Positions 1-64,000 of a stretch of 64,000 nt of DNA are shown here, one piece after another. Source of the DNA: Symploca sp. SIO3C6 (GTDB lineage Bacteria > Cyanobacteriota > Cyanobacteriia > Cyanobacteriales > Coleofasciculaceae); contig JAAHHJ010000004.1 in the NCBI GenBank assembly GCA_010692425.1, positions 123,680 to 187,679 of the forward strand, written 5' to 3'. The notes under the pieces were generated by a model, which saw only the letters and a list, made by a program, of their open reading frames with translations, searched no databases and was not told the DNA's origin. Within the stretch, counting starts at the first letter, position 1. Each line of letters opens with the position of its first letter. The translations under genes were made by a program, and so were the position numbers.

Positions 1-165
1 GCCAGTGATTGGGCAACTCAAGCTAAGCTCAACCCCACAGTTAAGACCAAACTGGAAAATTTGAGACAGTACTTAAATAATGCTACAGCCCAAAGTATTT
101 TAGGTGAACCTGCCCTCAAGGTGATTAACTGGGCTAGGGAATTATCAGGTATACTACTGAGATGA
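1..165 (+). CDS. C-terminal end of a truncated hypothetical protein (runs off the left edge)
   Basis: Open frame from base 1 (ASDWATQAKLNPTVKTKLENLRQYLNNATAQSILGEPALKVINWARELSGILLR*) to TGA at 163-165. Confidence 0.6.
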   Translation, partial: ASDWATQAKLNPTVKTKLENLRQYLNNATAQSILGEPALKVINWARELSGILLR

Positions 166-441
166 GTTCATTTAAGCTGAGCAGTGTCTACCCTACGATT
201 AGTGACAACAGTGCAAGCTAAGTGAGTGCAACCTTGATAAAAGTTTCTGCTTTAGGCAGAGTGTGGAGTGTTAGATAACTTCGAGCGATTTCATAATTGT
301 TTACATAGTTAAGTTAATTTATGTCTGACTACTTATAAGTTTAAATTTGTTTACAAATTACATAACTTGACTGAAAAAAGTTACAATTTCTCTACTTAAC
401 CCAATGCAGCAACTGTTTTAACCTTATTGCACAGGCTTTTT

Positions 442-945
442 ATGGATATTGATGAACTTAAGTTGCGTTATCTGGCAGGAGAAAGAGATTTTCATGAGGT
501 CAATTTGAGCGGAGCTAATTTGCACAAAGCCTACTTAGCAGAAGCCAACTTCAGCAGAGCTAATCTGCACAATGCTAACCTCAGTGAAGCTAATCTGACT
601 GGTGCAAATTTTTATAAAGCTAACTTGACGAAAGCAGATTTGCATAAAACAATTCTAAATGAAGCGATTCTTAATGGAGCCAATCTCCACAGAGCTAATC
701 TCCACAGAGCCAATCTGATTAAGGCAGACCTCTATGAAGCTAACTTGAAAGGGGCTATCCTCAAGCATACTTTCTTAAATGGTGCTAATCTGCGCAGAAC
801 CAAATTAGATCGAGCACATTTGAGTTGGGCTAATCTTCGCAAAGCTGATTTGAATCTCGCACATATTCGTGGTTCAGACCTTAATGGTGCTAAGTTCTGT
901 GATACTATCATGCCTGACGGTAGCATCAGAAACGAAGATTGTTAA
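442..945 (+). CDS. pentapeptide repeat protein
   Basis: Repeated A(N/D)LxxA pentapeptides; ATG at 442 preferred over the TTG at 427. Confidence 0.9.
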   Translation: MDIDELKLRYLAGERDFHEVNLSGANLHKAYLAEANFSRANLHNANLSEANLTGANFYKANLTKADLHKTILNEAILNGANLHRANLHRANLIKADLYEANLKGAILKHTFLNGANLRRTKLDRAHLSWANLRKADLNLAHIRGSDLNGAKFCDTIMPDGSIRNEDC

Positions 946-1170
946 GCAATAACGCACCCATTAGGTGACTCAGAACTTTTCTGTTAGTGAAAAGGCTGGG
1001 AGCTAATTGCTAGTCGCAAAACAACTACCAAAACCTCCCGAAAACTTTACAAGTCTTAACCTTCATTTGTGGGCATAAACAGCAGGAAAACAGCTTAGTA
1101 CAATCCTTTGAATGGACATTGTTTTTAGTACTTAACAAAAATCTTGATCATGCACAAAATAGCTGCAACA

Positions 1171-1212
1171 GTGGGGGTGGACTTAGATGTTAAGTGCTTT
1201 GCTACTTTGTTG
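1171..1212 (+). pseudogene. possible relic of a TnpB (IS200/IS605 OrfB) RuvC-I motif
   Basis: VGVDLDVKCFAT resembles the VGIDxGxKxFAT motif of TnpB; no flanking intact ORF. Confidence 0.3.
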
Positions 1213-1336
1213 TTCATGGCTCATGGTTCATAGTTCATGGCAATAATCTCGATAGGTGTTGACGTTGCCCAATTCGACTTGCTATGGTGGTGGCATTGAA
1301 GGAATTAAGACAATAATCTCTAAGCGCACCCCAAAG

Positions 1337-1393
1337 ATGTTCAGTAGCAGTTATTATTTTTACTTTTGGTTTAGGGAGGTTCACCGGTGGTGA
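1337..1393 (+). CDS. putative aromatic leader peptide 1 (18 aa): MFSSSYYFYFWFREVHRW
   Basis: ATG 1337, TGA 1391-1393; YYFYFWF run; directly followed by a terminator upstream of DAHP synthase. Confidence 0.72.
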   Translation: MFSSSYYFYFWFREVHRW

Positions 1394-1425
1394 AGAGAGT
1401 TCCCAATGGAACCCCCCGGTGGACC
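1378..1425 (+). promoter_or_regulatory. putative antiterminator 1
   Basis: ggttcaccgg (1378-1387) pairs with ccggtggacc (1416-1425), 10 bp with one G.U; encloses a gttcc/ggaac hairpin (1399-1412); covers the 5' arm of the terminator at 1422. Confidence 0.6.
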
Positions 1426-1456
1426 GCAGAATAAAATCTGCGGTCTTTTGTTTTTT
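1422..1456 (+). terminator. intrinsic terminator 1 of the leader
   Basis: 9-bp perfect stem gaccgcaga/tctgcggtc, loop ataaaa, followed by ttttgttttttc. Confidence 0.8.
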
Positions 1457-1480
1457 CAAGAAACTAAGTGATAGAAGCAA

Positions 1481-1549
1481 ATGATGACAATCTACTTTGG
1501 CAGTTGGTTTTACGGTTTTTATTTTTGGCCCAGATCTAGTTCCGGGTAG
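1481..1549 (+). CDS. putative aromatic leader peptide 2 (22 aa): MMTIYFGSWFYGFYFWPRSSSG
   Basis: ATG 1481, TAG 1547-1549; 9 of 22 residues are Phe/Tyr/Trp; stop codon overlaps the 5' arm of antiterminator 2. Confidence 0.78.
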   Translation: MMTIYFGSWFYGFYFWPRSSSG

Positions 1550-1581
1550 GTAAAGTCACGTCTTTTCGCTATCACCCGGAA
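1540..1581 (+). promoter_or_regulatory. putative antiterminator 2
   Basis: ttccgggt (1540-1547) is perfectly complementary to acccggaa (1574-1581), mutually exclusive with the terminator at 1574-1604. Confidence 0.65.
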
Positions 1582-1604
1582 CCCATAGGGAACCGGGTTT
1601 TTTT
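1574..1604 (+). terminator. intrinsic terminator 2 of the leader, 30 nt upstream of the DAHP synthase ATG
   Basis: acccgg-aa-ccc-ata-ggg-aa-ccgggt hairpin followed by a run of 7 T. Confidence 0.8.
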
Positions 1605-1634
1605 GTACACATTCTAGAGCAGGAATTTTGACCA

Positions 1635-2501
1635 ATGTTAAATGCTAAACTTGCAGTTGCTAATAGTTCTGAGCAGCAGACAGTTATTCAACTCTCACCA
1701 GCAGTAGCCTTCGGTGGCAAAGAATTAGTAATTATTGGAGGCCCCTGTACTGTCGAAAGTCAGCAGCAAATGGAAACAGTTGCCACTATGCTAAAAGCTT
1801 CACCAGTTCAAGTCTTGCGGGGAGGGGTTTACAAACCACGCACCTCTCCCTATTCTTTCCAAGGTTTAGGAATTGAAGGCATCGAGATTTTGTCGCAAGT
1901 GCGATCGCGCTATAAAATTCCAGTGGTAACTGAGGTAATGTCGATTGCTCAAATTGAATCTCTTGCTGCCAGTGTTGATATGCTTCAGGTGGGCAGTAGA
2001 AACATGCAGAACTTTGATTTACTCAAAGCTTTAGGTAAGGTGAAAAAGCCAGTACTGCTGAAACGGGGACTTGCTGCCACAATTGAAGAGTTCGTGATGG
2101 CAGCAGAATATATCCTCAGTTATGGTAACTCTCAGGTAGTTTTATGTGAACGGGGTATCCGCAGTTTCGATAACTATACTCGTAATGTGCTGGATTTAGG
2201 AGCAGTAGCAGCGCTTAAGCAGATAACTCATTTGCCAGTAATCGTAGACCCTTCCCATGCTGTCGGCAAGCGGGAATTAGTAGCACCCCTGGCAAAAGCT
2301 GCCGTTGCTGCTGGGGCAGATGGACTAATTATAGAATGTCATCCGGAGCCGGAAAAATCTGTTTCAGATGCTCGTCAGGCCCTTTCTCTGGAAGATATGG
2401 TGAAGTTAGTGGATAGTTTGCGTCCTTTGGCAGCAGTTGTTGGGCGTAAAATTGCTAGCGGTGTTAGTCTTTGGCAGTTAGCTGGCACAGGGGTATGCTA
2501 A
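1635..2501 (+). CDS. aroF: 3-deoxy-7-phosphoheptulonate (DAHP) synthase
   Basis: [11 protein letters not shown], [46 protein letters not shown] motifs of the AroA-Ibeta/KDO8PS-like family. Confidence 0.93.
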
Positions 2502-2555
2502 AAAAGAGGTGGGGGAAAGGAGCAATTTAGTTGGTGACTTTATTCGACTCCTTCT

Positions 2556-3050
2556 TCAACAGCCAGAGTCAATCTGAGCAGATTCAGCTTTTATTTTTAA
2601 CTGCGCTGCCATGATTTCTAGTTGTTCCTTTTCCTGCTTCAATTTATCTTCAAGGGTTTGAATTTGTTCGCGCCTTGCCTCCATTTCTAGATGACGGCGC
2701 GTCAAATCCTGACTTTGTAGCGTTAACTCTTGCCGCCACTGTTCAGTTCTTTCTGCTTCTTGCTGTAAAAAGCTTGGAGAAACTCCAATAGTAAGATACT
2801 CTTTAACTACATCTAATACCCAATCTTTAACATTTTCAAGATTGAGTATCTTGCGGTCATCTGAAATCTCTGCCAGAACTAACGAATCCGCAACCAGAGA
2901 TTCGGTGTTATCAAGGGGGATTCTCTCTGGTTCAATTACCGCCCAGCAATGCTCAGATTGTTGAATAGCTAACAATCTTAGTTCTAATGCCTGCACGTTT
3001 TTTTCATTCCGCACACTTTCATTTAGTTTAACTTGAGCCAGGTATAGCAT
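2556..3050 (-). CDS. hypothetical protein with C-terminal coiled coil
   Basis: ORF with coding-like composition; heptad-rich C-terminus. Confidence 0.6.
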   Translation of the reverse strand: MLYLAQVKLNESVRNEKNVQALELRLLAIQQSEHCWAVIEPERIPLDNTESLVADSLVLAEISDDRKILNLENVKDWVLDVVKEYLTIGVSPSFLQQEAERTEQWRQELTLQSQDLTRRHLEMEARREQIQTLEDKLKQEKEQLEIMAAQLKIKAESAQIDSGC

Positions 3051-3170
3051 TGCCTGTAAGTTGTTATTTATTAAGTGTTTAAGCTAATGCACATATAATT
3101 TGCATACTATGCTAATAGATTAAAAATGGTCAATGATGCACCCCTGCTCCTAGAGCCTTCTCCACCAACT

Positions 3171-6100
3171 CTACAATCTCTTGAGACGATCGCGCAAAAT
3201 TTCTGCTTGCTTTTGAGCCTCTGTCAATTTCTCTTTCGCCTCCTGCACTACTGCTTCTGGTGCTTTACTCACAAAGTTTTCATTACTCAGACGCCCTGAA
3301 AGGGCTTTAATTTCCCCTTCCACCTTGCCTAAGTTCTTTTCTAACTTAGCGCACAGAGCATCTACATCCACAACGCCAGCTAGGGGAATCAACACTTGCA
3401 CAGTGCCGACAACACCCACCATAGTTGTCTGCGGTTGGGTTTCTAAGGCTGGAGTAATAGTCAATGTCTCTACCTTAGCTAAGTCTTGAATGTAAGATTT
3501 ACCGGCTTCAAGAATTTGATGTTCTTCACTGCTACTAGTTTCCAGGATAGCCTCTACCTTTACTCCTGGTTTAATATCTGCCTCTGCCCGCAAGTTACGG
3601 ATAGTACGAATTGTACCAATCAGCAACTCGAATTGTTGCTCTAGTTCTGGATCTATTGGGATCTTATTAACTTCTGGTTGGGATTGCTCTAATGATTCGT
3701 TGTCTGTTAATTCTGGTTCTGGAGTAGGTACTACAGGCTCAATGCTAGTTAATTGTGGTTCTGTTTCTGGTTCTGGAGTAGGTACTACAGGCTCAATGCT
3801 AGTTAATTGTGGTTCTGGAGTGGGTTCTACAGGTTGAGTATAATCTATCTTGCCTAGGGTCTGTTCTTTCAGCAATCGAGTTGAGGCTGCTAACTGTTGA
3901 CGATTCTTAGCTAGGAGTAAATGACGGCTACCAAACCAAATCGTGTATCCAAAACCAATTAGTTTAAAGACATCGGGTAAGACGGGGATGTTGTTGATAG
4001 CACCAATGGCAGCTAGCACTACTTTGACGATAATTATTGCTCCTAGCAGGAAAACAACTACACTCAGTGCTTTTTGGTTTTGCTCAAAGAATTTGCTGAC
4101 ACTATCGGGTAATTCAGATAAAAATCTAGCAGCAAGCTCCCCAATTTTCTGAGCCTGAGTTAAATATTGGTTGCTTACAGGTTTTTGCTCAGTGGTATCT
4201 TGATTACTAATACTGCTTGCTTCAGTTTCAAGGGGAGATTGAGATACTTCTGATGGGGAGGGAGTAGTAATTAAGGATTGGGTAGTAGAAGATTCTTGCT
4301 CTTTCTCAAGAGGAGATTCGAGTATAGTTTCACCAGGCTCTGTTTCCGCAGGAGCTGGTTGAATAAATTCAGAGATTTCTGGAATTTCTGGATAAGCCTG
4401 TAGTGCTAAAAATTCTTTAGGTTGAGGTAAGGAAGAATTATCATTATCATCGTTACTAGCACTACTCGATAGTTGCTCATTACTAAAACTTCGCCCATGC
4501 AACATCTGCCAAAGTTCTTCTGTGATGTGAGGCATGAAGGGATGAAGCAATTTAAGAGAACCTTCGAGTATGTAGGCAAGGGTTTGCTGTGCCAGTAATC
4601 TTGAGGGGGAAGTTTCTTCCTCACGCAGCCTAGATTTTACTAATTCAATATACCAATCGCAGAAATCACCCCAGATAAATTCATAAATACCCTTGGCTGC
4701 CTCTCCCATGCCATAGTTATTGAGGTATTCACTATTTTGCAGAGTTAATTGATGAAAGCGTGATAAGATCCAGCGATCGCTTAATTCTAATCCTACCCAA
4801 CCCTTAGTAAAGGGAGAACCTAACTGTTGGGGTGTTTTGCCATCTAGATTCATCATTACGAATCTAGAAGCATTCCAGAGTTTATTGGCAAAGTTGCGTG
4901 AAGCCTCTACCGAGAGTGACTCATCAGTTTTGCGGTCATACTCGAGGCGAATATCTTGACCAGCCCCTACCACTTCTCGAATTAAAGTATAGCGTAAGGC
5001 ATCAGTACCGTATTTATCGATTAGGATCAGTGGGTCAATACCATTATTTGCCGACTTCGACATCTTCTTCTTGTTTTCATCCCTAACTAAGCCATGGATG
5101 TAAACAGTTTTAAAAGGCATTTGACCTGTGAAATGTCCTGCCATCATTGTCATTCTGGCAACCCAGAAGAAAATGATATCAAAGCCTGTAACTAAAGTTG
5201 TGGTAGGATAATAAGTCTTTAAGTCTGCAGTTTCTTCTGGCCAGCCCATAGTGGAGAAGGGCCATAATCCTGAAGAAAACCAAGTATCTAGGACATCATT
5301 GTCTCGCTCTAACTTGACATCTTCTCCAAATTGTGACGTCGCCTTCTCCGTTGCCTCTTCCTCACTACTAGCAACTACAAAAGGCGTTTCATCAGTAATT
5401 TCGCCACCAGTTTCACTAACTGCATACCAGGCAGGAATTTGATGTCCCCACCACAGCTGACGGGAGATACACCAATCTCTTAACCTTGCTAGCCAATCGC
5501 GGTAGACTTTAGTCCAGCGTTCTGGTACAAATACTGGTGAATCCTGTTGATCTAAGAAATTAAGGGCGCGTTCAGCTAAGGAGCTAATTTTTACAAACCA
5601 TTGAGTTGAAATTAGAGGCTCCACTGGAACCTTACCGCGATCGCTATAGGGTACTGTATGCTTATAGTCCTCAATTTTGACCAGAGAACCTAAGGTTTCC
5701 AGCTCCTTAATTACATTCTTACGGGCTTCAAATCTATCTTGTCCTTGGAACTTACCCGCATTTTCATTTAAAGTCCCATCCTTATTCAGGATATTTATAA
5801 AGGGCAGATTGTGGCGTTTGCCCATCTCAAAGTCATTAGGATCGTGGGCTGGTGTCACCTTAACACAGCCAGTCCCAAATTCAGTATCTACTAACTCATC
5901 AGCAATAATCGGAATTTCACGCCCGACAATGGGCAATTTTACCGTCTTACCAATTAATTTCTGATAGCGCTTATCTTCAGGATTGACAGCAACTGCAGTA
6001 TCCCCCAACATAGTTTCTGGACGAGTTGTCGCCACTTCCAGATAACCCTTACCCTTACTAAGGGGATAGCGAAAGTGCCACAGATGCCCATCAACCTCCT

Positions 6101-6689
6101 TATTTTCTACCTCCAAATCTGAGATAGCCGATTGAGAAGCTGGACACCAATTCACCATATAATTACCACGGTAAATTAGTCCTTCTTCGTAGAGTTGGAC
6201 AAAGGCCTTAAGTACAGCTTTGGATAAGCCTTCATCCATGGTAAAGCGTTCTCTTGACCAATCAGCCGAGACTCCTAAACGCCGCAGTTGATTAACAATT
6301 CTCCCCTCAGAATCTGCTTTCCACTGCCATGCCCTCTCTAGAAACTTTTCCCTACCCAAGTCATAGCGAGTTTTACCTTCTGCCTGTAGCTGCCGATCAA
6401 GAATAGCTTGCACGCCGATGCTAGCATGGTCAGTTCCCGGCAACCAAAGGGTATTGCGCCCCTGCATACGGTGATAGCGCACGAGAGTATCAATGAGTGC
6501 GCTCTCGAAGGCATGCCCCATGTGTAAGCTCCCAGTAACGTTAGGGGGCGGAATCACAATGCAATAGGGTTCGCCTTCGTGATTGGGATCAGCTTTGAAG
6601 ACTTGATTTTCTTCCCAGTAATGCTGCCACTTGGCTTCTGTGGTTTTGGGTTCGTATTTGCTTGCCAGGGCGGGATTAGTTGTACTCAT
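3171..6689 (-). CDS. valS: valyl-tRNA synthetase with inserted CAAD membrane domain
   Basis: [15 protein letters not shown] and KMSKS signatures; two-TM segment ([22 protein letters not shown] ... [13 protein letters not shown]) between the catalytic core and C-terminal coiled coil. Confidence 0.96.
3715..3835. repeat. intragenic tandem duplication in the valS linker
   Basis: ggttctggagtaggtactacaggctcaatgctagttaattgt present twice; encodes repeated [14 protein letters not shown]. Confidence 0.8.
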
Positions 6690-6732
6690 GCCGGGAATAC
6701 TAAGGGGAAGTTCAACTTACATTTTGCCATAC

Positions 6733-6784
6733 GGGGAGGGGGAGAGGGGGAGAGGGGGAGATGGGGAGATGGGGAGATGGGGAA
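6733..6784. repeat. octamer tandem repeat (GGGGAGAT/GGGGGAGA)
   Basis: period-8 polypurine array. Confidence 0.9.
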
Positions 6785-6840
6785 ATTTAAGTCTTGTTTT
6801 AATGTCACAAGGTTTTTTGGTTCTTTTTTGGAGATTTCTA

Positions 6841-7239
6841 ATGTGTCGTAAGCTTATAAAAACTCACCACAACCTGGAGGTTTATCAACTTGCTTTTAGT
6901 GCCGCTATGCAAATTTTTGTTGAGTCAAAGCAATTTCCGGTTGAGGAACGCTATTCTCTTACTGACCAGATTCGTAGATCCTCTCGCTCAGTTTGTGCTA
7001 ACTTAGCGGAAGCTTGGAGGAAACGCCGTTATGAAGCTGCTTTTATCGCTAAGTTAAGTGATTCGGAAGCTGAAGCAGCAGAGACACAAACCTGGCTCGA
7101 ATTTGCAGTCAAATGTAATTATTTAAATCCTGAAACTGCCAGAGCTCTCTATCGAACCTACAATCAAATTCTGGGAGCACTAGTCAACATGATCAATAAC
7201 CCCTCTAATTGGCTTTTACCCTCCTCAAAACAGCGCTAA
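6841..7239 (+). CDS. four helix bundle protein (S23/IVP-like)
   Basis: HHNLEVYQLAF...LTDQIRRSSRSVCANLAEAWRKRRY...; upstream part of the 202-aa ORF is repeat-derived, so ATG at 6841 chosen. Confidence 0.85.
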   Translation: MCRKLIKTHHNLEVYQLAFSAAMQIFVESKQFPVEERYSLTDQIRRSSRSVCANLAEAWRKRRYEAAFIAKLSDSEAEAAETQTWLEFAVKCNYLNPETARALYRTYNQILGALVNMINNPSNWLLPSSKQR

Positions 7240-7244
7240 ATCTT

Positions 7245-7309
7245 TCTCCCCATCTCCCCATCTCCCCATCTCCCCATCTCCCCATCTCCCCATCCCCCCA
7301 TCTCCCCCT
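7245..7309. repeat. octamer tandem repeat (CTCCCCAT), inverted relative to 6733-6784
   Basis: period-8 polypyrimidine array. Confidence 0.9.
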
Positions 7310-7389
7310 ATTTCTCTCCTCAAATCTAAATTGTTGCCATCTTGAGAGCTGAGCTATGCTGTGCAAATGATATTGCATTCCCAGGCAGT

Positions 7390-9432
7390 ATGAAAGCCAG
7401 TGAGGTTTTGAGGAAATATCAGCAGGGAGAAAGAGATTTTCGCCGCCTAAGTCTTAGAGGGCAATCTTTCAAAGGGAAAAACTTGGAAGGTGCAGACTTT
7501 AGTGAGGCTGATATCCGAGGGGCAAATTTTACTAACGCCTATCTCAAAGGTGCCAAATTCTGTGGTGCTAAAGCTGGCTTGCAGCGACGTTGGGCGATTT
7601 TCCTTGTCATTGTCTCGTGGCTGCTATCGGCATTGTCAGGTATTTTTTCAGTATGGACTGGTTTGTTTGTATCACTAATATTTTATGAGGATATTGAAAG
7701 CATCATTGCCGGTGTAATCTCCCTAATTGTACTTGTTGCCTTCTTGGTAGTCACTATTCGCAAAGGCTTAGCTAGAGGTTTCGGAGCTTCCGCTATTGCT
7801 GGAGCTGGAGCTGTTGCCGTAGCAGTCATTGGAGCTATTGCTGGAGCTATTGCAGGAGCTATCGCTGTCACTGGAGCTATTGCAGGAGCTATCGCTATCG
7901 CTATCACTATCGCAGGATCTTTCGCAGGAGCTATCGCTATCACTATCGCAGGATCTTTCGCAGGAGCTATCGCGCTGCTGGGTGCTTACATTGGTTGGCG
8001 CGGTTTAGCCGGAGATGAAAAACACGCCTGGTTACGCCCAATAGCGATTGCTTTTGCTGCTACAGGAGGCACTAGCTTTTATAGTGCGAATCTAACCGAT
8101 GCTGACTTCACCGCCGCCACACTCAAAAGTACCGACTTAAGAAAAGCTAACCTCACCCGTACCTGCTGGCAGGATACCAAAAAACTTGACCGTATTCGAC
8201 CAGGAGATAGTTATCTTGAGAATATCAAAGTACAGGAATTAGTAATTACCAAAGATGGGGAGAATAAAAATTTTGATCGTCTCCCCAACCTACAAGGTAT
8301 TAACTTACAGGGAGCTAACCTGGTAAGTGCTGATTTTACTGGTTCAGTACTCAAAGATGCAACTTTGCACAGGGCTAACCTCACCGATGCGATTTTAACT
8401 GAAACTAGCCTAATTGGAACTAATCTTGAGGATGCTAATCTCTCTAGAGCTAAGCTAGTTCAAACCAAACTCGACCAAGCAAATTTTACTGGAGCTACCC
8501 TCACTGGTGCCTTTATCGAAGATTGGGGCATTACCCCTGCAACCATACTAAATGGAGTGCAGTGTCAGTATATATATATGCATCTGCCCAGCAAAGATGA
8601 CCCTGACCCTTGCCGAAAACCTGATAATAAAAAAGAAGTCTTTAAAGATGGCGAATTTGCTGACTTTATTGCTCCTTTAGTTAAAACCCTAGACCTCTAT
8701 CATACCGATGGAGTTGACCCTCGTGCGGTTGCGATCGCTTTTCAGGATTTAGTCGAACAACACCCAGAAGCTGAAATCGAAATCATCTCTATGGAGAAGC
8801 GGGGCAAAAAGAAAGATAAATTTTTGCTCAGAGCTGAAACTACCAAAGATGCCAATCATTCAGAGTTCAGCCAAGAGTATTTCGACAAGTACACATATCT
8901 TCGTGCCTTACCTCCAGAAGCAGTAGAGCGACTTTTAGCAGAAAAAGATTATCAAATTCGCTGGCTTCAGGGACAAATTAGTTTTGCTATTAAAAAACCA
9001 AATATCCAAGCACATTCTTATCATCAACAGGGAGATAGTAATATGAATGAAAATAGTGGTATTAACACAGGCGGCGGTAATTACATTCACGGCAATTACA
9101 CCGAAAACACTGGTAGGGATCGAATCGGTACAGTAAAAGGAGATATCATCAACGCCGCCCAACCCAAAACTAACTTAGCCGAAGCCGCCGCCGAAATTGA
9201 ACAGTTACTCAAACAACTAGAAAACTCCTATCCCACTACCACCATCTCAGAGCAAATGATAGTGGCAGCAGAAGTAGTTAAACGCATCGAAAGCAATCCC
9301 AATTTGAAGAAGCGGGTAGTCTATGCCCTGAAAGAAGGAGGTTTAGCTGCCTTCGAGAAAGCCATTGATAACCCTGTAGGTGCTTTTGTTGTCGGAGCAA
9401 TCAAAGGTTGGCAGGAAGTGGAAACTGAGTGA
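7390..9432 (+). CDS. pentapeptide repeat protein with Gly/Ala/Ile-rich transmembrane insert and C-terminal conserved domain
   Basis: two A(D/N)LxxA blocks separated by a TM region with repeated GAIA units; C-terminal QGDSNMNENSGINTGGGNYIHGNY segment. Confidence 0.85.
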   Translation: MKASEVLRKYQQGERDFRRLSLRGQSFKGKNLEGADFSEADIRGANFTNAYLKGAKFCGAKAGLQRRWAIFLVIVSWLLSALSGIFSVWTGLFVSLIFYEDIESIIAGVISLIVLVAFLVVTIRKGLARGFGASAIAGAGAVAVAVIGAIAGAIAGAIAVTGAIAGAIAIAITIAGSFAGAIAITIAGSFAGAIALLGAYIGWRGLAGDEKHAWLRPIAIAFAATGGTSFYSANLTDADFTAATLKSTDLRKANLTRTCWQDTKKLDRIRPGDSYLENIKVQELVITKDGENKNFDRLPNLQGINLQGANLVSADFTGSVLKDATLHRANLTDAILTETSLIGTNLEDANLSRAKLVQTKLDQANFTGATLTGAFIEDWGITPATILNGVQCQYIYMHLPSKDDPDPCRKPDNKKEVFKDGEFADFIAPLVKTLDLYHTDGVDPRAVAIAFQDLVEQHPEAEIEIISMEKRGKKKDKFLLRAETTKDANHSEFSQEYFDKYTYLRALPPEAVERLLAEKDYQIRWLQGQISFAIKKPNIQAHSYHQQGDSNMNENSGINTGGGNYIHGNYTENTGRDRIGTVKGDIINAAQPKTNLAEAAAEIEQLLKQLENSYPTTTISEQMIVAAEVVKRIESNPNLKKRVVYALKEGGLAAFEKAIDNPVGAFVVGAIKGWQEVETE

Positions 9433-9477
9433 TAAGATTTACGTTCATTGCTCATTGTTCATTGTTCATTGTTCATT

Positions 9478-9622
9478 GTTCATCGTAATTAACAGAGGTG
9501 GGTTGGGTTGAGGAACGAAACCCAATCACAACTTAGATAATAGCCTTGCTCATCGTTCATTGTTCATTGTTCATCGTAATTAACAGAGGTAGGTTGGGTT
9601 GAGGAACGAAACCCAATCACAG
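9478..9622. repeat. direct repeat, two copies of tcatcgtaattaacagaggt(g/a)ggttgggttgaggaacgaaacccaatcaca
   Basis: copies at about 9480-9530 and 9571-9620. Confidence 0.85.
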
Positions 9623-9886
9623 CTGTGATATTAACTTGTCATATTCTGTGTGGGAACCTACCCAAAACCAAATCACTGTATCCCCATATAACTGTCCAAC
9701 TGCTCGATAGTTTTTGCTGACTCTAGCAGAATAAATGGGTAATTCTGGATGTACTTTTTTGAAGCGCAAACTCGGATGATTTGGGTTTTGTTTAAATTGG
9801 CGATAGGTTTCACGGGTTTGTTGTTTAACTTTTTCAGGTAAATTACCAAAAGCTTGGCGAAACTGGGAAGTGATGCGGGAATTCAC
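9617..9886 (-). CDS. RelE/ParE-type toxin-like protein
   Basis: 89 aa; SLRFKKVHPELPIYSARVSKNYRAVGQLYGDTVIWFWVGSHTEYDKL. Confidence 0.8.
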   Translation of the reverse strand: MNSRITSQFRQAFGNLPEKVKQQTRETYRQFKQNPNHPSLRFKKVHPELPIYSARVSKNYRAVGQLYGDTVIWFWVGSHTEYDKLISQL

Positions 9887-10101
9887 AATTGATCTGGATC
9901 TAACTCCTGGGTTTTACCTGCGCGATATTCAGCCATTGCTGTGGCTGCAAGTTTCGCTAGTTTATCTGAAGAACGAGAAAAAGCTTCATCCCAACGCTGT
10001 TCATCTTCTAATTCTTCTAAAATCATCCTAGCCATAATATCTTGTTGTCTGGCTGGTAAGCTTTTGAGCTTGGTAATAGCTTGTTCAAGTAAATCTGTCA
10101 T
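9883..10101 (-). CDS. putative antitoxin partner
   Basis: overlaps the toxin start by 4 nt; MTDLLEQAITKLKSLPARQQDIMARMILEELEDEQRWDEAF; internal ATG preferred. Confidence 0.7.
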   Translation of the reverse strand: MTDLLEQAITKLKSLPARQQDIMARMILEELEDEQRWDEAFSRSSDKLAKLAATAMAEYRAGKTQELDPDQL

Positions 10102-10311
10102 GATGCATGTGGTTAAACTAAGCTCTACCTTGTATTCAAGCACATTATTATCATCAACCAGGAAACAGCCAGATCAAGGTTGGCAGGAAGTTGAAACTGA
10201 GTGATAATAGCTACGTTCGTTGTTCATTGTTCATTGTTCAAGAATCGTTCATTGTTCATTGTTGATTGTTCATTGGGAATGTATACCACAACTGCCCTTA
10301 TAATTTTCCCA

Positions 10312-10436
10312 ATGAGCCATGAACCATGAGCCATGAACTATGAACCATGAGCCATGAGCCATGAACTATGAACCATGAGCCATGAGCCATGAACTATGAA
10401 CCATGAACCATGAACCATGAGCCATGAACTATGAAC
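10312..10436. repeat. heptamer tandem repeat (CCATGAA/CCATGAG/CTATGAA), about 17 units
   Basis: period-7 array running into the start codon of the next gene. Confidence 0.92.
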
Positions 10437-11597
10437 GTTGATCAACAAAAGTTAAAAGCTATCCTTGCTCTTTTAAAGAAAATGTCTAGAGACGCTTCTC
10501 TAGAAATTGTTGATATCTCTGGAGCTAAGCTCACACTAATCCTCGGAGGATATCAACAAGGTTTGGAGAGACTCAAACAACTATTCCAATCAGGAGAGTT
10601 GACGGAAGTATTAGATATTCCTATTGAAGATATTAGCTTCATTAATACCAATACTCTAGAAGATGAGACAAAAATCAAGGCAACTGCTCAAAAACGATTA
10701 GCATTTACTATGACTGGCGATATTATGCCAGCTGACATAGCACAACTAAAAGCTACAGTTATCGAAAATTCAGATAACCTTAACAAGACTAAGGCTAATC
10801 AGCAATCCCCTCTAGCTCAGAAACAAGATACTCAGAAAACTGAGAATCAAAACTTGAGTGATGCTAAACCGATTCGTGCCAGTCTGGGAGGTAGTTACTT
10901 AATCCTTGCCAACTTGATGCGTGCTAATCTCAAAGGTGCCTACTTGATTTTTGCTAATCTCAGTGGTGGTAACTTGAGTGGTGCTGATCTGAGTAACACT
11001 TATCTCAGTGGTAGCAATCTTAGTGGTAGCAATCTTAGTGGTAGCAATCTTAGTGGCACTGATCTTAGTAATGTTGACCTCAGTAGTGCTGATTTAAGTG
11101 GCGCTAACTTGAAAGATGCTGACTTAAGTGGTGTCTGCTTCAGTGGTGCTAACTTGAAAGATGCTGACCTGAGTGATACTAATCTAAGTGGGAATGACTT
11201 GATTCTTACTAACCTGAGTGAAGCCAATCTCAGAGATGCAAATTTAAGTGACGCTAATCTCAGAGGAGCTAACCTCAAAGGTGCCGACTTGAGGAATGCC
11301 AACTTAAGGGATGCCTACCTAAATATCGCCAAACTTACTGGTACTTGCCTCAATGGTGCCAATCTTAACGGTGCTGATTTAAGTGGCGCTGACCTAAGTA
11401 GTGCTAGCCTTAGGGATGCTTACTTAAATAATTCCCAACTCCGAGGCGCTGATCTCAGAGGCGCTGATCTAAGTAATGCTAGGCTTAGGGATATCCAAGT
11501 CAAAAACACCAAATTTGGCAATAACCTCGGGATTTCGGAAACAATCAAGCGCGAACTGGTTAAGAAGGGAGCGATACTAGATGATGCTATGGATTAA
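10431..11597 (+). CDS. pentapeptide repeat protein with unrelated N-terminal domain
   Basis: long series of ADLSGANL-type repeats after about 140 N-terminal residues. Confidence 0.88.
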   Translation: MNVDQQKLKAILALLKKMSRDASLEIVDISGAKLTLILGGYQQGLERLKQLFQSGELTEVLDIPIEDISFINTNTLEDETKIKATAQKRLAFTMTGDIMPADIAQLKATVIENSDNLNKTKANQQSPLAQKQDTQKTENQNLSDAKPIRASLGGSYLILANLMRANLKGAYLIFANLSGGNLSGADLSNTYLSGSNLSGSNLSGSNLSGTDLSNVDLSSADLSGANLKDADLSGVCFSGANLKDADLSDTNLSGNDLILTNLSEANLRDANLSDANLRGANLKGADLRNANLRDAYLNIAKLTGTCLNGANLNGADLSGADLSSASLRDAYLNNSQLRGADLRGADLSNARLRDIQVKNTKFGNNLGISETIKRELVKKGAILDDAMD

Positions 11598-11761
11598 TAC
11601 TAATATCTACCCCAAGAAGTATAGTAGCTTTCAATGGGGATATGCAGCCTGATTTTTCCACCTTCGACTAAGGATACCATGAATATCTTAAAATTTTGCT
11701 ATTCGCAGTGTAGCAAAGTGTCATGCTGGTTTGGTAAATATGAATAGCACGAATATACTGA

Positions 11762-12112
<351 letters not shown>

Positions 12113-12158
12113 CTAGTCACTATCTAGGGCTTGCTCATAACTTCAGAGGCGTTGACAT

Positions 12159-12182
12159 TCCCACGGCTAATAGCACGTGGGA
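12159..12182 (+). repeat. tcccacg-gctaatagca-cgtggga hairpin resembling an IS200/IS605-type element end
   Basis: 7-bp perfect stem; no intact transposase nearby. Confidence 0.4.
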
Positions 12183-12227
12183 TTATTGATTCTCAACCTT
12201 GCCAATACCAGCAGCTATTGAGTCAAC

Positions 12228-12809
12228 CTAAGCTAATTGGCTTAACTTAGGCAGTAGTTGTGCAAATGCCTTACCCCGATGGCTGTATTTTTGCTTAATC
12301 TCTGGTTCCATCTGGGCAAAAGTCAACTGTTGCTGAGGTACATAAAAAATAGGATCATAGCCAAAACCACCAACACCACAGGGAGCAGACAAAATTTCTC
12401 CCCTACAGATACCCTCAGCTTGCAGGGCAATTTCCCCATCAGGACGAGCAATTGCTACTGCACAAACAAATTGTGCTGCCCGATTCTGTTCATTTCCCAA
12501 TTCTCGCAGTAGCCTCTCAATCCTGTTAGCATCTGTAGAGCCATAACGTGCTGAATAAATGCCAGGAGCACCGCCGAGAGCATCCACTTGCAAACCAGAA
12601 TCATCAGCAATCGCCCACTGTCGAGTTACTTTTGCCACCTGCGAAGCCTTCAAGCAAGCATTAGCAGCAAATGTATCCCCAGTTTCCTCAATTTCTAATT
12701 CAGGTGGTTTGAGTTGCAATTCCCAGTCTAAGTCTGCTAAATATGCCTGCATCTCCTGCAGTTTGCCGGGATTTCCTGTAGCTACTATCAATAATTTTGG
12801 CTTAGTCAA
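12228..12809 (-). CDS. rdgB: RdgB/HAM1 family non-canonical purine NTP pyrophosphatase
   Basis: VATGNPGKLQEMQAYL, ADDSGLQVDALGGAPGIYSARY, GGFGYDPIFY. Confidence 0.94.
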   Translation of the reverse strand: MTKPKLLIVATGNPGKLQEMQAYLADLDWELQLKPPELEIEETGDTFAANACLKASQVAKVTRQWAIADDSGLQVDALGGAPGIYSARYGSTDANRIERLLRELGNEQNRAAQFVCAVAIARPDGEIALQAEGICRGEILSAPCGVGGFGYDPIFYVPQQQLTFAQMEPEIKQKYSHRGKAFAQLLPKLSQLA

Positions 12810-13038
12810 GGCAAAGATTTAACTGTTCATTGTTCATTGTTCATCGTTCATTGTTTATTAGCATCAAGTATTGAGGAATTAACAATGAACTAGTAGGCTT
12901 AGCAACTTTTGGTTGGAGAGGGAGCCTGGTTAATTAAAATCAAAGATGCTCCTGTACCCCCATAGCAGACTACCATTTGATTGAAATTGGGAATCTAGGA
13001 GTAAGGTATCTTAAAGTTTGGGAGAAATCAAATCCGTT

Positions 13039-13138
13039 TATAGCAGTACGTATTAAGGTTAGGACAAGCTAAATCGCTAGAACTTTCTCAAATTCTGCCT
13101 TCTGCCTTCTGCCCTGGAGCCTTGCGCGTAGCGCTATA
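13039..13138. repeat. MITE-like dispersed repeat, copy 1
   Basis: TATAGCAGTACGTATTAAGG ... CCTTGCGCGTAGCGCTATA imperfect terminal inverted repeats. Confidence 0.8.
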
Positions 13139-13146
13139 CAATTTGT

Positions 13147-13190
13147 CTCCCCATCCCCCCATCTCCCCATCTCCCCCTCTCCCCCTCTCT
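13147..13190. repeat. octamer polypyrimidine tandem repeat
   Basis: ccccatcccccatctccccatctcccc. Confidence 0.85.
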
Positions 13191-13222
13191 TTTAACTCCA
13201 GGGGAGCTTCCCGCGAGAATCG

Positions 13223-14653
13223 CTAAAATTGATTAGCCCAATCTTTAGCCCAGTTTAGCGTATGGCGAGCTTGCTCAAGGGTGGGAGCTTCGCAGTAGAG
13301 TCTTAGTACTGGCTCAGTACCGCTGAAACGAATTAACAACCAGCTGTCGTTAGCTAGGCGGAATTTGTAACCATCCGTCGTCTGACAATCAACTACTGGT
13401 TGAGAATCAATTTCTGTAAAGGGCTTAGTTTCTAGTTGCTCCATCAGGCGTGAGCGTACCTCCATACCTGACAGATGTAAATCAATGCGATCATAGGCAG
13501 ATTTATAGCCTGTGCGCTCTTGAAGATTGCTATAGAGTTGACTCAAATCTTGTCCTGATTGGGCAATTGCCTCCAACAGATACAGTGCTGATAACAAGGC
13601 ATCTCGCTCTGGAATATGAGTTCCATAACCAATGCCTCCAGACTCCTCACCCCCTAGCAAGACTTGAGCAGATAACATGCGATCGGCAATGTACTTGTAG
13701 CCAATGGCAGTCTCATACACTGGTAAATTATACAGCTTGGCGACGCGGGGAATTAAGTCAGAACCACTGAGAGTTTTGACGACTTCGCCATCAAAATGAC
13801 GCCGTGACGCCAGATGTTCAATCAAAATGGGAATTAGAAATTGGGAACTCATGAAATTCCCCTCACCATCGACGGCAGCAACGCGATCGCTATCACCATC
13901 AAATACAAATCCTACCGCTAGCTGGGCATCTTCTTGACGCCGATAAGTCTTGATTTCTTGGAATAGCCCAGCCAGGTAGCGCGGTAATGGCTCTGGTGGC
14001 TGCCCGCCAAATAAAGGATCCCGAGAGCTATTGATTTCCTCAATTGGCACCCCTAGAATTCGCTCTAAACCACTGGCGGCTGCCCCATGCATCACATCGG
14101 CAAAGACTCTCAACTTGCCTTGATTAATTAATTCAACAATCTTGGAAAGCTCGACTTTAGTTTTAATCGCTTGGCAGTAGCTAGGCCAAGGATCGAAACT
14201 ATCTAGATTACCAGGGGTTTCGGGATTAGCTGTTGACTCCTCCAGTAGAGCTTCAATCTGGCGGGTTACTTCTGGGGCAACTGAACCGCCAAAAGCCCCT
14301 TTAACCTTCAACCCCAGGTATTTTCCAGGGTTGTGACTAGCTGTCAGCACCAAGGCTCCTAAGGCATTGTAATCCTTAGCTGCCCAGCTAAAGGCCGGAG
14401 TGGGGGCATAACTGTTAGAGAGCAACACGTCGAATCCTGCTGCTGTCACTGATTTGGCAGTTTGTTGGGCAAAATCTTCTGCCATGAAGCGGCGGTCATA
14501 ACCTACGATAATAGTATTGCTACCAGTAGAATCTCCGTAGGTTTTTGCCAGAACTTTGGCAGCTGCAGCTGCTACCAAAGCCACGCGCTCAAAGGTGAAA
14601 TCGGCGGCAATTATACCTCGCCAGCCATCTGTTCCAAACTTAATTGAATGCAC
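13223..14653 (-). CDS. phosphoglucomutase/phosphomannomutase family protein
   Basis: FGTDGWRG, TASHNP, FDGDSDRVA, RFSGTEPVLR motifs. Confidence 0.93.
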   Translation of the reverse strand: MHSIKFGTDGWRGIIAADFTFERVALVAAAAAKVLAKTYGDSTGSNTIIVGYDRRFMAEDFAQQTAKSVTAAGFDVLLSNSYAPTPAFSWAAKDYNALGALVLTASHNPGKYLGLKVKGAFGGSVAPEVTRQIEALLEESTANPETPGNLDSFDPWPSYCQAIKTKVELSKIVELINQGKLRVFADVMHGAAASGLERILGVPIEEINSSRDPLFGGQPPEPLPRYLAGLFQEIKTYRRQEDAQLAVGFVFDGDSDRVAAVDGEGNFMSSQFLIPILIEHLASRRHFDGEVVKTLSGSDLIPRVAKLYNLPVYETAIGYKYIADRMLSAQVLLGGEESGGIGYGTHIPERDALLSALYLLEAIAQSGQDLSQLYSNLQERTGYKSAYDRIDLHLSGMEVRSRLMEQLETKPFTEIDSQPVVDCQTTDGYKFRLANDSWLLIRFSGTEPVLRLYCEAPTLEQARHTLNWAKDWANQF

Positions 14654-14934
14654 GGCTTCTCGCTTTAAATATTTTCGGTGTAACTATTAAAGTTATTGAG
14701 CTTCAATTAGGACACTAACGGCCAGATCCTAGCATTTGTAAATCTGGATGTCTCGTTATCCCCATCCCAATTAATCTCAACTTAAATTACAAGTGCTTTA
14801 GTAAATACAGAGTTTCGTCGCACCTGTCAGGATTTTTGTCAGCTGCATTTGCCAACTACCTTATCTGTTTTCAACTCGGAGGGCAGAAGGAATTAATAAC
14901 TTTTCTCAAGAGCTTTGATTTGAATGTAAGTAAT

Positions 14935-15267
14935 TTACTCTCGGCGGTTTCTGCCTGAGTTGGGGATAGAGTTATCTAAGGGCATATTCTCCAGAAGTTC
15001 TCGCAGTCTCATACGCTCAATGTAGGGCCAACCTCCCTCTTCTTCGATATCTTTAAGCAGAGCGTAAAGTTGCTGCCGGTTATCTGGCAAAGATGCCTGG
15101 AATGAATGTTCTCGAATTTCACGATGAGTCTGCTCTAAAGTCCGCAGCAAAGCTAGCAGTGCCAGTGAATTGCCTTGATAGCTATCGGCTAAACAACGAA
15201 GGTCAGCAGCAAGAGCTTGCAGTTTAATCTGTAATTGACTTAATCCTAAATCCCCGTCTTGGTTCAT
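14935..15267 (-). CDS. conserved hypothetical protein
   Basis: 110 aa ORF with coding-like composition. Confidence 0.6.
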   Translation of the reverse strand: MNQDGDLGLSQLQIKLQALAADLRCLADSYQGNSLALLALLRTLEQTHREIREHSFQASLPDNRQQLYALLKDIEEEGGWPYIERMRLRELLENMPLDNSIPNSGRNRRE

Positions 15268-15795
15268 GCCCTCAATTCTAAATCCACCAAGATTAAGATG
15301 ACATGAACTACGTTGCCCTAGTCAATACTTTCTTGCAGAGCTTTTTCGTGAGTAAGCTTAGTCGCCAGGGTACTTAAGTCTACATTTTAACCTTACCTCC
15401 AGTTAATAGCATAATCTCAAGGCAGTTTGCAGCTGCGGTGGATTTTTGGGCAGCTCAGGTGGCTCTTTCCTTGTACAATGCTTTTACACCTTCTCCTGCT
15501 ATCTTCGGGAACTGTACTCCAACCGTCAGCGGTTCAAAAGATTTCAAGATTACCGAGACTGTTGGAACTGCTTCCTTAGTCTTAAAGCATAGCATGGGTG
15601 TTAAGTCAACTACTGCACACTGAACCTCCGGGTTTAGGCGTCCATTTCCTCGCCCGGACAAGGCGAATTGTTCTCATCTGTTGCCATCTTATTGAAAAGC
15701 AATAGCTGTGTAACTCCTAAATAATCCAGGAAAAACAATTCGCTACCTCACTTAGACGGATTTTCAGATTAGATTATTGACGATTGAGATTAAAC

Positions 15796-16626
15796 ATGAG
15801 ATATCGCGCTTTCCTTGTGGCCTTCCTGGCTTTGTGTCTGGGGGTACTGACGGCTTGTGCTCAAGGTCCAGTAAATGCAACCAGTATTGAAGGATTAACC
15901 TATGATCAGATCAGAAACACTGGTCTAGCTAACCTCTGTCCCCAGCTTTCAGAAACAGCTCGCGGTTCTATCCCTATAGATCCAAGCAAATCTTACCGAG
16001 TCTTGGATCTATGCTTACAGCCGACTAAATACTATGTCAAAGAAGAACCTGCCTCTAAGCGTAAAGAACCTGAGTTCGTTCAAGGCAAGTTGTTGACGCG
16101 TTACACATCTAGTCTTGAGCAGATTCAAGGAGATTTAAAGATTGATGAGACAGGAACCTTGACTTTTATAGAAAAAGAAGGTATGGACTTCCAAGCAATT
16201 ACAGTACAGTTGCCTGGAGGTGAGCAAGTACCTTTCCTCTTCACAATTAAAAGTCTCTTGGCTAAGAGTAAGCCTGGCCGTGATAGTGTCAATACCTCCA
16301 CTGACTTAACAGGTGAATTCAAAGTTCCCTCTTACCGGGGTTCGGTTTTCCTAGATCCTAAAGGACGTGGCGTTGCTAGTGGTTACGATAATGCAGTTGC
16401 TTTGCCATCGGAAGCTGATAGCGAAGAGCTAGTACGTGCCAATGTCAAGCGAGTAGTCAGTGGTACTGGTAAGATTTCGTTGCAAGTTGCTAAGGTAGAT
16501 AGTGATACTGGTGAAATTGCTGGTACATTTAAGAGCGAACAGCCTTCTGCTACTGATTTGGGTGCTGAAGATCCAGAAGAAGTAAAGGTTCAAGGCATCT
16601 TTTACGCTCGAGTTGAACCAGAATAA
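15796..16626 (+). CDS. psbO: photosystem II manganese-stabilizing polypeptide
   Basis: LTYDQIRNTGLANLCP ... VFLDPKGRGVASGYDNAVALP; ATG at 15796 preferred over TTG at 15784. Confidence 0.97.
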   Translation: MRYRAFLVAFLALCLGVLTACAQGPVNATSIEGLTYDQIRNTGLANLCPQLSETARGSIPIDPSKSYRVLDLCLQPTKYYVKEEPASKRKEPEFVQGKLLTRYTSSLEQIQGDLKIDETGTLTFIEKEGMDFQAITVQLPGGEQVPFLFTIKSLLAKSKPGRDSVNTSTDLTGEFKVPSYRGSVFLDPKGRGVASGYDNAVALPSEADSEELVRANVKRVVSGTGKISLQVAKVDSDTGEIAGTFKSEQPSATDLGAEDPEEVKVQGIFYARVEPE

Positions 16627-16769
16627 AATCCCCAAGAATTTGGAGTGTAATCTTGAGAGTGTGAGGGGTATAGACAAACCTTTACTATTTGGTGGATAGG
16701 GATAAATCTACCTCTCACACATAGTTGCAGAAAACCGAACAACTCAGTGAAATTACAGTGGTTGACAAG

Positions 16770-16794
16770 ACCAGTTAGACACTAGACTGGTTTT
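16770..16794 (+). terminator. possible terminator downstream of psbO
   Basis: accagt-tagacactag-actggt followed by ttt. Confidence 0.45.
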
Positions 16795-16995
16795 GAAGCC
16801 TTAATTTCTATAAGAGTTGGTGGAAACAAACAAAGTCTCACAAGAGATTGAACAAATATAGAAAAGTTTGGTACCATCAACAAATATTACAACGAAAAAA
16901 AATTCAGCCTTTGCTGAACAACACTCTTCTGGGAGAATTAACACCCAGACTGGAGAATATACGATTAGACAGTGCTCTACCATTGCAATTTGGCT

Positions 16996-17772
16996 ATGCA
17001 TACTCCAGTTACCGACCAACTCAAGCAAGAGAGTCTAAGGTTACTTCGACAGTACCGGAACTCCAATTGTTCGCAGATTCGCAATCAAATTGTGAGTCTC
17101 AATTTCGGACTGGTTAGAAAAGAAGCTCATCATTGGGTAAATCAATGTGGCGAAAGCTATGAAGACTTGCTTCAGGTAGGTTGTATTGGCTTAATTGGTG
17201 CAATTGAGCGCTTTGATCTGACAAAAGGGACTGCCTTTAGTTCCTTTGCTATTCCCTACATTCGGGGTGAAATTCAGCACTATTTAAGAGATAAAGGTGG
17301 CTCGGTTCGTATTCCGAGGCGTTGGCTAACACTGCGACATATGGCAGTAGAGATTACCCAAAATTTGCGAGTGCAGCTCAACCGACAGCCAACGGATGCT
17401 GAGGTGGCGGTAGCTCTAGATATTTCCCTAGCCCAATGGCAAGAAATTAAGCTGGCATATCAAAATCGTGAACCTTTAAGTTTAGATACACCAGTAGGAG
17501 ACCCATCTGAAGATCCCACCACCAGCTTGGTTGAATTAGTACCTGACCCTAAATATCGCAGCTTTCAGTTAGCACAAGAGGATAGAATTCGCCTACAACA
17601 AGCTTTGGCTAATCTAGAAAAGCGGACTCGTGAGGTTATGGAATTTGTCTTTTTTCATGACCTAACACAAAAAGAAGTTGCAGAACTATTGAATATTAGT
17701 GTAATTACAGTCTCCCGCCGCCTTAAGAAGGGATTAAACTCTCTCAAGAATTTAATGACCCGCGAACTTTAA
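16996..17772 (+). CDS. sigF: RNA polymerase sigma factor, group 3 (SigF-like)
   Basis: MHTPVTDQLKQESLRLLRQY; sigma-70 regions 2, 3, 4. Confidence 0.9.
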   Translation: MHTPVTDQLKQESLRLLRQYRNSNCSQIRNQIVSLNFGLVRKEAHHWVNQCGESYEDLLQVGCIGLIGAIERFDLTKGTAFSSFAIPYIRGEIQHYLRDKGGSVRIPRRWLTLRHMAVEITQNLRVQLNRQPTDAEVAVALDISLAQWQEIKLAYQNREPLSLDTPVGDPSEDPTTSLVELVPDPKYRSFQLAQEDRIRLQQALANLEKRTREVMEFVFFHDLTQKEVAELLNISVITVSRRLKKGLNSLKNLMTREL

Positions 17773-17859
17773 GGGAAGTTCGCTATACTGAAAATTGTCT
17801 AAATTGAGAATGCCGATAGTTTCTGGGGTGTCATCGGGTAAAACTTAAGGGTACTGGTT

Positions 17860-18732
17860 ATGCGTCTAGCTTTACTAATTGCTTGGGTGAGTATTATAGG
17901 TCTGGTAAGCGGAGGTTGTCAGATTGGTAACGGTGATCAACAAGCAGAGGTTGAATCTACTCCAGCTTCGCCCACTGCCTCCCCAGCTACTCCAGAAGCC
18001 TCACCCTCTCCCACTGCAACAACAAATTTCAGTAATCCCGTGACTCCACCACAAACAGAGGATCGTGTTGCAGTGACAGGCTTGATTCAAACTCTACCAC
18101 CAGAAACCGTAGAACAACAAACTCAAAAGGGTCGCAGTGACCCCTTTGCAGCAATTACAGTACAACCGGTAGTGACTTTACCACCAACTTCTGGCACGCC
18201 TGCTAGGCAAGTGCGATCGCTACCCCAGATTACCCAGACTACAACGCCTTCTAGAGGAAGAAGTCGTGCAACTGGAGGAAGAAGTCGTGCAACTGGAAGT
18301 CCGCCTTCTTCTGTAGCCACGAGAAACAATAGGCTGCCTTCACCGCCGAAAACTCCCACTAACAGGGCTAGTACCCCACAAACTGAAGATAAGGCTGGTG
18401 GCGGTGGGAGTAGTGCAAAAACAGGTAATGGTGCAGATGATCTGCCAGTAGCAGTGGCTCCCTTTGTCCCAGAATTACCAGTTTTACCGGAACCAGAGCA
18501 GGCAAGGGGCGTTGAAATCACAGGTGTTATTCAAGTGGGTGGTGTGCCTAGCGCCATTGTGAAAGTACCAAACGAACCGGATCGTTACGTGCGAGTAGGA
18601 CAGAGGTTATCTAATGGGCAAGTGCTAGTCAAGCGGATCGAAATGAATCGAGGCCCTGAACCAGTGGTGATTCTGGAGCAATATGGCATCGAGGTTGCCA
18701 AGCGAGTTGGGGATAAGTCAGCAGGAGCCTAG
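17860..18732 (+). CDS. hypothetical lipoprotein, Pro-rich, with C-terminal EITGVIQVGGVPSAIVKVPNEPDRYVRVGQRL domain
   Basis: lipobox-like LVSGGC at the N-terminus. Confidence 0.7.
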   Translation: MRLALLIAWVSIIGLVSGGCQIGNGDQQAEVESTPASPTASPATPEASPSPTATTNFSNPVTPPQTEDRVAVTGLIQTLPPETVEQQTQKGRSDPFAAITVQPVVTLPPTSGTPARQVRSLPQITQTTTPSRGRSRATGGRSRATGSPPSSVATRNNRLPSPPKTPTNRASTPQTEDKAGGGGSSAKTGNGADDLPVAVAPFVPELPVLPEPEQARGVEITGVIQVGGVPSAIVKVPNEPDRYVRVGQRLSNGQVLVKRIEMNRGPEPVVILEQYGIEVAKRVGDKSAGA

Positions 18733-18768
18733 TATGCTCTCGCGCGTTAAGAGTATGTCTTCAGTAAG

Positions 18769-18815
18769 AGGGAGATGGGGAGATGGGGAGATGGGGAGAT
18801 GGGGAGATGGGGAGA
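18769..18815. repeat. octamer tandem repeat (GGGGAGAT)
   Basis: period-8 array. Confidence 0.9.
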
Positions 18816-18875
18816 CGAATTTTAATTCAACCCATGGAAAATATACAATTGAAATACACAGTAGCTTAAAAGCAG

Positions 18876-19142
18876 GTGGAGAACAAACGCGATCAAATTA
18901 GCTTTCAAAAAATGCCCCTAGCTGTTTATCGGGAAGTTTCTGCCCATTTACGGCAGGTTCGAGGGGTGGAGGTTGGTTTGATTCCTCAGAAATCGCAGCA
19001 ATTTGATTACAGCCAAAGTCAGATAAGTGGTTTATGGATTGAATATACCGATGCCTTAGAATCTGGAGGAAGAGAGCGAGTTAATCAGATTTTGGCTTAT
19101 TATCAAAATCGCTATGGTATCTCTAGAGAAGAAACTGCTTAG
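18876..19142 (+). CDS. conserved hypothetical protein (start may be 18912)
   Basis: MPLAVYREVSAHLRQVRGVEVGLIPQ; immediately upstream of hisS. Confidence 0.65.
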   Translation: MENKRDQISFQKMPLAVYREVSAHLRQVRGVEVGLIPQKSQQFDYSQSQISGLWIEYTDALESGGRERVNQILAYYQNRYGISREETA

Positions 19143-19177
19143 GTGTACCATCAAAGATGTAGGAATGTAGAATTTGG

Positions 19178-20461
19178 ATGGGTTTGATTCAGGCTTTACG
19201 AGGAACACGAGATATCTTACCCGAAGAGGTAGGGTATTGGCAGCAAGTTGAAAGGATCGCCCGGCAGATTCTCCACAGAGCAGCTTATCAAGAAATTAGA
19301 CCACCGATTTTTGAGCGCACGGAATTATTTGAAAGGGGTATTGGCGAAGCCACAGATATTGTTGGCAAGGAAATGTATACTTTTAATGACCGGGCTACGC
19401 CGCCACGTTCAGTGACTCTGCGTCCAGAAGGTACCGCAGGAGTCGTGCGAGCATATATTCAAAATAGTCTCTACGCAGCTGGTGGGGTCCAGCGCCTCTG
19501 GTATACCGGGCCAATGTTTCGCTACGAAAATCCCCAAGCAGGGCGTCAGCGGCAATTTCACCAACTGGGGGTAGAGGTAATTGGTTCTGCTGATGCGCGG
19601 GCAGATGCCGAGGTAATTGCGATCGCTACAAATATTCTCCAAGATTTAGGACTCAAAAACCTGAAATTAGACCTTAACTCGGTAGGCAATCCAGAAGATA
19701 GGCATCATTATCGGCAAGCGCTGGTAGATTACCTCAAGCCCTACAAAGATGAGTTAGATCAAGATTCTCAGGAGCGCCTAAAGCGCAATCCGATGAGAAT
19801 TTTGGACTCTAAAGACAAGCGGACAATTGAAATAGCTCAAAATGCCCCCAGCATTTTGGACTACCTTGGAGAAAACTCTCAGCGGCACTTTCAACAGGTG
19901 CAACAATTATTAAGTGATCTCGGAATTAGTTACCAACTTAACCCTCGACTGGTGCGAGGTTTGGACTATTACACCCACACAGCTTTTGAAATTATCTCTG
20001 ATGATTTGGGAGCACAGGCAACAGTGTGTGGTGGTGGTCGCTATGATGGGTTAGTAGAGGAGTTGGGGGGTAACAAAACACCAGCTGTAGGTTGGGCAAT
20101 TGGTTTAGAGCGTTTAGTATTATTGCTCAGACAAATTTGGGAGCAACCAACTCCACTACTAGACTTTTATCTGGTATCTAGAGGTGAAGTGGCAGAAGCT
20201 CAATCTCTAAAATTAGCTTATAATCTTCGTCAGAATGGGTTTTCTGTAGAATTAGACTTTAGTGGCAGTGCCTTTGGCAAACAGTTCAAAAGAGCGGCTC
20301 GTAGTGGTGCAGTTGCTTGTTTGGTTTTAGGAGATGCAGAAGCACAAAGTCAAAGTGTTAATCTGAAGTGGCTCAAGTCTGGAGAACAGGAAGTAATTAC
20401 TCAGGCTGATTTACTAGGGAAGGCAGATAAGTTGCGATGTCAGCTGGATAGTTGTAGATGA
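19178..20461 (+). CDS. hisS: histidyl-tRNA synthetase
   Basis: RGTRDILPEE, RPEGTAGVVRAY, GRYDGLVEELGG motifs. Confidence 0.96.
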   Translation: MGLIQALRGTRDILPEEVGYWQQVERIARQILHRAAYQEIRPPIFERTELFERGIGEATDIVGKEMYTFNDRATPPRSVTLRPEGTAGVVRAYIQNSLYAAGGVQRLWYTGPMFRYENPQAGRQRQFHQLGVEVIGSADARADAEVIAIATNILQDLGLKNLKLDLNSVGNPEDRHHYRQALVDYLKPYKDELDQDSQERLKRNPMRILDSKDKRTIEIAQNAPSILDYLGENSQRHFQQVQQLLSDLGISYQLNPRLVRGLDYYTHTAFEIISDDLGAQATVCGGGRYDGLVEELGGNKTPAVGWAIGLERLVLLLRQIWEQPTPLLDFYLVSRGEVAEAQSLKLAYNLRQNGFSVELDFSGSAFGKQFKRAARSGAVACLVLGDAEAQSQSVNLKWLKSGEQEVITQADLLGKADKLRCQLDSCR

Positions 20462-20560
20462 ATCTAACTGCTGCTGAGGTAAAAATTAATTGTTTTATAT
20501 CAATTTGATGCTTAAAGAGAAGGTACAGACCTAGTTATTACTTAGGGCTTGCTGAATAAG

Positions 20561-20665
20561 TATAGCAGTACGTATTAAGGTTAGGACAAGCTAAATCGCT
20601 AGAACTTTGTCAAATTAATTCTGCCTTGGAGCCTTCTGCCCTGGAGCCTTGCGCGTAGCGCTATA
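20561..20665. repeat. MITE-like dispersed repeat, copy 2
   Basis: same termini as copy 1. Confidence 0.85.
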
Positions 20666-20723
20666 CCTGCGACATTGATAAAGTTTACTGGTTGAGGCAG
20701 GGTGTGGGGCGTGGGGTGTAGGG

Positions 20724-20831
20724 TATAGCAGTACGTATTAAGGTTAGGACATACTAAATCGCTAAAACTTTGTCAATTTCTGCCTTCTGCCCTGGAGCCT
20801 TCTGCCCTGGAGCCTTGCGCGTAGCGCTATA
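20724..20831. repeat. MITE-like dispersed repeat, copy 3 (nested in another dispersed repeat)
   Basis: same termini; flanks match the uninterrupted copy at 29749-29868. Confidence 0.85.
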
Positions 20832-20958
20832 ACTTTGACGGATTTCACAATTCTTTACATAGAGCCATTTATTTACATAGAGCCATTTATTTATGTCCGA
20901 CTACTTAAGCCTAAAACTTTGACAGCTGTTTTAGACTGGATATGATAAGATTGCAGTT

Positions 20959-21130
20959 ACTAGGACTTACGCATCGTGCATTGGTACTATGCTAAATTTA
21001 GTTATTTCAACTATTTGTAGTGCCTGAGGCAGCAAAAGCAGCGAGAAAATTAGAGTTAGTCAAAGGGTGTGAAATGACCGAATCCCGTGATACACACTAT
21101 GGCTGATTTGTACAGTACGTAACTCCTAGT
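20959..21130. mobile_element. IS/MITE relic with actaggacttacg/cgtaactcctagt inverted termini
   Basis: 12 of 13 bases inverted match. Confidence 0.55.
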
Positions 21131-21516
21131 CTCTACCACCAGCCCCTCTCCCAACTTTGAACAGAGGGTAGCAGATTACAGCAGAGTAAGGGTTTAACTA
21201 ATTAGCTAATAGCATCAATCCTTGTACTATACAGTACTAAAATTGCCATGCAAATCAATTGTTTATTCCTATTTAATCACTTGGGGTTAGCTTAATTGTT
21301 AAAACCTTTATCTGGTGATGATTTTGGCGATCAGACTGTAGTTAAATCTCAATTATAAACAATAATAGCCAAAGTCTTGATAGAAAAAGATATTTTAGCG
21401 ATCACTAAAACAAAAAAAAACTTTAATGACAAAAAACATTAAAAGCAGTTTTTTTTTGATAAAATGCAATAAACAAGCTCCTCTTGTAGTACTTTTAGTG
21501 AGGATTATCAGTACTC

Positions 21517-22722
21517 ATGTCAAAACCATTACGACTTCTATACGCAGCTGGCCCTGGCAATGTAATTGGAACCTATAAGCATTGGATTCAAGGGCAAGAT
21601 GATTCATCACAGGTTTCAGTAACCTATTCTGGTCAGTTCTATGAAGTTTGTCACGCCTTGGATGCACAGGCTTATGTAATTTCTACATGTGGAGAGAGAA
21701 AGTTCTTGCATGACGGTCAATTTAGCATTGAGCATCGTCCGTTTCCTTTACCTCAGGCATCAGGAATTCTATATCATTTGAGTCATTTGTGGTACGGATT
21801 GCAGCTAATTATCTCAGCAGTCCACTTCAAGGCTAACGTCGTAGTAGTAGCTGATGGTACAACATACTGGTTTATATTGTCGCTGCTACCTTGGTTAGGA
21901 GTGCAAGTGATACCGTCATTGCACTGTCTCCTTTGGCGTCAGCACGCACCACAATCTACAAAAGAAAAATGGATTTTAAAACTGAGTCGTAGTTTATTTG
22001 CTAAATACTGTGCTGCTATCTTAGTAGTCTCAGACGATATATCTAAACAGGTGGCAGAACTTACAGATTGTAAACATCAACCAATCATCAGATCTTTCCC
22101 TGTGTACCGTAAAAACCAGTTTTTAGATATAGATGAGCCAGATGAGAATCGCTCTCCATTTAGGGTATTGTTTGTAGGTAGAATTGAGCAAGAGAAGGGC
22201 GTTTTCGATCTTCTAGAAATTGCCAAGCGTTTTGCAGCTGAGGGTAGGCAGAATATTAAGTTTAATCTTTGTGGCAATGGCTCAGTACTAGATTCATTAC
22301 GTCTTGCTGCCAAACAAGCTGCGGTGGATTCTTTATTTGTGTGTCATGGTCACTGCAATAAGCAACGCATGCGCGAGATGTTTAGTTGGGCACATGTTGT
22401 GATTGTACCGACAAGAACAGACTTCAGAGAGGGGTTCAACAAGGTTGTGGTGGAAGGCATATTATCTGGTCGCCCTGTAGTTACTTCGGCAGTTTGCCCA
22501 GATTTATCCTTGCTTAAGAACGCAGTTGTTGAAGTTACACCTAATGATACCAAAGAATATGGCAATGCTTTGCTTAGGTTATGTAATGACCGCCAGTTCT
22601 ATGAACAAAAGCGACAGGGGTGTCTAGAGATGCAAGAGCAATTTTATGACATCTCAAGAAGTTGGGGAGCTAGACTTAAATATATACTCTCAGCAATTCA
22701 AGATAGGGGTTGCTTTGGGTAA
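21517..22722 (+). CDS. glycosyltransferase (GT4-like)
   Basis: FRVLFVGRIEQEKGVFDLLEIA and EGFNKVVVEGILSGRPVVTS. Confidence 0.88.
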   Translation: MSKPLRLLYAAGPGNVIGTYKHWIQGQDDSSQVSVTYSGQFYEVCHALDAQAYVISTCGERKFLHDGQFSIEHRPFPLPQASGILYHLSHLWYGLQLIISAVHFKANVVVVADGTTYWFILSLLPWLGVQVIPSLHCLLWRQHAPQSTKEKWILKLSRSLFAKYCAAILVVSDDISKQVAELTDCKHQPIIRSFPVYRKNQFLDIDEPDENRSPFRVLFVGRIEQEKGVFDLLEIAKRFAAEGRQNIKFNLCGNGSVLDSLRLAAKQAAVDSLFVCHGHCNKQRMREMFSWAHVVIVPTRTDFREGFNKVVVEGILSGRPVVTSAVCPDLSLLKNAVVEVTPNDTKEYGNALLRLCNDRQFYEQKRQGCLEMQEQFYDISRSWGARLKYILSAIQDRGCFG

Positions 22723-22763
22723 GTCTTATGTAACGGATATCTCTAGGATAACTACATATAACC

Positions 22764-22854
22764 AGAACTTACGCAAAAAACGCCGGAGGTAGTGGTAATT
22801 CATGAATTACCGCTACGAAAAATCAAGGTCTCAAGATGGTTTGGCGTAAGTCCT
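22764..22854. mobile_element. 91-bp MITE-like element
   Basis: agaacttacgc/gcgtaagtcct termini (10 of 11) around an 18-bp perfect palindrome ggtaattcatgaattacc. Confidence 0.6.
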
Positions 22855-22982
22855 AGTCTTGAGTATATCGCCACAGCTAAAACCGTGATTCCTATACGAC
22901 CTGCCCTAGGACGCCCAAAGGGCTGTACACTAAGGGTTATGGTCGCTCCTGCCTTCGTGGGAATCTCGATAGCATAATAACT

Positions 22983-25790
22983 ATGGTACAGTGGGATTTT
23001 TTAATACAGAAAGAGGGTGAAAGCTCCTGGCAACCCATCAAGTCTCCAAAAATCGACATTGAAGTAGGTAAATATCGGGTAGTTGCTCAATCGAGTCTAA
23101 TCAATATCGATGTCGAAGTGCGCCTTAGCCATGAAAGTTTGGAGGAAGTCCCGCCCAAGCGCCGTTTTCAAAAACGATTGCGCCGCACTAGCCGAGAAGG
23201 ATTAGTGGTGATTATGCCTTTTACCTACCTTAAGTCAGGGCTGTGGGAACTATCTTGCTCTGGCGATATCATGCTCGATGCCATCAGTGACTCTTCACGC
23301 CAAGCCGTTAAGCTACAAGTTTTACCAATAGCTTCAGAAACTATTCCTAATAAAGAAGTAAAATCACCTCAAGATCAACTTATCAGCAGCGGTAGATTGG
23401 AAGCCAACACAGAAGAAGAGGAGGAAGTAGGCAGTCCCGATGAAAAAATTCTTTCATCATCAAGTATTAAAGAGGGTTATTTCCCCTACACCCTAAACCC
23501 TACACCTACACCCCACACCCTCTTTCAAGTCAGTGAGGAACTAGTAGATACTGGCAATGAGGATAACAAGGTTTTTGCCCCTACTCCCTCTACACAAAAG
23601 TTATCCGATTCCATCCCCCCCTCTCCCCAGCCCCAGACTGTTGAAGCAGCTAACTTAGATGAGAATCCAGCAACCTTAACTAGTGAGTCGGCTGAGGTAG
23701 GGACTTCAGAAAATCCGCTCATGGCTCAATCCCTAGAAACACTTGAGCAAATGATGAAGCAGGTTGTGGAGCCAGTATTACAAGAGTTTGAGGAATCTGA
23801 GTTTCATAACCTACAGCTGTTATCTCCAAAGTCAGTTAAATCAGTAAAATCTGAGTCAGAAGCTGATTTAGAGACATTAACATTAATTGATCAGCAAGGA
23901 TTCACATTATCCCTTGACGACGAGGCGTTGGTAGCAAAGCGGGGAGAATCTTTGAGAATTACTGGCAAAATTGACCTACCAGAAGTCAACAGTGACACTG
24001 AGTTGGATGATAGGCAGTTTTCCAGCGCAATCCTCAGTTATCAGTTGTCCAATCCTCAAACTTCAAAAGTCCTTGTCAATGTAGACAAGCCTGTATCTCT
24101 AGATTCATTACCATTAGCTTTTAGCCAGACTCTAGAAATTCCCGCCGAGTGCCATACTCGTCTGATTTTGGGGAAAGTCACCCTTTACAGCAGTGACTCG
24201 GTTGCTTTGGCAAGTCGAGCATTTAGTGTTACCGCAGATTTAGACGAATTATTGGGCACAATTATTCCAGAAAGTCAGGGGATGCCTGTGGCAAAGATAC
24301 TGGGATTTGCTAATAATCCTGAGAGCTGGCAAACACAGGGGGCAACACCACTAATACAAATATCCGCTCCAACTCCTGTGGATGAGGCTTTACTTCGACT
24401 GGTAAACGACCCTCAAGATCATAAGCCCTTACCCTTACAAATTTCATCTAAGCAGGTCTTACCTCCGCAACTTTACCCGAAAAACCATACTCAGAGATTG
24501 TCTAAATCTCTACAACTGCCCAATTTTCCTAAGTTACAGTCTCTTAGCAGTGCTGAAATGACAAATCCTGATAGTGTTCTTGAGGAAGTAGAGGAAAATC
24601 AGGAAAAGCTTGCTGTTGAAATTTCAGATGTAGAGCTAATTCAGACAAGTGCAGGGGACAAATCGCCGGAAATAGAGTCTCCAGAAGAAGTCATTGACTC
24701 ATTAAGTACTACTTTGCCAGAAGATATCTTCCCATTGGTCGAGATTGTATCTAGTGAGATTAATATTGACAAGCCAGAGGCTCTGGTAAAGGTAGCAGAT
24801 GCTGAGCACGATACAGGACACAAACACGAAAATGCTGTCCCTATCGACTGGGAAAATAGTGAGCAAATACCTATACCATCTAGCTCAAATGATACCGAGG
24901 CTAAGACTAAATCTCAACCACAGTCTGAGCCAAATACTGTGGATCAAATCTTGGGAGAAACTCAAATAGAAGAGCGTTTTTGGCTACGGCTGAATTCTCT
25001 AGCTACAGATGCTCAGTCTTCTCAATGGGTTACTTCTTTTTCGTCTACTTCTAGTAACCAAGTTGAGGTGACTCAAGAGCTAAATTATGAGGTAGTAATT
25101 GAGCCTGAACAATCTTTAGATTCCGAGCAATCTTTAGGGGAGGATACAGGAGATTTCACTAGCGAAAATACTACTGAAACAGAACAATTACAACCACTTC
25201 CTCTTCTAGAGAATATTCCCCGAGAGGTAATAGTACCAGAGCCAACCTTGAGCGATAGTACTGTCAATAAGGACTGGCTAGCTCAAGAAATTGTTGTAGA
25301 AGACGAACAATTATCAGAATCACAGCTATCATCAGTCAGGGGCAATGCTTTAGAAATGATTGCCATAGTCGAGCAAGTTAGTACTCAATCAGCAGATGAA
25401 AGTGTTTCCCCGCTACAGCTAGAATCTCCTATCCCAGAACCTAAAATCTTTATCCCCACAGGTGAACTAACTGCTGGAGAATCTTTTATTGTTCGTATCA
25501 AAGTACCTGCCTATCCTTCTCGCCTTTATGTTAAGCTCTGGGTTCAAGACAGACAAAGCCGCTCTCTGCTAGATGGCCCACGCTCTTTGATGGATTTCTT
25601 ACCTGATGATTCTGGGGAACTGGAGGCAATGACTCAATTAACTGTTCCCTATGGTAGCTTAGAAATCAGATTGGAGGCGATCGCAATTGATATCTACACT
25701 CAGCGGGAAAGTCACAAAGTAGGGGTTGAGCGTGCTGTGGTTCATCCCAATTTATCTGGTGGCGAGTCTGCAGATAAGTTTGAGCTATGA
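22983..25790 (+). CDS. large acidic hypothetical protein
   Basis: 935-aa ORF with conserved-looking N- and C-terminal domains and a low-complexity middle. Confidence 0.7.
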   Translation: MVQWDFLIQKEGESSWQPIKSPKIDIEVGKYRVVAQSSLINIDVEVRLSHESLEEVPPKRRFQKRLRRTSREGLVVIMPFTYLKSGLWELSCSGDIMLDAISDSSRQAVKLQVLPIASETIPNKEVKSPQDQLISSGRLEANTEEEEEVGSPDEKILSSSSIKEGYFPYTLNPTPTPHTLFQVSEELVDTGNEDNKVFAPTPSTQKLSDSIPPSPQPQTVEAANLDENPATLTSESAEVGTSENPLMAQSLETLEQMMKQVVEPVLQEFEESEFHNLQLLSPKSVKSVKSESEADLETLTLIDQQGFTLSLDDEALVAKRGESLRITGKIDLPEVNSDTELDDRQFSSAILSYQLSNPQTSKVLVNVDKPVSLDSLPLAFSQTLEIPAECHTRLILGKVTLYSSDSVALASRAFSVTADLDELLGTIIPESQGMPVAKILGFANNPESWQTQGATPLIQISAPTPVDEALLRLVNDPQDHKPLPLQISSKQVLPPQLYPKNHTQRLSKSLQLPNFPKLQSLSSAEMTNPDSVLEEVEENQEKLAVEISDVELIQTSAGDKSPEIESPEEVIDSLSTTLPEDIFPLVEIVSSEINIDKPEALVKVADAEHDTGHKHENAVPIDWENSEQIPIPSSSNDTEAKTKSQPQSEPNTVDQILGETQIEERFWLRLNSLATDAQSSQWVTSFSSTSSNQVEVTQELNYEVVIEPEQSLDSEQSLGEDTGDFTSENTTETEQLQPLPLLENIPREVIVPEPTLSDSTVNKDWLAQEIVVEDEQLSESQLSSVRGNALEMIAIVEQVSTQSADESVSPLQLESPIPEPKIFIPTGELTAGESFIVRIKVPAYPSRLYVKLWVQDRQSRSLLDGPRSLMDFLPDDSGELEAMTQLTVPYGSLEIRLEAIAIDIYTQRESHKVGVERAVVHPNLSGGESADKFEL

Positions 25791-26009
25791 AACTTCCTGA
25801 ATTTAGAGAGGTTTTACCCTTCTTCCATAAGTAAAAAATCAAATTTTTCTGTCATAACTTCAAGATTTGAGATTGGTTTTTCTCTAATACGATTTTCTCT
25901 TCCAGGGATCTCAATCGGACAAAGCTCTACGTTTGACGTCAATTCTCGATTCCAGAAACGAAAAATTGATGATCCACCTCCTGCATAGGGTAGGCAAAAT
26001 AGGCGTAAA

Positions 26010-27110
26010 TTAGCTTTTGGATTGGACTGGGGGCATCATCTTTTGCAGGGTATTGATGCCATCGGCAAATCTCACGGGCTGACGAATATGGCGCACCCAA
26101 TAATCAGCAGTTGTTATATCTTCGGTGACTTGCTCGCCTGTGATATTAGAGATGAGGGGAATTTTAGGTACAGAGAATCTCACCTCCGCCGCAACTTGAG
26201 CAAAGGGCTTTAACACTGGCTCCATCAGCGGCGAATGGAAGGCATGAGAAACGGTTAACTCGCGGGTTTTGATCTCCTTAGCTTTCAGTTGGGCGACAAT
26301 AGCATCTATGGATGGGCTATCGCCAGAAATGACGATGCTCTGGGAGCCATTGACGGCAGCCACGGAAACCTGTTTACTATAGGGTGCGATCGGCTTCGCC
26401 GCGCCTTTGGCGATCGCAGACTCGATCAAGTCTTCACTAGCGATAACGCTAACCATTTTGCCTGCTGCTTCCGGTGGCAATTGCTGGATGAGTTGTCCTC
26501 GGGTTGCTATCAGCTTTAAGCCATCTTCTAAGCTAAATACTCCCGCTAAACAGGCGGCGACATACTCACCTACACTATGTCCCATTACCACATCAGGTAT
26601 AATTCCCCAGGATTGCCACAGCTGGGCAAGAGCGTATTCAAAAGCGAATATAGCCGGTTGTGTATAGGCTGTGAAATTGATTAGCTCTTCTGGTTGCTCG
26701 GGATAAAGGATTGACAATAAACTACGTTCTAAATAGAATTGCAGTATTTGATCGCATTGCTGCAACACTTGGCGAAAAATAGGTTGCTTCTCATAAAGTT
26801 CCCTTCCCATCTCAACGTATTGTGAACCTTGTCCAGTGGACAAGAAAGCAATCTTAGGCGCTGTTTGGTAAGTATCACCTTGGAAGATGCCTGTAATTTC
26901 TTCACTTTTGATAAAAGCATCAAGCTGTTGGCAAATATCTTTTTTGGAGTTAGTAACCAGTGCTAATCGATGGGCAAAATGGGAGCGTCCAACTGCAGCA
27001 GTATAACAAATATTTGCTAAAGAATCCTCTGTTTTTTCTAAGAAAGTTAAATAACGCTTGGCAAGGGCATTTAGAGCGTTTTCGCTCTTAGTGGTGAAAC
27101 TTCTATTTTT
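26010..27110 (-). pseudogene. type I PKS fragment: linker plus acyltransferase domain, truncated at both ends
   Basis: GQGSQY, GHSVGEYVAACLAG and HAFHSP motifs; frame stays open upstream of the TTG at 26843 (ENALNALAKRYLTFLEKTEDSLANICYTAAVGRSHFAHRLALV); lost after FADGINTLQK. Confidence 0.82.
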
Positions 27111-27133
27111 AGTTTGAGGTTTAAACTGGAATT

Positions 27134-28690
27134 TTGCTAGGAGGCTTTATGCACGCTGGCGTTGATCGAGAGATTCCTAACTGGCAAGATATAGCCGGTA
27201 CCTGCCTACTTGTGACAACTTGGCTGTATGCCAATATTTCATCAATAGCATGGCTTGTTTCTTCATTTAGACATGCATCGAGCCTCAATTTGATGGTGGC
27301 AGGTATCTTAGTGGCGGTTGTGCTCTGGCAGCTAGTGGGTGTTGGCGCAGATGGCAGTAATAGCGGCAATTTACTATTGTCGGTAACTCCTAAATTGCGC
27401 ACCTATCCCCTCTTGCTAATGCTGGGTTCAACTGTACTTACCATTGCTCTGAGGTGGTTAGTGGATATCCCACAACTCAATGTGCTACTGTTTGCACTTG
27501 GTAGCTATGGATTATGTGGTTTATTTCTAGCACCAGAACTTTGGCGCAAAGGTATTCCTGTTGCCGGCTTGTTTGCTTTTATTCTTCCTTTTAGCGCTCA
27601 GTTTGGTAGTGGTTTAGGTTTTCCCTTAAGAGTATTGACAGCTCAAGCAGTGGAACATTTACTCGCAGCTTGGCAGGTATCAGCTATTTCTTCTCACGAT
27701 ATTATAGTTTTAGAAAACGGTATTGCTCATGTAGATTTGCCCTGTAGTGGTCTTAAAAGCCTGTGGACAGGTACACTGTTTTTACTAGCTGCTACCTGGC
27801 TTGAAGCTCGTTCCTTGGGAGTACGCTGGTTGATGGTGTGGGCAACAAGCCTCTTGCTATTTGTATGGGTAAATATGCTACGGGTACTGCTGTTGGTGAT
27901 AATTACCCATGTCTGGAAACAGCCGCAAATTGCCCAAATTCTACATGTTCCTTTGGGATTAATTGGTTTTATTGGTGCTTGTGCCTTGAGTTGGTTATTG
28001 CTTCAAAAGGTTCCCAAGGGAGTAAGGGAAGATGAGAGTAGGGGGAAAAGAAGTTTTATCATTGCTGATAAGAAATTGCCCTTGCTGCCTAATTCCAAAT
28101 CTCAAGCCCAAAATCTAAAATTGGCTTGGATACTGCCTGTAGTGATTACGCTGGCATTGGTTGCTCAACTTAAACCTTCACAGATTAATACTAGCGCGAT
28201 CGCTACCATCAATTTGCCACAGCAGATGGTTTCTGAGCCAATTCCCTTAACTAAAGCTGAACAGTCTTTATTTGATAATCCTACACATCCAATTGCTCAA
28301 AAGTGGCGCTTTGAATTGGGGGAACTCTCTGGCTCGATGTTAGTAGTAACTACTACGACTTGGCACGCACACCATCCACCAGAGTTATGTTTTGTGGGTA
28401 ATGGCTTAAAAGTAGATGGCATGGAGCGTAAGCAGCTTACACCAGAGGTAATGGCACGTTGGCTTTCTCTACAGGATGGTAAACTTTCTGCCACTTACTG
28501 GTTTCAATCAACTCAGCAAACCACTGATAGTTTCTTATCGCGTATCTGGGATTATGTTATCCATCGAGACAAAAATTGGGTGATGGTTTCTGCTCTGTTT
28601 GATAGTTATCATTACCCTGAAAATTCTGAAATTAAAGCTTTTGCCACTACTATCTATGAGGCTATTGATAACAGTCTTAAGAGAACATGA
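27134..28690 (+). CDS. exosortase, probably XrtO type, with C-terminal EpsI-like region
   Basis: catalytic motifs LPCSGLKSLWTGTLF (Cys), NMLRVLLLV (Arg), HVPLGLIGF (His) in a multi-TM protein; real start may be ATG at 27149. Confidence 0.82.
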   Translation: MLGGFMHAGVDREIPNWQDIAGTCLLVTTWLYANISSIAWLVSSFRHASSLNLMVAGILVAVVLWQLVGVGADGSNSGNLLLSVTPKLRTYPLLLMLGSTVLTIALRWLVDIPQLNVLLFALGSYGLCGLFLAPELWRKGIPVAGLFAFILPFSAQFGSGLGFPLRVLTAQAVEHLLAAWQVSAISSHDIIVLENGIAHVDLPCSGLKSLWTGTLFLLAATWLEARSLGVRWLMVWATSLLLFVWVNMLRVLLLVIITHVWKQPQIAQILHVPLGLIGFIGACALSWLLLQKVPKGVREDESRGKRSFIIADKKLPLLPNSKSQAQNLKLAWILPVVITLALVAQLKPSQINTSAIATINLPQQMVSEPIPLTKAEQSLFDNPTHPIAQKWRFELGELSGSMLVVTTTTWHAHHPPELCFVGNGLKVDGMERKQLTPEVMARWLSLQDGKLSATYWFQSTQQTTDSFLSRIWDYVIHRDKNWVMVSALFDSYHYPENSEIKAFATTIYEAIDNSLKRT

Positions 28691-28815
28691 TTTAGATGGA
28701 TTTGGCGTTGAACATAGATAGGTATAAAATAGTGCAAAACAGTCTAAAACATTAGTATGTATTGGTTGAAAAACTTATTTTTTTAGCTTTTTTACTCTTT
28801 GTTACTTGCCTTATT

Positions 28816-29541
28816 TCACTGAGGATATTTATTCATGTTTAAGTGAAACCTGAAGGAATTTTTTCTGGCAAATAAACAATCTAGATAACGTGGAGAATAT
28901 TGATAATTATTTAAAATGTCTAGTAATTCAAAATCAAATTTTGCTAAAAATGATACTAATTCACTAAACTCATAGGAGTCTACAAATCTTTTTTTAATAG
29001 ATACTTCAGTCAGAATAAATTCCACATCTTTCATTGAATTACACATCCCTTTTAAGACTTCTAATTCGTAACCTTCTGTATCAATTTTGATTCCATAAGA
29101 AGAAATATATTTCCGCTCTTGAATTATATTATCTAAAGTTTCTACTTCTACGGACCTTGTGCTAATTTCCTCTTTAGGATTGTAAATCTCTGTCCGTTCA
29201 AGAATACTTGTTGAACCTAGCCTATTCTTAGGTATATGGATACAAGTTTGTCCTTTTTTAGAGCCAATAGCACATTGAATAAAATCCATATCGAATTGTT
29301 TAGTAAAATTTTTATAGTATTCCTTAGTTTCTTCAAGAGGGTCTAGAAGCACTATTTTTGAGTCTGGAAAACTCTTGTAAAGTTCAGGCGTTCCTTTACA
29401 TACTCCAATATCGAACACAGTTTTAGGAGTGAACTTATACTTTTTCAAATAAGAGTGATGAAACTTTATCGGCGATACATCAAAGCCTTCACTTTTAAGT
29501 GCAGCAATGATCTTTGATTCAAATGTTTTTTGGTTTGACAT
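28816..29541 (-). CDS. FkbM family methyltransferase
   Basis: VFDIGVCKGTPELY, SYGIKIDTEGYELEVLKGM. Confidence 0.88.
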   Translation of the reverse strand: MSNQKTFESKIIAALKSEGFDVSPIKFHHSYLKKYKFTPKTVFDIGVCKGTPELYKSFPDSKIVLLDPLEETKEYYKNFTKQFDMDFIQCAIGSKKGQTCIHIPKNRLGSTSILERTEIYNPKEEISTRSVEVETLDNIIQERKYISSYGIKIDTEGYELEVLKGMCNSMKDVEFILTEVSIKKRFVDSYEFSELVSFLAKFDFELLDILNNYQYSPRYLDCLFARKNSFRFHLNMNKYPQ

Positions 29542-29752
29542 AATTTTTTTGTTAAAATCAAATTTTGCTAAAGTTTTCTACTCGCTTTCTTGTTTCTGTA
29601 CTAAACTGTTGGTAACTTGATCGCTGTTTGAAAAACTCTCTAGTGGTGCCAATTTTTTCCGACTTCTGTTGGCTCAATCCCGATTTAGTTTAACTCCTCT
29701 CTCTCAAATAGGATGAGGGAGAAAGAGTCACGGCTACTCCCCTTAAGTACCT

Positions 29753-29868
29753 GCGATATTGATAAAGGTTACTGGTTGAGGCAGGGTGTGGGGTGTAGGG
29801 TGTAAGGGAACTCCGGGCGATTTCATAATTGTTTACACAGTTGCTTTTATTTATGTCGGACTACTTAT
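29753..29868. repeat. dispersed repeat: gataaaggttactggttgaggcagggtgtgggg...gcgatttcataattgtttaca...tttatgtcggactactta
   Basis: related copies at about 233-336 and, interrupted, at 20669-20908. Confidence 0.75.
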
Positions 29869-30002
29869 CCCAAAATAGGATAAGGAGTTGAGGGAGGAGG
29901 CCTCACAGGTGCATGCTCCCAAACCAACACACACTTAGGTTAGATTGGATTGGGTTTCTTGCTTCAACCCAACCTACCTCCTAAACAAAATAATTCAAAA
30001 CT

Positions 30003-32822
30003 ATGAAAAAATTAATCAATATTAGTTTTCACGCCATCTTTTGGTTGTGGAATCTAACTTTTCTAGCAATTGTCTACGCTGGAATCTTACCACTGATTGG
30101 TTTTGTTTTAATTTTGGCTACCTTGGATGGTGAAATTCCGGTGGAATTCTCCCTAACCTTTTTAGCTTTAATTGCAGTGCCAACTGTTTGCACCGTTATT
30201 GGTGCGAGGCGTCTGCGCAAACAACCTACAGAGTTGATGCGTCTATTTTATGGTGTGGAAGCTCCTCTGTTTCTACTTTGCCTGCTACGCTTGTTTCTGT
30301 TACGAGAACTCACTCCTGCTAGTAACCTAATTCTCGGTACTGTTTTATTATCTATCCTGGCATTTAGTGTCGAGCTATTGCGCGGCTATGATGAGCGTCA
30401 ACAGACAATTGCCTGGTTGCAAATGGTTGCTCACAGCTTGATGCTGGTGATTGGTATTTATGTAGGACTGTTACTTTTGTTTTATGCTTTACCAGCTGCT
30501 GCCACATGGATAGTCGCATTCTTAAGATTTGAGTGGCTAGGACACCTTTGGTATATGGCAACCGATGGTATGTCTTCAGGCTTATGGTTGACACATTTAT
30601 ATTTGTTTTGCTTGTTAATACTTTCATATTTTCTGTTCTTTGTCTTGAGCGCAACGCTATTCCTGGCTATGCCCTCAGTCTTGACGGCTCTCTATCTTCA
30701 TTCCGGATATCGCGTAATACGATTTTTTGCTTCTAGGTATGGGAAAAGCCGCGCTTTAATAGGTGCGATCGCCTCCATAACTGCTTGGATTATAATCTTT
30801 GTTTCTTTTAGTGTACAGCCCCAAGTCCAAGCCTTTGAATTACTGGAAAATTCACCTAAAACTGATAGTGAACGACAGGCACTGTTGGCAAAGTCGGAAC
30901 TAATTCGCACAGGCTTAGTTAATGCTAATTTGTCCCCTTATCGATATTTGAGTATCAAACAAGAGAATAACCACATCCGCTACATGTACCGCAGTGTTTT
31001 TAATCTGCCGGAGGTGCTTTGCCAGTTTTTACAGAATAGCTATAATCAGCTGATGTCACCGTTTTTATATGACGGCTCCCGCTCAGATATTGACAAAGCT
31101 GAAAAGCTCTATGCCGAATTCTTTGATACTCCTCTACAAAAGGCACAAAGGCAGGAAGTTCAACACGCTATTCAATCTACCTTTAACCGAGAAGAAGTTA
31201 AAGCCGGTTTACTTAATATCAATCAGAAGTTTGTCTGGTTGGCTAAACAACAAATTAATATCCAAGAACAAGGAAATTGGGCTGAGGTTGAACTTTATGA
31301 GGTTTATGAGAATCAAACTAATGAGCAGCAAGAGATATTTTATTACTTTTCCTTGCCAGAAAGTGCTGTCGTTACTGGTGTGTGGTTAGGTGAGAGTGAG
31401 AATAGAAATGAGCGTTATCCCTTTGCCGTTTCGCCGCGCGGTGCGGCTCAACAGGTTTATAACCAAGAAGTGAGAAGAAGGGTTGATCCAGCTTTACTAG
31501 AGCAGGTGGGGCCACGCCATTATCGCCTTAGAGCTTTTCCCATTCCTCCTCGTCGCTCTCGCTTATCACAATCGCAGGAGCAACAGGAGCAAGCCAAGTT
31601 ACATCTGTGGTTGACTTATAAGGTTATGCGAGATGAAAAAGGTTGGCAACTGCCTCAGTTAGGGGAAAAACGTAATGTGTTTTGGAATCAGCAAACTCAG
31701 CGTATTCGCAATGGGAAAGTACAAACTAGTTCCTTTGATACCTGGTTAGAACCATTCTTACCAGCAACTGGACAGCATCAACCGAATTTACACGAAGTTA
31801 ATTTAACTGATGGTTATCGAATTACTGCTAAACCCCTAAGCCAATGTAGAGATAAAAGTTGCCGAGTCTCTACACCTACAGGTAAAAGGTTAGCAATTGT
31901 TCTCGATACTTCTCGTAGTATGAGAGCCCATAGTCAGGAAGTAGCTGACACTTTCAAATGGTTGCAAGAACAAGGCTTTGCTGACAATAGTTTTACTAAC
32001 AATGATGCTGATTTGTATATTACTGATTCGGCAGATACTCAACCCAAGCGCCTTGACGATATCCGCCGCTTTCAACCCCAAAAGATGACTTTTTATGGTT
32101 CAATTCAACTTAAGGAGATGTTGCAGCAATTTGTGCAGTTGCGCGATGATACTGTCTATGACGGTATTTTACTGGTAACTGATGAAGGCTCTTATGAGCT
32201 GTCTGACGATAGTAAAGATTTACCTAAAATGTCTGCTCCTTTGTGGGTTGTACATTTAGGAGGACAACTGCCACCAGCTTACGATGATGCGACTTTAGAA
32301 GCAATTCAAGATAGTGGTGGGGGAGTAGCAAGTAAATTGCCAGAAGTTATACAGCGACTGGCAACTAAAGAAGCGCTTGGTTCATCTGTAGTGAATGTAG
32401 TTGATGGCTACACCTGGTTTATGGAACAAACCAATACAGAGACTAGCTCTAAAAATGGCTTCGAGCAACTGGCAGCGCGACAACTGGTATTAGGACTTAG
32501 TCAAAAGCTTAAGGGAGCCTCAGAATTATCTCTAAAGGAACTAGATGCTATTCATAAAGTAGCTAAGACTTTCGATATTGTCACTCCCTATTCTTCGATG
32601 ATTGTACTAGTTAATGAGCGGCAAAAGGAAGCGCTTAAACGAGCTGAAGCTGCTAGCGATCGCTTTGACAGAGAGGTAGAATCTGGCAAGGAGCAGCTGA
32701 GTAAACCCTTTGATCCTTTAACTGTTTCTGGTGTACCTGAACCGGAAGAGTGGATGTTAATGGGGATAACTGCTGTTGCCCTCTTATTCATTGTTAGGCG
32801 TCAGCGCCGTCTTACCAATTAA
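30003..32822 (+). CDS. PEP-CTERM family integral membrane protein with VIT and VWA-like domains
   Basis: multiple N-terminal TMs; VIT-like region; LAIVLDTSRSM VWA motif; C-terminus VPEPEEWMLMGITAVALLFIVRRQRR. Confidence 0.85.
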   Translation: MKKLINISFHAIFWLWNLTFLAIVYAGILPLIGFVLILATLDGEIPVEFSLTFLALIAVPTVCTVIGARRLRKQPTELMRLFYGVEAPLFLLCLLRLFLLRELTPASNLILGTVLLSILAFSVELLRGYDERQQTIAWLQMVAHSLMLVIGIYVGLLLLFYALPAAATWIVAFLRFEWLGHLWYMATDGMSSGLWLTHLYLFCLLILSYFLFFVLSATLFLAMPSVLTALYLHSGYRVIRFFASRYGKSRALIGAIASITAWIIIFVSFSVQPQVQAFELLENSPKTDSERQALLAKSELIRTGLVNANLSPYRYLSIKQENNHIRYMYRSVFNLPEVLCQFLQNSYNQLMSPFLYDGSRSDIDKAEKLYAEFFDTPLQKAQRQEVQHAIQSTFNREEVKAGLLNINQKFVWLAKQQINIQEQGNWAEVELYEVYENQTNEQQEIFYYFSLPESAVVTGVWLGESENRNERYPFAVSPRGAAQQVYNQEVRRRVDPALLEQVGPRHYRLRAFPIPPRRSRLSQSQEQQEQAKLHLWLTYKVMRDEKGWQLPQLGEKRNVFWNQQTQRIRNGKVQTSSFDTWLEPFLPATGQHQPNLHEVNLTDGYRITAKPLSQCRDKSCRVSTPTGKRLAIVLDTSRSMRAHSQEVADTFKWLQEQGFADNSFTNNDADLYITDSADTQPKRLDDIRRFQPQKMTFYGSIQLKEMLQQFVQLRDDTVYDGILLVTDEGSYELSDDSKDLPKMSAPLWVVHLGGQLPPAYDDATLEAIQDSGGGVASKLPEVIQRLATKEALGSSVVNVVDGYTWFMEQTNTETSSKNGFEQLAARQLVLGLSQKLKGASELSLKELDAIHKVAKTFDIVTPYSSMIVLVNERQKEALKRAEAASDRFDREVESGKEQLSKPFDPLTVSGVPEPEEWMLMGITAVALLFIVRRQRRLTN

Positions 32823-32918
32823 TCAAGGGGCTTCAGGGCTAAGGCGAAGACCCGCAGTTTTTGATTTTCGTTAATATTTGTTAATATTACTTAACGGTAG
32901 TAGTAACATTTTTGCTAT

Positions 32919-34799
32919 ATGGACGATAGCCAATCAGGTGCTGTTGACTCCTTGACTGAGCAGGAAGATAATTTCTTTGTGGTTGGGATTGGTGCCTCAG
33001 CTGGAGGACTACGTGCTCTAGAGGAGTTTTTTGAGAACATGTCCACTGATAGCGGTGCGGCTTTCGTAGTTATTCAGCACCTCTCACCTGACTTCAAAAG
33101 CTTGATGAAGGAACTGCTGGAAAGACGCACTCGCATGGCTATCTATCGAGTGACTGATGGTATGGTACTAGAGTCCGATTCCATCTACCTGATTCCACCG
33201 GGCAAAAATCTCATTCTGGACAATAATCATTTACATCTATTAGAGCAAGAGGAAAGAAACCGCCACGGACTTAACTTTCCCATTGATATTTTTTTAGAGT
33301 CCCTTGCCAGAAGCTATGCTGAACGGGCAATTGGTATTATTCTCTCCGGTACTGGTAGCGATGGCACCAATGGCTTGCGGGCAATTAACGAAGCCGGAGG
33401 TTTGGCAATGGTACAAGATCCGATTACGGCTGAATTTGATGGTATGCCCCGCACTGCTATTGCTACGGGAGTAGTGGATCAGGTACTCTCACCCCAAGCC
33501 CTTGCCCAAGTTATTAATCAGTTAGTGCGATCGCCTCTAGAGGCAGGCAGGTATAACAGAAACCAACTAGCCTCATTTGATGCTTTTAAGTTACAGCGCA
33601 TTGCTAGCATACTAGCTAAGCATGAACAGGTTGATTTTTCTCACTACAAAACTAGCACTCTTTCTCGGCGCATCCATCGCCGTTGTCTAATTAGTGGCTG
33701 TAACAATCTAGAAGATTATATTCATTTTCTTGAAATCTCCCAAGAAGAGCGAGGAATTCTACGCCATGACTTACTAATTAGTGTTACTCAATTTTTTCGA
33801 GACTCTGTGGCTTGGAAATTTCTAGAAAATCATGTAATTCCTAAACTAATTGAACAAGCACAGCCTGGTGAAGAACTAAGATTATGGGTGACAGCTTGCG
33901 CCACGGGAGAAGAAGCCTACTCGCTGGCTATGGTGCTAGATGAAGCAGTTGAAAAGCTGGAAAAACAAGTTAGATTTAAAATCTTTGCCACAGATATTGA
34001 CAAAGTCGCCTTGGAAAAAGCAACCCAAGGAATTTACCCAGAAACTATTGCTCATAATATTAACCCTGAACGACTACAGAGATATTTTATCCGCAAAGAA
34101 AAGTCTTTCCAGGTAATTCGTAAGTTAAGAGAGAAATTACTTTTTGCTCCTCAAGATTTAACTAAAGATGCAGGTTTCACTCGGATGAATATGATTACCT
34201 GCCGAAACGTACTCATTTACATGCAGCCTGAATTACAACAGCAAGTTTTGCGTAACCTCCATTTTTCCCTTGTCTCTAAAGGCATCTTATTTTTGGGAGA
34301 AGCAGAAACTTTAGGTAGTATTGAAGAAGAGTTTAAAGTACTGCATCAAAAAGGTAAAATTTTTCAGAAACGAAGGGATGTTCGACTGCGCCTACCTGTT
34401 AGGGGAGTAGAAAAGATTAGCAAAACATTATTACCACCACCTACAGTTAGAAATATTCCTGAATCTAGTTTTGAACCAATAATTGATGAAGCTTTCAGTA
34501 CTTTCCTCGCAGAACAAAAGGCAACTTGCTTCCTAGTGGATCGAAATAATAAACTGTTGCACATTTTTAATGATGCAGTTGAAGTCCTGAAATTCTCTGT
34601 TGGTAGAGCAACTACTGATATTACTAAATTGGTAGTACCCAGCCTCCGGTTGCCCCTTAACACTGCTCTGCATCGAGCCAAGAGAGAACGCACTCCAGTT
34701 TTTTATACAGGAATTCAACTATTCGATAACAATAATAATCCTAGTATTAACCTCAAAGTTACCTACCACGAAACTAACAAACTAAGTAGGTGGGTCTAA
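32919..34799 (+). CDS. CheB-CheR fusion protein (probably truncated at its C-terminus)
   Basis: VGIGASAGGLRALEEFF, SGTGSDGTNGL (CheB); WVTACATGEEAYSLAM, CRNVLIYM (CheR); ends abruptly in a PAS-like region. Confidence 0.88.
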   Translation: MDDSQSGAVDSLTEQEDNFFVVGIGASAGGLRALEEFFENMSTDSGAAFVVIQHLSPDFKSLMKELLERRTRMAIYRVTDGMVLESDSIYLIPPGKNLILDNNHLHLLEQEERNRHGLNFPIDIFLESLARSYAERAIGIILSGTGSDGTNGLRAINEAGGLAMVQDPITAEFDGMPRTAIATGVVDQVLSPQALAQVINQLVRSPLEAGRYNRNQLASFDAFKLQRIASILAKHEQVDFSHYKTSTLSRRIHRRCLISGCNNLEDYIHFLEISQEERGILRHDLLISVTQFFRDSVAWKFLENHVIPKLIEQAQPGEELRLWVTACATGEEAYSLAMVLDEAVEKLEKQVRFKIFATDIDKVALEKATQGIYPETIAHNINPERLQRYFIRKEKSFQVIRKLREKLLFAPQDLTKDAGFTRMNMITCRNVLIYMQPELQQQVLRNLHFSLVSKGILFLGEAETLGSIEEEFKVLHQKGKIFQKRRDVRLRLPVRGVEKISKTLLPPPTVRNIPESSFEPIIDEAFSTFLAEQKATCFLVDRNNKLLHIFNDAVEVLKFSVGRATTDITKLVVPSLRLPLNTALHRAKRERTPVFYTGIQLFDNNNNPSINLKVTYHETNKLSRWV

Positions 34800-34843
34800 T
34801 TAAGCGTAAAATAGAAAAATAGTTAAAAAGGTGCGATCGCCTA

Positions 34844-34911
34844 ATGCCAGCCCGTTTACAAATCCATCTAACCTCCTCAGAATCCCAAGAGCTTGTAAAG
34901 TTGAGTCATAG
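34844..34911 (+). pseudogene. N-terminal relic of an IS630-type transposase HTH
   Basis: MPARLQIHLTSSESQELVKLSHR resembles MPARLKIHLTPEE starts of IS630 ORFs. Confidence 0.45.
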
Positions 34912-35127
34912 GATAATTTCTTTGAGCTAGGAGGGCATTCTTTGTTGGCGACTCAAGTGATTTCTCGTGTCGGGGAGCTCTTTGCTGTGCCTTTGTCTTT
35001 ACAAACTTTTCTGGAGTATCCCACTGTGGCTCGTTTGGCGAAAACTATTGAGGTTCTTTCTCTGGTGGTTAATTCTTCAGATTCTATGGCTTCAACACCT
35101 ACAGATTATGAAAAAGGCGAATTGTAG
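34912..35127 (+). pseudogene. NRPS peptidyl carrier protein fragment
   Basis: DNFFELGGHSLLATQVISRVGELFAVPLSLQTFLEYPTVARLAKTIE; stop codon immediately upstream in frame. Confidence 0.85.
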
Positions 35128-35362
35128 AAAACTATTAAAATTCATCTAGAATGACCTAAGGTTTTTACCTTGGAAAACAGAGAGATCCAGGCTCTAAGAC
35201 AGAAGGGCTTCCTTTTTACTTGGGTCTTGAGGATACAAGCACTGTCAGACAAAGCTCCAAGGGGTTTGGGAAGAGTCCAAGCTTGTTCCAAACCATGATT
35301 TTCTGCCCTGAAGCCTTTTATTTTCTGTCTTGTTTTGACTACACTCTAGGGATTTTGAAACC

Positions 35363-37240
35363 ATGGAAACAGTTGAATTGTTGTCTCATCTCAATCATTT
35401 AGGAATAAAAATATGGGTTGAAAATGATAAACTACGTTATCGTTCACCCCAAGGAGTAATGACACCAGAATTATTAAAAACGTTAAAGGAGGGGAAAGAA
35501 GAATTAATTGCTTTACTGCGTCAACAATCTGAAGATTTAAGTCAAGCAGATGCTTATGATGTCGTTATTTGTGGTGGTGGTTTAGCCGGGTTAACATTGG
35601 CACGGCAGTTGAAACTTCAAAAGCCTGATATTTCAGTTACTGTTCTCGATCGCATCCCTAGACCTTTACCCGAAGCAAGTTTCAAAATGGGGGAGTCAAC
35701 AGTTGAAGTGGGTGCTTTTTATTTAGCCAATACTCTTCAATTAGTCGATTATTTTGAAACTCAACATTTAACCAAACTAGGATTACGATATTTTTTCAAT
35801 AATCAGGAAACGTATTTTCATAAAAGACCTGAACTAGGACTATCAGAATTTCATCTTCCTAACTCTTATCAAATAGACCGCGGTAAATTCGAGAATGATT
35901 TACGCCAGTTTAATGTTGAAACTGGAGTCAAATTACTGGAAAACTGTTTAGTTAATGAGATTGATCTAGCAGTTGGGTTACAGCAACATCATAAAATTGT
36001 TTACTCTCAGGGAGAGGGAGAGCATAAAAAAACTAACACAATTAAGGCTCGATGGGTCGTTGATGCCATGGGGCGCCGTCGATTTCTCCAAAAAAAACTG
36101 GGTTTAGACCAACCTAATAATGAGCAATTTAGTGCTGTTTGGTTTCGGATTGAAGATCGCTTTAATATTGGTGATTTCGTCCCTAATAGTGAAGAAAAAT
36201 GGCATAATCGCGTCCCTAACCAAAATCGTTACTATTCTACTAGTCATTTATGTGGTGAAGGATACTGGGTTTGGACAATCCCCTTGTCTACTGGTCATAC
36301 CAGTATTGGAATTGTTGCTCGCCAAGACATTCATCCTTTGAAGAATTATTATAACTATGACCTAGCCTGTCAGTGGTTACAAGAAAACGAACCAATTTTG
36401 GCTTCATACCTTAAAGATAAGCAGCCCAAAGACTTTAGGAAAATGCCTAAATACAGCTACTCATCTAAACAAGTTTTTTCCTTGGAGCGCTGGTCTTGTA
36501 TAGGAGAAGCTGGTACATTTCCTGATCCATTGTATTCTCCAGGTATAGATAATATCGGTTTTGGTAATTCATTAACAGCTCAGATGATTGAGCTTGATCT
36601 TGAAGGTAAACTGACTCAAGAACAAGTAGAAGATGCCAATCAATTCTATCTAACCTATAGTGATGGGATCACTTTTAATATTCAAAATGCCTACAATTGC
36701 CTGGGGAATGGCATGGTAATGGCAACAAAATTTCTCTGGGATGTTGTCTCAGGATGGACATTCAGTGGTTTAATGATGTTTAACTCCATTTTCCTTAATC
36801 AAGAACTCAGACTGAAGGTTCAACAGATCAATGGAAAATTTTTCCCCCTTTCCTATCGGATGCAACAGTTATTTAAAGATTGGGCAAATCAGTCTTTGCA
36901 TCGAGTTAACTTTGAATTTATTGATTATTTGTCAATTCCCTTTATTGATGAGCTACGAACACGCAATTTAAAATCAAACCAAACAGAGTCAGAAATCATC
37001 CAAAATTATTTAACTAGCCTAGAAATAATTGAGGAGCTAGCGCAAGTAATTTTCCGATTAGCTCTAGAAGATACACAACCAGAGATGTTACCTAAAATTA
37101 GTTCTACTTCCTGGTTAAATTCTTGGGCGATTAGCCTAGATGCGAGTAAATGGGAAGCTGATGGACTTTTTGAACCTAAAAGTGAGCCGCGCAATTTAGA
37201 CCGAATTGAAAAACAAACTTTGGAGGCAATTGGTAGATGA
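35363..37240 (+). CDS. TubC_N docking domain fused to an FAD-dependent halogenase-like oxidoreductase
   Basis: N-terminus VELLSHLNHLGIKIWVENDKLRYRSPQGVMTPELLKTLKEGKEELIALLR; then GGGLAGLTLARQL, FKMGES and GYWVWTIP (GxWxWxIP). Confidence 0.85.
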   Translation: METVELLSHLNHLGIKIWVENDKLRYRSPQGVMTPELLKTLKEGKEELIALLRQQSEDLSQADAYDVVICGGGLAGLTLARQLKLQKPDISVTVLDRIPRPLPEASFKMGESTVEVGAFYLANTLQLVDYFETQHLTKLGLRYFFNNQETYFHKRPELGLSEFHLPNSYQIDRGKFENDLRQFNVETGVKLLENCLVNEIDLAVGLQQHHKIVYSQGEGEHKKTNTIKARWVVDAMGRRRFLQKKLGLDQPNNEQFSAVWFRIEDRFNIGDFVPNSEEKWHNRVPNQNRYYSTSHLCGEGYWVWTIPLSTGHTSIGIVARQDIHPLKNYYNYDLACQWLQENEPILASYLKDKQPKDFRKMPKYSYSSKQVFSLERWSCIGEAGTFPDPLYSPGIDNIGFGNSLTAQMIELDLEGKLTQEQVEDANQFYLTYSDGITFNIQNAYNCLGNGMVMATKFLWDVVSGWTFSGLMMFNSIFLNQELRLKVQQINGKFFPLSYRMQQLFKDWANQSLHRVNFEFIDYLSIPFIDELRTRNLKSNQTESEIIQNYLTSLEIIEELAQVIFRLALEDTQPEMLPKISSTSWLNSWAISLDASKWEADGLFEPKSEPRNLDRIEKQTLEAIGR

Positions 37241-37287
37241 AAGTCGTAGAGTTTGTATCTTATTTAAACAGTTTACAAACGCCATGA
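37237..37287 (+). pseudogene. truncated TubC_N docking domain start (MKVVEFVSYLNSLQTP*)
   Basis: ATGA overlap with the preceding stop; matches KLVEFLSHLNSL of the NRPS N-terminus. Confidence 0.65.
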
Positions 37288-37357
37288 TTGTTGATTTAAG
37301 ATAATTCGAAACCTCCAAAAGTAGTAATTAATGATAAAAAATAGAGGGTTAAGAATC

Positions 37358-37735
37358 ATGTCTCAGTCTATTAGTCCACTAAATAGAACCAACAAGGAAT
37401 TAATCATCAGTTTGTTTGATACTATTGATTCTTCCGATTGGAAATTATTAGTAAAACACTTTGACAAAGATATTATCTATGAACGTCCAGGTTATTCAAT
37501 TATAATGGGCATTGATAAACTTGTGTATTTTTATCAGCATGAGAGGGTTATTGCATTTGGCAAACATCTAATTGAACATATTGTTTGTGAAGATAAATTT
37601 GGTTCATGCTGGGGAAAGTTTATTGGCACCCATAAAAATGGCTCTCAAATTAATGAGAGCTTTAGTGATGTATACTCTTTCGATAAAAATAAGATCATAA
37701 CTCGGCGGAGCTACTTTTTTAGACCAGCAATATAA
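37358..37735 (+). CDS. nuclear transport factor 2/SnoaL-like protein
   Basis: about 125-aa NTF2-like fold sequence (LFDTIDSSDWKLLVKHFDKDIIYERPGY); ATG 37331 also possible. Confidence 0.7.
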   Translation: MSQSISPLNRTNKELIISLFDTIDSSDWKLLVKHFDKDIIYERPGYSIIMGIDKLVYFYQHERVIAFGKHLIEHIVCEDKFGSCWGKFIGTHKNGSQINESFSDVYSFDKNKIITRRSYFFRPAI

Positions 37736-37806
37736 TTTTTATTTCTTTCAAGAGTTTTCAAGGGATTTAGACTTAACTAGATAACAGTTTTGGAAGGTAT
37801 TTGCAA

Positions 37807-40800
37807 GTGAAATTAGTAGAATTTCTGTCCCATTTAAATAGTTTAGACATCAGAGTTTGGCTTGAGGAAGAGAAGCTCAAATATCAGGCACCAAAGGGTG
37901 CAATGACACCCGTAATTAAACAAGAAATAGGAAGCAGAAAATCTGAAATTATTGCATTTTTAAAACAAGCGAAAACAATCTCTAAATCCTCTGAATTAGC
38001 TATTGTTCCGATGCCACGGGACAATAAGATTCCTCTGTCTTTTGCCCAACAACGGCTCTGGTTTCTGCACCAACTATCGCCGGATAGTCAGTCTTATAAT
38101 ATGCTGGATGCGCTACGGTTAGAGGGTTCACTTGATATTGTTGCACTGGAGAAAAGTCTCAATGAACTGGTTCGTCGTCATGAAATCCTAAGAACTACTT
38201 TTCCCACAGTAGACGGGGAAGCAATTCAGCACATTGCTGAACCTACTGCCTTTACTTTGCCTATCCATGACTTGCAGGGGCTGTCTGCCGAAGAGCAAAC
38301 GGCTCAAATTCAACAAATGGTGAAGTCTCTTGCCTCCAAGCCCTTGGATCTGGCGAGTGAAACCCTAGTACAATTTACCTTGCTCAAACTGAACTCCCAG
38401 GAACACGTACTCCTATTGAAGATGCACCATATTATCTACGATGGTTGGTCTTTAAATATCTTCTTTAGTGAGTTGTCTAAGCTATATGCAGCCTTCTCTC
38501 AAGGGCTCCCCTCCCCACTTCCAGAATTACCCATTCAGTACGCCGATTTTGCTCTGTGGCAACGTCAGTGGCTGACAGGGGAAGTTCTTGAGCGTCAACT
38601 CAATTACTGGCAGCAACAGTTGGCTGATGCCCCTCCAGTCGTAGAATTGCCTACTGATTTTCCCCGCTCCCCAGTTCAGACTTTTAAAGGTGCAGTTGAG
38701 TCTTTTCAACTGGATCAGGATCTAACCCAACGCCTTAGACAGTTGAGCCAGAATTCAGAAGCTACATTGTTTATGACCCTGCTAGCAGCTTTTCTGGTGA
38801 TTATTTCTCGTTATAGTGGTCAGTCAGATCTTGTTGTAGGCTCTCCCATTGCTAACCGCAACAACAAAAGTGTTGAACCGCTAATCGGGTTTTTTGCCAA
38901 TACCTTAGCATTAAGAGGCGATCTCTCTGATAATCCTAGTTTTAAAGAGTTTTTAGCTCAAATCAAGCAAACTACTCTGTCAGCTTATGCTCACCAAGAT
39001 CTACCCTTTGAAATGTTGGTGGAAAAGTTACAGCCTGATCGAGATTTGAGTCGAAATCCTCTAGTACAGGTAATTTTTTCACTCCAGAGTGCTCTCCAGT
39101 CAGAGGGCACCTTGTCAGGTTTAACAATGCAGAGTATGCCTTTGCCCATTGATATCCAAGCCCGATTTGACCTAGAAGTGCTCGTTTGGGAAAATCCAGA
39201 GGGTTTAGAAGGCGTTTGGTTCTATGACCGTGATTTATTTGACGCTAGTACCATTACTCGCATGGGTCAGCATTTTCAAACTGTACTCCAGGAGGTTGTG
39301 GCAAATCCTGAAGTGCCAGTTGCTGAAATACCGCTGTTAAGCCAAACAGAACGTCATCAATTGTTAGTCGAATGGAACAACATTGGAAGCGACTATCCCC
39401 AGTATCAGTGTATTCATAAGTTATTTGAGGAACAGGTAGAGCGCACCCCTGATTCTGTAGCCGTAGTATATTCAGGTCAACAAATAACCTACTCGGAATT
39501 GAATTGTCGTGCTAACCAGTTAGCACATTATTTACAATCTTTAGAAATAAAATTAGAGGACAAGATTGGGATTTGTATTGAAAGATCACCTTTAATGGTG
39601 ATTGCAATTTTAGCCATTCTTAAAGCAGGAGGAGCTTATGTTCCCCTAGATCCTGCTTACCCCTCAGAAAGACTGGCTTTTATGATCAAAGATGTAAAGT
39701 GTCCTATCATTTTTACTCAAAATAATTTATCTAAGCAACTCCCAGTTGATAGTAGTCAGCAGGTGATAGATATCCATTCAAAATGGGAAAGCATTGCTCA
39801 ACATTCAACCGAAAACTTAGTAAATAAAGTTACTCCAAACAACTTAGCCTATATTATCTATACATCAGGTTCAACCGGAACACCAAAAGGAATAGAAGTC
39901 CCACATCGTAGCATTATGGGTTTTATGTTTGGGGCTGACTATATTCGCCTTGATGCTCACCAAATTTGGCTACAACATTCCTCAATTTCTTGGGATGCTT
40001 TGACTCTAGAACTGTGGCCAAGCTTACTTTTTGGAGGGCTTTGTGTGCTTTATCCAGGTAATATATCTACCCCAGAGGGATTGAGTAAAATTATTAAAGA
40101 ACAAGGAGTTAATACTCTATGGCTGACTTGCGCTTTATTTAATTTAATTATTGACACTATTCCAGAATCTTTGTTGGGTGTAAAACAACTACTAATAGGT
40201 GGAGAAGCTCTATCTATTGATCATGTTCACCGTGCCTTAGTGTTATTACCTGAAACCCAAATTATTAATGGTTACGGACCATCAGAATGTACTGTATTTA
40301 CCTGTTGTTATCCCATTCCAAAAAAATTAGATAAAAAATTTAATTTTATTTCTATTGGCAAGCCGATCGGAGACAGAAAAATTTACTTGCTTGATTACAA
40401 TTTACAACCGGTTCCGGTTGGGGTTTATGGGGAAATTCATGTGGGAGGAGCGAGTGTTGCTAGAGGATATCTAAATCAGTTAACTTTAACCAACGAAAAG
40501 TTTATTGCTAATCCCTTAATAGCAGGAGATATCCTTTATAAAACAGGGGATTTAGCTCGTTATTTACCTGACGGTAATCTTGAGTTTTTAGGACGCATCG
40601 ACAATCAAGTTAAAATTCGAGGCTTCCGCATTGAGTTAGGGGAAATTGAGGCAGTATTAAGCCAGCTGGTTGATGTGCAAGTCTCTTGTGTAATTGTCCG
40701 CGAAGATACTCCAGGGGATAAGCGTTTAGTTGCCTACGTCGTGCCGCAACCAGAGACCACACTCACCACCAGTACACTGCGTCAGTTTCTTACCAATAAA

Positions 40801-42096
40801 CTCCCAAGTTATATGATACCATCAGCTTTTGTCATCTTGGAATCTCTGCCGCTCACCCCTAATGGTAAAGTAAACCGTCGCGCCTTAAAAGCACCTTCTA
40901 ACACCATTGATGTGGACACTTTTATCGAACCTCGTAACCAATTAGAATTCCAATTGGTACAAATATGGTCAAAGATTCTCAAGCTTGACAAGGTAGGAGT
41001 ACAAGATAACTTTTTTGAGTTGGGTGGTCATTCCCTGTTAGCGCCTTACTTAATGGCTCAAATTAAACAGCAGTTTGGTAAAAATATTCCTTTAACCAGC
41101 CTTTTTCAAAATCCTACAATTGAAGAGTTGGCGACAATTTTACAAAAAGACTCGGATGATTTTGGTTCATCCTATGTAGTTGCAATTCAACCTAATGGTT
41201 CAAATTTACCTTTCTTCTGCGTTCCAGGGGTGGGGGGTAAACCTTTCTACTTGTCTGATTTGGGGCGTTATTTAGGTACTGACCAACCGTTATACAGTTT
41301 TCAAGCATACGATTTCGAGGGAGAATTAGAGCGAGCTACCCGCATTGAGGATATGGCAAGCAATTATATTCAAGCAATGCAAACGGTTCAACCCCAAGGA
41401 CCATACTATTTGGGAGGGCATTCTTTTGGGGGGAGAGTAGCGTTTGAAATGGCTCAACAACTAGTGGCTCAGGGACAACAGGTGGCTTTACTGGTGATGA
41501 TTGATATTGCTTCTCCCACTGAGCAAGAACACCCTGTACTCATGAATTATCTGAATTGGGATCATGCTCGGTGGCTAGCTGAGTTGATTGAAGTGGCTGA
41601 GCTTTCTCTGGGAAGAGAGACAAAGATTTCTTATGATAATCTCAAATCATTGCCTGAAGAGGAGCAACTCAAATACGCTTTACAACACCTAAAAATGGTT
41701 AATACCTTACCCCCCAATGCTGAAACCAAGCAACTGAAAAATATGATGGAAGTTTATAAAGCTAACACTCTATCTCAGATTGATTATCTACCAAAACAGA
41801 TTTATCCAGCTCAAATTACCTTGCTACGGGCTACTGAAATTCCTCCAGTTCCTTCGGAAGATGCTGAGAATTATCTATATTTTAAGACTTATTCTGAGCT
41901 TTCACAGGATTCAGACTTAGGCTGGGGCGAGCTTTCCTCTGAGCCTGTAGATATCGATTTTGTCCCAGGCAGCCATCTGTCAATGATTGCTGAACCCCAT
42001 GTTCAGGTTTTAGGCAAACGGTTAAAAGCTTGTATTGAGCAAGCACAGGTAAATGTTAATGCTAAATGCGAACAGCTATCCGAAGGAGCTTGTTAG
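37807..42096 (+). CDS. nonribosomal peptide synthetase, TubC_N-C-A-PCP-TE
   Basis: HHIIYDGWS (C), YTSGSTGTPKG and NGKVNRR (A), DNFFELGGHSLL (PCP), GGHSFGGRVAFEMA (TE); GTG start proposed (ORF track uses TTG 37801). Confidence 0.95.
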   Translation: MKLVEFLSHLNSLDIRVWLEEEKLKYQAPKGAMTPVIKQEIGSRKSEIIAFLKQAKTISKSSELAIVPMPRDNKIPLSFAQQRLWFLHQLSPDSQSYNMLDALRLEGSLDIVALEKSLNELVRRHEILRTTFPTVDGEAIQHIAEPTAFTLPIHDLQGLSAEEQTAQIQQMVKSLASKPLDLASETLVQFTLLKLNSQEHVLLLKMHHIIYDGWSLNIFFSELSKLYAAFSQGLPSPLPELPIQYADFALWQRQWLTGEVLERQLNYWQQQLADAPPVVELPTDFPRSPVQTFKGAVESFQLDQDLTQRLRQLSQNSEATLFMTLLAAFLVIISRYSGQSDLVVGSPIANRNNKSVEPLIGFFANTLALRGDLSDNPSFKEFLAQIKQTTLSAYAHQDLPFEMLVEKLQPDRDLSRNPLVQVIFSLQSALQSEGTLSGLTMQSMPLPIDIQARFDLEVLVWENPEGLEGVWFYDRDLFDASTITRMGQHFQTVLQEVVANPEVPVAEIPLLSQTERHQLLVEWNNIGSDYPQYQCIHKLFEEQVERTPDSVAVVYSGQQITYSELNCRANQLAHYLQSLEIKLEDKIGICIERSPLMVIAILAILKAGGAYVPLDPAYPSERLAFMIKDVKCPIIFTQNNLSKQLPVDSSQQVIDIHSKWESIAQHSTENLVNKVTPNNLAYIIYTSGSTGTPKGIEVPHRSIMGFMFGADYIRLDAHQIWLQHSSISWDALTLELWPSLLFGGLCVLYPGNISTPEGLSKIIKEQGVNTLWLTCALFNLIIDTIPESLLGVKQLLIGGEALSIDHVHRALVLLPETQIINGYGPSECTVFTCCYPIPKKLDKKFNFISIGKPIGDRKIYLLDYNLQPVPVGVYGEIHVGGASVARGYLNQLTLTNEKFIANPLIAGDILYKTGDLARYLPDGNLEFLGRIDNQVKIRGFRIELGEIEAVLSQLVDVQVSCVIVREDTPGDKRLVAYVVPQPETTLTTSTLRQFLTNKLPSYMIPSAFVILESLPLTPNGKVNRRALKAPSNTIDVDTFIEPRNQLEFQLVQIWSKILKLDKVGVQDNFFELGGHSLLAPYLMAQIKQQFGKNIPLTSLFQNPTIEELATILQKDSDDFGSSYVVAIQPNGSNLPFFCVPGVGGKPFYLSDLGRYLGTDQPLYSFQAYDFEGELERATRIEDMASNYIQAMQTVQPQGPYYLGGHSFGGRVAFEMAQQLVAQGQQVALLVMIDIASPTEQEHPVLMNYLNWDHARWLAELIEVAELSLGRETKISYDNLKSLPEEEQLKYALQHLKMVNTLPPNAETKQLKNMMEVYKANTLSQIDYLPKQIYPAQITLLRATEIPPVPSEDAENYLYFKTYSELSQDSDLGWGELSSEPVDIDFVPGSHLSMIAEPHVQVLGKRLKACIEQAQVNVNAKCEQLSEGAC

Positions 42097-42232
42097 AAAA
42101 TAAAGAAACTCTTTCTGTAGAAACTTTTTACCTAAATTAGAAAATGAGACAAACTGTAAACAGAATTTGGTATGATTTCGCAGATTCTGTAATTGCTTGT
42201 CTCTGGAAAACTCATCTGAAAAGCTAAAAAAA

Positions 42233-43003
42233 ATGGACAAAAACGAATTTCTTAGTAAATTTGACAGTTTAATTCTCAATCCTGTAACAAGAAATATATA
42301 TGGTGAAGACGATTTTTTTAATGTAGGCTATTGGTTCTCAGATACTCATAATCAGCAGGAAGCTTGTTTTAATTTGATGGAAAAACTTTTAGAATTTATT
42401 CCAGAGAAAACAGGAACTATCCTCGATGTTGGTTGTGGTTTAGGAGCGACCACTAGTTATTTACTCAAATATTACTCACCTGCTGAGGTGCTAGGCATTA
42501 ATATTTCCAGCAAACAACTCGAAAGATGTCGAGTGAATGCACCAAACTGCAACTTCATGGAAATGGATGCTGTGGAGATGAAGTTTGAAGATAATAAGTT
42601 TGATAATATTATCTGCGTTGAAGCGGCTTTATATTTTGATACCAGGGAGAAATTTATTAAAGAGGCTTGGCGTGTCTTGAAGCCAGGGGGGAATCTAATA
42701 CTTGCAGATATCATCTCTGAAACGACGGAGGATTTAGGTGGTTTGGTCGTTACTCAAAATATTGTCAAAGATTTTGAGGCGTATAAAAATCTTTACCAAC
42801 AGCAAGGATTTCAGCAGGTAGAATTGGTCAAAGCAACAGAAGAATGTTGGAATAAACACTACCGACATCTAAAATCTTGGCTGCAAGAGCAATTTAAGGC
42901 AGGAGAAATAGATGAAGAAACTTATAAATTTAATGTGGATGCTATAGACAACTTGCTAAAACGCGCATTAATAGACTATGCATTAATTGCAGCTAAAAAA
43001 TAG
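42233..43003 (+). CDS. class I SAM-dependent methyltransferase
   Basis: ILDVGCGLGATTSYL, EAWRVLKPGGNLILAD. Confidence 0.9.
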   Translation: MDKNEFLSKFDSLILNPVTRNIYGEDDFFNVGYWFSDTHNQQEACFNLMEKLLEFIPEKTGTILDVGCGLGATTSYLLKYYSPAEVLGINISSKQLERCRVNAPNCNFMEMDAVEMKFEDNKFDNIICVEAALYFDTREKFIKEAWRVLKPGGNLILADIISETTEDLGGLVVTQNIVKDFEAYKNLYQQQGFQQVELVKATEECWNKHYRHLKSWLQEQFKAGEIDEETYKFNVDAIDNLLKRALIDYALIAAKK

Positions 43004-43054
43004 CAAATAAAGTTTGAATAAAAAGTCAACCACTAATAATTTAAAGAGAAAACA

Positions 43055-43792
43055 ATGTTTGAATCTCTATCAGGCAAGAAAGTTGTGATTATTGGCACCG
43101 ATTCAGGGGTTGCTCTAACGGTTGCAAAACAAACAATAGAGCTGGGAGCATCAGTCGTACTTTCACACGACTCTCAAGACAAATTGAATCAAGCAATGGA
43201 GTCGCTTTCTGGAGAAATTGAGGCTAAAACTGTTGACATCTTAAATGAGGATTCGGTCAATGCTTTTTTTGAGCAAGTTGGAAACTTCGATCATTTAATT
43301 GTAACCTCTGTCGGAGACAGAAATATGCCGAAATCGCTTTTAGCAGAGATGACTACAGAAACGGCTCAAGGTGCGATGGAGAAGTTTTGGGGAATATTCT
43401 TTGTTGTGCGTGCATCGCTGAAAAATATAGCGACCAACGGCTCGATTACACTAACATCAAGTGTCTCTATATTTAAACCTTCAAAAATGGGGGGTATTTC
43501 GGCAATCGCAGCTGCAAATGGTGCGGTTGCAACTTTTGGACGCTTGCTAGCGTTAGAACTTTCACCGATTCGGGTTAACGTGATTGCATCTGGACTGATA
43601 GAGGATACAAGTATCTGGAGCTCTCAAAGTGAGTCTGAGCGCTCTGACTTAACAAAGTGGGCAACTGCCGCGTTACCCGTGCAGCATCTTGGGCAACCAG
43701 AAGAACTGGCACAAGCCATGTTAAGTTTGATCACGAATCCTTATGTTACGGGAGTTATTTTGCCTGTGGATGGCGGTGTAACCATGCTGTAA
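43055..43792 (+). CDS. SDR family protein lacking a recognizable YxxxK
   Basis: VVIIGTDSGVALTVAKQ, SSVSIF..., VNVIASGLIEDTSIW, PVDGGVTML. Confidence 0.85.
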   Translation: MFESLSGKKVVIIGTDSGVALTVAKQTIELGASVVLSHDSQDKLNQAMESLSGEIEAKTVDILNEDSVNAFFEQVGNFDHLIVTSVGDRNMPKSLLAEMTTETAQGAMEKFWGIFFVVRASLKNIATNGSITLTSSVSIFKPSKMGGISAIAAANGAVATFGRLLALELSPIRVNVIASGLIEDTSIWSSQSESERSDLTKWATAALPVQHLGQPEELAQAMLSLITNPYVTGVILPVDGGVTML

Positions 43793-43816
43793 CCACAATA
43801 TAATCATTCCTCGATT

Positions 43817-45019
43817 ATGCCAACTCAAATTTTTTCATCCCAATCCTCAAGTGATAATTCTTCAGATTTCACTCGATTTTGGGAAAATGTGAAAGCGTTC
43901 ACAGGGCCATACTGGTATCCAACACAGCCCGTTGAAAGAGCATTCTCAGAGGTGATTCGTGCCTGGAGGATGCTAACTTTCCTCATATTATTAATCATTG
44001 CCCTTGTAGGTACAAAAGTTTTTAATAGTTTGATCAGTTGCTTTCTAATTGATAGTCTGATTGAGACCAAAAATTATTCTGTTTTCATAAACAACTTGTT
44101 ACTCAATATTATTGGGTTTGCTGTGGCAGCGCTCTTAGTAGGGTTTTCTAAGTTTATTAGAGAACAAATTGCCCTTGATTGGTACAAGTGCATGAATAAT
44201 CGAATCTCAGATCAGTATTTGATCAATTGTGCCTATGACAAAGTGGATTGTAGAACGGATGTTGATAATTATGTTCGACATCTATTGCAAGAAATCGAAC
44301 CTATTATCAGTAGTACTCTTAGATTTCTGGCAAGTTGTCTGGAGAAGATCTTGGAAATGGGAACTTTTTTAATCATTAGCTGGATAATTTCCCCAAAAAT
44401 TACTGTTATTATACTAATTTATAATATTTTAGGTAACTTGATAACTGCTCACCTGGATCAACAATTGCTTAAAGTCAATCAAGAAAAAACCAAATCTAAA
44501 GATGACTACATTTATTATTTAATTCATTTTCGTAATCATACTAAATCAATGTTTTTTATCCCAAAAGAGAGCCAAGAATCAAGTTTGATACAGCATAAAT
44601 TTAATGATCTAATCAACAATATCCAACGTAAAATCAATTGGGAAAAAGGTAAAAACATTTTCATCAAAGGATATGAATCTATTGTTCAAGTTTTACCTTT
44701 TATACTGCTTTCTCCTATGTTTATTGAAGGGGGAATTGATATTGGGCAACTTTTACTGGCAGCTTTAGCTTGTATTATATTCACTAAGGCTTTAGGAGAA
44801 CTAATCAGTGAATTTAGTATTTGGGGAGGATTCTCTCGTTACGCTGAACGTTTATCTGAATTTTTCCAGGCACTAGAAGAGGTGACTCAAAAATCTGAAA
44901 ACGTTACCATAGGCTTGTTGGAGCCAACGACAGCAGCTGAACTTACAACAATTCAAGTCAACAAAATTACCCCTGATATAGTTGAAGAAAGTAACATCTT
45001 GCCTATAGATGATAATTGA
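43817..45019 (+). CDS. SbmA/BacA-like ABC exporter transmembrane protein without NBD
   Basis: closely similar to the next ORF's TMD; stops before a Walker A. Confidence 0.82.
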   Translation: MPTQIFSSQSSSDNSSDFTRFWENVKAFTGPYWYPTQPVERAFSEVIRAWRMLTFLILLIIALVGTKVFNSLISCFLIDSLIETKNYSVFINNLLLNIIGFAVAALLVGFSKFIREQIALDWYKCMNNRISDQYLINCAYDKVDCRTDVDNYVRHLLQEIEPIISSTLRFLASCLEKILEMGTFLIISWIISPKITVIILIYNILGNLITAHLDQQLLKVNQEKTKSKDDYIYYLIHFRNHTKSMFFIPKESQESSLIQHKFNDLINNIQRKINWEKGKNIFIKGYESIVQVLPFILLSPMFIEGGIDIGQLLLAALACIIFTKALGELISEFSIWGGFSRYAERLSEFFQALEEVTQKSENVTIGLLEPTTAAELTTIQVNKITPDIVEESNILPIDDN

Positions 45020-45063
45020 ATTGTCCTATAATCGTAAGACTAGTTATTTTCTTATTATTTATT

Positions 45064-47214
45064 ATGTCAACTAAAAATTCTCAAACTCAATTCCCAAATC
45101 AGATTTTTTCAGACTTTACTCGGTTTTGGGAAAATATAAAAATGATTGCTGGACCGTACTGGTATCCAACAGAGATAGGAGGAAGAGCATTCTCAGAGGT
45201 AATTAGTTCGTGGGGAATGTTGATGCTCTTAATCTTATTAATAATTTCCCTAGTTGCTACAACTGCTTTTAATAGTTTTGTTGGACGCTATTTGGTTGAT
45301 AGTCTGATTGAAAATAAAGATTATTCTATTTTCATAAATAATTTATTACTCAATATTGTTGGATTAGCTTTAGTAACACTTTTAGTAGGTTTTTCTAATT
45401 TTGTTAAAAAACGAATTTCCCTAGATTGGTACAAATGGATGAATGCTCAAGTCCTAGATAAATATTTGAGTGTTCGTGCCTACTATAAAATCAACTTTAG
45501 AAGTGATATCGATAATCCCGATCAACGTCTATCGACAGAAATTGAACCGATTACTAGTAGTGCTCTAAACTTTTCGGCAACTTTTCTGGAAAAAACCTTG
45601 GAGATGGGAACTTTTCTGGTTATTATTTGGACCCTTTCCAAGCAGATCACTTTGATCATGCTGGTTTATACCATAATTGGTAACTTAATTGCTGCTTACT
45701 TGAACCAAGAACTGACCAAAATTAATCAAGAAGAACTAGAATCCAAAGCCGATTACACTTATTGCCTAACCCATGTTAGGAATCATGCGGAATCCATAGC
45801 ATTTTTTAGAGGTGAAAAGCAAGAACTAAATATAATTCAGCGCCGTTTTGATAATCTTGCCAACAGCATTGAACGCAAGATTAATTGGCAGCGAAATATA
45901 GATATTCTGAATAGAGGATATCAGTCTATCATCCAAATATTTCCCTTTTTAGTGCTTGCGCCTTTATTCATTGACGGTGAAATTGATTTTGGACAACTGG
46001 GGCAAGCTGCTTTAGCTTGCAATATGTTTGCGACTGCTCTAGGAACTTTAATCGCTGAATTTGGTGTTTCTGGAAGATTTTCTAGTTATGTTGAGCGTCT
46101 ATCTGAGTTTTCTAATGCCTTAGAAGAAGTAACTCAACAATCTGAAAATTTAACTACGATTCAAACAATAGAAGAAAAACGTCTAGCTTTTGAGAATGTT
46201 ACTTTACAGACTCCCAACTATGAGAACGTGATTGTTGAAGACCTATCACTTGCCGTTCAACCTGGGGAAGGCTTATTGATTATTGGTCCTAGTGGTCGAG
46301 GTAAAAGTTCTCTATTGAGAGCGATCGCAAGTTTGTGGAATGCAGGGACTGGTCGTATAGTGCGACCCTCCTTAGAAGAAGTCTTATTTTTACCGCAACG
46401 TCCTTATATAATCTTAGGAACTTTGCGCGAACAGTTACTCTATCCCAATACAAATCAGCAAATGACTGACAAGGAACTCGAAGGAATTTTGCAACAAGTC
46501 AACCTGCAAAATGTGCTGAGTCGAGTCGAAGATTTTGATATAGAACTTCCCTGGGAAAACATATTATCGTTAGGAGAACAACAGCGTCTTGCTTTTGCAA
46601 GAATATTAGTTAGTCATCGTGATTTTATTATCTTGGATGAAGCCACAAGTGCTTTGGATATAAAAAATGAGGATAAATTATATAAACATTTACAACAAAC
46701 AGGAAAGACATTTATTAGTGTCGGTCATAGAGAAAGTCTATTTAATTATCATCAAAAAGTCCTGGAACTTTTAGATGATTACAATTGGCGTTTGATTGAC
46801 ATTCAAGATTACAACTTTTCAAAACATAAAGAAACTGAGAACGATTCAGTAGAAGCTGAGGACAATTCAGTAGAAGCTGAGGACAATTCAGTAGAAACTG
46901 AGAACGATTCAGTAGAAGCTGAGGACAATTCAGTAGAAACTGAAGACAATTCAGTAGAAACTGAAGACAATTCAGTAGAAACTGAAGACAATTCAGTAGA
47001 AACTGAAGACAATTCATTCTCAAATTCTCAATCGGAATCTATTTCTGATCCCGGACTTTCTCATAAGGAAATGCAGGCATTAACAAAGTATACCCTAAAG
47101 ACTATTAGAAGTAAAGCAAGCCAAGGAAAAACCGTTGTTGCTAGAGATGGATTTACCTACTACTATGATAAGAACCCTAGCATCTTGAAATGGCTTAGAA
47201 GCTCAGTGGATTGA
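45064..47214 (+). CDS. SbmA/BacA-like ABC transporter with fused NBD
   Basis: Walker A GPSGRGKSS, LSLGEQQR, Walker B FIILDEATSAL; ATG 45064 preferred. Confidence 0.92.
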   Translation: MSTKNSQTQFPNQIFSDFTRFWENIKMIAGPYWYPTEIGGRAFSEVISSWGMLMLLILLIISLVATTAFNSFVGRYLVDSLIENKDYSIFINNLLLNIVGLALVTLLVGFSNFVKKRISLDWYKWMNAQVLDKYLSVRAYYKINFRSDIDNPDQRLSTEIEPITSSALNFSATFLEKTLEMGTFLVIIWTLSKQITLIMLVYTIIGNLIAAYLNQELTKINQEELESKADYTYCLTHVRNHAESIAFFRGEKQELNIIQRRFDNLANSIERKINWQRNIDILNRGYQSIIQIFPFLVLAPLFIDGEIDFGQLGQAALACNMFATALGTLIAEFGVSGRFSSYVERLSEFSNALEEVTQQSENLTTIQTIEEKRLAFENVTLQTPNYENVIVEDLSLAVQPGEGLLIIGPSGRGKSSLLRAIASLWNAGTGRIVRPSLEEVLFLPQRPYIILGTLREQLLYPNTNQQMTDKELEGILQQVNLQNVLSRVEDFDIELPWENILSLGEQQRLAFARILVSHRDFIILDEATSALDIKNEDKLYKHLQQTGKTFISVGHRESLFNYHQKVLELLDDYNWRLIDIQDYNFSKHKETENDSVEAEDNSVEAEDNSVETENDSVEAEDNSVETEDNSVETEDNSVETEDNSVETEDNSFSNSQSESISDPGLSHKEMQALTKYTLKTIRSKASQGKTVVARDGFTYYYDKNPSILKWLRSSVD
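46831..47015 (+). repeat. in-frame 21-nt tandem repeat encoding (E)DNSVETE
   Basis: about 9 units of gaaactgaagacaattcagta and variants. Confidence 0.92.
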
Positions 47215-47260
47215 TAATTTTTTCCTAAGCTGCGCTCAGCTTGATAAAACTAGATTTTTA

Positions 47261-47288
47261 GTAGAGACACTACAGAGTGTGTCTCTAC
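47261..47288. repeat. 10-bp perfect hairpin gtagagacac/gtgtctctac downstream of the ABC gene
   Basis: inverted repeat with 8-nt loop; no U-tract. Confidence 0.6.
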
Positions 47289-47409
47289 AGATACCACCCA
47301 AATACTAGATTAAATATAAGTAGTTGGACATACTAATGAAGTACTTTTGTCATAGGAAGTAGAGAAGAAGATTAAATTTATTTCACTTACATAAAAAATT
47401 CTCTATTTC

Positions 47410-48483
47410 TCAAATTTCTACAGTAAAAACAGAACCTCTAGGTTGATTATCTTCTACAAAAATTCTGCCGCCGTGTGCTTCAACTGCCATTTTACAAAAG
47501 GCTAAACCCAGACCAATTTGGGAAACTCCAGCCATTAAATTGCCCACTTCGTACTTGTCAAAGATACTCTTTCGTAAATGTTGATGAATTCCTGGCCCAG
47601 CATCAGCGATACGAATTATAGCTTGAGTTTTGGTATCTCTTGGATAGTCAACTTGTAAAGTAATTTGACTATCAGAGGGGGAAAACTTAATTGCATTCGA
47701 GATCAAGTTATCAAAGACGCGACGGAATAAATTGAGATCGAGTGGAATAGTATTTCCCGATTCTGGAAGATGACTAACCAATTCAATATTTTTCTGTTGG
47801 GCAATGCTCAGGAAATCTGAGACGACTTCTTGTTCAAGTTCATTGAGGTTTACTAAATCTCGTTTGATGTTTATTTTGCCAGATTCAAGCTTTGCCATCA
47901 TTAACAAGTCATCAGCCAGTGATTGCAGCCGTTGTGCCGATTTAAAGATCTGCTCAGCTTTTCGCAGTTGCTTTTCTTGAAGTTGGGTTTGCTGCAAAAT
48001 CTCACAAGACATGACAATACTTGCCAAAGGATTGCGCAGATCATGTACGATCATATGAGACATATCTTCCCTAAGTTTAAGAGTAGCTTGCAGGGAATCA
48101 TGTTGTTTTTTGATGCGCAACATGGAGCGAACTCTAGCTTTCAATTCAAGACCAGTAATTGGTTTACCGATGAAATCATCTGCTCCAGCATCAAGGCATT
48201 GGGCAAGATCTTCCTTAGAGTTAAGTGCTGTCACCATAATAATGGGAATATGACACCACCCCTGGTTAGACTTAATCCGAATACAAGTCTCAATGCCATC
48301 AAACTCAGGCATCATCACATCTAATAAAATGACATCAGGTTTAACCTCATCTAAAACCTTCAATGCTTCCAAACCACTAGCGGAGTAGCTCAAATTATAC
48401 CCTTCCCGGAACAGTAGAGCCTCAATCACTTCAAACCCGTTTGGTTCATCATCGACAACCAATACAGAACTTTTACTATCCAT
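47410..48483 (-). CDS. response regulator-histidine kinase hybrid
   Basis: VLVVDDEPNG, DVILLDVMMPEFDG; MIVHDLRNPLASIV, NLISNAIKFSPSD. Confidence 0.92.
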   Translation of the reverse strand: MDSKSSVLVVDDEPNGFEVIEALLFREGYNLSYSASGLEALKVLDEVKPDVILLDVMMPEFDGIETCIRIKSNQGWCHIPIIMVTALNSKEDLAQCLDAGADDFIGKPITGLELKARVRSMLRIKKQHDSLQATLKLREDMSHMIVHDLRNPLASIVMSCEILQQTQLQEKQLRKAEQIFKSAQRLQSLADDLLMMAKLESGKINIKRDLVNLNELEQEVVSDFLSIAQQKNIELVSHLPESGNTIPLDLNLFRRVFDNLISNAIKFSPSDSQITLQVDYPRDTKTQAIIRIADAGPGIHQHLRKSIFDKYEVGNLMAGVSQIGLGLAFCKMAVEAHGGRIFVEDNQPRGSVFTVEI

Positions 48484-48745
48484 CAGTGTGACAGTCTTTA
48501 CTCTCTTGCCTGCTTTTAATCATGGAAGAGAGATGTATGCGATCGCGTTTGTGCAATATTAAAATTATGTATGTTTTACTGATGATTGTTCAGCCCTCAG
48601 TTTGAACGATAAATGTTATTGCTGTACTTATAGCGTTTCTCTTGCTTGATGAGGTACACTTCTTGGGCATTAGGGAACTCTTAACAGGGAACACCGAACA
48701 GGTAAGAAAATGAAGTGTATCTCACGCTAGAAAGAGAAACCCCAT

Positions 48746-48812
48746 ATTACTTATTACTTATTACTTATTACTTATTACTTATTACTTATTACTTATTACT
48801 TATTACTTATTT
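48746..48812. repeat. heptamer tandem repeat (TTATTAC)
   Basis: period-7 array abutting the next gene's stop codon. Confidence 0.92.
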
Positions 48813-51800
48813 ATTCCCGAACAAGAATCCTCTTAATAGTACTTGCCAGATGTTTCAGACTCACTGGCTTAGTCATGTAGTCATTTGCTCCCGCCGCTAG
48901 GCATTTATCTCTATCTCCAGGCATGGCGAGAGCTGTTAGAGCAATTATAGGAATAGCTGCCGTTTCCTTGTCAGATCGAATCCTATGCATAGCCTCCAAT
49001 CCATCCATCTCTGGCATCTGAAGATCCATCAAAATCAGTTGCGGCTTCTGTTGCTTGGCTTTGATAATAGCTTCTCGACCATTTTGGGCTAAAGCAAGTC
49101 GATATCCGATTTTAGGCAAATAATGCCACAAAGTAGAAATATTAGTCTCATTATCCTCTGCAACCAAAATTAAAGGCGTTTGCTGTTGTTCTGGTAAACT
49201 GACTGAGATACTTGCTTGAGTTTCCGCCTCCGGCCAAATGTTACCTAGAGCCGAGTGCAACTTTTCACGAGAGAGTGGTTTGAGGAGATATTCAGCTGCA
49301 CCCATTGCTAATGCTCGCAACTCCTCATCCACTACAGAGATAACTAATACTGGAATCTCTTTAGTTTGGGCTTGGGTCTTAAGCTGAGACAGAACCTGCC
49401 AACCAGAGTGTTCTGGCAGTTGCAAATCTAGGATAATTACATTGGGATTTAACCGCAGTGCCTCTTCCAGTGCACCTTTACCACGAGTATAGACAGAAGT
49501 TTGCACTCCTATTTCTTCTAAGTAGCGAGTTACCTGCTCAGCGGCAACAGTGGAATCTTCAATTACTAAAACTTGAGGGTCTAAGACTAGTAACTGAGGA
49601 CTTTCTGGAACTTCTGCATTCTGCAACTGGCAGGCATCATCAGTCACTTTTACTGATCTTCTAGAAATCTCGAGTTGCCAAGGGAGCATGACACTAAACC
49701 GACTACCCTTGCCAACTTCACTCTCCACCTTGACACTGCCCCCGTGCATTTCAGCAATTCCTCGCGCTAATGCTAAACCTAAACCCGTGCCAGCATATCG
49801 GCGGCAGAGACTGCTGTCTATCTGTACAAAAGATTGAAACAGTTTATCTAGGTTTTCTGGAGCAATACCAATACCAGTGTCAATTACAGTAAAACTGAGG
49901 ATATCTTGGTCTGAATCTCCCTCAACTTTTAAGGTGACACTACCACCAGAAGGGGTGAATTTCACCGCATTACTGAGCAAATTGAGCAGCACTTGTCGCA
50001 TCCGTCGCTCATCAACTTCAATTTCCCCTAGGTTTTCGGCAAGTTGGCAGCTGAGTTCAATATTTTTGTTATAAGCTTGCTGTCTAACTAAGTTCAAGCT
50101 AGAATCACATAGTCTTTGTACTGGGATAGAGGCTATTTGTAGCTCTATTTTCCCCGCTTCAATTTTAGCGAGGTCAAGAATATCATTGATTAAAGCCAGT
50201 AGGTGGTTGCCACTTTGCTCAATAGTTTTGAGAGAGCGCTGTTGTCTATCTGTTAGAGAACCATAAACTTCCTCTTGCAAAGCTTCAGATAAGCCTAGAA
50301 TCGAATTGAGCGGTGTTCTTAATTCGTGGCTCATACTGGCGAGAAACTCATCTTTGAGGGTAGTGGCACGAGCCAAATTAGCATTAGTGAGTGCTAATTC
50401 TTCGTTAGTTTGACGCAGCGCCGCTGTGCGCTGTTCAACTCTTTGTTCTAACTCCTGATTTAGTCTTTGCAGAGCTTGTGTTGCCCTCTGGCGCTCTAAT
50501 TCAGCTTGCTTTTGCTCAGTGATATCAGTAATTGTGCCAATGTAACCAATCAGGGTGCCATTGCTTTCCTTCTCCGCAATGGCTTGACCAAATACCCAGG
50601 CGATGGTGCCATTAGGACGTACAAAGCGATACTCTGAGCGAAACGGAGTGTTAACTTCGACAGTTCGCTTCCACTCTACCAAAATGCGATCGCGATCAAC
50701 AGGGTGTATGCCTGTAAAACAACTCAGGCAACTCATGAGAGCCTCCTGCTTTGGAGGAAGTTGGGGAGCAGGTTTATCTAGTGGTTGAGGGGGGTTATCT
50801 AACTCCCAAACGTCTAAAAGTCCAGATGCAGAGACTTCGGTGTAAAAATTACCCACTTCCCCTGCTTCTCCTCTTCCCTGCCTCCCAGTGTTGCTACCAT
50901 TTTCCAACTGTTGAAGGCGCTCTTTTTGATAAAGGTACTGTGGTGTGAGCCCAGTAATTTTAAACCAATGCTCATTGGCATAAAGATATTTCCCCTGAGT
51001 ATCCATGCGGAAAATACCTACAGGTGCCGCTACTACCAAGCTGGCATAGCGCTGTTTACTCTTTTGCAGAGCAGCTTCTGCCTGCTGGCGCTCCCAGATT
51101 ACTTGCTGCAATTGGACATTGAGCTTTGATTGCTCAGCGATGCTTGAATTTTCTGGTATACCATAGGCGATGTTAATACCATCAGCCATTTGATTAAAGG
51201 CGAGTGCTAATTTTCCCACCTCATCTTTAGTTAAAACCTCAGCTCGCACTTTTAGATTTCCTGCTGCAAATTCCTGAGTAGTTTGCTGTAGGCGTTCAAT
51301 TGGCTTGATCACCGCCCGTGCCAGCAACATTGCTAATGCCACATCTGCTGCCAAGGCTAAAACAGATAGGAGTACCTGTAGCAGTAGATGCTCTCGAAGT
51401 AGCATATTGATAGTTGTTTCTGGTGTTCCGCGCACTAAAATCACCACTGGCTCACCAGCAAAATTGTTTATAGTCTTAGCCGCTACTGTATAGCCAACAC
51501 TACCAATCTGCATCCTTTGGGTTACTGGCTGACCTTCTGATTTTACTGATTTACTCAGAATCGTCTTATCAGGTAAAGGCAGATTGGGAATATGCTGATT
51601 TTGGTTGTACTGATTGTACCCAGCTAAGTGATATTTGCTTTTATATTGCTGGGAGAGTATTAAAGTAAACTTTCCGGTAGGTTGGCGTAAATAGATGGCA
51701 TTGTATCCGCCTCTCAGTGCCATTAAATTATCAGAGACCAGGGACTGTTTACCATGGGCAATGTCTCCAGATACCAGAATTCCCAATAAATGTTGAGTTT

Positions 51801-52437
51801 GCGGGTCTTTTACTGGCGTAACCGTATAACGAATCAGCCTATCTTCACCCAGATTATCAGAAGGGATTGTTCCGTACTCTTTAGCTAATTCATTAGCACT
51901 AACCAATTCACTAGTTTTGATCTGTTTTGGGTTCGTTATAACTTTACTTACCAAATTTTTGGGATTGAAAATTTCGCCAGTACGATTGGCATTAGCATTA
52001 ACAATAATCCGCAAATCTTTACCCACTAACGTGGCATATTCAATTTCTCTGGAGTTAATTTCATTTTGCAGAATATATCTTACTTGCTCTTGCTGATTTT
52101 TATTTAAACTATCCCCAGAAGCATAAATTTTGGCGGCATTAATAATCGCTTGATTATCAGATTGTCCCCGGAAACCGAACCCCATTTGATCGATTTTAAG
52201 GTTGTAGTTAATTTCTGTAACTGCTAGCTCTGATTGCGCCTGCTTGAGCACAATAGCGCGGACTCCGGAAACAATCAAATATGCCCCAACCCCTACCAGT
52301 CCAACGATGGAGATGATTTCTGAGGTCAACAAACCCACTAGCTGCTTTTTCTGAATCGGAAGCTGATGAAACCACTTCCAGAAAAATAGTCTAACTTCCT
52401 CAACAGGATTATGGTTGGATTTAGGATGCTTCGCCAT
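48811..52437 (-). CDS. hybrid sensor histidine kinase (cache-like/HAMP/PAS/HK/REC/REC)
   Basis: SHELRTPLNSILG, GTGLGLALARGIAEMHGG, two REC domains (VIILDLQLPEHSGW; LILMDLQMPEMDGL). Confidence 0.94.
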   Translation of the reverse strand: MAKHPKSNHNPVEEVRLFFWKWFHQLPIQKKQLVGLLTSEIISIVGLVGVGAYLIVSGVRAIVLKQAQSELAVTEINYNLKIDQMGFGFRGQSDNQAIINAAKIYASGDSLNKNQQEQVRYILQNEINSREIEYATLVGKDLRIIVNANANRTGEIFNPKNLVSKVITNPKQIKTSELVSANELAKEYGTIPSDNLGEDRLIRYTVTPVKDPQTQHLLGILVSGDIAHGKQSLVSDNLMALRGGYNAIYLRQPTGKFTLILSQQYKSKYHLAGYNQYNQNQHIPNLPLPDKTILSKSVKSEGQPVTQRMQIGSVGYTVAAKTINNFAGEPVVILVRGTPETTINMLLREHLLLQVLLSVLALAADVALAMLLARAVIKPIERLQQTTQEFAAGNLKVRAEVLTKDEVGKLALAFNQMADGINIAYGIPENSSIAEQSKLNVQLQQVIWERQQAEAALQKSKQRYASLVVAAPVGIFRMDTQGKYLYANEHWFKITGLTPQYLYQKERLQQLENGSNTGRQGRGEAGEVGNFYTEVSASGLLDVWELDNPPQPLDKPAPQLPPKQEALMSCLSCFTGIHPVDRDRILVEWKRTVEVNTPFRSEYRFVRPNGTIAWVFGQAIAEKESNGTLIGYIGTITDITEQKQAELERQRATQALQRLNQELEQRVEQRTAALRQTNEELALTNANLARATTLKDEFLASMSHELRTPLNSILGLSEALQEEVYGSLTDRQQRSLKTIEQSGNHLLALINDILDLAKIEAGKIELQIASIPVQRLCDSSLNLVRQQAYNKNIELSCQLAENLGEIEVDERRMRQVLLNLLSNAVKFTPSGGSVTLKVEGDSDQDILSFTVIDTGIGIAPENLDKLFQSFVQIDSSLCRRYAGTGLGLALARGIAEMHGGSVKVESEVGKGSRFSVMLPWQLEISRRSVKVTDDACQLQNAEVPESPQLLVLDPQVLVIEDSTVAAEQVTRYLEEIGVQTSVYTRGKGALEEALRLNPNVIILDLQLPEHSGWQVLSQLKTQAQTKEIPVLVISVVDEELRALAMGAAEYLLKPLSREKLHSALGNIWPEAETQASISVSLPEQQQTPLILVAEDNETNISTLWHYLPKIGYRLALAQNGREAIIKAKQQKPQLILMDLQMPEMDGLEAMHRIRSDKETAAIPIIALTALAMPGDRDKCLAAGANDYMTKPVSLKHLASTIKRILVRE

Positions 52438-52637
52438 AAAGGAAGATTGGGAGGCGTCACGGACTTATGCAATTGTTGCTCTGAGCGCAGATGATTGGCA
52501 TCAATGATTATGCTGATTTTATCTGCTCATTGAGTGTCTAGAGTTCAGTAATTACCCTGATACCTGGTGATTATTGCAGACTCCTCACCAAATTGACCTT
52601 GACCAATTTATCCAGATTTATTCCGATTCATCCTGGT

Positions 52638-53411
52638 TCAAGAGTATCTCATACTCAGCGACATCAACTGCTCTGACATCTCGAAGTTAGCTGTGACATT
52701 TTGCACGTCGTCCAAATCTTCCAGGGCATCCATCAGCTTGAGGAGGGATTTTCCAATCTCTGAATCAGTAACCTCTACCGTATTATTGGGAATCCAGCGC
52801 AACTCAGCTTCACGCACAGGCAAACCCTTCTCCTTCAAAGTTTGATTGAGGTTTTCCAAGTTGCTAACTTCGGTAAATACCTCAGCAAATGACTCATCGT
52901 CATCTTCGTTCAACTCATAAGTTTGGGCTCCTCCTTCTAAAGAAGCTTCCAACAATTGCTCTTCAACCACTGTACCTTCGAGAATAACTACACCTTTATG
53001 CTCGAACATCCAGCTGACGCAGCCAGTTTCACCAAGATTACCTCTATTCTTGCGAAAAGCATCTCTTAAATCAGCAGCTGCACGATTGCGATTATCAGTG
53101 AGAGCTTCAATTAAAATCGCGATACCGCCAGGACCATAACCTTCATAGCGAATTTCTTCAAGATTGCTGCCTTCAGAACCTAATTGTCCAGCACCCTTGG
53201 CTATTGCCCGTTCAATATTCTCATTGGGAATCCCAGCTGCCTTCGCTTTATCAATAGCTGTGCGCAGCTGAAAATTTCCTTCTGGATCTGGAATCCCACT
53301 ACGGGCAGCTACAATAATTTGCCGAGAAAGCTTAGCAAAAGTCTTGCCCTTGACGGCATCAACTCTTGCTTTTTGACGCTTAATGTTGGCCCATTTACTG
53401 TGTCCTGCCAT
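52638..53411 (-). CDS. YebC/PmpR family transcriptional/translation-related protein
   Basis: [45 protein letters not shown]. Confidence 0.96.
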
Positions 53412-53813
53412 ATCTTCAAAAAATAACTAAACTAATTGCAGTTGCACGGCGCTGCCCCTACAGCCTGAAGGACATTATAAAATTGAGGCAATTGCTTTGG
53501 CACTGCTCCCATAGCTAATCGCATCACCTCAAGCACTCTTTTCTAACACTCCACCTTGTTCCTTGTTATCAGGCAGAGGACTAACTGGAGGTAACTGGGT
53601 GACAAGCTACCCCAATCTGATTGTAAAGATTTTTCACAGAAACTCGATGTTTTGCACAAATAGTTCGGCATCACCCAGAAAAATACTTAGATCGCATATC
53701 TATATCTATTAGTTGGATGGGGTATGTTTATGGTTCATTGATATTCTCCCACCTACTTTTCGATATTCTGCCCCAATTATAGCGGGGGAAGTAAAGATGA
53801 AATTATTAGAATT

Positions 53814-55178
53814 ATGATGAAATTATTAGTAAGTAAAGCTAGTTTATTGCTAGCATTAGCACAGCTTGCGGGAACCATCAACACGATGCCAGCACAAGCA
53901 ATTGTTCCCAACCCCAAAACTACTGGTACTAATTCCCCAGTTCAAAACCAAGTACTTTTGGCAGAAGCTACTAATCTTCCAGATATTGGAATTACCCTTG
54001 ATCAAAATAAAGTCACTGAAGCAGTGCCGATAATAGAGCAAACCTGGGAACAACAATATGAAAATTACCTTGGGTTTGACTTGGCAAACAAGTCAATGAT
54101 GGTTGGCGAAATTGCTGATACTCTGAACAAAATCGCGATTCAGACTGGGAAAAAGCCTGCTCTCCTTTACATAGTACCACGACCACAGCAACTAGAACTC
54201 GTTTTAGTTACTCCTGACGGCATTCCTATTCACAAGCGCGTTTTGGCAGCTAACCGCGAAGCACTACTGGGACAGGTGCAAGAGTTGAGAATATCTGTTT
54301 CTAACCCAGCTTTTGTCAATACTAATCGCTATCTAGCAGCAGCCCAGCAACTCTATAAGTGGATGATTGCCCCTCTAGAAGCAGACTTGCACGCTCAAAA
54401 CATTGACACACTAGTTTTTTGTATGGGTGCAGGTTTACGCACCATGCCCCTAGCCGCATTACATGATGGGCAAAAATTTCTGGTGGAGAAATTTAGTATC
54501 TCCTTGATCCCAGCTTTCAAACTCACTAATACCGTCTACACTAATTTGAAAAACTCACAAGTTCTGGCAATGGGGGCCTCAAAATTTAAAGATCACAGTT
54601 CCCTACCTGCCGTACCTGCAGAGCTAGAAAACATAACTCAAGAACCATGGTCAGGGCAAGTCTTCTTGAACCAAGAATTTACCTTGGCTAATTTGCAATC
54701 ACAACGTCGCCAAAACTCATATAAAATTATTCACCTAGCCACTCATGCCGACTTCCAACCTGGCTCACCAAGCAATTCCTACATTCAGTTCTGGGACAAT
54801 AAGCTCAGACTAGATCAAATCAAACAGTTGCAGTGGTACTACCCACCAGTGGAATTATTAGTGCTTAGTGCTTGTAGAACAGCTATTGGGGATCCTGAAG
54901 TAGAATTAGGATTTGCAGGATTAGCGGTTCAGGCGAGAGTGAAGTCTGCCATCGCCAGTTTGTGGTACGTAAGCGATGAGGGAACTTTACAGTTAATGAC
55001 GCAATTCTACCAACATCTGAAAACTGCGCCCATTAAAGCAGAGGCTCTCAGACAAGCCCAAATCGCCATGCTCAAAAGTCAGAGTAGCTCAGAAGGTAGT
55101 CAGCTGCGTGACCTTGCAAACAATTTCTCGCACCCCTACTTTTGGGCAGCATTTACGGTAGTTGGTAATCCTTGGTAA
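53814..55178 (+). CDS. CHAT domain (caspase-like) protein with signal peptide
   Basis: KIIHLATHADF and LLVLSACRTAIGD; N-terminal LLLALAQLAGTINTMPAQA. Confidence 0.88.
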   Translation: MMKLLVSKASLLLALAQLAGTINTMPAQAIVPNPKTTGTNSPVQNQVLLAEATNLPDIGITLDQNKVTEAVPIIEQTWEQQYENYLGFDLANKSMMVGEIADTLNKIAIQTGKKPALLYIVPRPQQLELVLVTPDGIPIHKRVLAANREALLGQVQELRISVSNPAFVNTNRYLAAAQQLYKWMIAPLEADLHAQNIDTLVFCMGAGLRTMPLAALHDGQKFLVEKFSISLIPAFKLTNTVYTNLKNSQVLAMGASKFKDHSSLPAVPAELENITQEPWSGQVFLNQEFTLANLQSQRRQNSYKIIHLATHADFQPGSPSNSYIQFWDNKLRLDQIKQLQWYYPPVELLVLSACRTAIGDPEVELGFAGLAVQARVKSAIASLWYVSDEGTLQLMTQFYQHLKTAPIKAEALRQAQIAMLKSQSSSEGSQLRDLANNFSHPYFWAAFTVVGNPW

Positions 55179-55286
55179 ACAGGCGCAAGCTTTGTATTCA
55201 AGTTATCAAAAAATGAAGCAACTAGACAATTGACAATAATCTGTGCTAAAAACTGGAAGTAATAAGATAAGTACTAAGCTCAACTT

Positions 55287-55329
55287 GTTATTTATTACTT
55301 ATTACTTATTACTTATTACTTATTACTTG
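55287..55329. repeat. heptamer tandem repeat (TTATTAC)
   Basis: same family as 48746-48812. Confidence 0.9.
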
Positions 55330-55360
55330 CCGTGTTCTTTTTAGACGACAGAGGCGTCAT

Positions 55361-56950
55361 TTACAAAGGACGATAGACTCGGTAATTAATCTTGGGAAAG
55401 ATATTATCGATCGCTTCAACCTTTTCTAGCCAACCACTGTCGATTTTACCAATCTTGATATCCTCGTAAAGCTTATTGAAGCGCATCAGATGCGATCGCG
55501 TCCGCCTTACAGCATAGGGTACCATTGTCCCTGTGCGCATAATAAATGCCCAGTCAGAAGATTGCGCTAGCAGCAATTCTCGTGCTGCTTGATTTAGTGC
55601 CTTCGATTCCAACTCATCCCCTGCTTCTCGCTTGGAAATCTCAATCATTCGTTCTGTGGCTTTATGCAAGTGAGGATAGATCCAGGCATTGGTCTCATTA
55701 AGCCAATATTCATGGAAACCCTTATAACCCCAACTAGATTGAGAAGGCTTGCAGACTTGCTGGGTGGGATGATTGCGCAAATAATCTGCCAAATGGGTCA
55801 TATCGAAAGAGTTCTGGTCATACCAGGACTTACGGAACAGGTAATCCAAGAACCAAGGCCCTTCGTACCACCAGTGACCAAATAGTTCTGCGTCATAGGG
55901 TGAAACAACAATAGGTTGGCGATGCATAATACCAGCCAGATTGTTAACCTGCTGCTCCCTGTTAAACATAAAGTTACCAGCGTGTTCAGCTGCCTTTTCC
56001 CTTGCCCAATAGGGGTCATACAAATCCTTGTCGCTTAAGCCCAGACCACGCCCTGTAATCTTGTGATACTTAATACCTGTGTTCTTACGTTGCCCATTAG
56101 GCATAATGTAGGGCTTGATATACTCATATTCTGCCTCCCAGCCTAAATCCTTGTAAAATTCACGATATTCAGGGGCTCCAGGATAACCAACTTCAGAAGA
56201 CCAAACCTGCTGGGATGATTCGTGATCTCGACCAAAGGCAGCAACCCCAGTTTCTGTAAAAATGGGAGCATAGCTACCAAAACGAGGTCTGGGGCGGGCA
56301 TATAAAATGCCATGTCCATCGGTGAGGAAATAGCGCAAACCTGCATCTGCCAACATGCGCTCGACGCCTTCATAGTAAGCACACTCAGGCAACCAAATTC
56401 CTTTAGGAGGACGCCCAAAGGTTTGCTCATAATGTTCACAAGCCACTTGAATTTGTGCCCACACTGCCTGTGGATACATCTTCATCAGCGGAAAGTAGCC
56501 GTGGGTGGCACCGCAGGTGATAATTTCCAGGTTATTACTATCTAAAAATTGCTTAAACGCTGTCACCAAGTCACCACCATAGCGCTCCCAGGTTTGACGC
56601 ACCATGCTGAACTCGTCAACGTAATGTTGAGCTAGGTAACGTATATGACCGTGATGTTGGTTGTGTTCGACTTCCTTCTCTACCAGTTCTTCCAATAGAG
56701 ACAAATGTGCGTCGTAGCGCTCTTGCAATAGTGGATCGCGCAGCATTGACACCAAAGGTGGTGTCATGCTCATGGTTATTTTGAAGTCAACGCCATCGCG
56801 CTTTAAACCTTCAAAGACGTGCAGTAGAGGGACATAGGTTTCGGTGATGGCTTCAAATAGCCACTCTTCCTCAAGAACATAATCACTTTCGGGATGCCTA
56901 ACAAAAGGAAGGTGGGCATGAAGAACAAGAGCAACGTAGCCATTAGCCAT
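55361..56950 (-). CDS. glycoside hydrolase family 57 protein (alpha-glucan branching enzyme-like)
   Basis: VALVLHAHLPFVRHPE, ITCGATHGYFPLMK, GIWLPECAYYEG, SPYDAELFGHWWYEG. Confidence 0.93.
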   Translation of the reverse strand: MANGYVALVLHAHLPFVRHPESDYVLEEEWLFEAITETYVPLLHVFEGLKRDGVDFKITMSMTPPLVSMLRDPLLQERYDAHLSLLEELVEKEVEHNQHHGHIRYLAQHYVDEFSMVRQTWERYGGDLVTAFKQFLDSNNLEIITCGATHGYFPLMKMYPQAVWAQIQVACEHYEQTFGRPPKGIWLPECAYYEGVERMLADAGLRYFLTDGHGILYARPRPRFGSYAPIFTETGVAAFGRDHESSQQVWSSEVGYPGAPEYREFYKDLGWEAEYEYIKPYIMPNGQRKNTGIKYHKITGRGLGLSDKDLYDPYWAREKAAEHAGNFMFNREQQVNNLAGIMHRQPIVVSPYDAELFGHWWYEGPWFLDYLFRKSWYDQNSFDMTHLADYLRNHPTQQVCKPSQSSWGYKGFHEYWLNETNAWIYPHLHKATERMIEISKREAGDELESKALNQAARELLLAQSSDWAFIMRTGTMVPYAVRRTRSHLMRFNKLYEDIKIGKIDSGWLEKVEAIDNIFPKINYRVYRPL

Positions 56951-57200
56951 GGTGAATTAGAAGTCGTCAATTAGATGGATAAGTAGAACTAAGGTAAGCT
57001 GGAGTTTTACATTATTTTAAGATTTTAGGATGAAAGGGACTCGAAAAGCTTAGAGTATCAATGACGACAACAATCTAAAATAGATCTTAAGGGTAAAGAT
57101 AGTTTAAATAGTTAAGGAAACAAAAGCTAACAGCAACAGACACCCAATTGTACTTCTGTTGAAGCATAACCTGTTTGTACCAGTGTTCAGACCAAATTGC

Positions 57201-58397
57201 ATGCAGGCAGCTCCTGAGAGATCCGCAGATTCGGAAGCCCTACTACAGCTACTGCTGTTTGTAGATGAGCGTTCCAGTTCCCGCAAAAATATCCAGCAAA
57301 TCCGCAGCTATCTCGATAGCTTGAGGGTAGATTACGCCTTTGAACTCACGGTTGTGGATGTTGGAGAGAGACCTGATTTGGCAGAACATTATCGGCTGGT
57401 GGCAACCCCAGCCCTGATCAAGATTCATCCTTTACCAAGGCAGAGTATTGCCGGTAGTAATTTAGTTGGTCAGCTGAAAATCTCTTGGCCTGGTTGGCAA
57501 CGCTCTGTCGAGGAATACCAGGCGAAGCTTTCTCAAGATGTATCTTTAGAATCAGCTGTGAGTTCTGAAGCTGCCACTGATTACTCATCATCGAAAAATA
57601 ATTCCCTTGCTACCTCAGTCGAGCTGATTCGACTCTCTGAGGAGATTTTTCGCCTGAAACAGGAAAGAGAGGAACTGCTCGAACAACTGAAATTCAAAGA
57701 CAAGGTAATGTCAATGTTAGCCCATGACTTGCGTAGTCCCTTGACTGCTGCTTCAATTGCTATAGAAACTTTAGAATTAGAGAAACTTAAGGATAAAAAG
57801 GGTTCTCAATCCCAGTTGACACCACCGATCAAAGCACGGTTGCTCAAGCATATCCGCACCCAATTTCAGCGCATGGATCGGATGATTACAGATATACTGC
57901 AAGCAGCGAGGGGAAATAGTACCGAATTTAGCATCCGACCTCACAAGTTAGACCTGGGGGAGCTTTGTCGTGAAATTCTCTCTCAAATGAGTGAGCAGTT
58001 TCAGTTAAAATCCCAGGAGGTAGAAACTGATATTCCTCAGGACTTGCCCTCTGTATATGCTGATCGAGAATTGGTGCGTCAAGTATTAGTGAACCTGCTA
58101 GATAATGCTATTAAGTATACTCCTACTGGCGGTAAGATAGAAGTTGCACTGCTCCACCGTACAGCACAAAAAATTCAGATCAGCGTTTTTGATAATGGTC
58201 CCGGCATCCCAGAAGAAAATCGAGAACGAATTTTTGAGGACCGCTTTCGGCTCAAGCGAGATGAAGCGAAAGAGGGATATGGCTTAGGCTTATCATTATG
58301 CCAAAGAATTGTTCGCGCCCATTATGGTCGTATTTGGGTGGATACAACTGGCAAAGGCGGAGGTTGCTTTCACTTTACTCTGCCAGTTTACAGATAA
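57201..58397 (+). CDS. sasA: circadian adaptive-response sensory kinase SasA
   Basis: KaiB-like N-terminus LLLFVDERSSSRKNIQQIRSYL plus HK MLAHDLRSPLTAASIA. Confidence 0.9.
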   Translation: MQAAPERSADSEALLQLLLFVDERSSSRKNIQQIRSYLDSLRVDYAFELTVVDVGERPDLAEHYRLVATPALIKIHPLPRQSIAGSNLVGQLKISWPGWQRSVEEYQAKLSQDVSLESAVSSEAATDYSSSKNNSLATSVELIRLSEEIFRLKQEREELLEQLKFKDKVMSMLAHDLRSPLTAASIAIETLELEKLKDKKGSQSQLTPPIKARLLKHIRTQFQRMDRMITDILQAARGNSTEFSIRPHKLDLGELCREILSQMSEQFQLKSQEVETDIPQDLPSVYADRELVRQVLVNLLDNAIKYTPTGGKIEVALLHRTAQKIQISVFDNGPGIPEENRERIFEDRFRLKRDEAKEGYGLGLSLCQRIVRAHYGRIWVDTTGKGGGCFHFTLPVYR

Positions 58398-58646
58398 GTT
58401 GGTGGTTCACAGTTGATTGTTGATGGTTCATAGCTTCAACGGTTCGCGGGAGTCCTCACCTAGACTAGTGGCAGGGTGGGGATCGACAGCGGGGAAACAG
58501 AGGTAGGTAGTTTCCCAATCAATGAAAGTTTTTTTCTGAGCATAGTGATGTCTTAGGGCTACCGAAAACCCACCCTTCAACTCTCGTAAGGTGGGTAGTT
58601 TATGAAGATAATTCCCCACTATCAACTTGCGCCAAATCTGGTTCAT

Positions 58647-59048
58647 CTAAATAGTTTGACGCAAGGCGTCAATAATTTTGAAGTTTGCTTCCGGGAAAGA
58701 AAACTGATCAATTTCTGTGATTGAAATCCAGCGGACTTCTTCACACTCAAGAGGTTGAGGAATACCTGATCGGTGATAACAGTGGTGTACGATCAGGGTG
58801 ACTAGAAAATCGCTGTAGGCATGATCGATAGTGATCAGGTGAGAACCTACTTCAATGTCAATTCCCAGTTCTTCGGCAATTTCACGTTTGATGCATTGCT
58901 CAACTGTTTCACCACTCTCAATTTTTCCCCCGGGAAATTCCCATAAACCACCGTGGAGTCCTTGAGACAGTCGGCGATCAATCAAAATCTGACCTTGCAA
59001 GTTTTTGATGACGGCAACACCGATACGTTTGTGGGGCAGAGAATGCAT
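58647..59048 (-). CDS. mutT: 8-oxo-dGTP diphosphatase (NUDIX)
   Basis: GGLWEFPGGKIESGETVEQCIKREIAEELGI. Confidence 0.94.
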   Translation of the reverse strand: MHSLPHKRIGVAVIKNLQGQILIDRRLSQGLHGGLWEFPGGKIESGETVEQCIKREIAEELGIDIEVGSHLITIDHAYSDFLVTLIVHHCYHRSGIPQPLECEEVRWISITEIDQFSFPEANFKIIDALRQTI

Positions 59049-59355
59049 TTTTCCAAAAGTTATGGATAAATCATTCTGATCTTAATATGTTATTCAGGCT
59101 TGGTGACACTTTGACAGCTAGTCAAAAGATGCAGCCCTTTTCAGCTCAGTGAGGTATGTGCTAACCCATGCTGTAGAACGTCTTATCTGCCAAAAATTAA
59201 CAATGTTGTGAAAAACGCTAATTCACATTGCATATTCTTCAGAAAGAATGAAAATTTTCAAACCTTATCCCCATCCCTCTATCCCTCCTCTCCCCCTCTT
59301 TACTTAATTGAACAAACAAATTAAATACGTGAGAACTTAGCTGTGGGATAGGTGA

Positions 59356-59456
59356 TATAGCAGTACGTATTAAGGTTAGGACAAGCTGAATCGCTAGAAC
59401 TTTGTCAAATTCTGCCTTGGAGCCTTCTGCCCTGGAGCCTTGCGCGTAGCGCTATA
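59356..59456. repeat. MITE-like dispersed repeat, copy 4
   Basis: same termini as copies 1-3; directly adjacent to the stop codon of 59457-59819. Confidence 0.85.
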
Positions 59457-59819
59457 TCATTCATGGTTAGCATTGCTATACTCATTATCTGAAGGTTTAT
59501 GCTGGGTTGCTTGTAGAGACTTTTCAAAGAACATACGCTGCTCAGCATTGCGCAGAAAATAACCACTAACCATTGCTGAAACCAATAGACGCCCTAGATG
59601 TTCACGACTAGTATTGATCGTCACGCCAAAGTGTTCTGAAGGGAGGCTTCCTAGGAGTCCGATAATATTGCGTTCCATTACCTGAAACACTTCCTGAGAA
59701 GTCGGTTGAGATAGATGAGCAACCGTTTCTGGATTCATAGATTGCACATACTGCCAAAGTAAATTTTTTTCACTGTCACTATCAAAAAATTCAGGAACAC
59801 GATTGGATTGTTCGTTCAT
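59457..59819 (-). CDS. DUF760-like protein
   Basis: LLWQYVQSMNPETVAHLSQPTSQEVFQVMERNIIGLLGSLP. Confidence 0.85.
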   Translation of the reverse strand: MNEQSNRVPEFFDSDSEKNLLWQYVQSMNPETVAHLSQPTSQEVFQVMERNIIGLLGSLPSEHFGVTINTSREHLGRLLVSAMVSGYFLRNAEQRMFFEKSLQATQHKPSDNEYSNANHE

Positions 59820-60130
59820 TTTTAGATCTCCTAGTAATTTTTGACTCCCATTTTCCCCAGCAGGGAGGAGGGAATGATTTGGCTGCGATTTGCTTTGTGT
59901 CTATGTAATTAAATTTAACAAAACTGTGTTGATCTCCAAGTGTGTTCAACCGAACCGCAAACGTCGGATTTGCTCACTAGTTGAGCTACTTAGGAACAAG
60001 GAGTTTAATCGCCATTGGCGAGGAATCAAGGCCAAATTGTGTAAATAAGCGCTAAATATTAGGTCTTTTCCCCAGCAAAAGACTTTATCTTGAAGGTATT
60101 TAATCCATAATTTACAAGGAAAATACCGAT

Positions 60131-61741
60131 ATGAAAATTACTAGAAGAGAAGCCCTCAGACTTGGATTACTTGGGGGTAGTTTCCTACTGTTGCCTCTGG
60201 GCAACCAAAAACCTGCTTGGGCTCAAACTCGATTGAGTCCTCAAATCCAGCGCTTTGAGCTCTCTTTCCACAAACCGCCAGTCCTTGAGCCTGTGCGCCG
60301 AGATGCTACTACTGATTACTATGAACTCACTATGGAGAAGTCCCTAGTGGAAATTTTGCCGGGACTGATGACTGAAATTTGGGGTTACAAAGGTAAGATT
60401 CCTAGTATTATCAACGGCATTAGTCCTGGTCCAACAATTAGGCAAAGGGGTGGTAAGCGCTCTGATGGTGGCCGACAATCAGTTGTTCGTTTCATTAACC
60501 AACTAGGCAAAGATGCAAATGGTGAAGATATTCAGACAGTTACTCATTTGCACGGTATGGCGTCGCTGCCACAGTATGATGGTCATGCTGAGGACTTGAT
60601 TCCACCAGGATATTTCAAGGATTATATCTATCCCAACGACCGTGCTGCTACGATTTGGTATCATGACCATGCCATTGACAAGACCTCACGCAATGTTTAT
60701 ATGGGTCTGGCAGGCATGTATATTGTTGAGGATCAATACGAATTGAGTCTACCCCTACCTAAAGGGGACTACGATGTGCCTTTGATCCTGCAGGATAAAT
60801 TCTTTGCTACTGATGGTGAGTTAATCTTCGATGATAGAAACCAGAGGAGTAGCTACGGTGATGTCATTTTGGTCAATGGTGTTCCTTGGCCTCGGATGGA
60901 AGTTGCCAATCGCAAGTACCGCTTCCGGGCTTTAAATGCATCGGCTTCACGTAATTACCAGCTGGCTCTGAGTAGAGATGCCCAGTCACTAACAATTGGG
61001 GATAAGTTGATTGTGATTGGCTCTGATGGCGGGCTACTAAGTGAGCCTGTGGAGATCACAACTCCCTTCCAAAATCTACGTATTGGCATGGCAGAGCGTT
61101 ACGAGTTTATTATTGATTTTTCCCAATATCCCCTCGGCACTCAGTTGTTTTTGCGGAATGTTGGTTTTTCTGGCAGTATCGATAATGATGCCCGAACCCA
61201 TGCAATTATGCGCTTTGATGTGGTACGTGAGGAGCCAGATGATAGCATTGTCCCTGACCGACTGCGTGCTGTTGAGCCTATTCCACTCTCTGAGGTGGCA
61301 AGAACTAGAACTTTCAGGTTTGAACGCAATCAGGGACAATGGAAAATTAATAACAAAACCTGGGATAAAAACCGAGTCGATGCCAATCCCGGAGCAGGTG
61401 ATGTTGAGATTTGGAATTTAGTCAACCCTGGCAGTGGTTGGGTTCATCCTGTACATATTCACTTGGTTGATTTGCAGCTTTTGGATCGTAACGGTATCTC
61501 CCCTCGTCCCTATGAAAAGGGTTGGAAGGATGTCTTCCATGTTGGTGAATTCGAGACGCTGAGAGTGATTGCTAAGTTTGGTACCCGTGATGGTAAATAC
61601 ATCCAAGGTAAGTTCATGATGCACTGCCACAACCTTGTTCATGAAGACCATTCGATGATGACGCTGTTTGAAGTCGGTAAGGGTGGTCCGAGTCCATTTT
61701 CAGCACCAGCGCAACCAGTCTCAACGATGCTACCACTTTGA
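60131..61741 (+). CDS. multicopper oxidase (bilirubin oxidase/CotA-like) with twin-arginine signal
   Basis: TRREALRLGLLGGSF; THLHG, WYHDHA, HPVHIHLVD, MHCHNLVHEDHSMM copper motifs. Confidence 0.94.
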   Translation: MKITRREALRLGLLGGSFLLLPLGNQKPAWAQTRLSPQIQRFELSFHKPPVLEPVRRDATTDYYELTMEKSLVEILPGLMTEIWGYKGKIPSIINGISPGPTIRQRGGKRSDGGRQSVVRFINQLGKDANGEDIQTVTHLHGMASLPQYDGHAEDLIPPGYFKDYIYPNDRAATIWYHDHAIDKTSRNVYMGLAGMYIVEDQYELSLPLPKGDYDVPLILQDKFFATDGELIFDDRNQRSSYGDVILVNGVPWPRMEVANRKYRFRALNASASRNYQLALSRDAQSLTIGDKLIVIGSDGGLLSEPVEITTPFQNLRIGMAERYEFIIDFSQYPLGTQLFLRNVGFSGSIDNDARTHAIMRFDVVREEPDDSIVPDRLRAVEPIPLSEVARTRTFRFERNQGQWKINNKTWDKNRVDANPGAGDVEIWNLVNPGSGWVHPVHIHLVDLQLLDRNGISPRPYEKGWKDVFHVGEFETLRVIAKFGTRDGKYIQGKFMMHCHNLVHEDHSMMTLFEVGKGGPSPFSAPAQPVSTMLPL

Positions 61742-61774
61742 TACTCCCACGATTCTAAGCCGTTGGGTTTTACC

Positions 61775-62098
61775 TCAATTTCCCTCTCCGTACAACTCGG
61801 CATCAAATTTTTCTATAGCTTCAATGTCATAAGGATGAGGAGGTTGAGGATAGGTTAATTTTGTTTCTGATACTGTAGCTGCTTGCCGACAGTTACTACT
61901 GAGGACTTTTTCACCATTAGCTGTTGGTTGATTGCACTCAGATAACTCAGCCTCAGTATTTACTGCTTCTGGGGCTTGAGTATCTACAACTATTGAAGAT
62001 GAATCCTCTTGAGCAAAGGCACTGCTAAAGGTAACTTGAGCTATGAGAACAGTCAAAATTATCAACCTGAGAGTTCTAAACAAGAATGATTTCAACAT
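61775..62098 (-). CDS. hypothetical secreted protein
   Basis: 107 aa with signal peptide. Confidence 0.6.
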   Translation of the reverse strand: MLKSFLFRTLRLIILTVLIAQVTFSSAFAQEDSSSIVVDTQAPEAVNTEAELSECNQPTANGEKVLSSNCRQAATVSETKLTYPQPPHPYDIEAIEKFDAELYGEGN

Positions 62099-62397
62099 GA
62101 TTTTTTTATTGGTTTTTATATTAAGGCTTTTCCATGAAAAAATGAACTACAGAGTAAGCAACTTTGTCCTTAGGGGTTGCTGAACATAGTATCTTAATCT
62201 CCAGAAGCCGCTGAAGGAATATTAATGAACTTCTGTGACTTCTTAACTCCTGAACTACTTTGTTCATAATTGTAGCGCTACAACTTGTAGAACAACGATT
62301 GATGACTCCTTAAGCTCTTCTACCCATTGAACAATCAACCATGAACAATCAGCCATTCACGTGTTTGGGTATTTTTAGTGATTGATGTAGTATTACT

Positions 62398-63669
62398 ATG
62401 CTAAACGCAGCATTTTTACAGGGAATCTTAGGAGCTTCCAGTTTGGTTTTAGGAGCCTTAGTGGGAGTTTTCTGGCAACCAAGGAAGACTTTTTCCGCTG
62501 CAATTATGGCTTTTGGCAGTGGCACTCTGTTGTCAGCAATCGCCTTTGAAATTACTATTCCCATTCACCGCGAGAGTGGATTTTTGCCACTTCTATTCGG
62601 ATTTATTGCTGGTGGTATTCTCTTTACAGGTATCACCCATTATATTGATCAGAAGGGAGGCTTCCTGCGCAAACCTGCCTCCAGTCGCCGCTACCTTATG
62701 GAACATCGACAAGAGCAGGTATCAGATGTCCTCAACCGCCTTGCTCACATTGAGGTGATGAATACTTTACCACTTAATGAAAGACAAGCGATCGCTCCTT
62801 TTATTAAACCAGTTTATGCACAACCAGGAGAGGTACTTTGTCAAGAGGGAACCCCAGGAGAGTACTTCTACATGATTGTTGAGGGTGAGGCTGAGGTGCG
62901 CAGAGATCAGAAAGTTCTTAATACCATGGGAGCGGGGGAAGTTTTCGGCGAGATGTCGCTGTTAACGGGGGAACCACGCTCAGCCACTGTGATTGCCCAA
63001 ACTACAATGAAATTATATCAGTTGCACCAGAGACACTTTAATGATGTGCTAAGTTGGTCTCCCCATATGGCTTGGGCACTAAGCCGTGCTTTAGCAAGGC
63101 GACTACGATTCTCTACTGATTCGCGGGTTGCAGTAGAAAAAAATTTAGACCGTTGGCGGCAAAGGTTGATTGATAAAGTAGAGTTAGATTTATTACTTAC
63201 AGAAGACCCTGTTACCCTAGAGGGATTAGTTAAACGCTCTGCTCCTGTAGCAATAGTAGTGGGTACTTTGATTGACAATATTCCGGAAGCGGCTGTGATT
63301 GGAATTAATGTTGGGGAGCATAGTTTCGGCTGGTCTTTTTTGTTAGCTGTGTTTATTTCCAATTTCCCAGAGGCATTGTCGAGTGCCAGTGGTATGAAAC
63401 AGGCAGGAGCCGGAAAAATTCAGATTCTCGCTTTATGGATTGGGGTAGTTTTACTGAGTGGTTTTTGTGCTGTTGCTGGCTATTCTTTGGGAAGCACCAT
63501 GCCCTATCTGTTGGTGGCAGTGGCTAGGGCTTTAGCTGGTGGTGCAATTCTGGCAATGTTAGCAAGTACAATGATGCCTGAAGCCTATGAGTTAGGGGGC
63601 TCTTCAGTTGTTTTCTCGACTATTCTGGGATTTCTACTTGGTTTTTTTGTTTCCTCTAGTCACATCTAA
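62398..63669 (+). CDS. ZIP-like membrane protein with inserted cyclic-nucleotide-binding domain
   Basis: FGSGTLLSAIAFE and DNIPEAAVIG TM motifs flanking GEYFYMIVEGEAEVR...GEVFGEMSLLTGEPRSATV. Confidence 0.85.
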   Translation: MLNAAFLQGILGASSLVLGALVGVFWQPRKTFSAAIMAFGSGTLLSAIAFEITIPIHRESGFLPLLFGFIAGGILFTGITHYIDQKGGFLRKPASSRRYLMEHRQEQVSDVLNRLAHIEVMNTLPLNERQAIAPFIKPVYAQPGEVLCQEGTPGEYFYMIVEGEAEVRRDQKVLNTMGAGEVFGEMSLLTGEPRSATVIAQTTMKLYQLHQRHFNDVLSWSPHMAWALSRALARRLRFSTDSRVAVEKNLDRWRQRLIDKVELDLLLTEDPVTLEGLVKRSAPVAIVVGTLIDNIPEAAVIGINVGEHSFGWSFLLAVFISNFPEALSSASGMKQAGAGKIQILALWIGVVLLSGFCAVAGYSLGSTMPYLLVAVARALAGGAILAMLASTMMPEAYELGGSSVVFSTILGFLLGFFVSSSHI

Positions 63670-63896
63670 TACCGGTTTTATCTATATTGGCTGTAGATGC
63701 TGATGACGCCGAGACGCCCAGACGCGGGAATGGATGTACAGCAGGCATTTGTCAAGGGCCTACTTTTGTCCTTCACATAGCTTAACAAAAAATTAGTTAC
63801 TCGTAGGTAGCAAAAATCAACCTACGGCTTTGTGTAATGGGCTCAAATTACACGATAAATCAAGGCTTCAAGATATAGCGCTGCGCGCTGGTGTGT

Positions 63897-64000
63897 TTAC
63901 AAATACTGAAAGGCTGCATCCGCCGCTTTGTGGACATCAAAATTATACTTAGGCAACTCTTTTCTAATCGCTGTTTTGACTTTGTGCCACCAGTGTTCAA
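63897..64000 (-). CDS. C-terminal end of a transposase (IS630-like), running off the right edge
   Basis: EHWWHKVKTAIRKELPKYNFDVHKAADAAFQYL*. Confidence 0.6.
   Translation of the reverse strand, partial: EHWWHKVKTAIRKELPKYNFDVHKAADAAFQYL

Follow-up and report, generated by a model that had tools for sequence, protein, structure and literature searches.

Tandem Phe/Tyr/Trp leader-peptide attenuators predicted upstream of a short cyanobacterial DAHP synthase gene

Results

The DAHP synthase locus

The DNA under study is a stretch of 64,000 nt from Symploca sp. SIO3C6 (GCA_010692425.1, contig JAAHHJ010000004.1, positions 123,680-187,679 of the forward strand), called here the window, and coordinates below are counted from its first letter. 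It holds a gene for a type I-beta DAHP synthase, which bears out what the original prediction had proposed for the gene 3' of two micro-ORFs. The region upstream of this gene contains a predicted promoter and two units, each with a leader peptide, an antiterminator and an intrinsic terminator:

1259-1288, + strand: predicted sigma-70-type promoter TTGACG-N18-TATGGT with extended -10, from sequence and conserved position; predicted transcription start at about 1295
1337-1393, + strand: leader peptide 1 (LP1), MFSSSYYFYFWFREVHRW and stop, from translation and ortholog conservation
1378-1387, + strand: antiterminator 1 (AT1) 5' arm, within the LP1 codons V-H-R; 95% of cells paired and 26 double-changed in 40 diverse loci
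1380-1394, + strand: hairpin UUCACC-GGU-GGUGAA over the LP1 stop, which may act as a protector (anti-antiterminator) or in pausing, -5.8 kcal/mol
1416-1425, + strand: AT1 3' arm, overlapping the 5' arm of terminator 1, from pairing conservation
1421-1456, + strand: intrinsic terminator 1 (T1), stem 1421-1446 and then a U-rich tract to about 1456, from pattern scan, folding and conservation
1481-1549, + strand: leader peptide 2 (LP2), MMTIYFGSWFYGFYFWPRSSSG and stop, from translation and ortholog conservation
1539-1547, + strand: antiterminator 2 (AT2) 5' arm, its last base being the U of the LP2 stop, from folding and conservation
1556-1561, + strand: GUC(A/G)(U/C)G motif (GTCACG in the window), a candidate for RNA polymerase pausing at a fixed offset from the LP2 stop
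1574-1582, + strand: AT2 3' arm, overlapping the 5' arm of terminator 2, from pairing conservation
1574-1605, + strand: intrinsic terminator 2 (T2), stem 1574-1598 with an internal loop, and U tract, from folding and conservation
1635-2501, + strand: putatively controlled gene, type I-beta DAHP synthase of 288 aa (TIGR01361/NF006421 match)

Upstream of the leader lies a gene for a pentapeptide-repeat-like protein (427-945, + strand), and a valyl-tRNA synthetase gene is found at 3171-6689 (- strand). The synthetase has a long insertion containing a membrane-like segment, which presumably resembles the CAAD insertion of cyanobacterial synthetases.

The protein encoded at 1635-2501 lacks the N-terminal ferredoxin-like regulatory domain PF18152. 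Three more DAHP synthase genes were found in the same genome, on contigs C246, C213 and C239 (L162, L163 and L164), the C246 copy with a fused trpE-like gene some 2.7 kb away. Both of the paralogs tested contain PF18152, and the third has a similar N terminus by eye. The closest solved structures to the short protein include 1zco and 3pg8, which we take to be the enzyme from Pyrococcus furiosus and one from Thermotoga minus its regulatory domain. The Pyrococcus enzyme has been described as a "minimalist unadorned barrel" in a paper that also refers to unregulated type I-beta enzymes (PMC6435475). The short isoform is therefore likely to be feedback-insensitive, since it lacks PF18152 and resembles these unregulated enzymes.

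Conserved aromatic leader peptides

The translations of the two micro-ORFs agree exactly with those first proposed, with nine Phe/Tyr/Trp residues in each. They are two of the three short + strand ORFs of the 64 kb window that have at least 7 aromatics per 10 residues; the - strand has none, and dinucleotide shuffles give 0-1. To follow them in other species, 110 loci were collected from relatives whose genomes encode a closely homologous DAHP synthase, and duplicates were then removed. Both leaders were present, in the same order, at 87 of the 93 orthologous loci with enough upstream sequence, where the enzyme has 280-290 aa and the LP1 and LP2 stops are separated by a median of 147 nt. The LP1 consensus is M[F/L]xxxxYFYFWFxxVHR[E/G/R], with UGA as stop in 87/88 loci, and the LP2 consensus is MTYxSSWFYGFYFWPRxSSG, followed by UAA or UAG. 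Judging from the conservation, the true LP2 start may be the second ATG (1484) or, in some species, an upstream GTG or TTG.

Phe, Tyr and Trp all occurred in both peptides at all 87 loci compared. Furthermore, the non-consensus codons in the aromatic columns comprised 66 synonymous changes, 75 changes to another aromatic residue and 37 to a non-aromatic one, when random single-base changes would be expected to give roughly 1:1:5-7; these are counts of sequences rather than independent events, carry no formal test and indicate that the aromatic codons are under selection. Thus, both enrichment and codon-level conservation mark the short ORFs as rich in codons for the amino acids of the pathway concerned. 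None of the three LP2 peptides queried matched an NCBIfam leader-peptide family. A minus-strand ORF overlapping unit 1 (1235-1480) was set aside, as conservation tracks the plus-strand frames.

Terminators and competing stems

By folding, an intrinsic terminator does follow each micro-ORF, as originally predicted, with energies of -16.8 kcal/mol for T1 and -13.7 kcal/mol for T2. A simple pattern scan had found T1 alone, because the T2 stem contains an internal loop. The two competing pairings were also present: AT1 has the 10 bp first assigned to it, and AT2 proved to have 9 bp (1539-1547/1574-1582), not 8. The LP2 stop was correctly placed on the AT2 5' arm, with which UAG (1547-1549) shares its U; the LP1 stop lies 3 nt beyond the AT1 5' arm. 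Antiterminator scores equal to or above those observed appeared in only 1/2000 and 5/2000 shuffles.

The original prediction had named covarying stems in related species as a check, and all four stems show compensatory changes. Pairing was kept in 93.9% (AT1) and 94.0% (T1) of cells among 43 non-redundant unit 1 loci, and in 94.7% (AT2) and 88.0% (T2) among 53 non-redundant unit 2 loci, figures that are favoured because the structures were defined on sequences within the alignments. The double changes, in contrast, can be seen by eye. With distant orders included, there were 26 double-changed cells in AT1 (shuffle mean 5.6), 10 in AT2 (2.6) and 21 in T2 (7.1), and compensatory changes overall were found in 10 cells of T1 and 21-26 of T2. 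In all four stems the double changes exceeded those of every one of 500 shuffles, and slid controls were far lower in the percentage paired. The AT1 core, for example, changes from CACCGGG to CACUGGG, CGCC, CACCGAG, CACCAGC or CACUAGG, its partner matching each time. A terminator conserved with covariation thus lies between each leader ORF and the DAHP synthase gene.

The UUCAC...GUGAA hairpin over the LP1 stop is paired in 98.5% of cells with zero double changes, so covariation does not prove it; the use of UGA by LP1 versus UAA/UAG by LP2 is consistent with this hairpin but is not proof of it. Additionally, the GUC(A/G)(U/C)G motif occurs at the same offset after the LP2 stop in 81 of the 88 motif-bearing loci, and a UGG is found 13-14 nt after the LP1 stop in 69/88. 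These hairpins and downstream motifs resemble hairpin-stabilised RNA polymerase pause sites and are candidates for such a role. Two other pairings in unit 1, GGCGGUU/AACCGCC (kept in 83% of cells) and an inner GUUUCC/GGAAAC hairpin (no excess covariation), were left out of the mechanism.

Promoter and translation signals

In most loci there is a site of the form TTGAC(A/G)-N17/18-TAnnnT whose -10 element ends about 48 nt ahead of LP1, and this distance was 42-61 nt in 65 of the 70 loci having a site of at least 9/12. The best site scored 8.9 of 12 on average, compared to 7.4 in shuffles. Both units would then lie within the DAHP synthase transcript, and the conserved position of the predicted promoter upstream of both argues against a transcription start downstream of the attenuators. 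A Shine-Dalgarno-like sequence precedes LP1 in only 1/88 loci, which counts against the attenuation reading; an AGGAG-like sequence often precedes LP2, just past the U tract of T1.

Folding with the ribosome at different positions

When complete unit 2 was folded at equilibrium, the terminator was favoured in nearly all cases whatever the position of the ribosome, and therefore the switch must be kinetic. In E. coli trp, likewise, the terminator stem is stronger than the antiterminator stem. Full-length equilibrium folding cannot discriminate the states of unit 2, and transcripts cut just after the terminator 5' arm were used instead, with a ribosome footprint of E. coli size kept free of pairing. 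Placing the ribosome at the stop codon brought the probability of the antiterminator to 0 in 88/88 unit 1 and 91/91 unit 2 sequences, a result that is partly built in, since the modelled footprint covers the arm. With a stall 1-5 codons before the last Trp codon the mean probability rose to 0.83-0.99, and at the last Trp codon it was 0.64-0.67. In both units the antiterminator arm follows this codon at a distance of about 9-14 nt, so that the codon is near the final stall position at which the arm stays open.

In these models, antiterminator and terminator are mutually exclusive, with the arm masked at the stop and free upon stalling. The proposal that a finishing ribosome would mask the arm and a stalled one free it, made at first for the second unit, thus holds in the folded orthologs and extends to both units, as a ribosome at the stop covers the antiterminator arm in each.

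Distribution in cyanobacteria

We also surveyed 388 genomes of the phylum, using covariance models of unit 1 and unit 2 and a protein search. Our sampling is dominated by Nostocales. The short DAHP synthase was found in 40 of the 388 genomes, from 28 genera, with unit 1 in 39/40 and unit 2 in 39/40. In other orders of cyanobacteria both leaders were again found upstream of the short DAHP synthase, the weaker matches being checked individually. Conservation of the aromatic ORFs and stems in relatives, the other check named at the outset and the most powerful one here, is therefore seen across carriers of the enzyme, which suggests that the paired leader circuit is old and widespread in cyanobacteria.

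No genome had more than one match to a covariance model, and every match examined in detail precedes the short DAHP synthase or its remnant, apart from a marginal unit 2 match in G409 (E 0.0097) that was taken as chance. Beyond these and G143, described below, the models matched none of the remaining genomes in the sample. The attenuators are thus linked to one DAHP synthase isoform only. Consistent with this, neither the remaining three DAHP synthase genes of the Symploca genome nor its trpE, pheA, leuA, ilvB and hisG genes have a comparable leader. A terminator before trpE seems to be that of the gene ahead of it.

The sole genome with a convincing unit but without an intact gene is G143, where an intact unit 1 (L165) precedes the decayed remains of a DAHP synthase gene and seems to be an orphan regulator left after gene loss. 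Additionally, some 6 kb separate both units of G458 (G458:C1:3950368-3957504) from a partial match to the enzyme that covers residues 73-276, which points to an interrupted gene.

Discussion

Conserved aromatic codons, covarying stems, a predicted promoter and the folding logic all support the attenuation reading of the tandem leaders. We consider it about 90% probable, on sequence and modelling, that they are two serial transcription attenuators, both ribosome-mediated and both responding to charged tRNA-Phe, tRNA-Tyr and tRNA-Trp. Both would be part of a DAHP synthase mRNA leader of about 340 nt, and in each unit a ribosome would translate a short peptide in which Phe, Tyr and Trp are abundant. 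With all three tRNAs charged, the ribosome would reach the stop codon and cover the antiterminator 5' arm, so that the terminator would form and transcription stop. A shortage of Phe-, Tyr- or Trp-tRNA would stall the ribosome at or before the last Trp codon; the antiterminator would then form and RNA polymerase read on. As the polymerase would have to pass both gates, the output would be the product of two read-through probabilities, and the series arrangement would leak little and respond more steeply when any of the aromatic amino acids becomes scarce.

Arrest by the nascent peptide, as in TnaC, would also make use of conserved peptides, which would stall the ribosome in response to a free ligand, for instance one of the aromatic amino acids, and not to uncharged tRNA. 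The order of residues (YFYFWF, WFYGFYFWPR) is indeed conserved beyond what a simple codon count needs. However, Phe and Tyr interchange at many positions, the non-aromatic C-terminal codons coincide with RNA pairing arms, and stalling by abundant aromatics would raise the expression of a biosynthetic gene, which is the wrong direction; we regard such arrest as unlikely. A general sensor of translation rate or of antibiotics, with amino-acid specificity of minor importance, would work through the same stems, as any ribosome stall upstream of the arm favours the antiterminator. This is still less probable, because selection keeps Phe, Tyr and Trp codons before the first enzyme of aromatic synthesis. 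Least probable of all is that a riboswitch or protein senses the aromatic amino acids and the ORFs are incidental: the RNA structure is strongly conserved, but so are the ORFs, the aromatic codons, synonymous Tyr codon use and the position of the stop relative to the arms, the structure consists of competing helices with no compact conserved core, and no Rfam 15 family, leader families included, matched at its gathering score (chance-level matches only, E up to 5), which speaks against a known RNA family.

Attenuation through a leader peptide is a classical mechanism. The leaders of E. coli trpL-trpEDCBA, pheL-pheA and pheST (PMC11802643) likewise combine a peptide rich in the regulated amino acid, a competing antiterminator and an intrinsic terminator; these proteobacterial systems have a single unit for each operon, and each of their leaders reads one amino acid, whereas the cyanobacterial leader has two units in series before DAHP synthase, each with codons for Phe, Tyr and Trp. 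Corynebacterium glutamicum aroR-aroF (Neshat 2014, via PMC11802643 and PMC4046766) also places a leader before a DAHP synthase gene. There, aroR is reported to contain Phe-Tyr-Phe, and ribosome stalling to raise transcription (PMC11802643, PMC4046766). Compared by its published description, this actinobacterial system differs in having one leader, a short aromatic run and a reported response to Phe but not to Tyr. The uORFC-13-1 motif before Acholeplasma aroF is a predicted uORF-terminator attenuator of a DAHP synthase gene too, but it has just one uORF, which contains one or more Phe codons, is not in series and is confined to Acholeplasma and unassigned environmental sequences (PMC8632094). 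Two short ORFs in one leader RNA, each with its own attenuator, are known from Salmonella mgtCBR, where mgtM and mgtP sense different signals, ATP and proline, with additive effects on an operon for Mg2+ transport and virulence (PMC3641672). In contrast to that pair, the two cyanobacterial leaders do not differ in signal by their codon content (Phe, Tyr and Trp in both, 87/87), and both units have an intrinsic terminator.

A 2016 survey considered cyanobacterial attenuation to be without reliable data (PMC4833913). The open-access literature yielded nothing later on the subject, though a prior description in subscription papers is possible. Similarly, no description of a same-signal tandem attenuator was found in the open literature or Rfam. 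Within these sources, what is new is the phylum and the same-signal tandem architecture.

Our analysis thus describes a predicted leader-peptide attenuator, conserved and covarying, that is present in 28 genera of the sampled genomes, in a phylum previously said to have no reliable data on attenuation. It raises the question of why two gates reading one signal should be stacked, could help to show whether cyanobacteria couple transcription to translation and bears on how shikimate-pathway flux is controlled. The leader is a possible target, too, for engineering aromatic production in Nostoc-type strains. Because the putatively regulated isoform is without the ferredoxin-like domain that the two tested paralogs have, the data suggest that control has shifted from protein to RNA.

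A more specific and tentative proposal, to which we give somewhat less than even odds, is that the two units form an AND gate for the same signal. Multiplied read-through would make DAHP synthase expression strongly cooperative to Phe, Tyr or Trp scarcity, each unit would have its own programmed polymerase pause (a hairpin and, at a fixed distance, GUCAUG or UGG) that synchronises ribosome and polymerase, and the circuit would replace the feedback control of the missing allosteric domain. If so, transcription and translation would be tightly coupled in the cyanobacteria that carry it. Lastly, natural single-unit variants occur, with unit 1 only in L166 (G049) and unit 2 only in G234 (L144) and, apparently, in L022 and L169 (G113). 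Such variants should be useful for comparing one gate with two.
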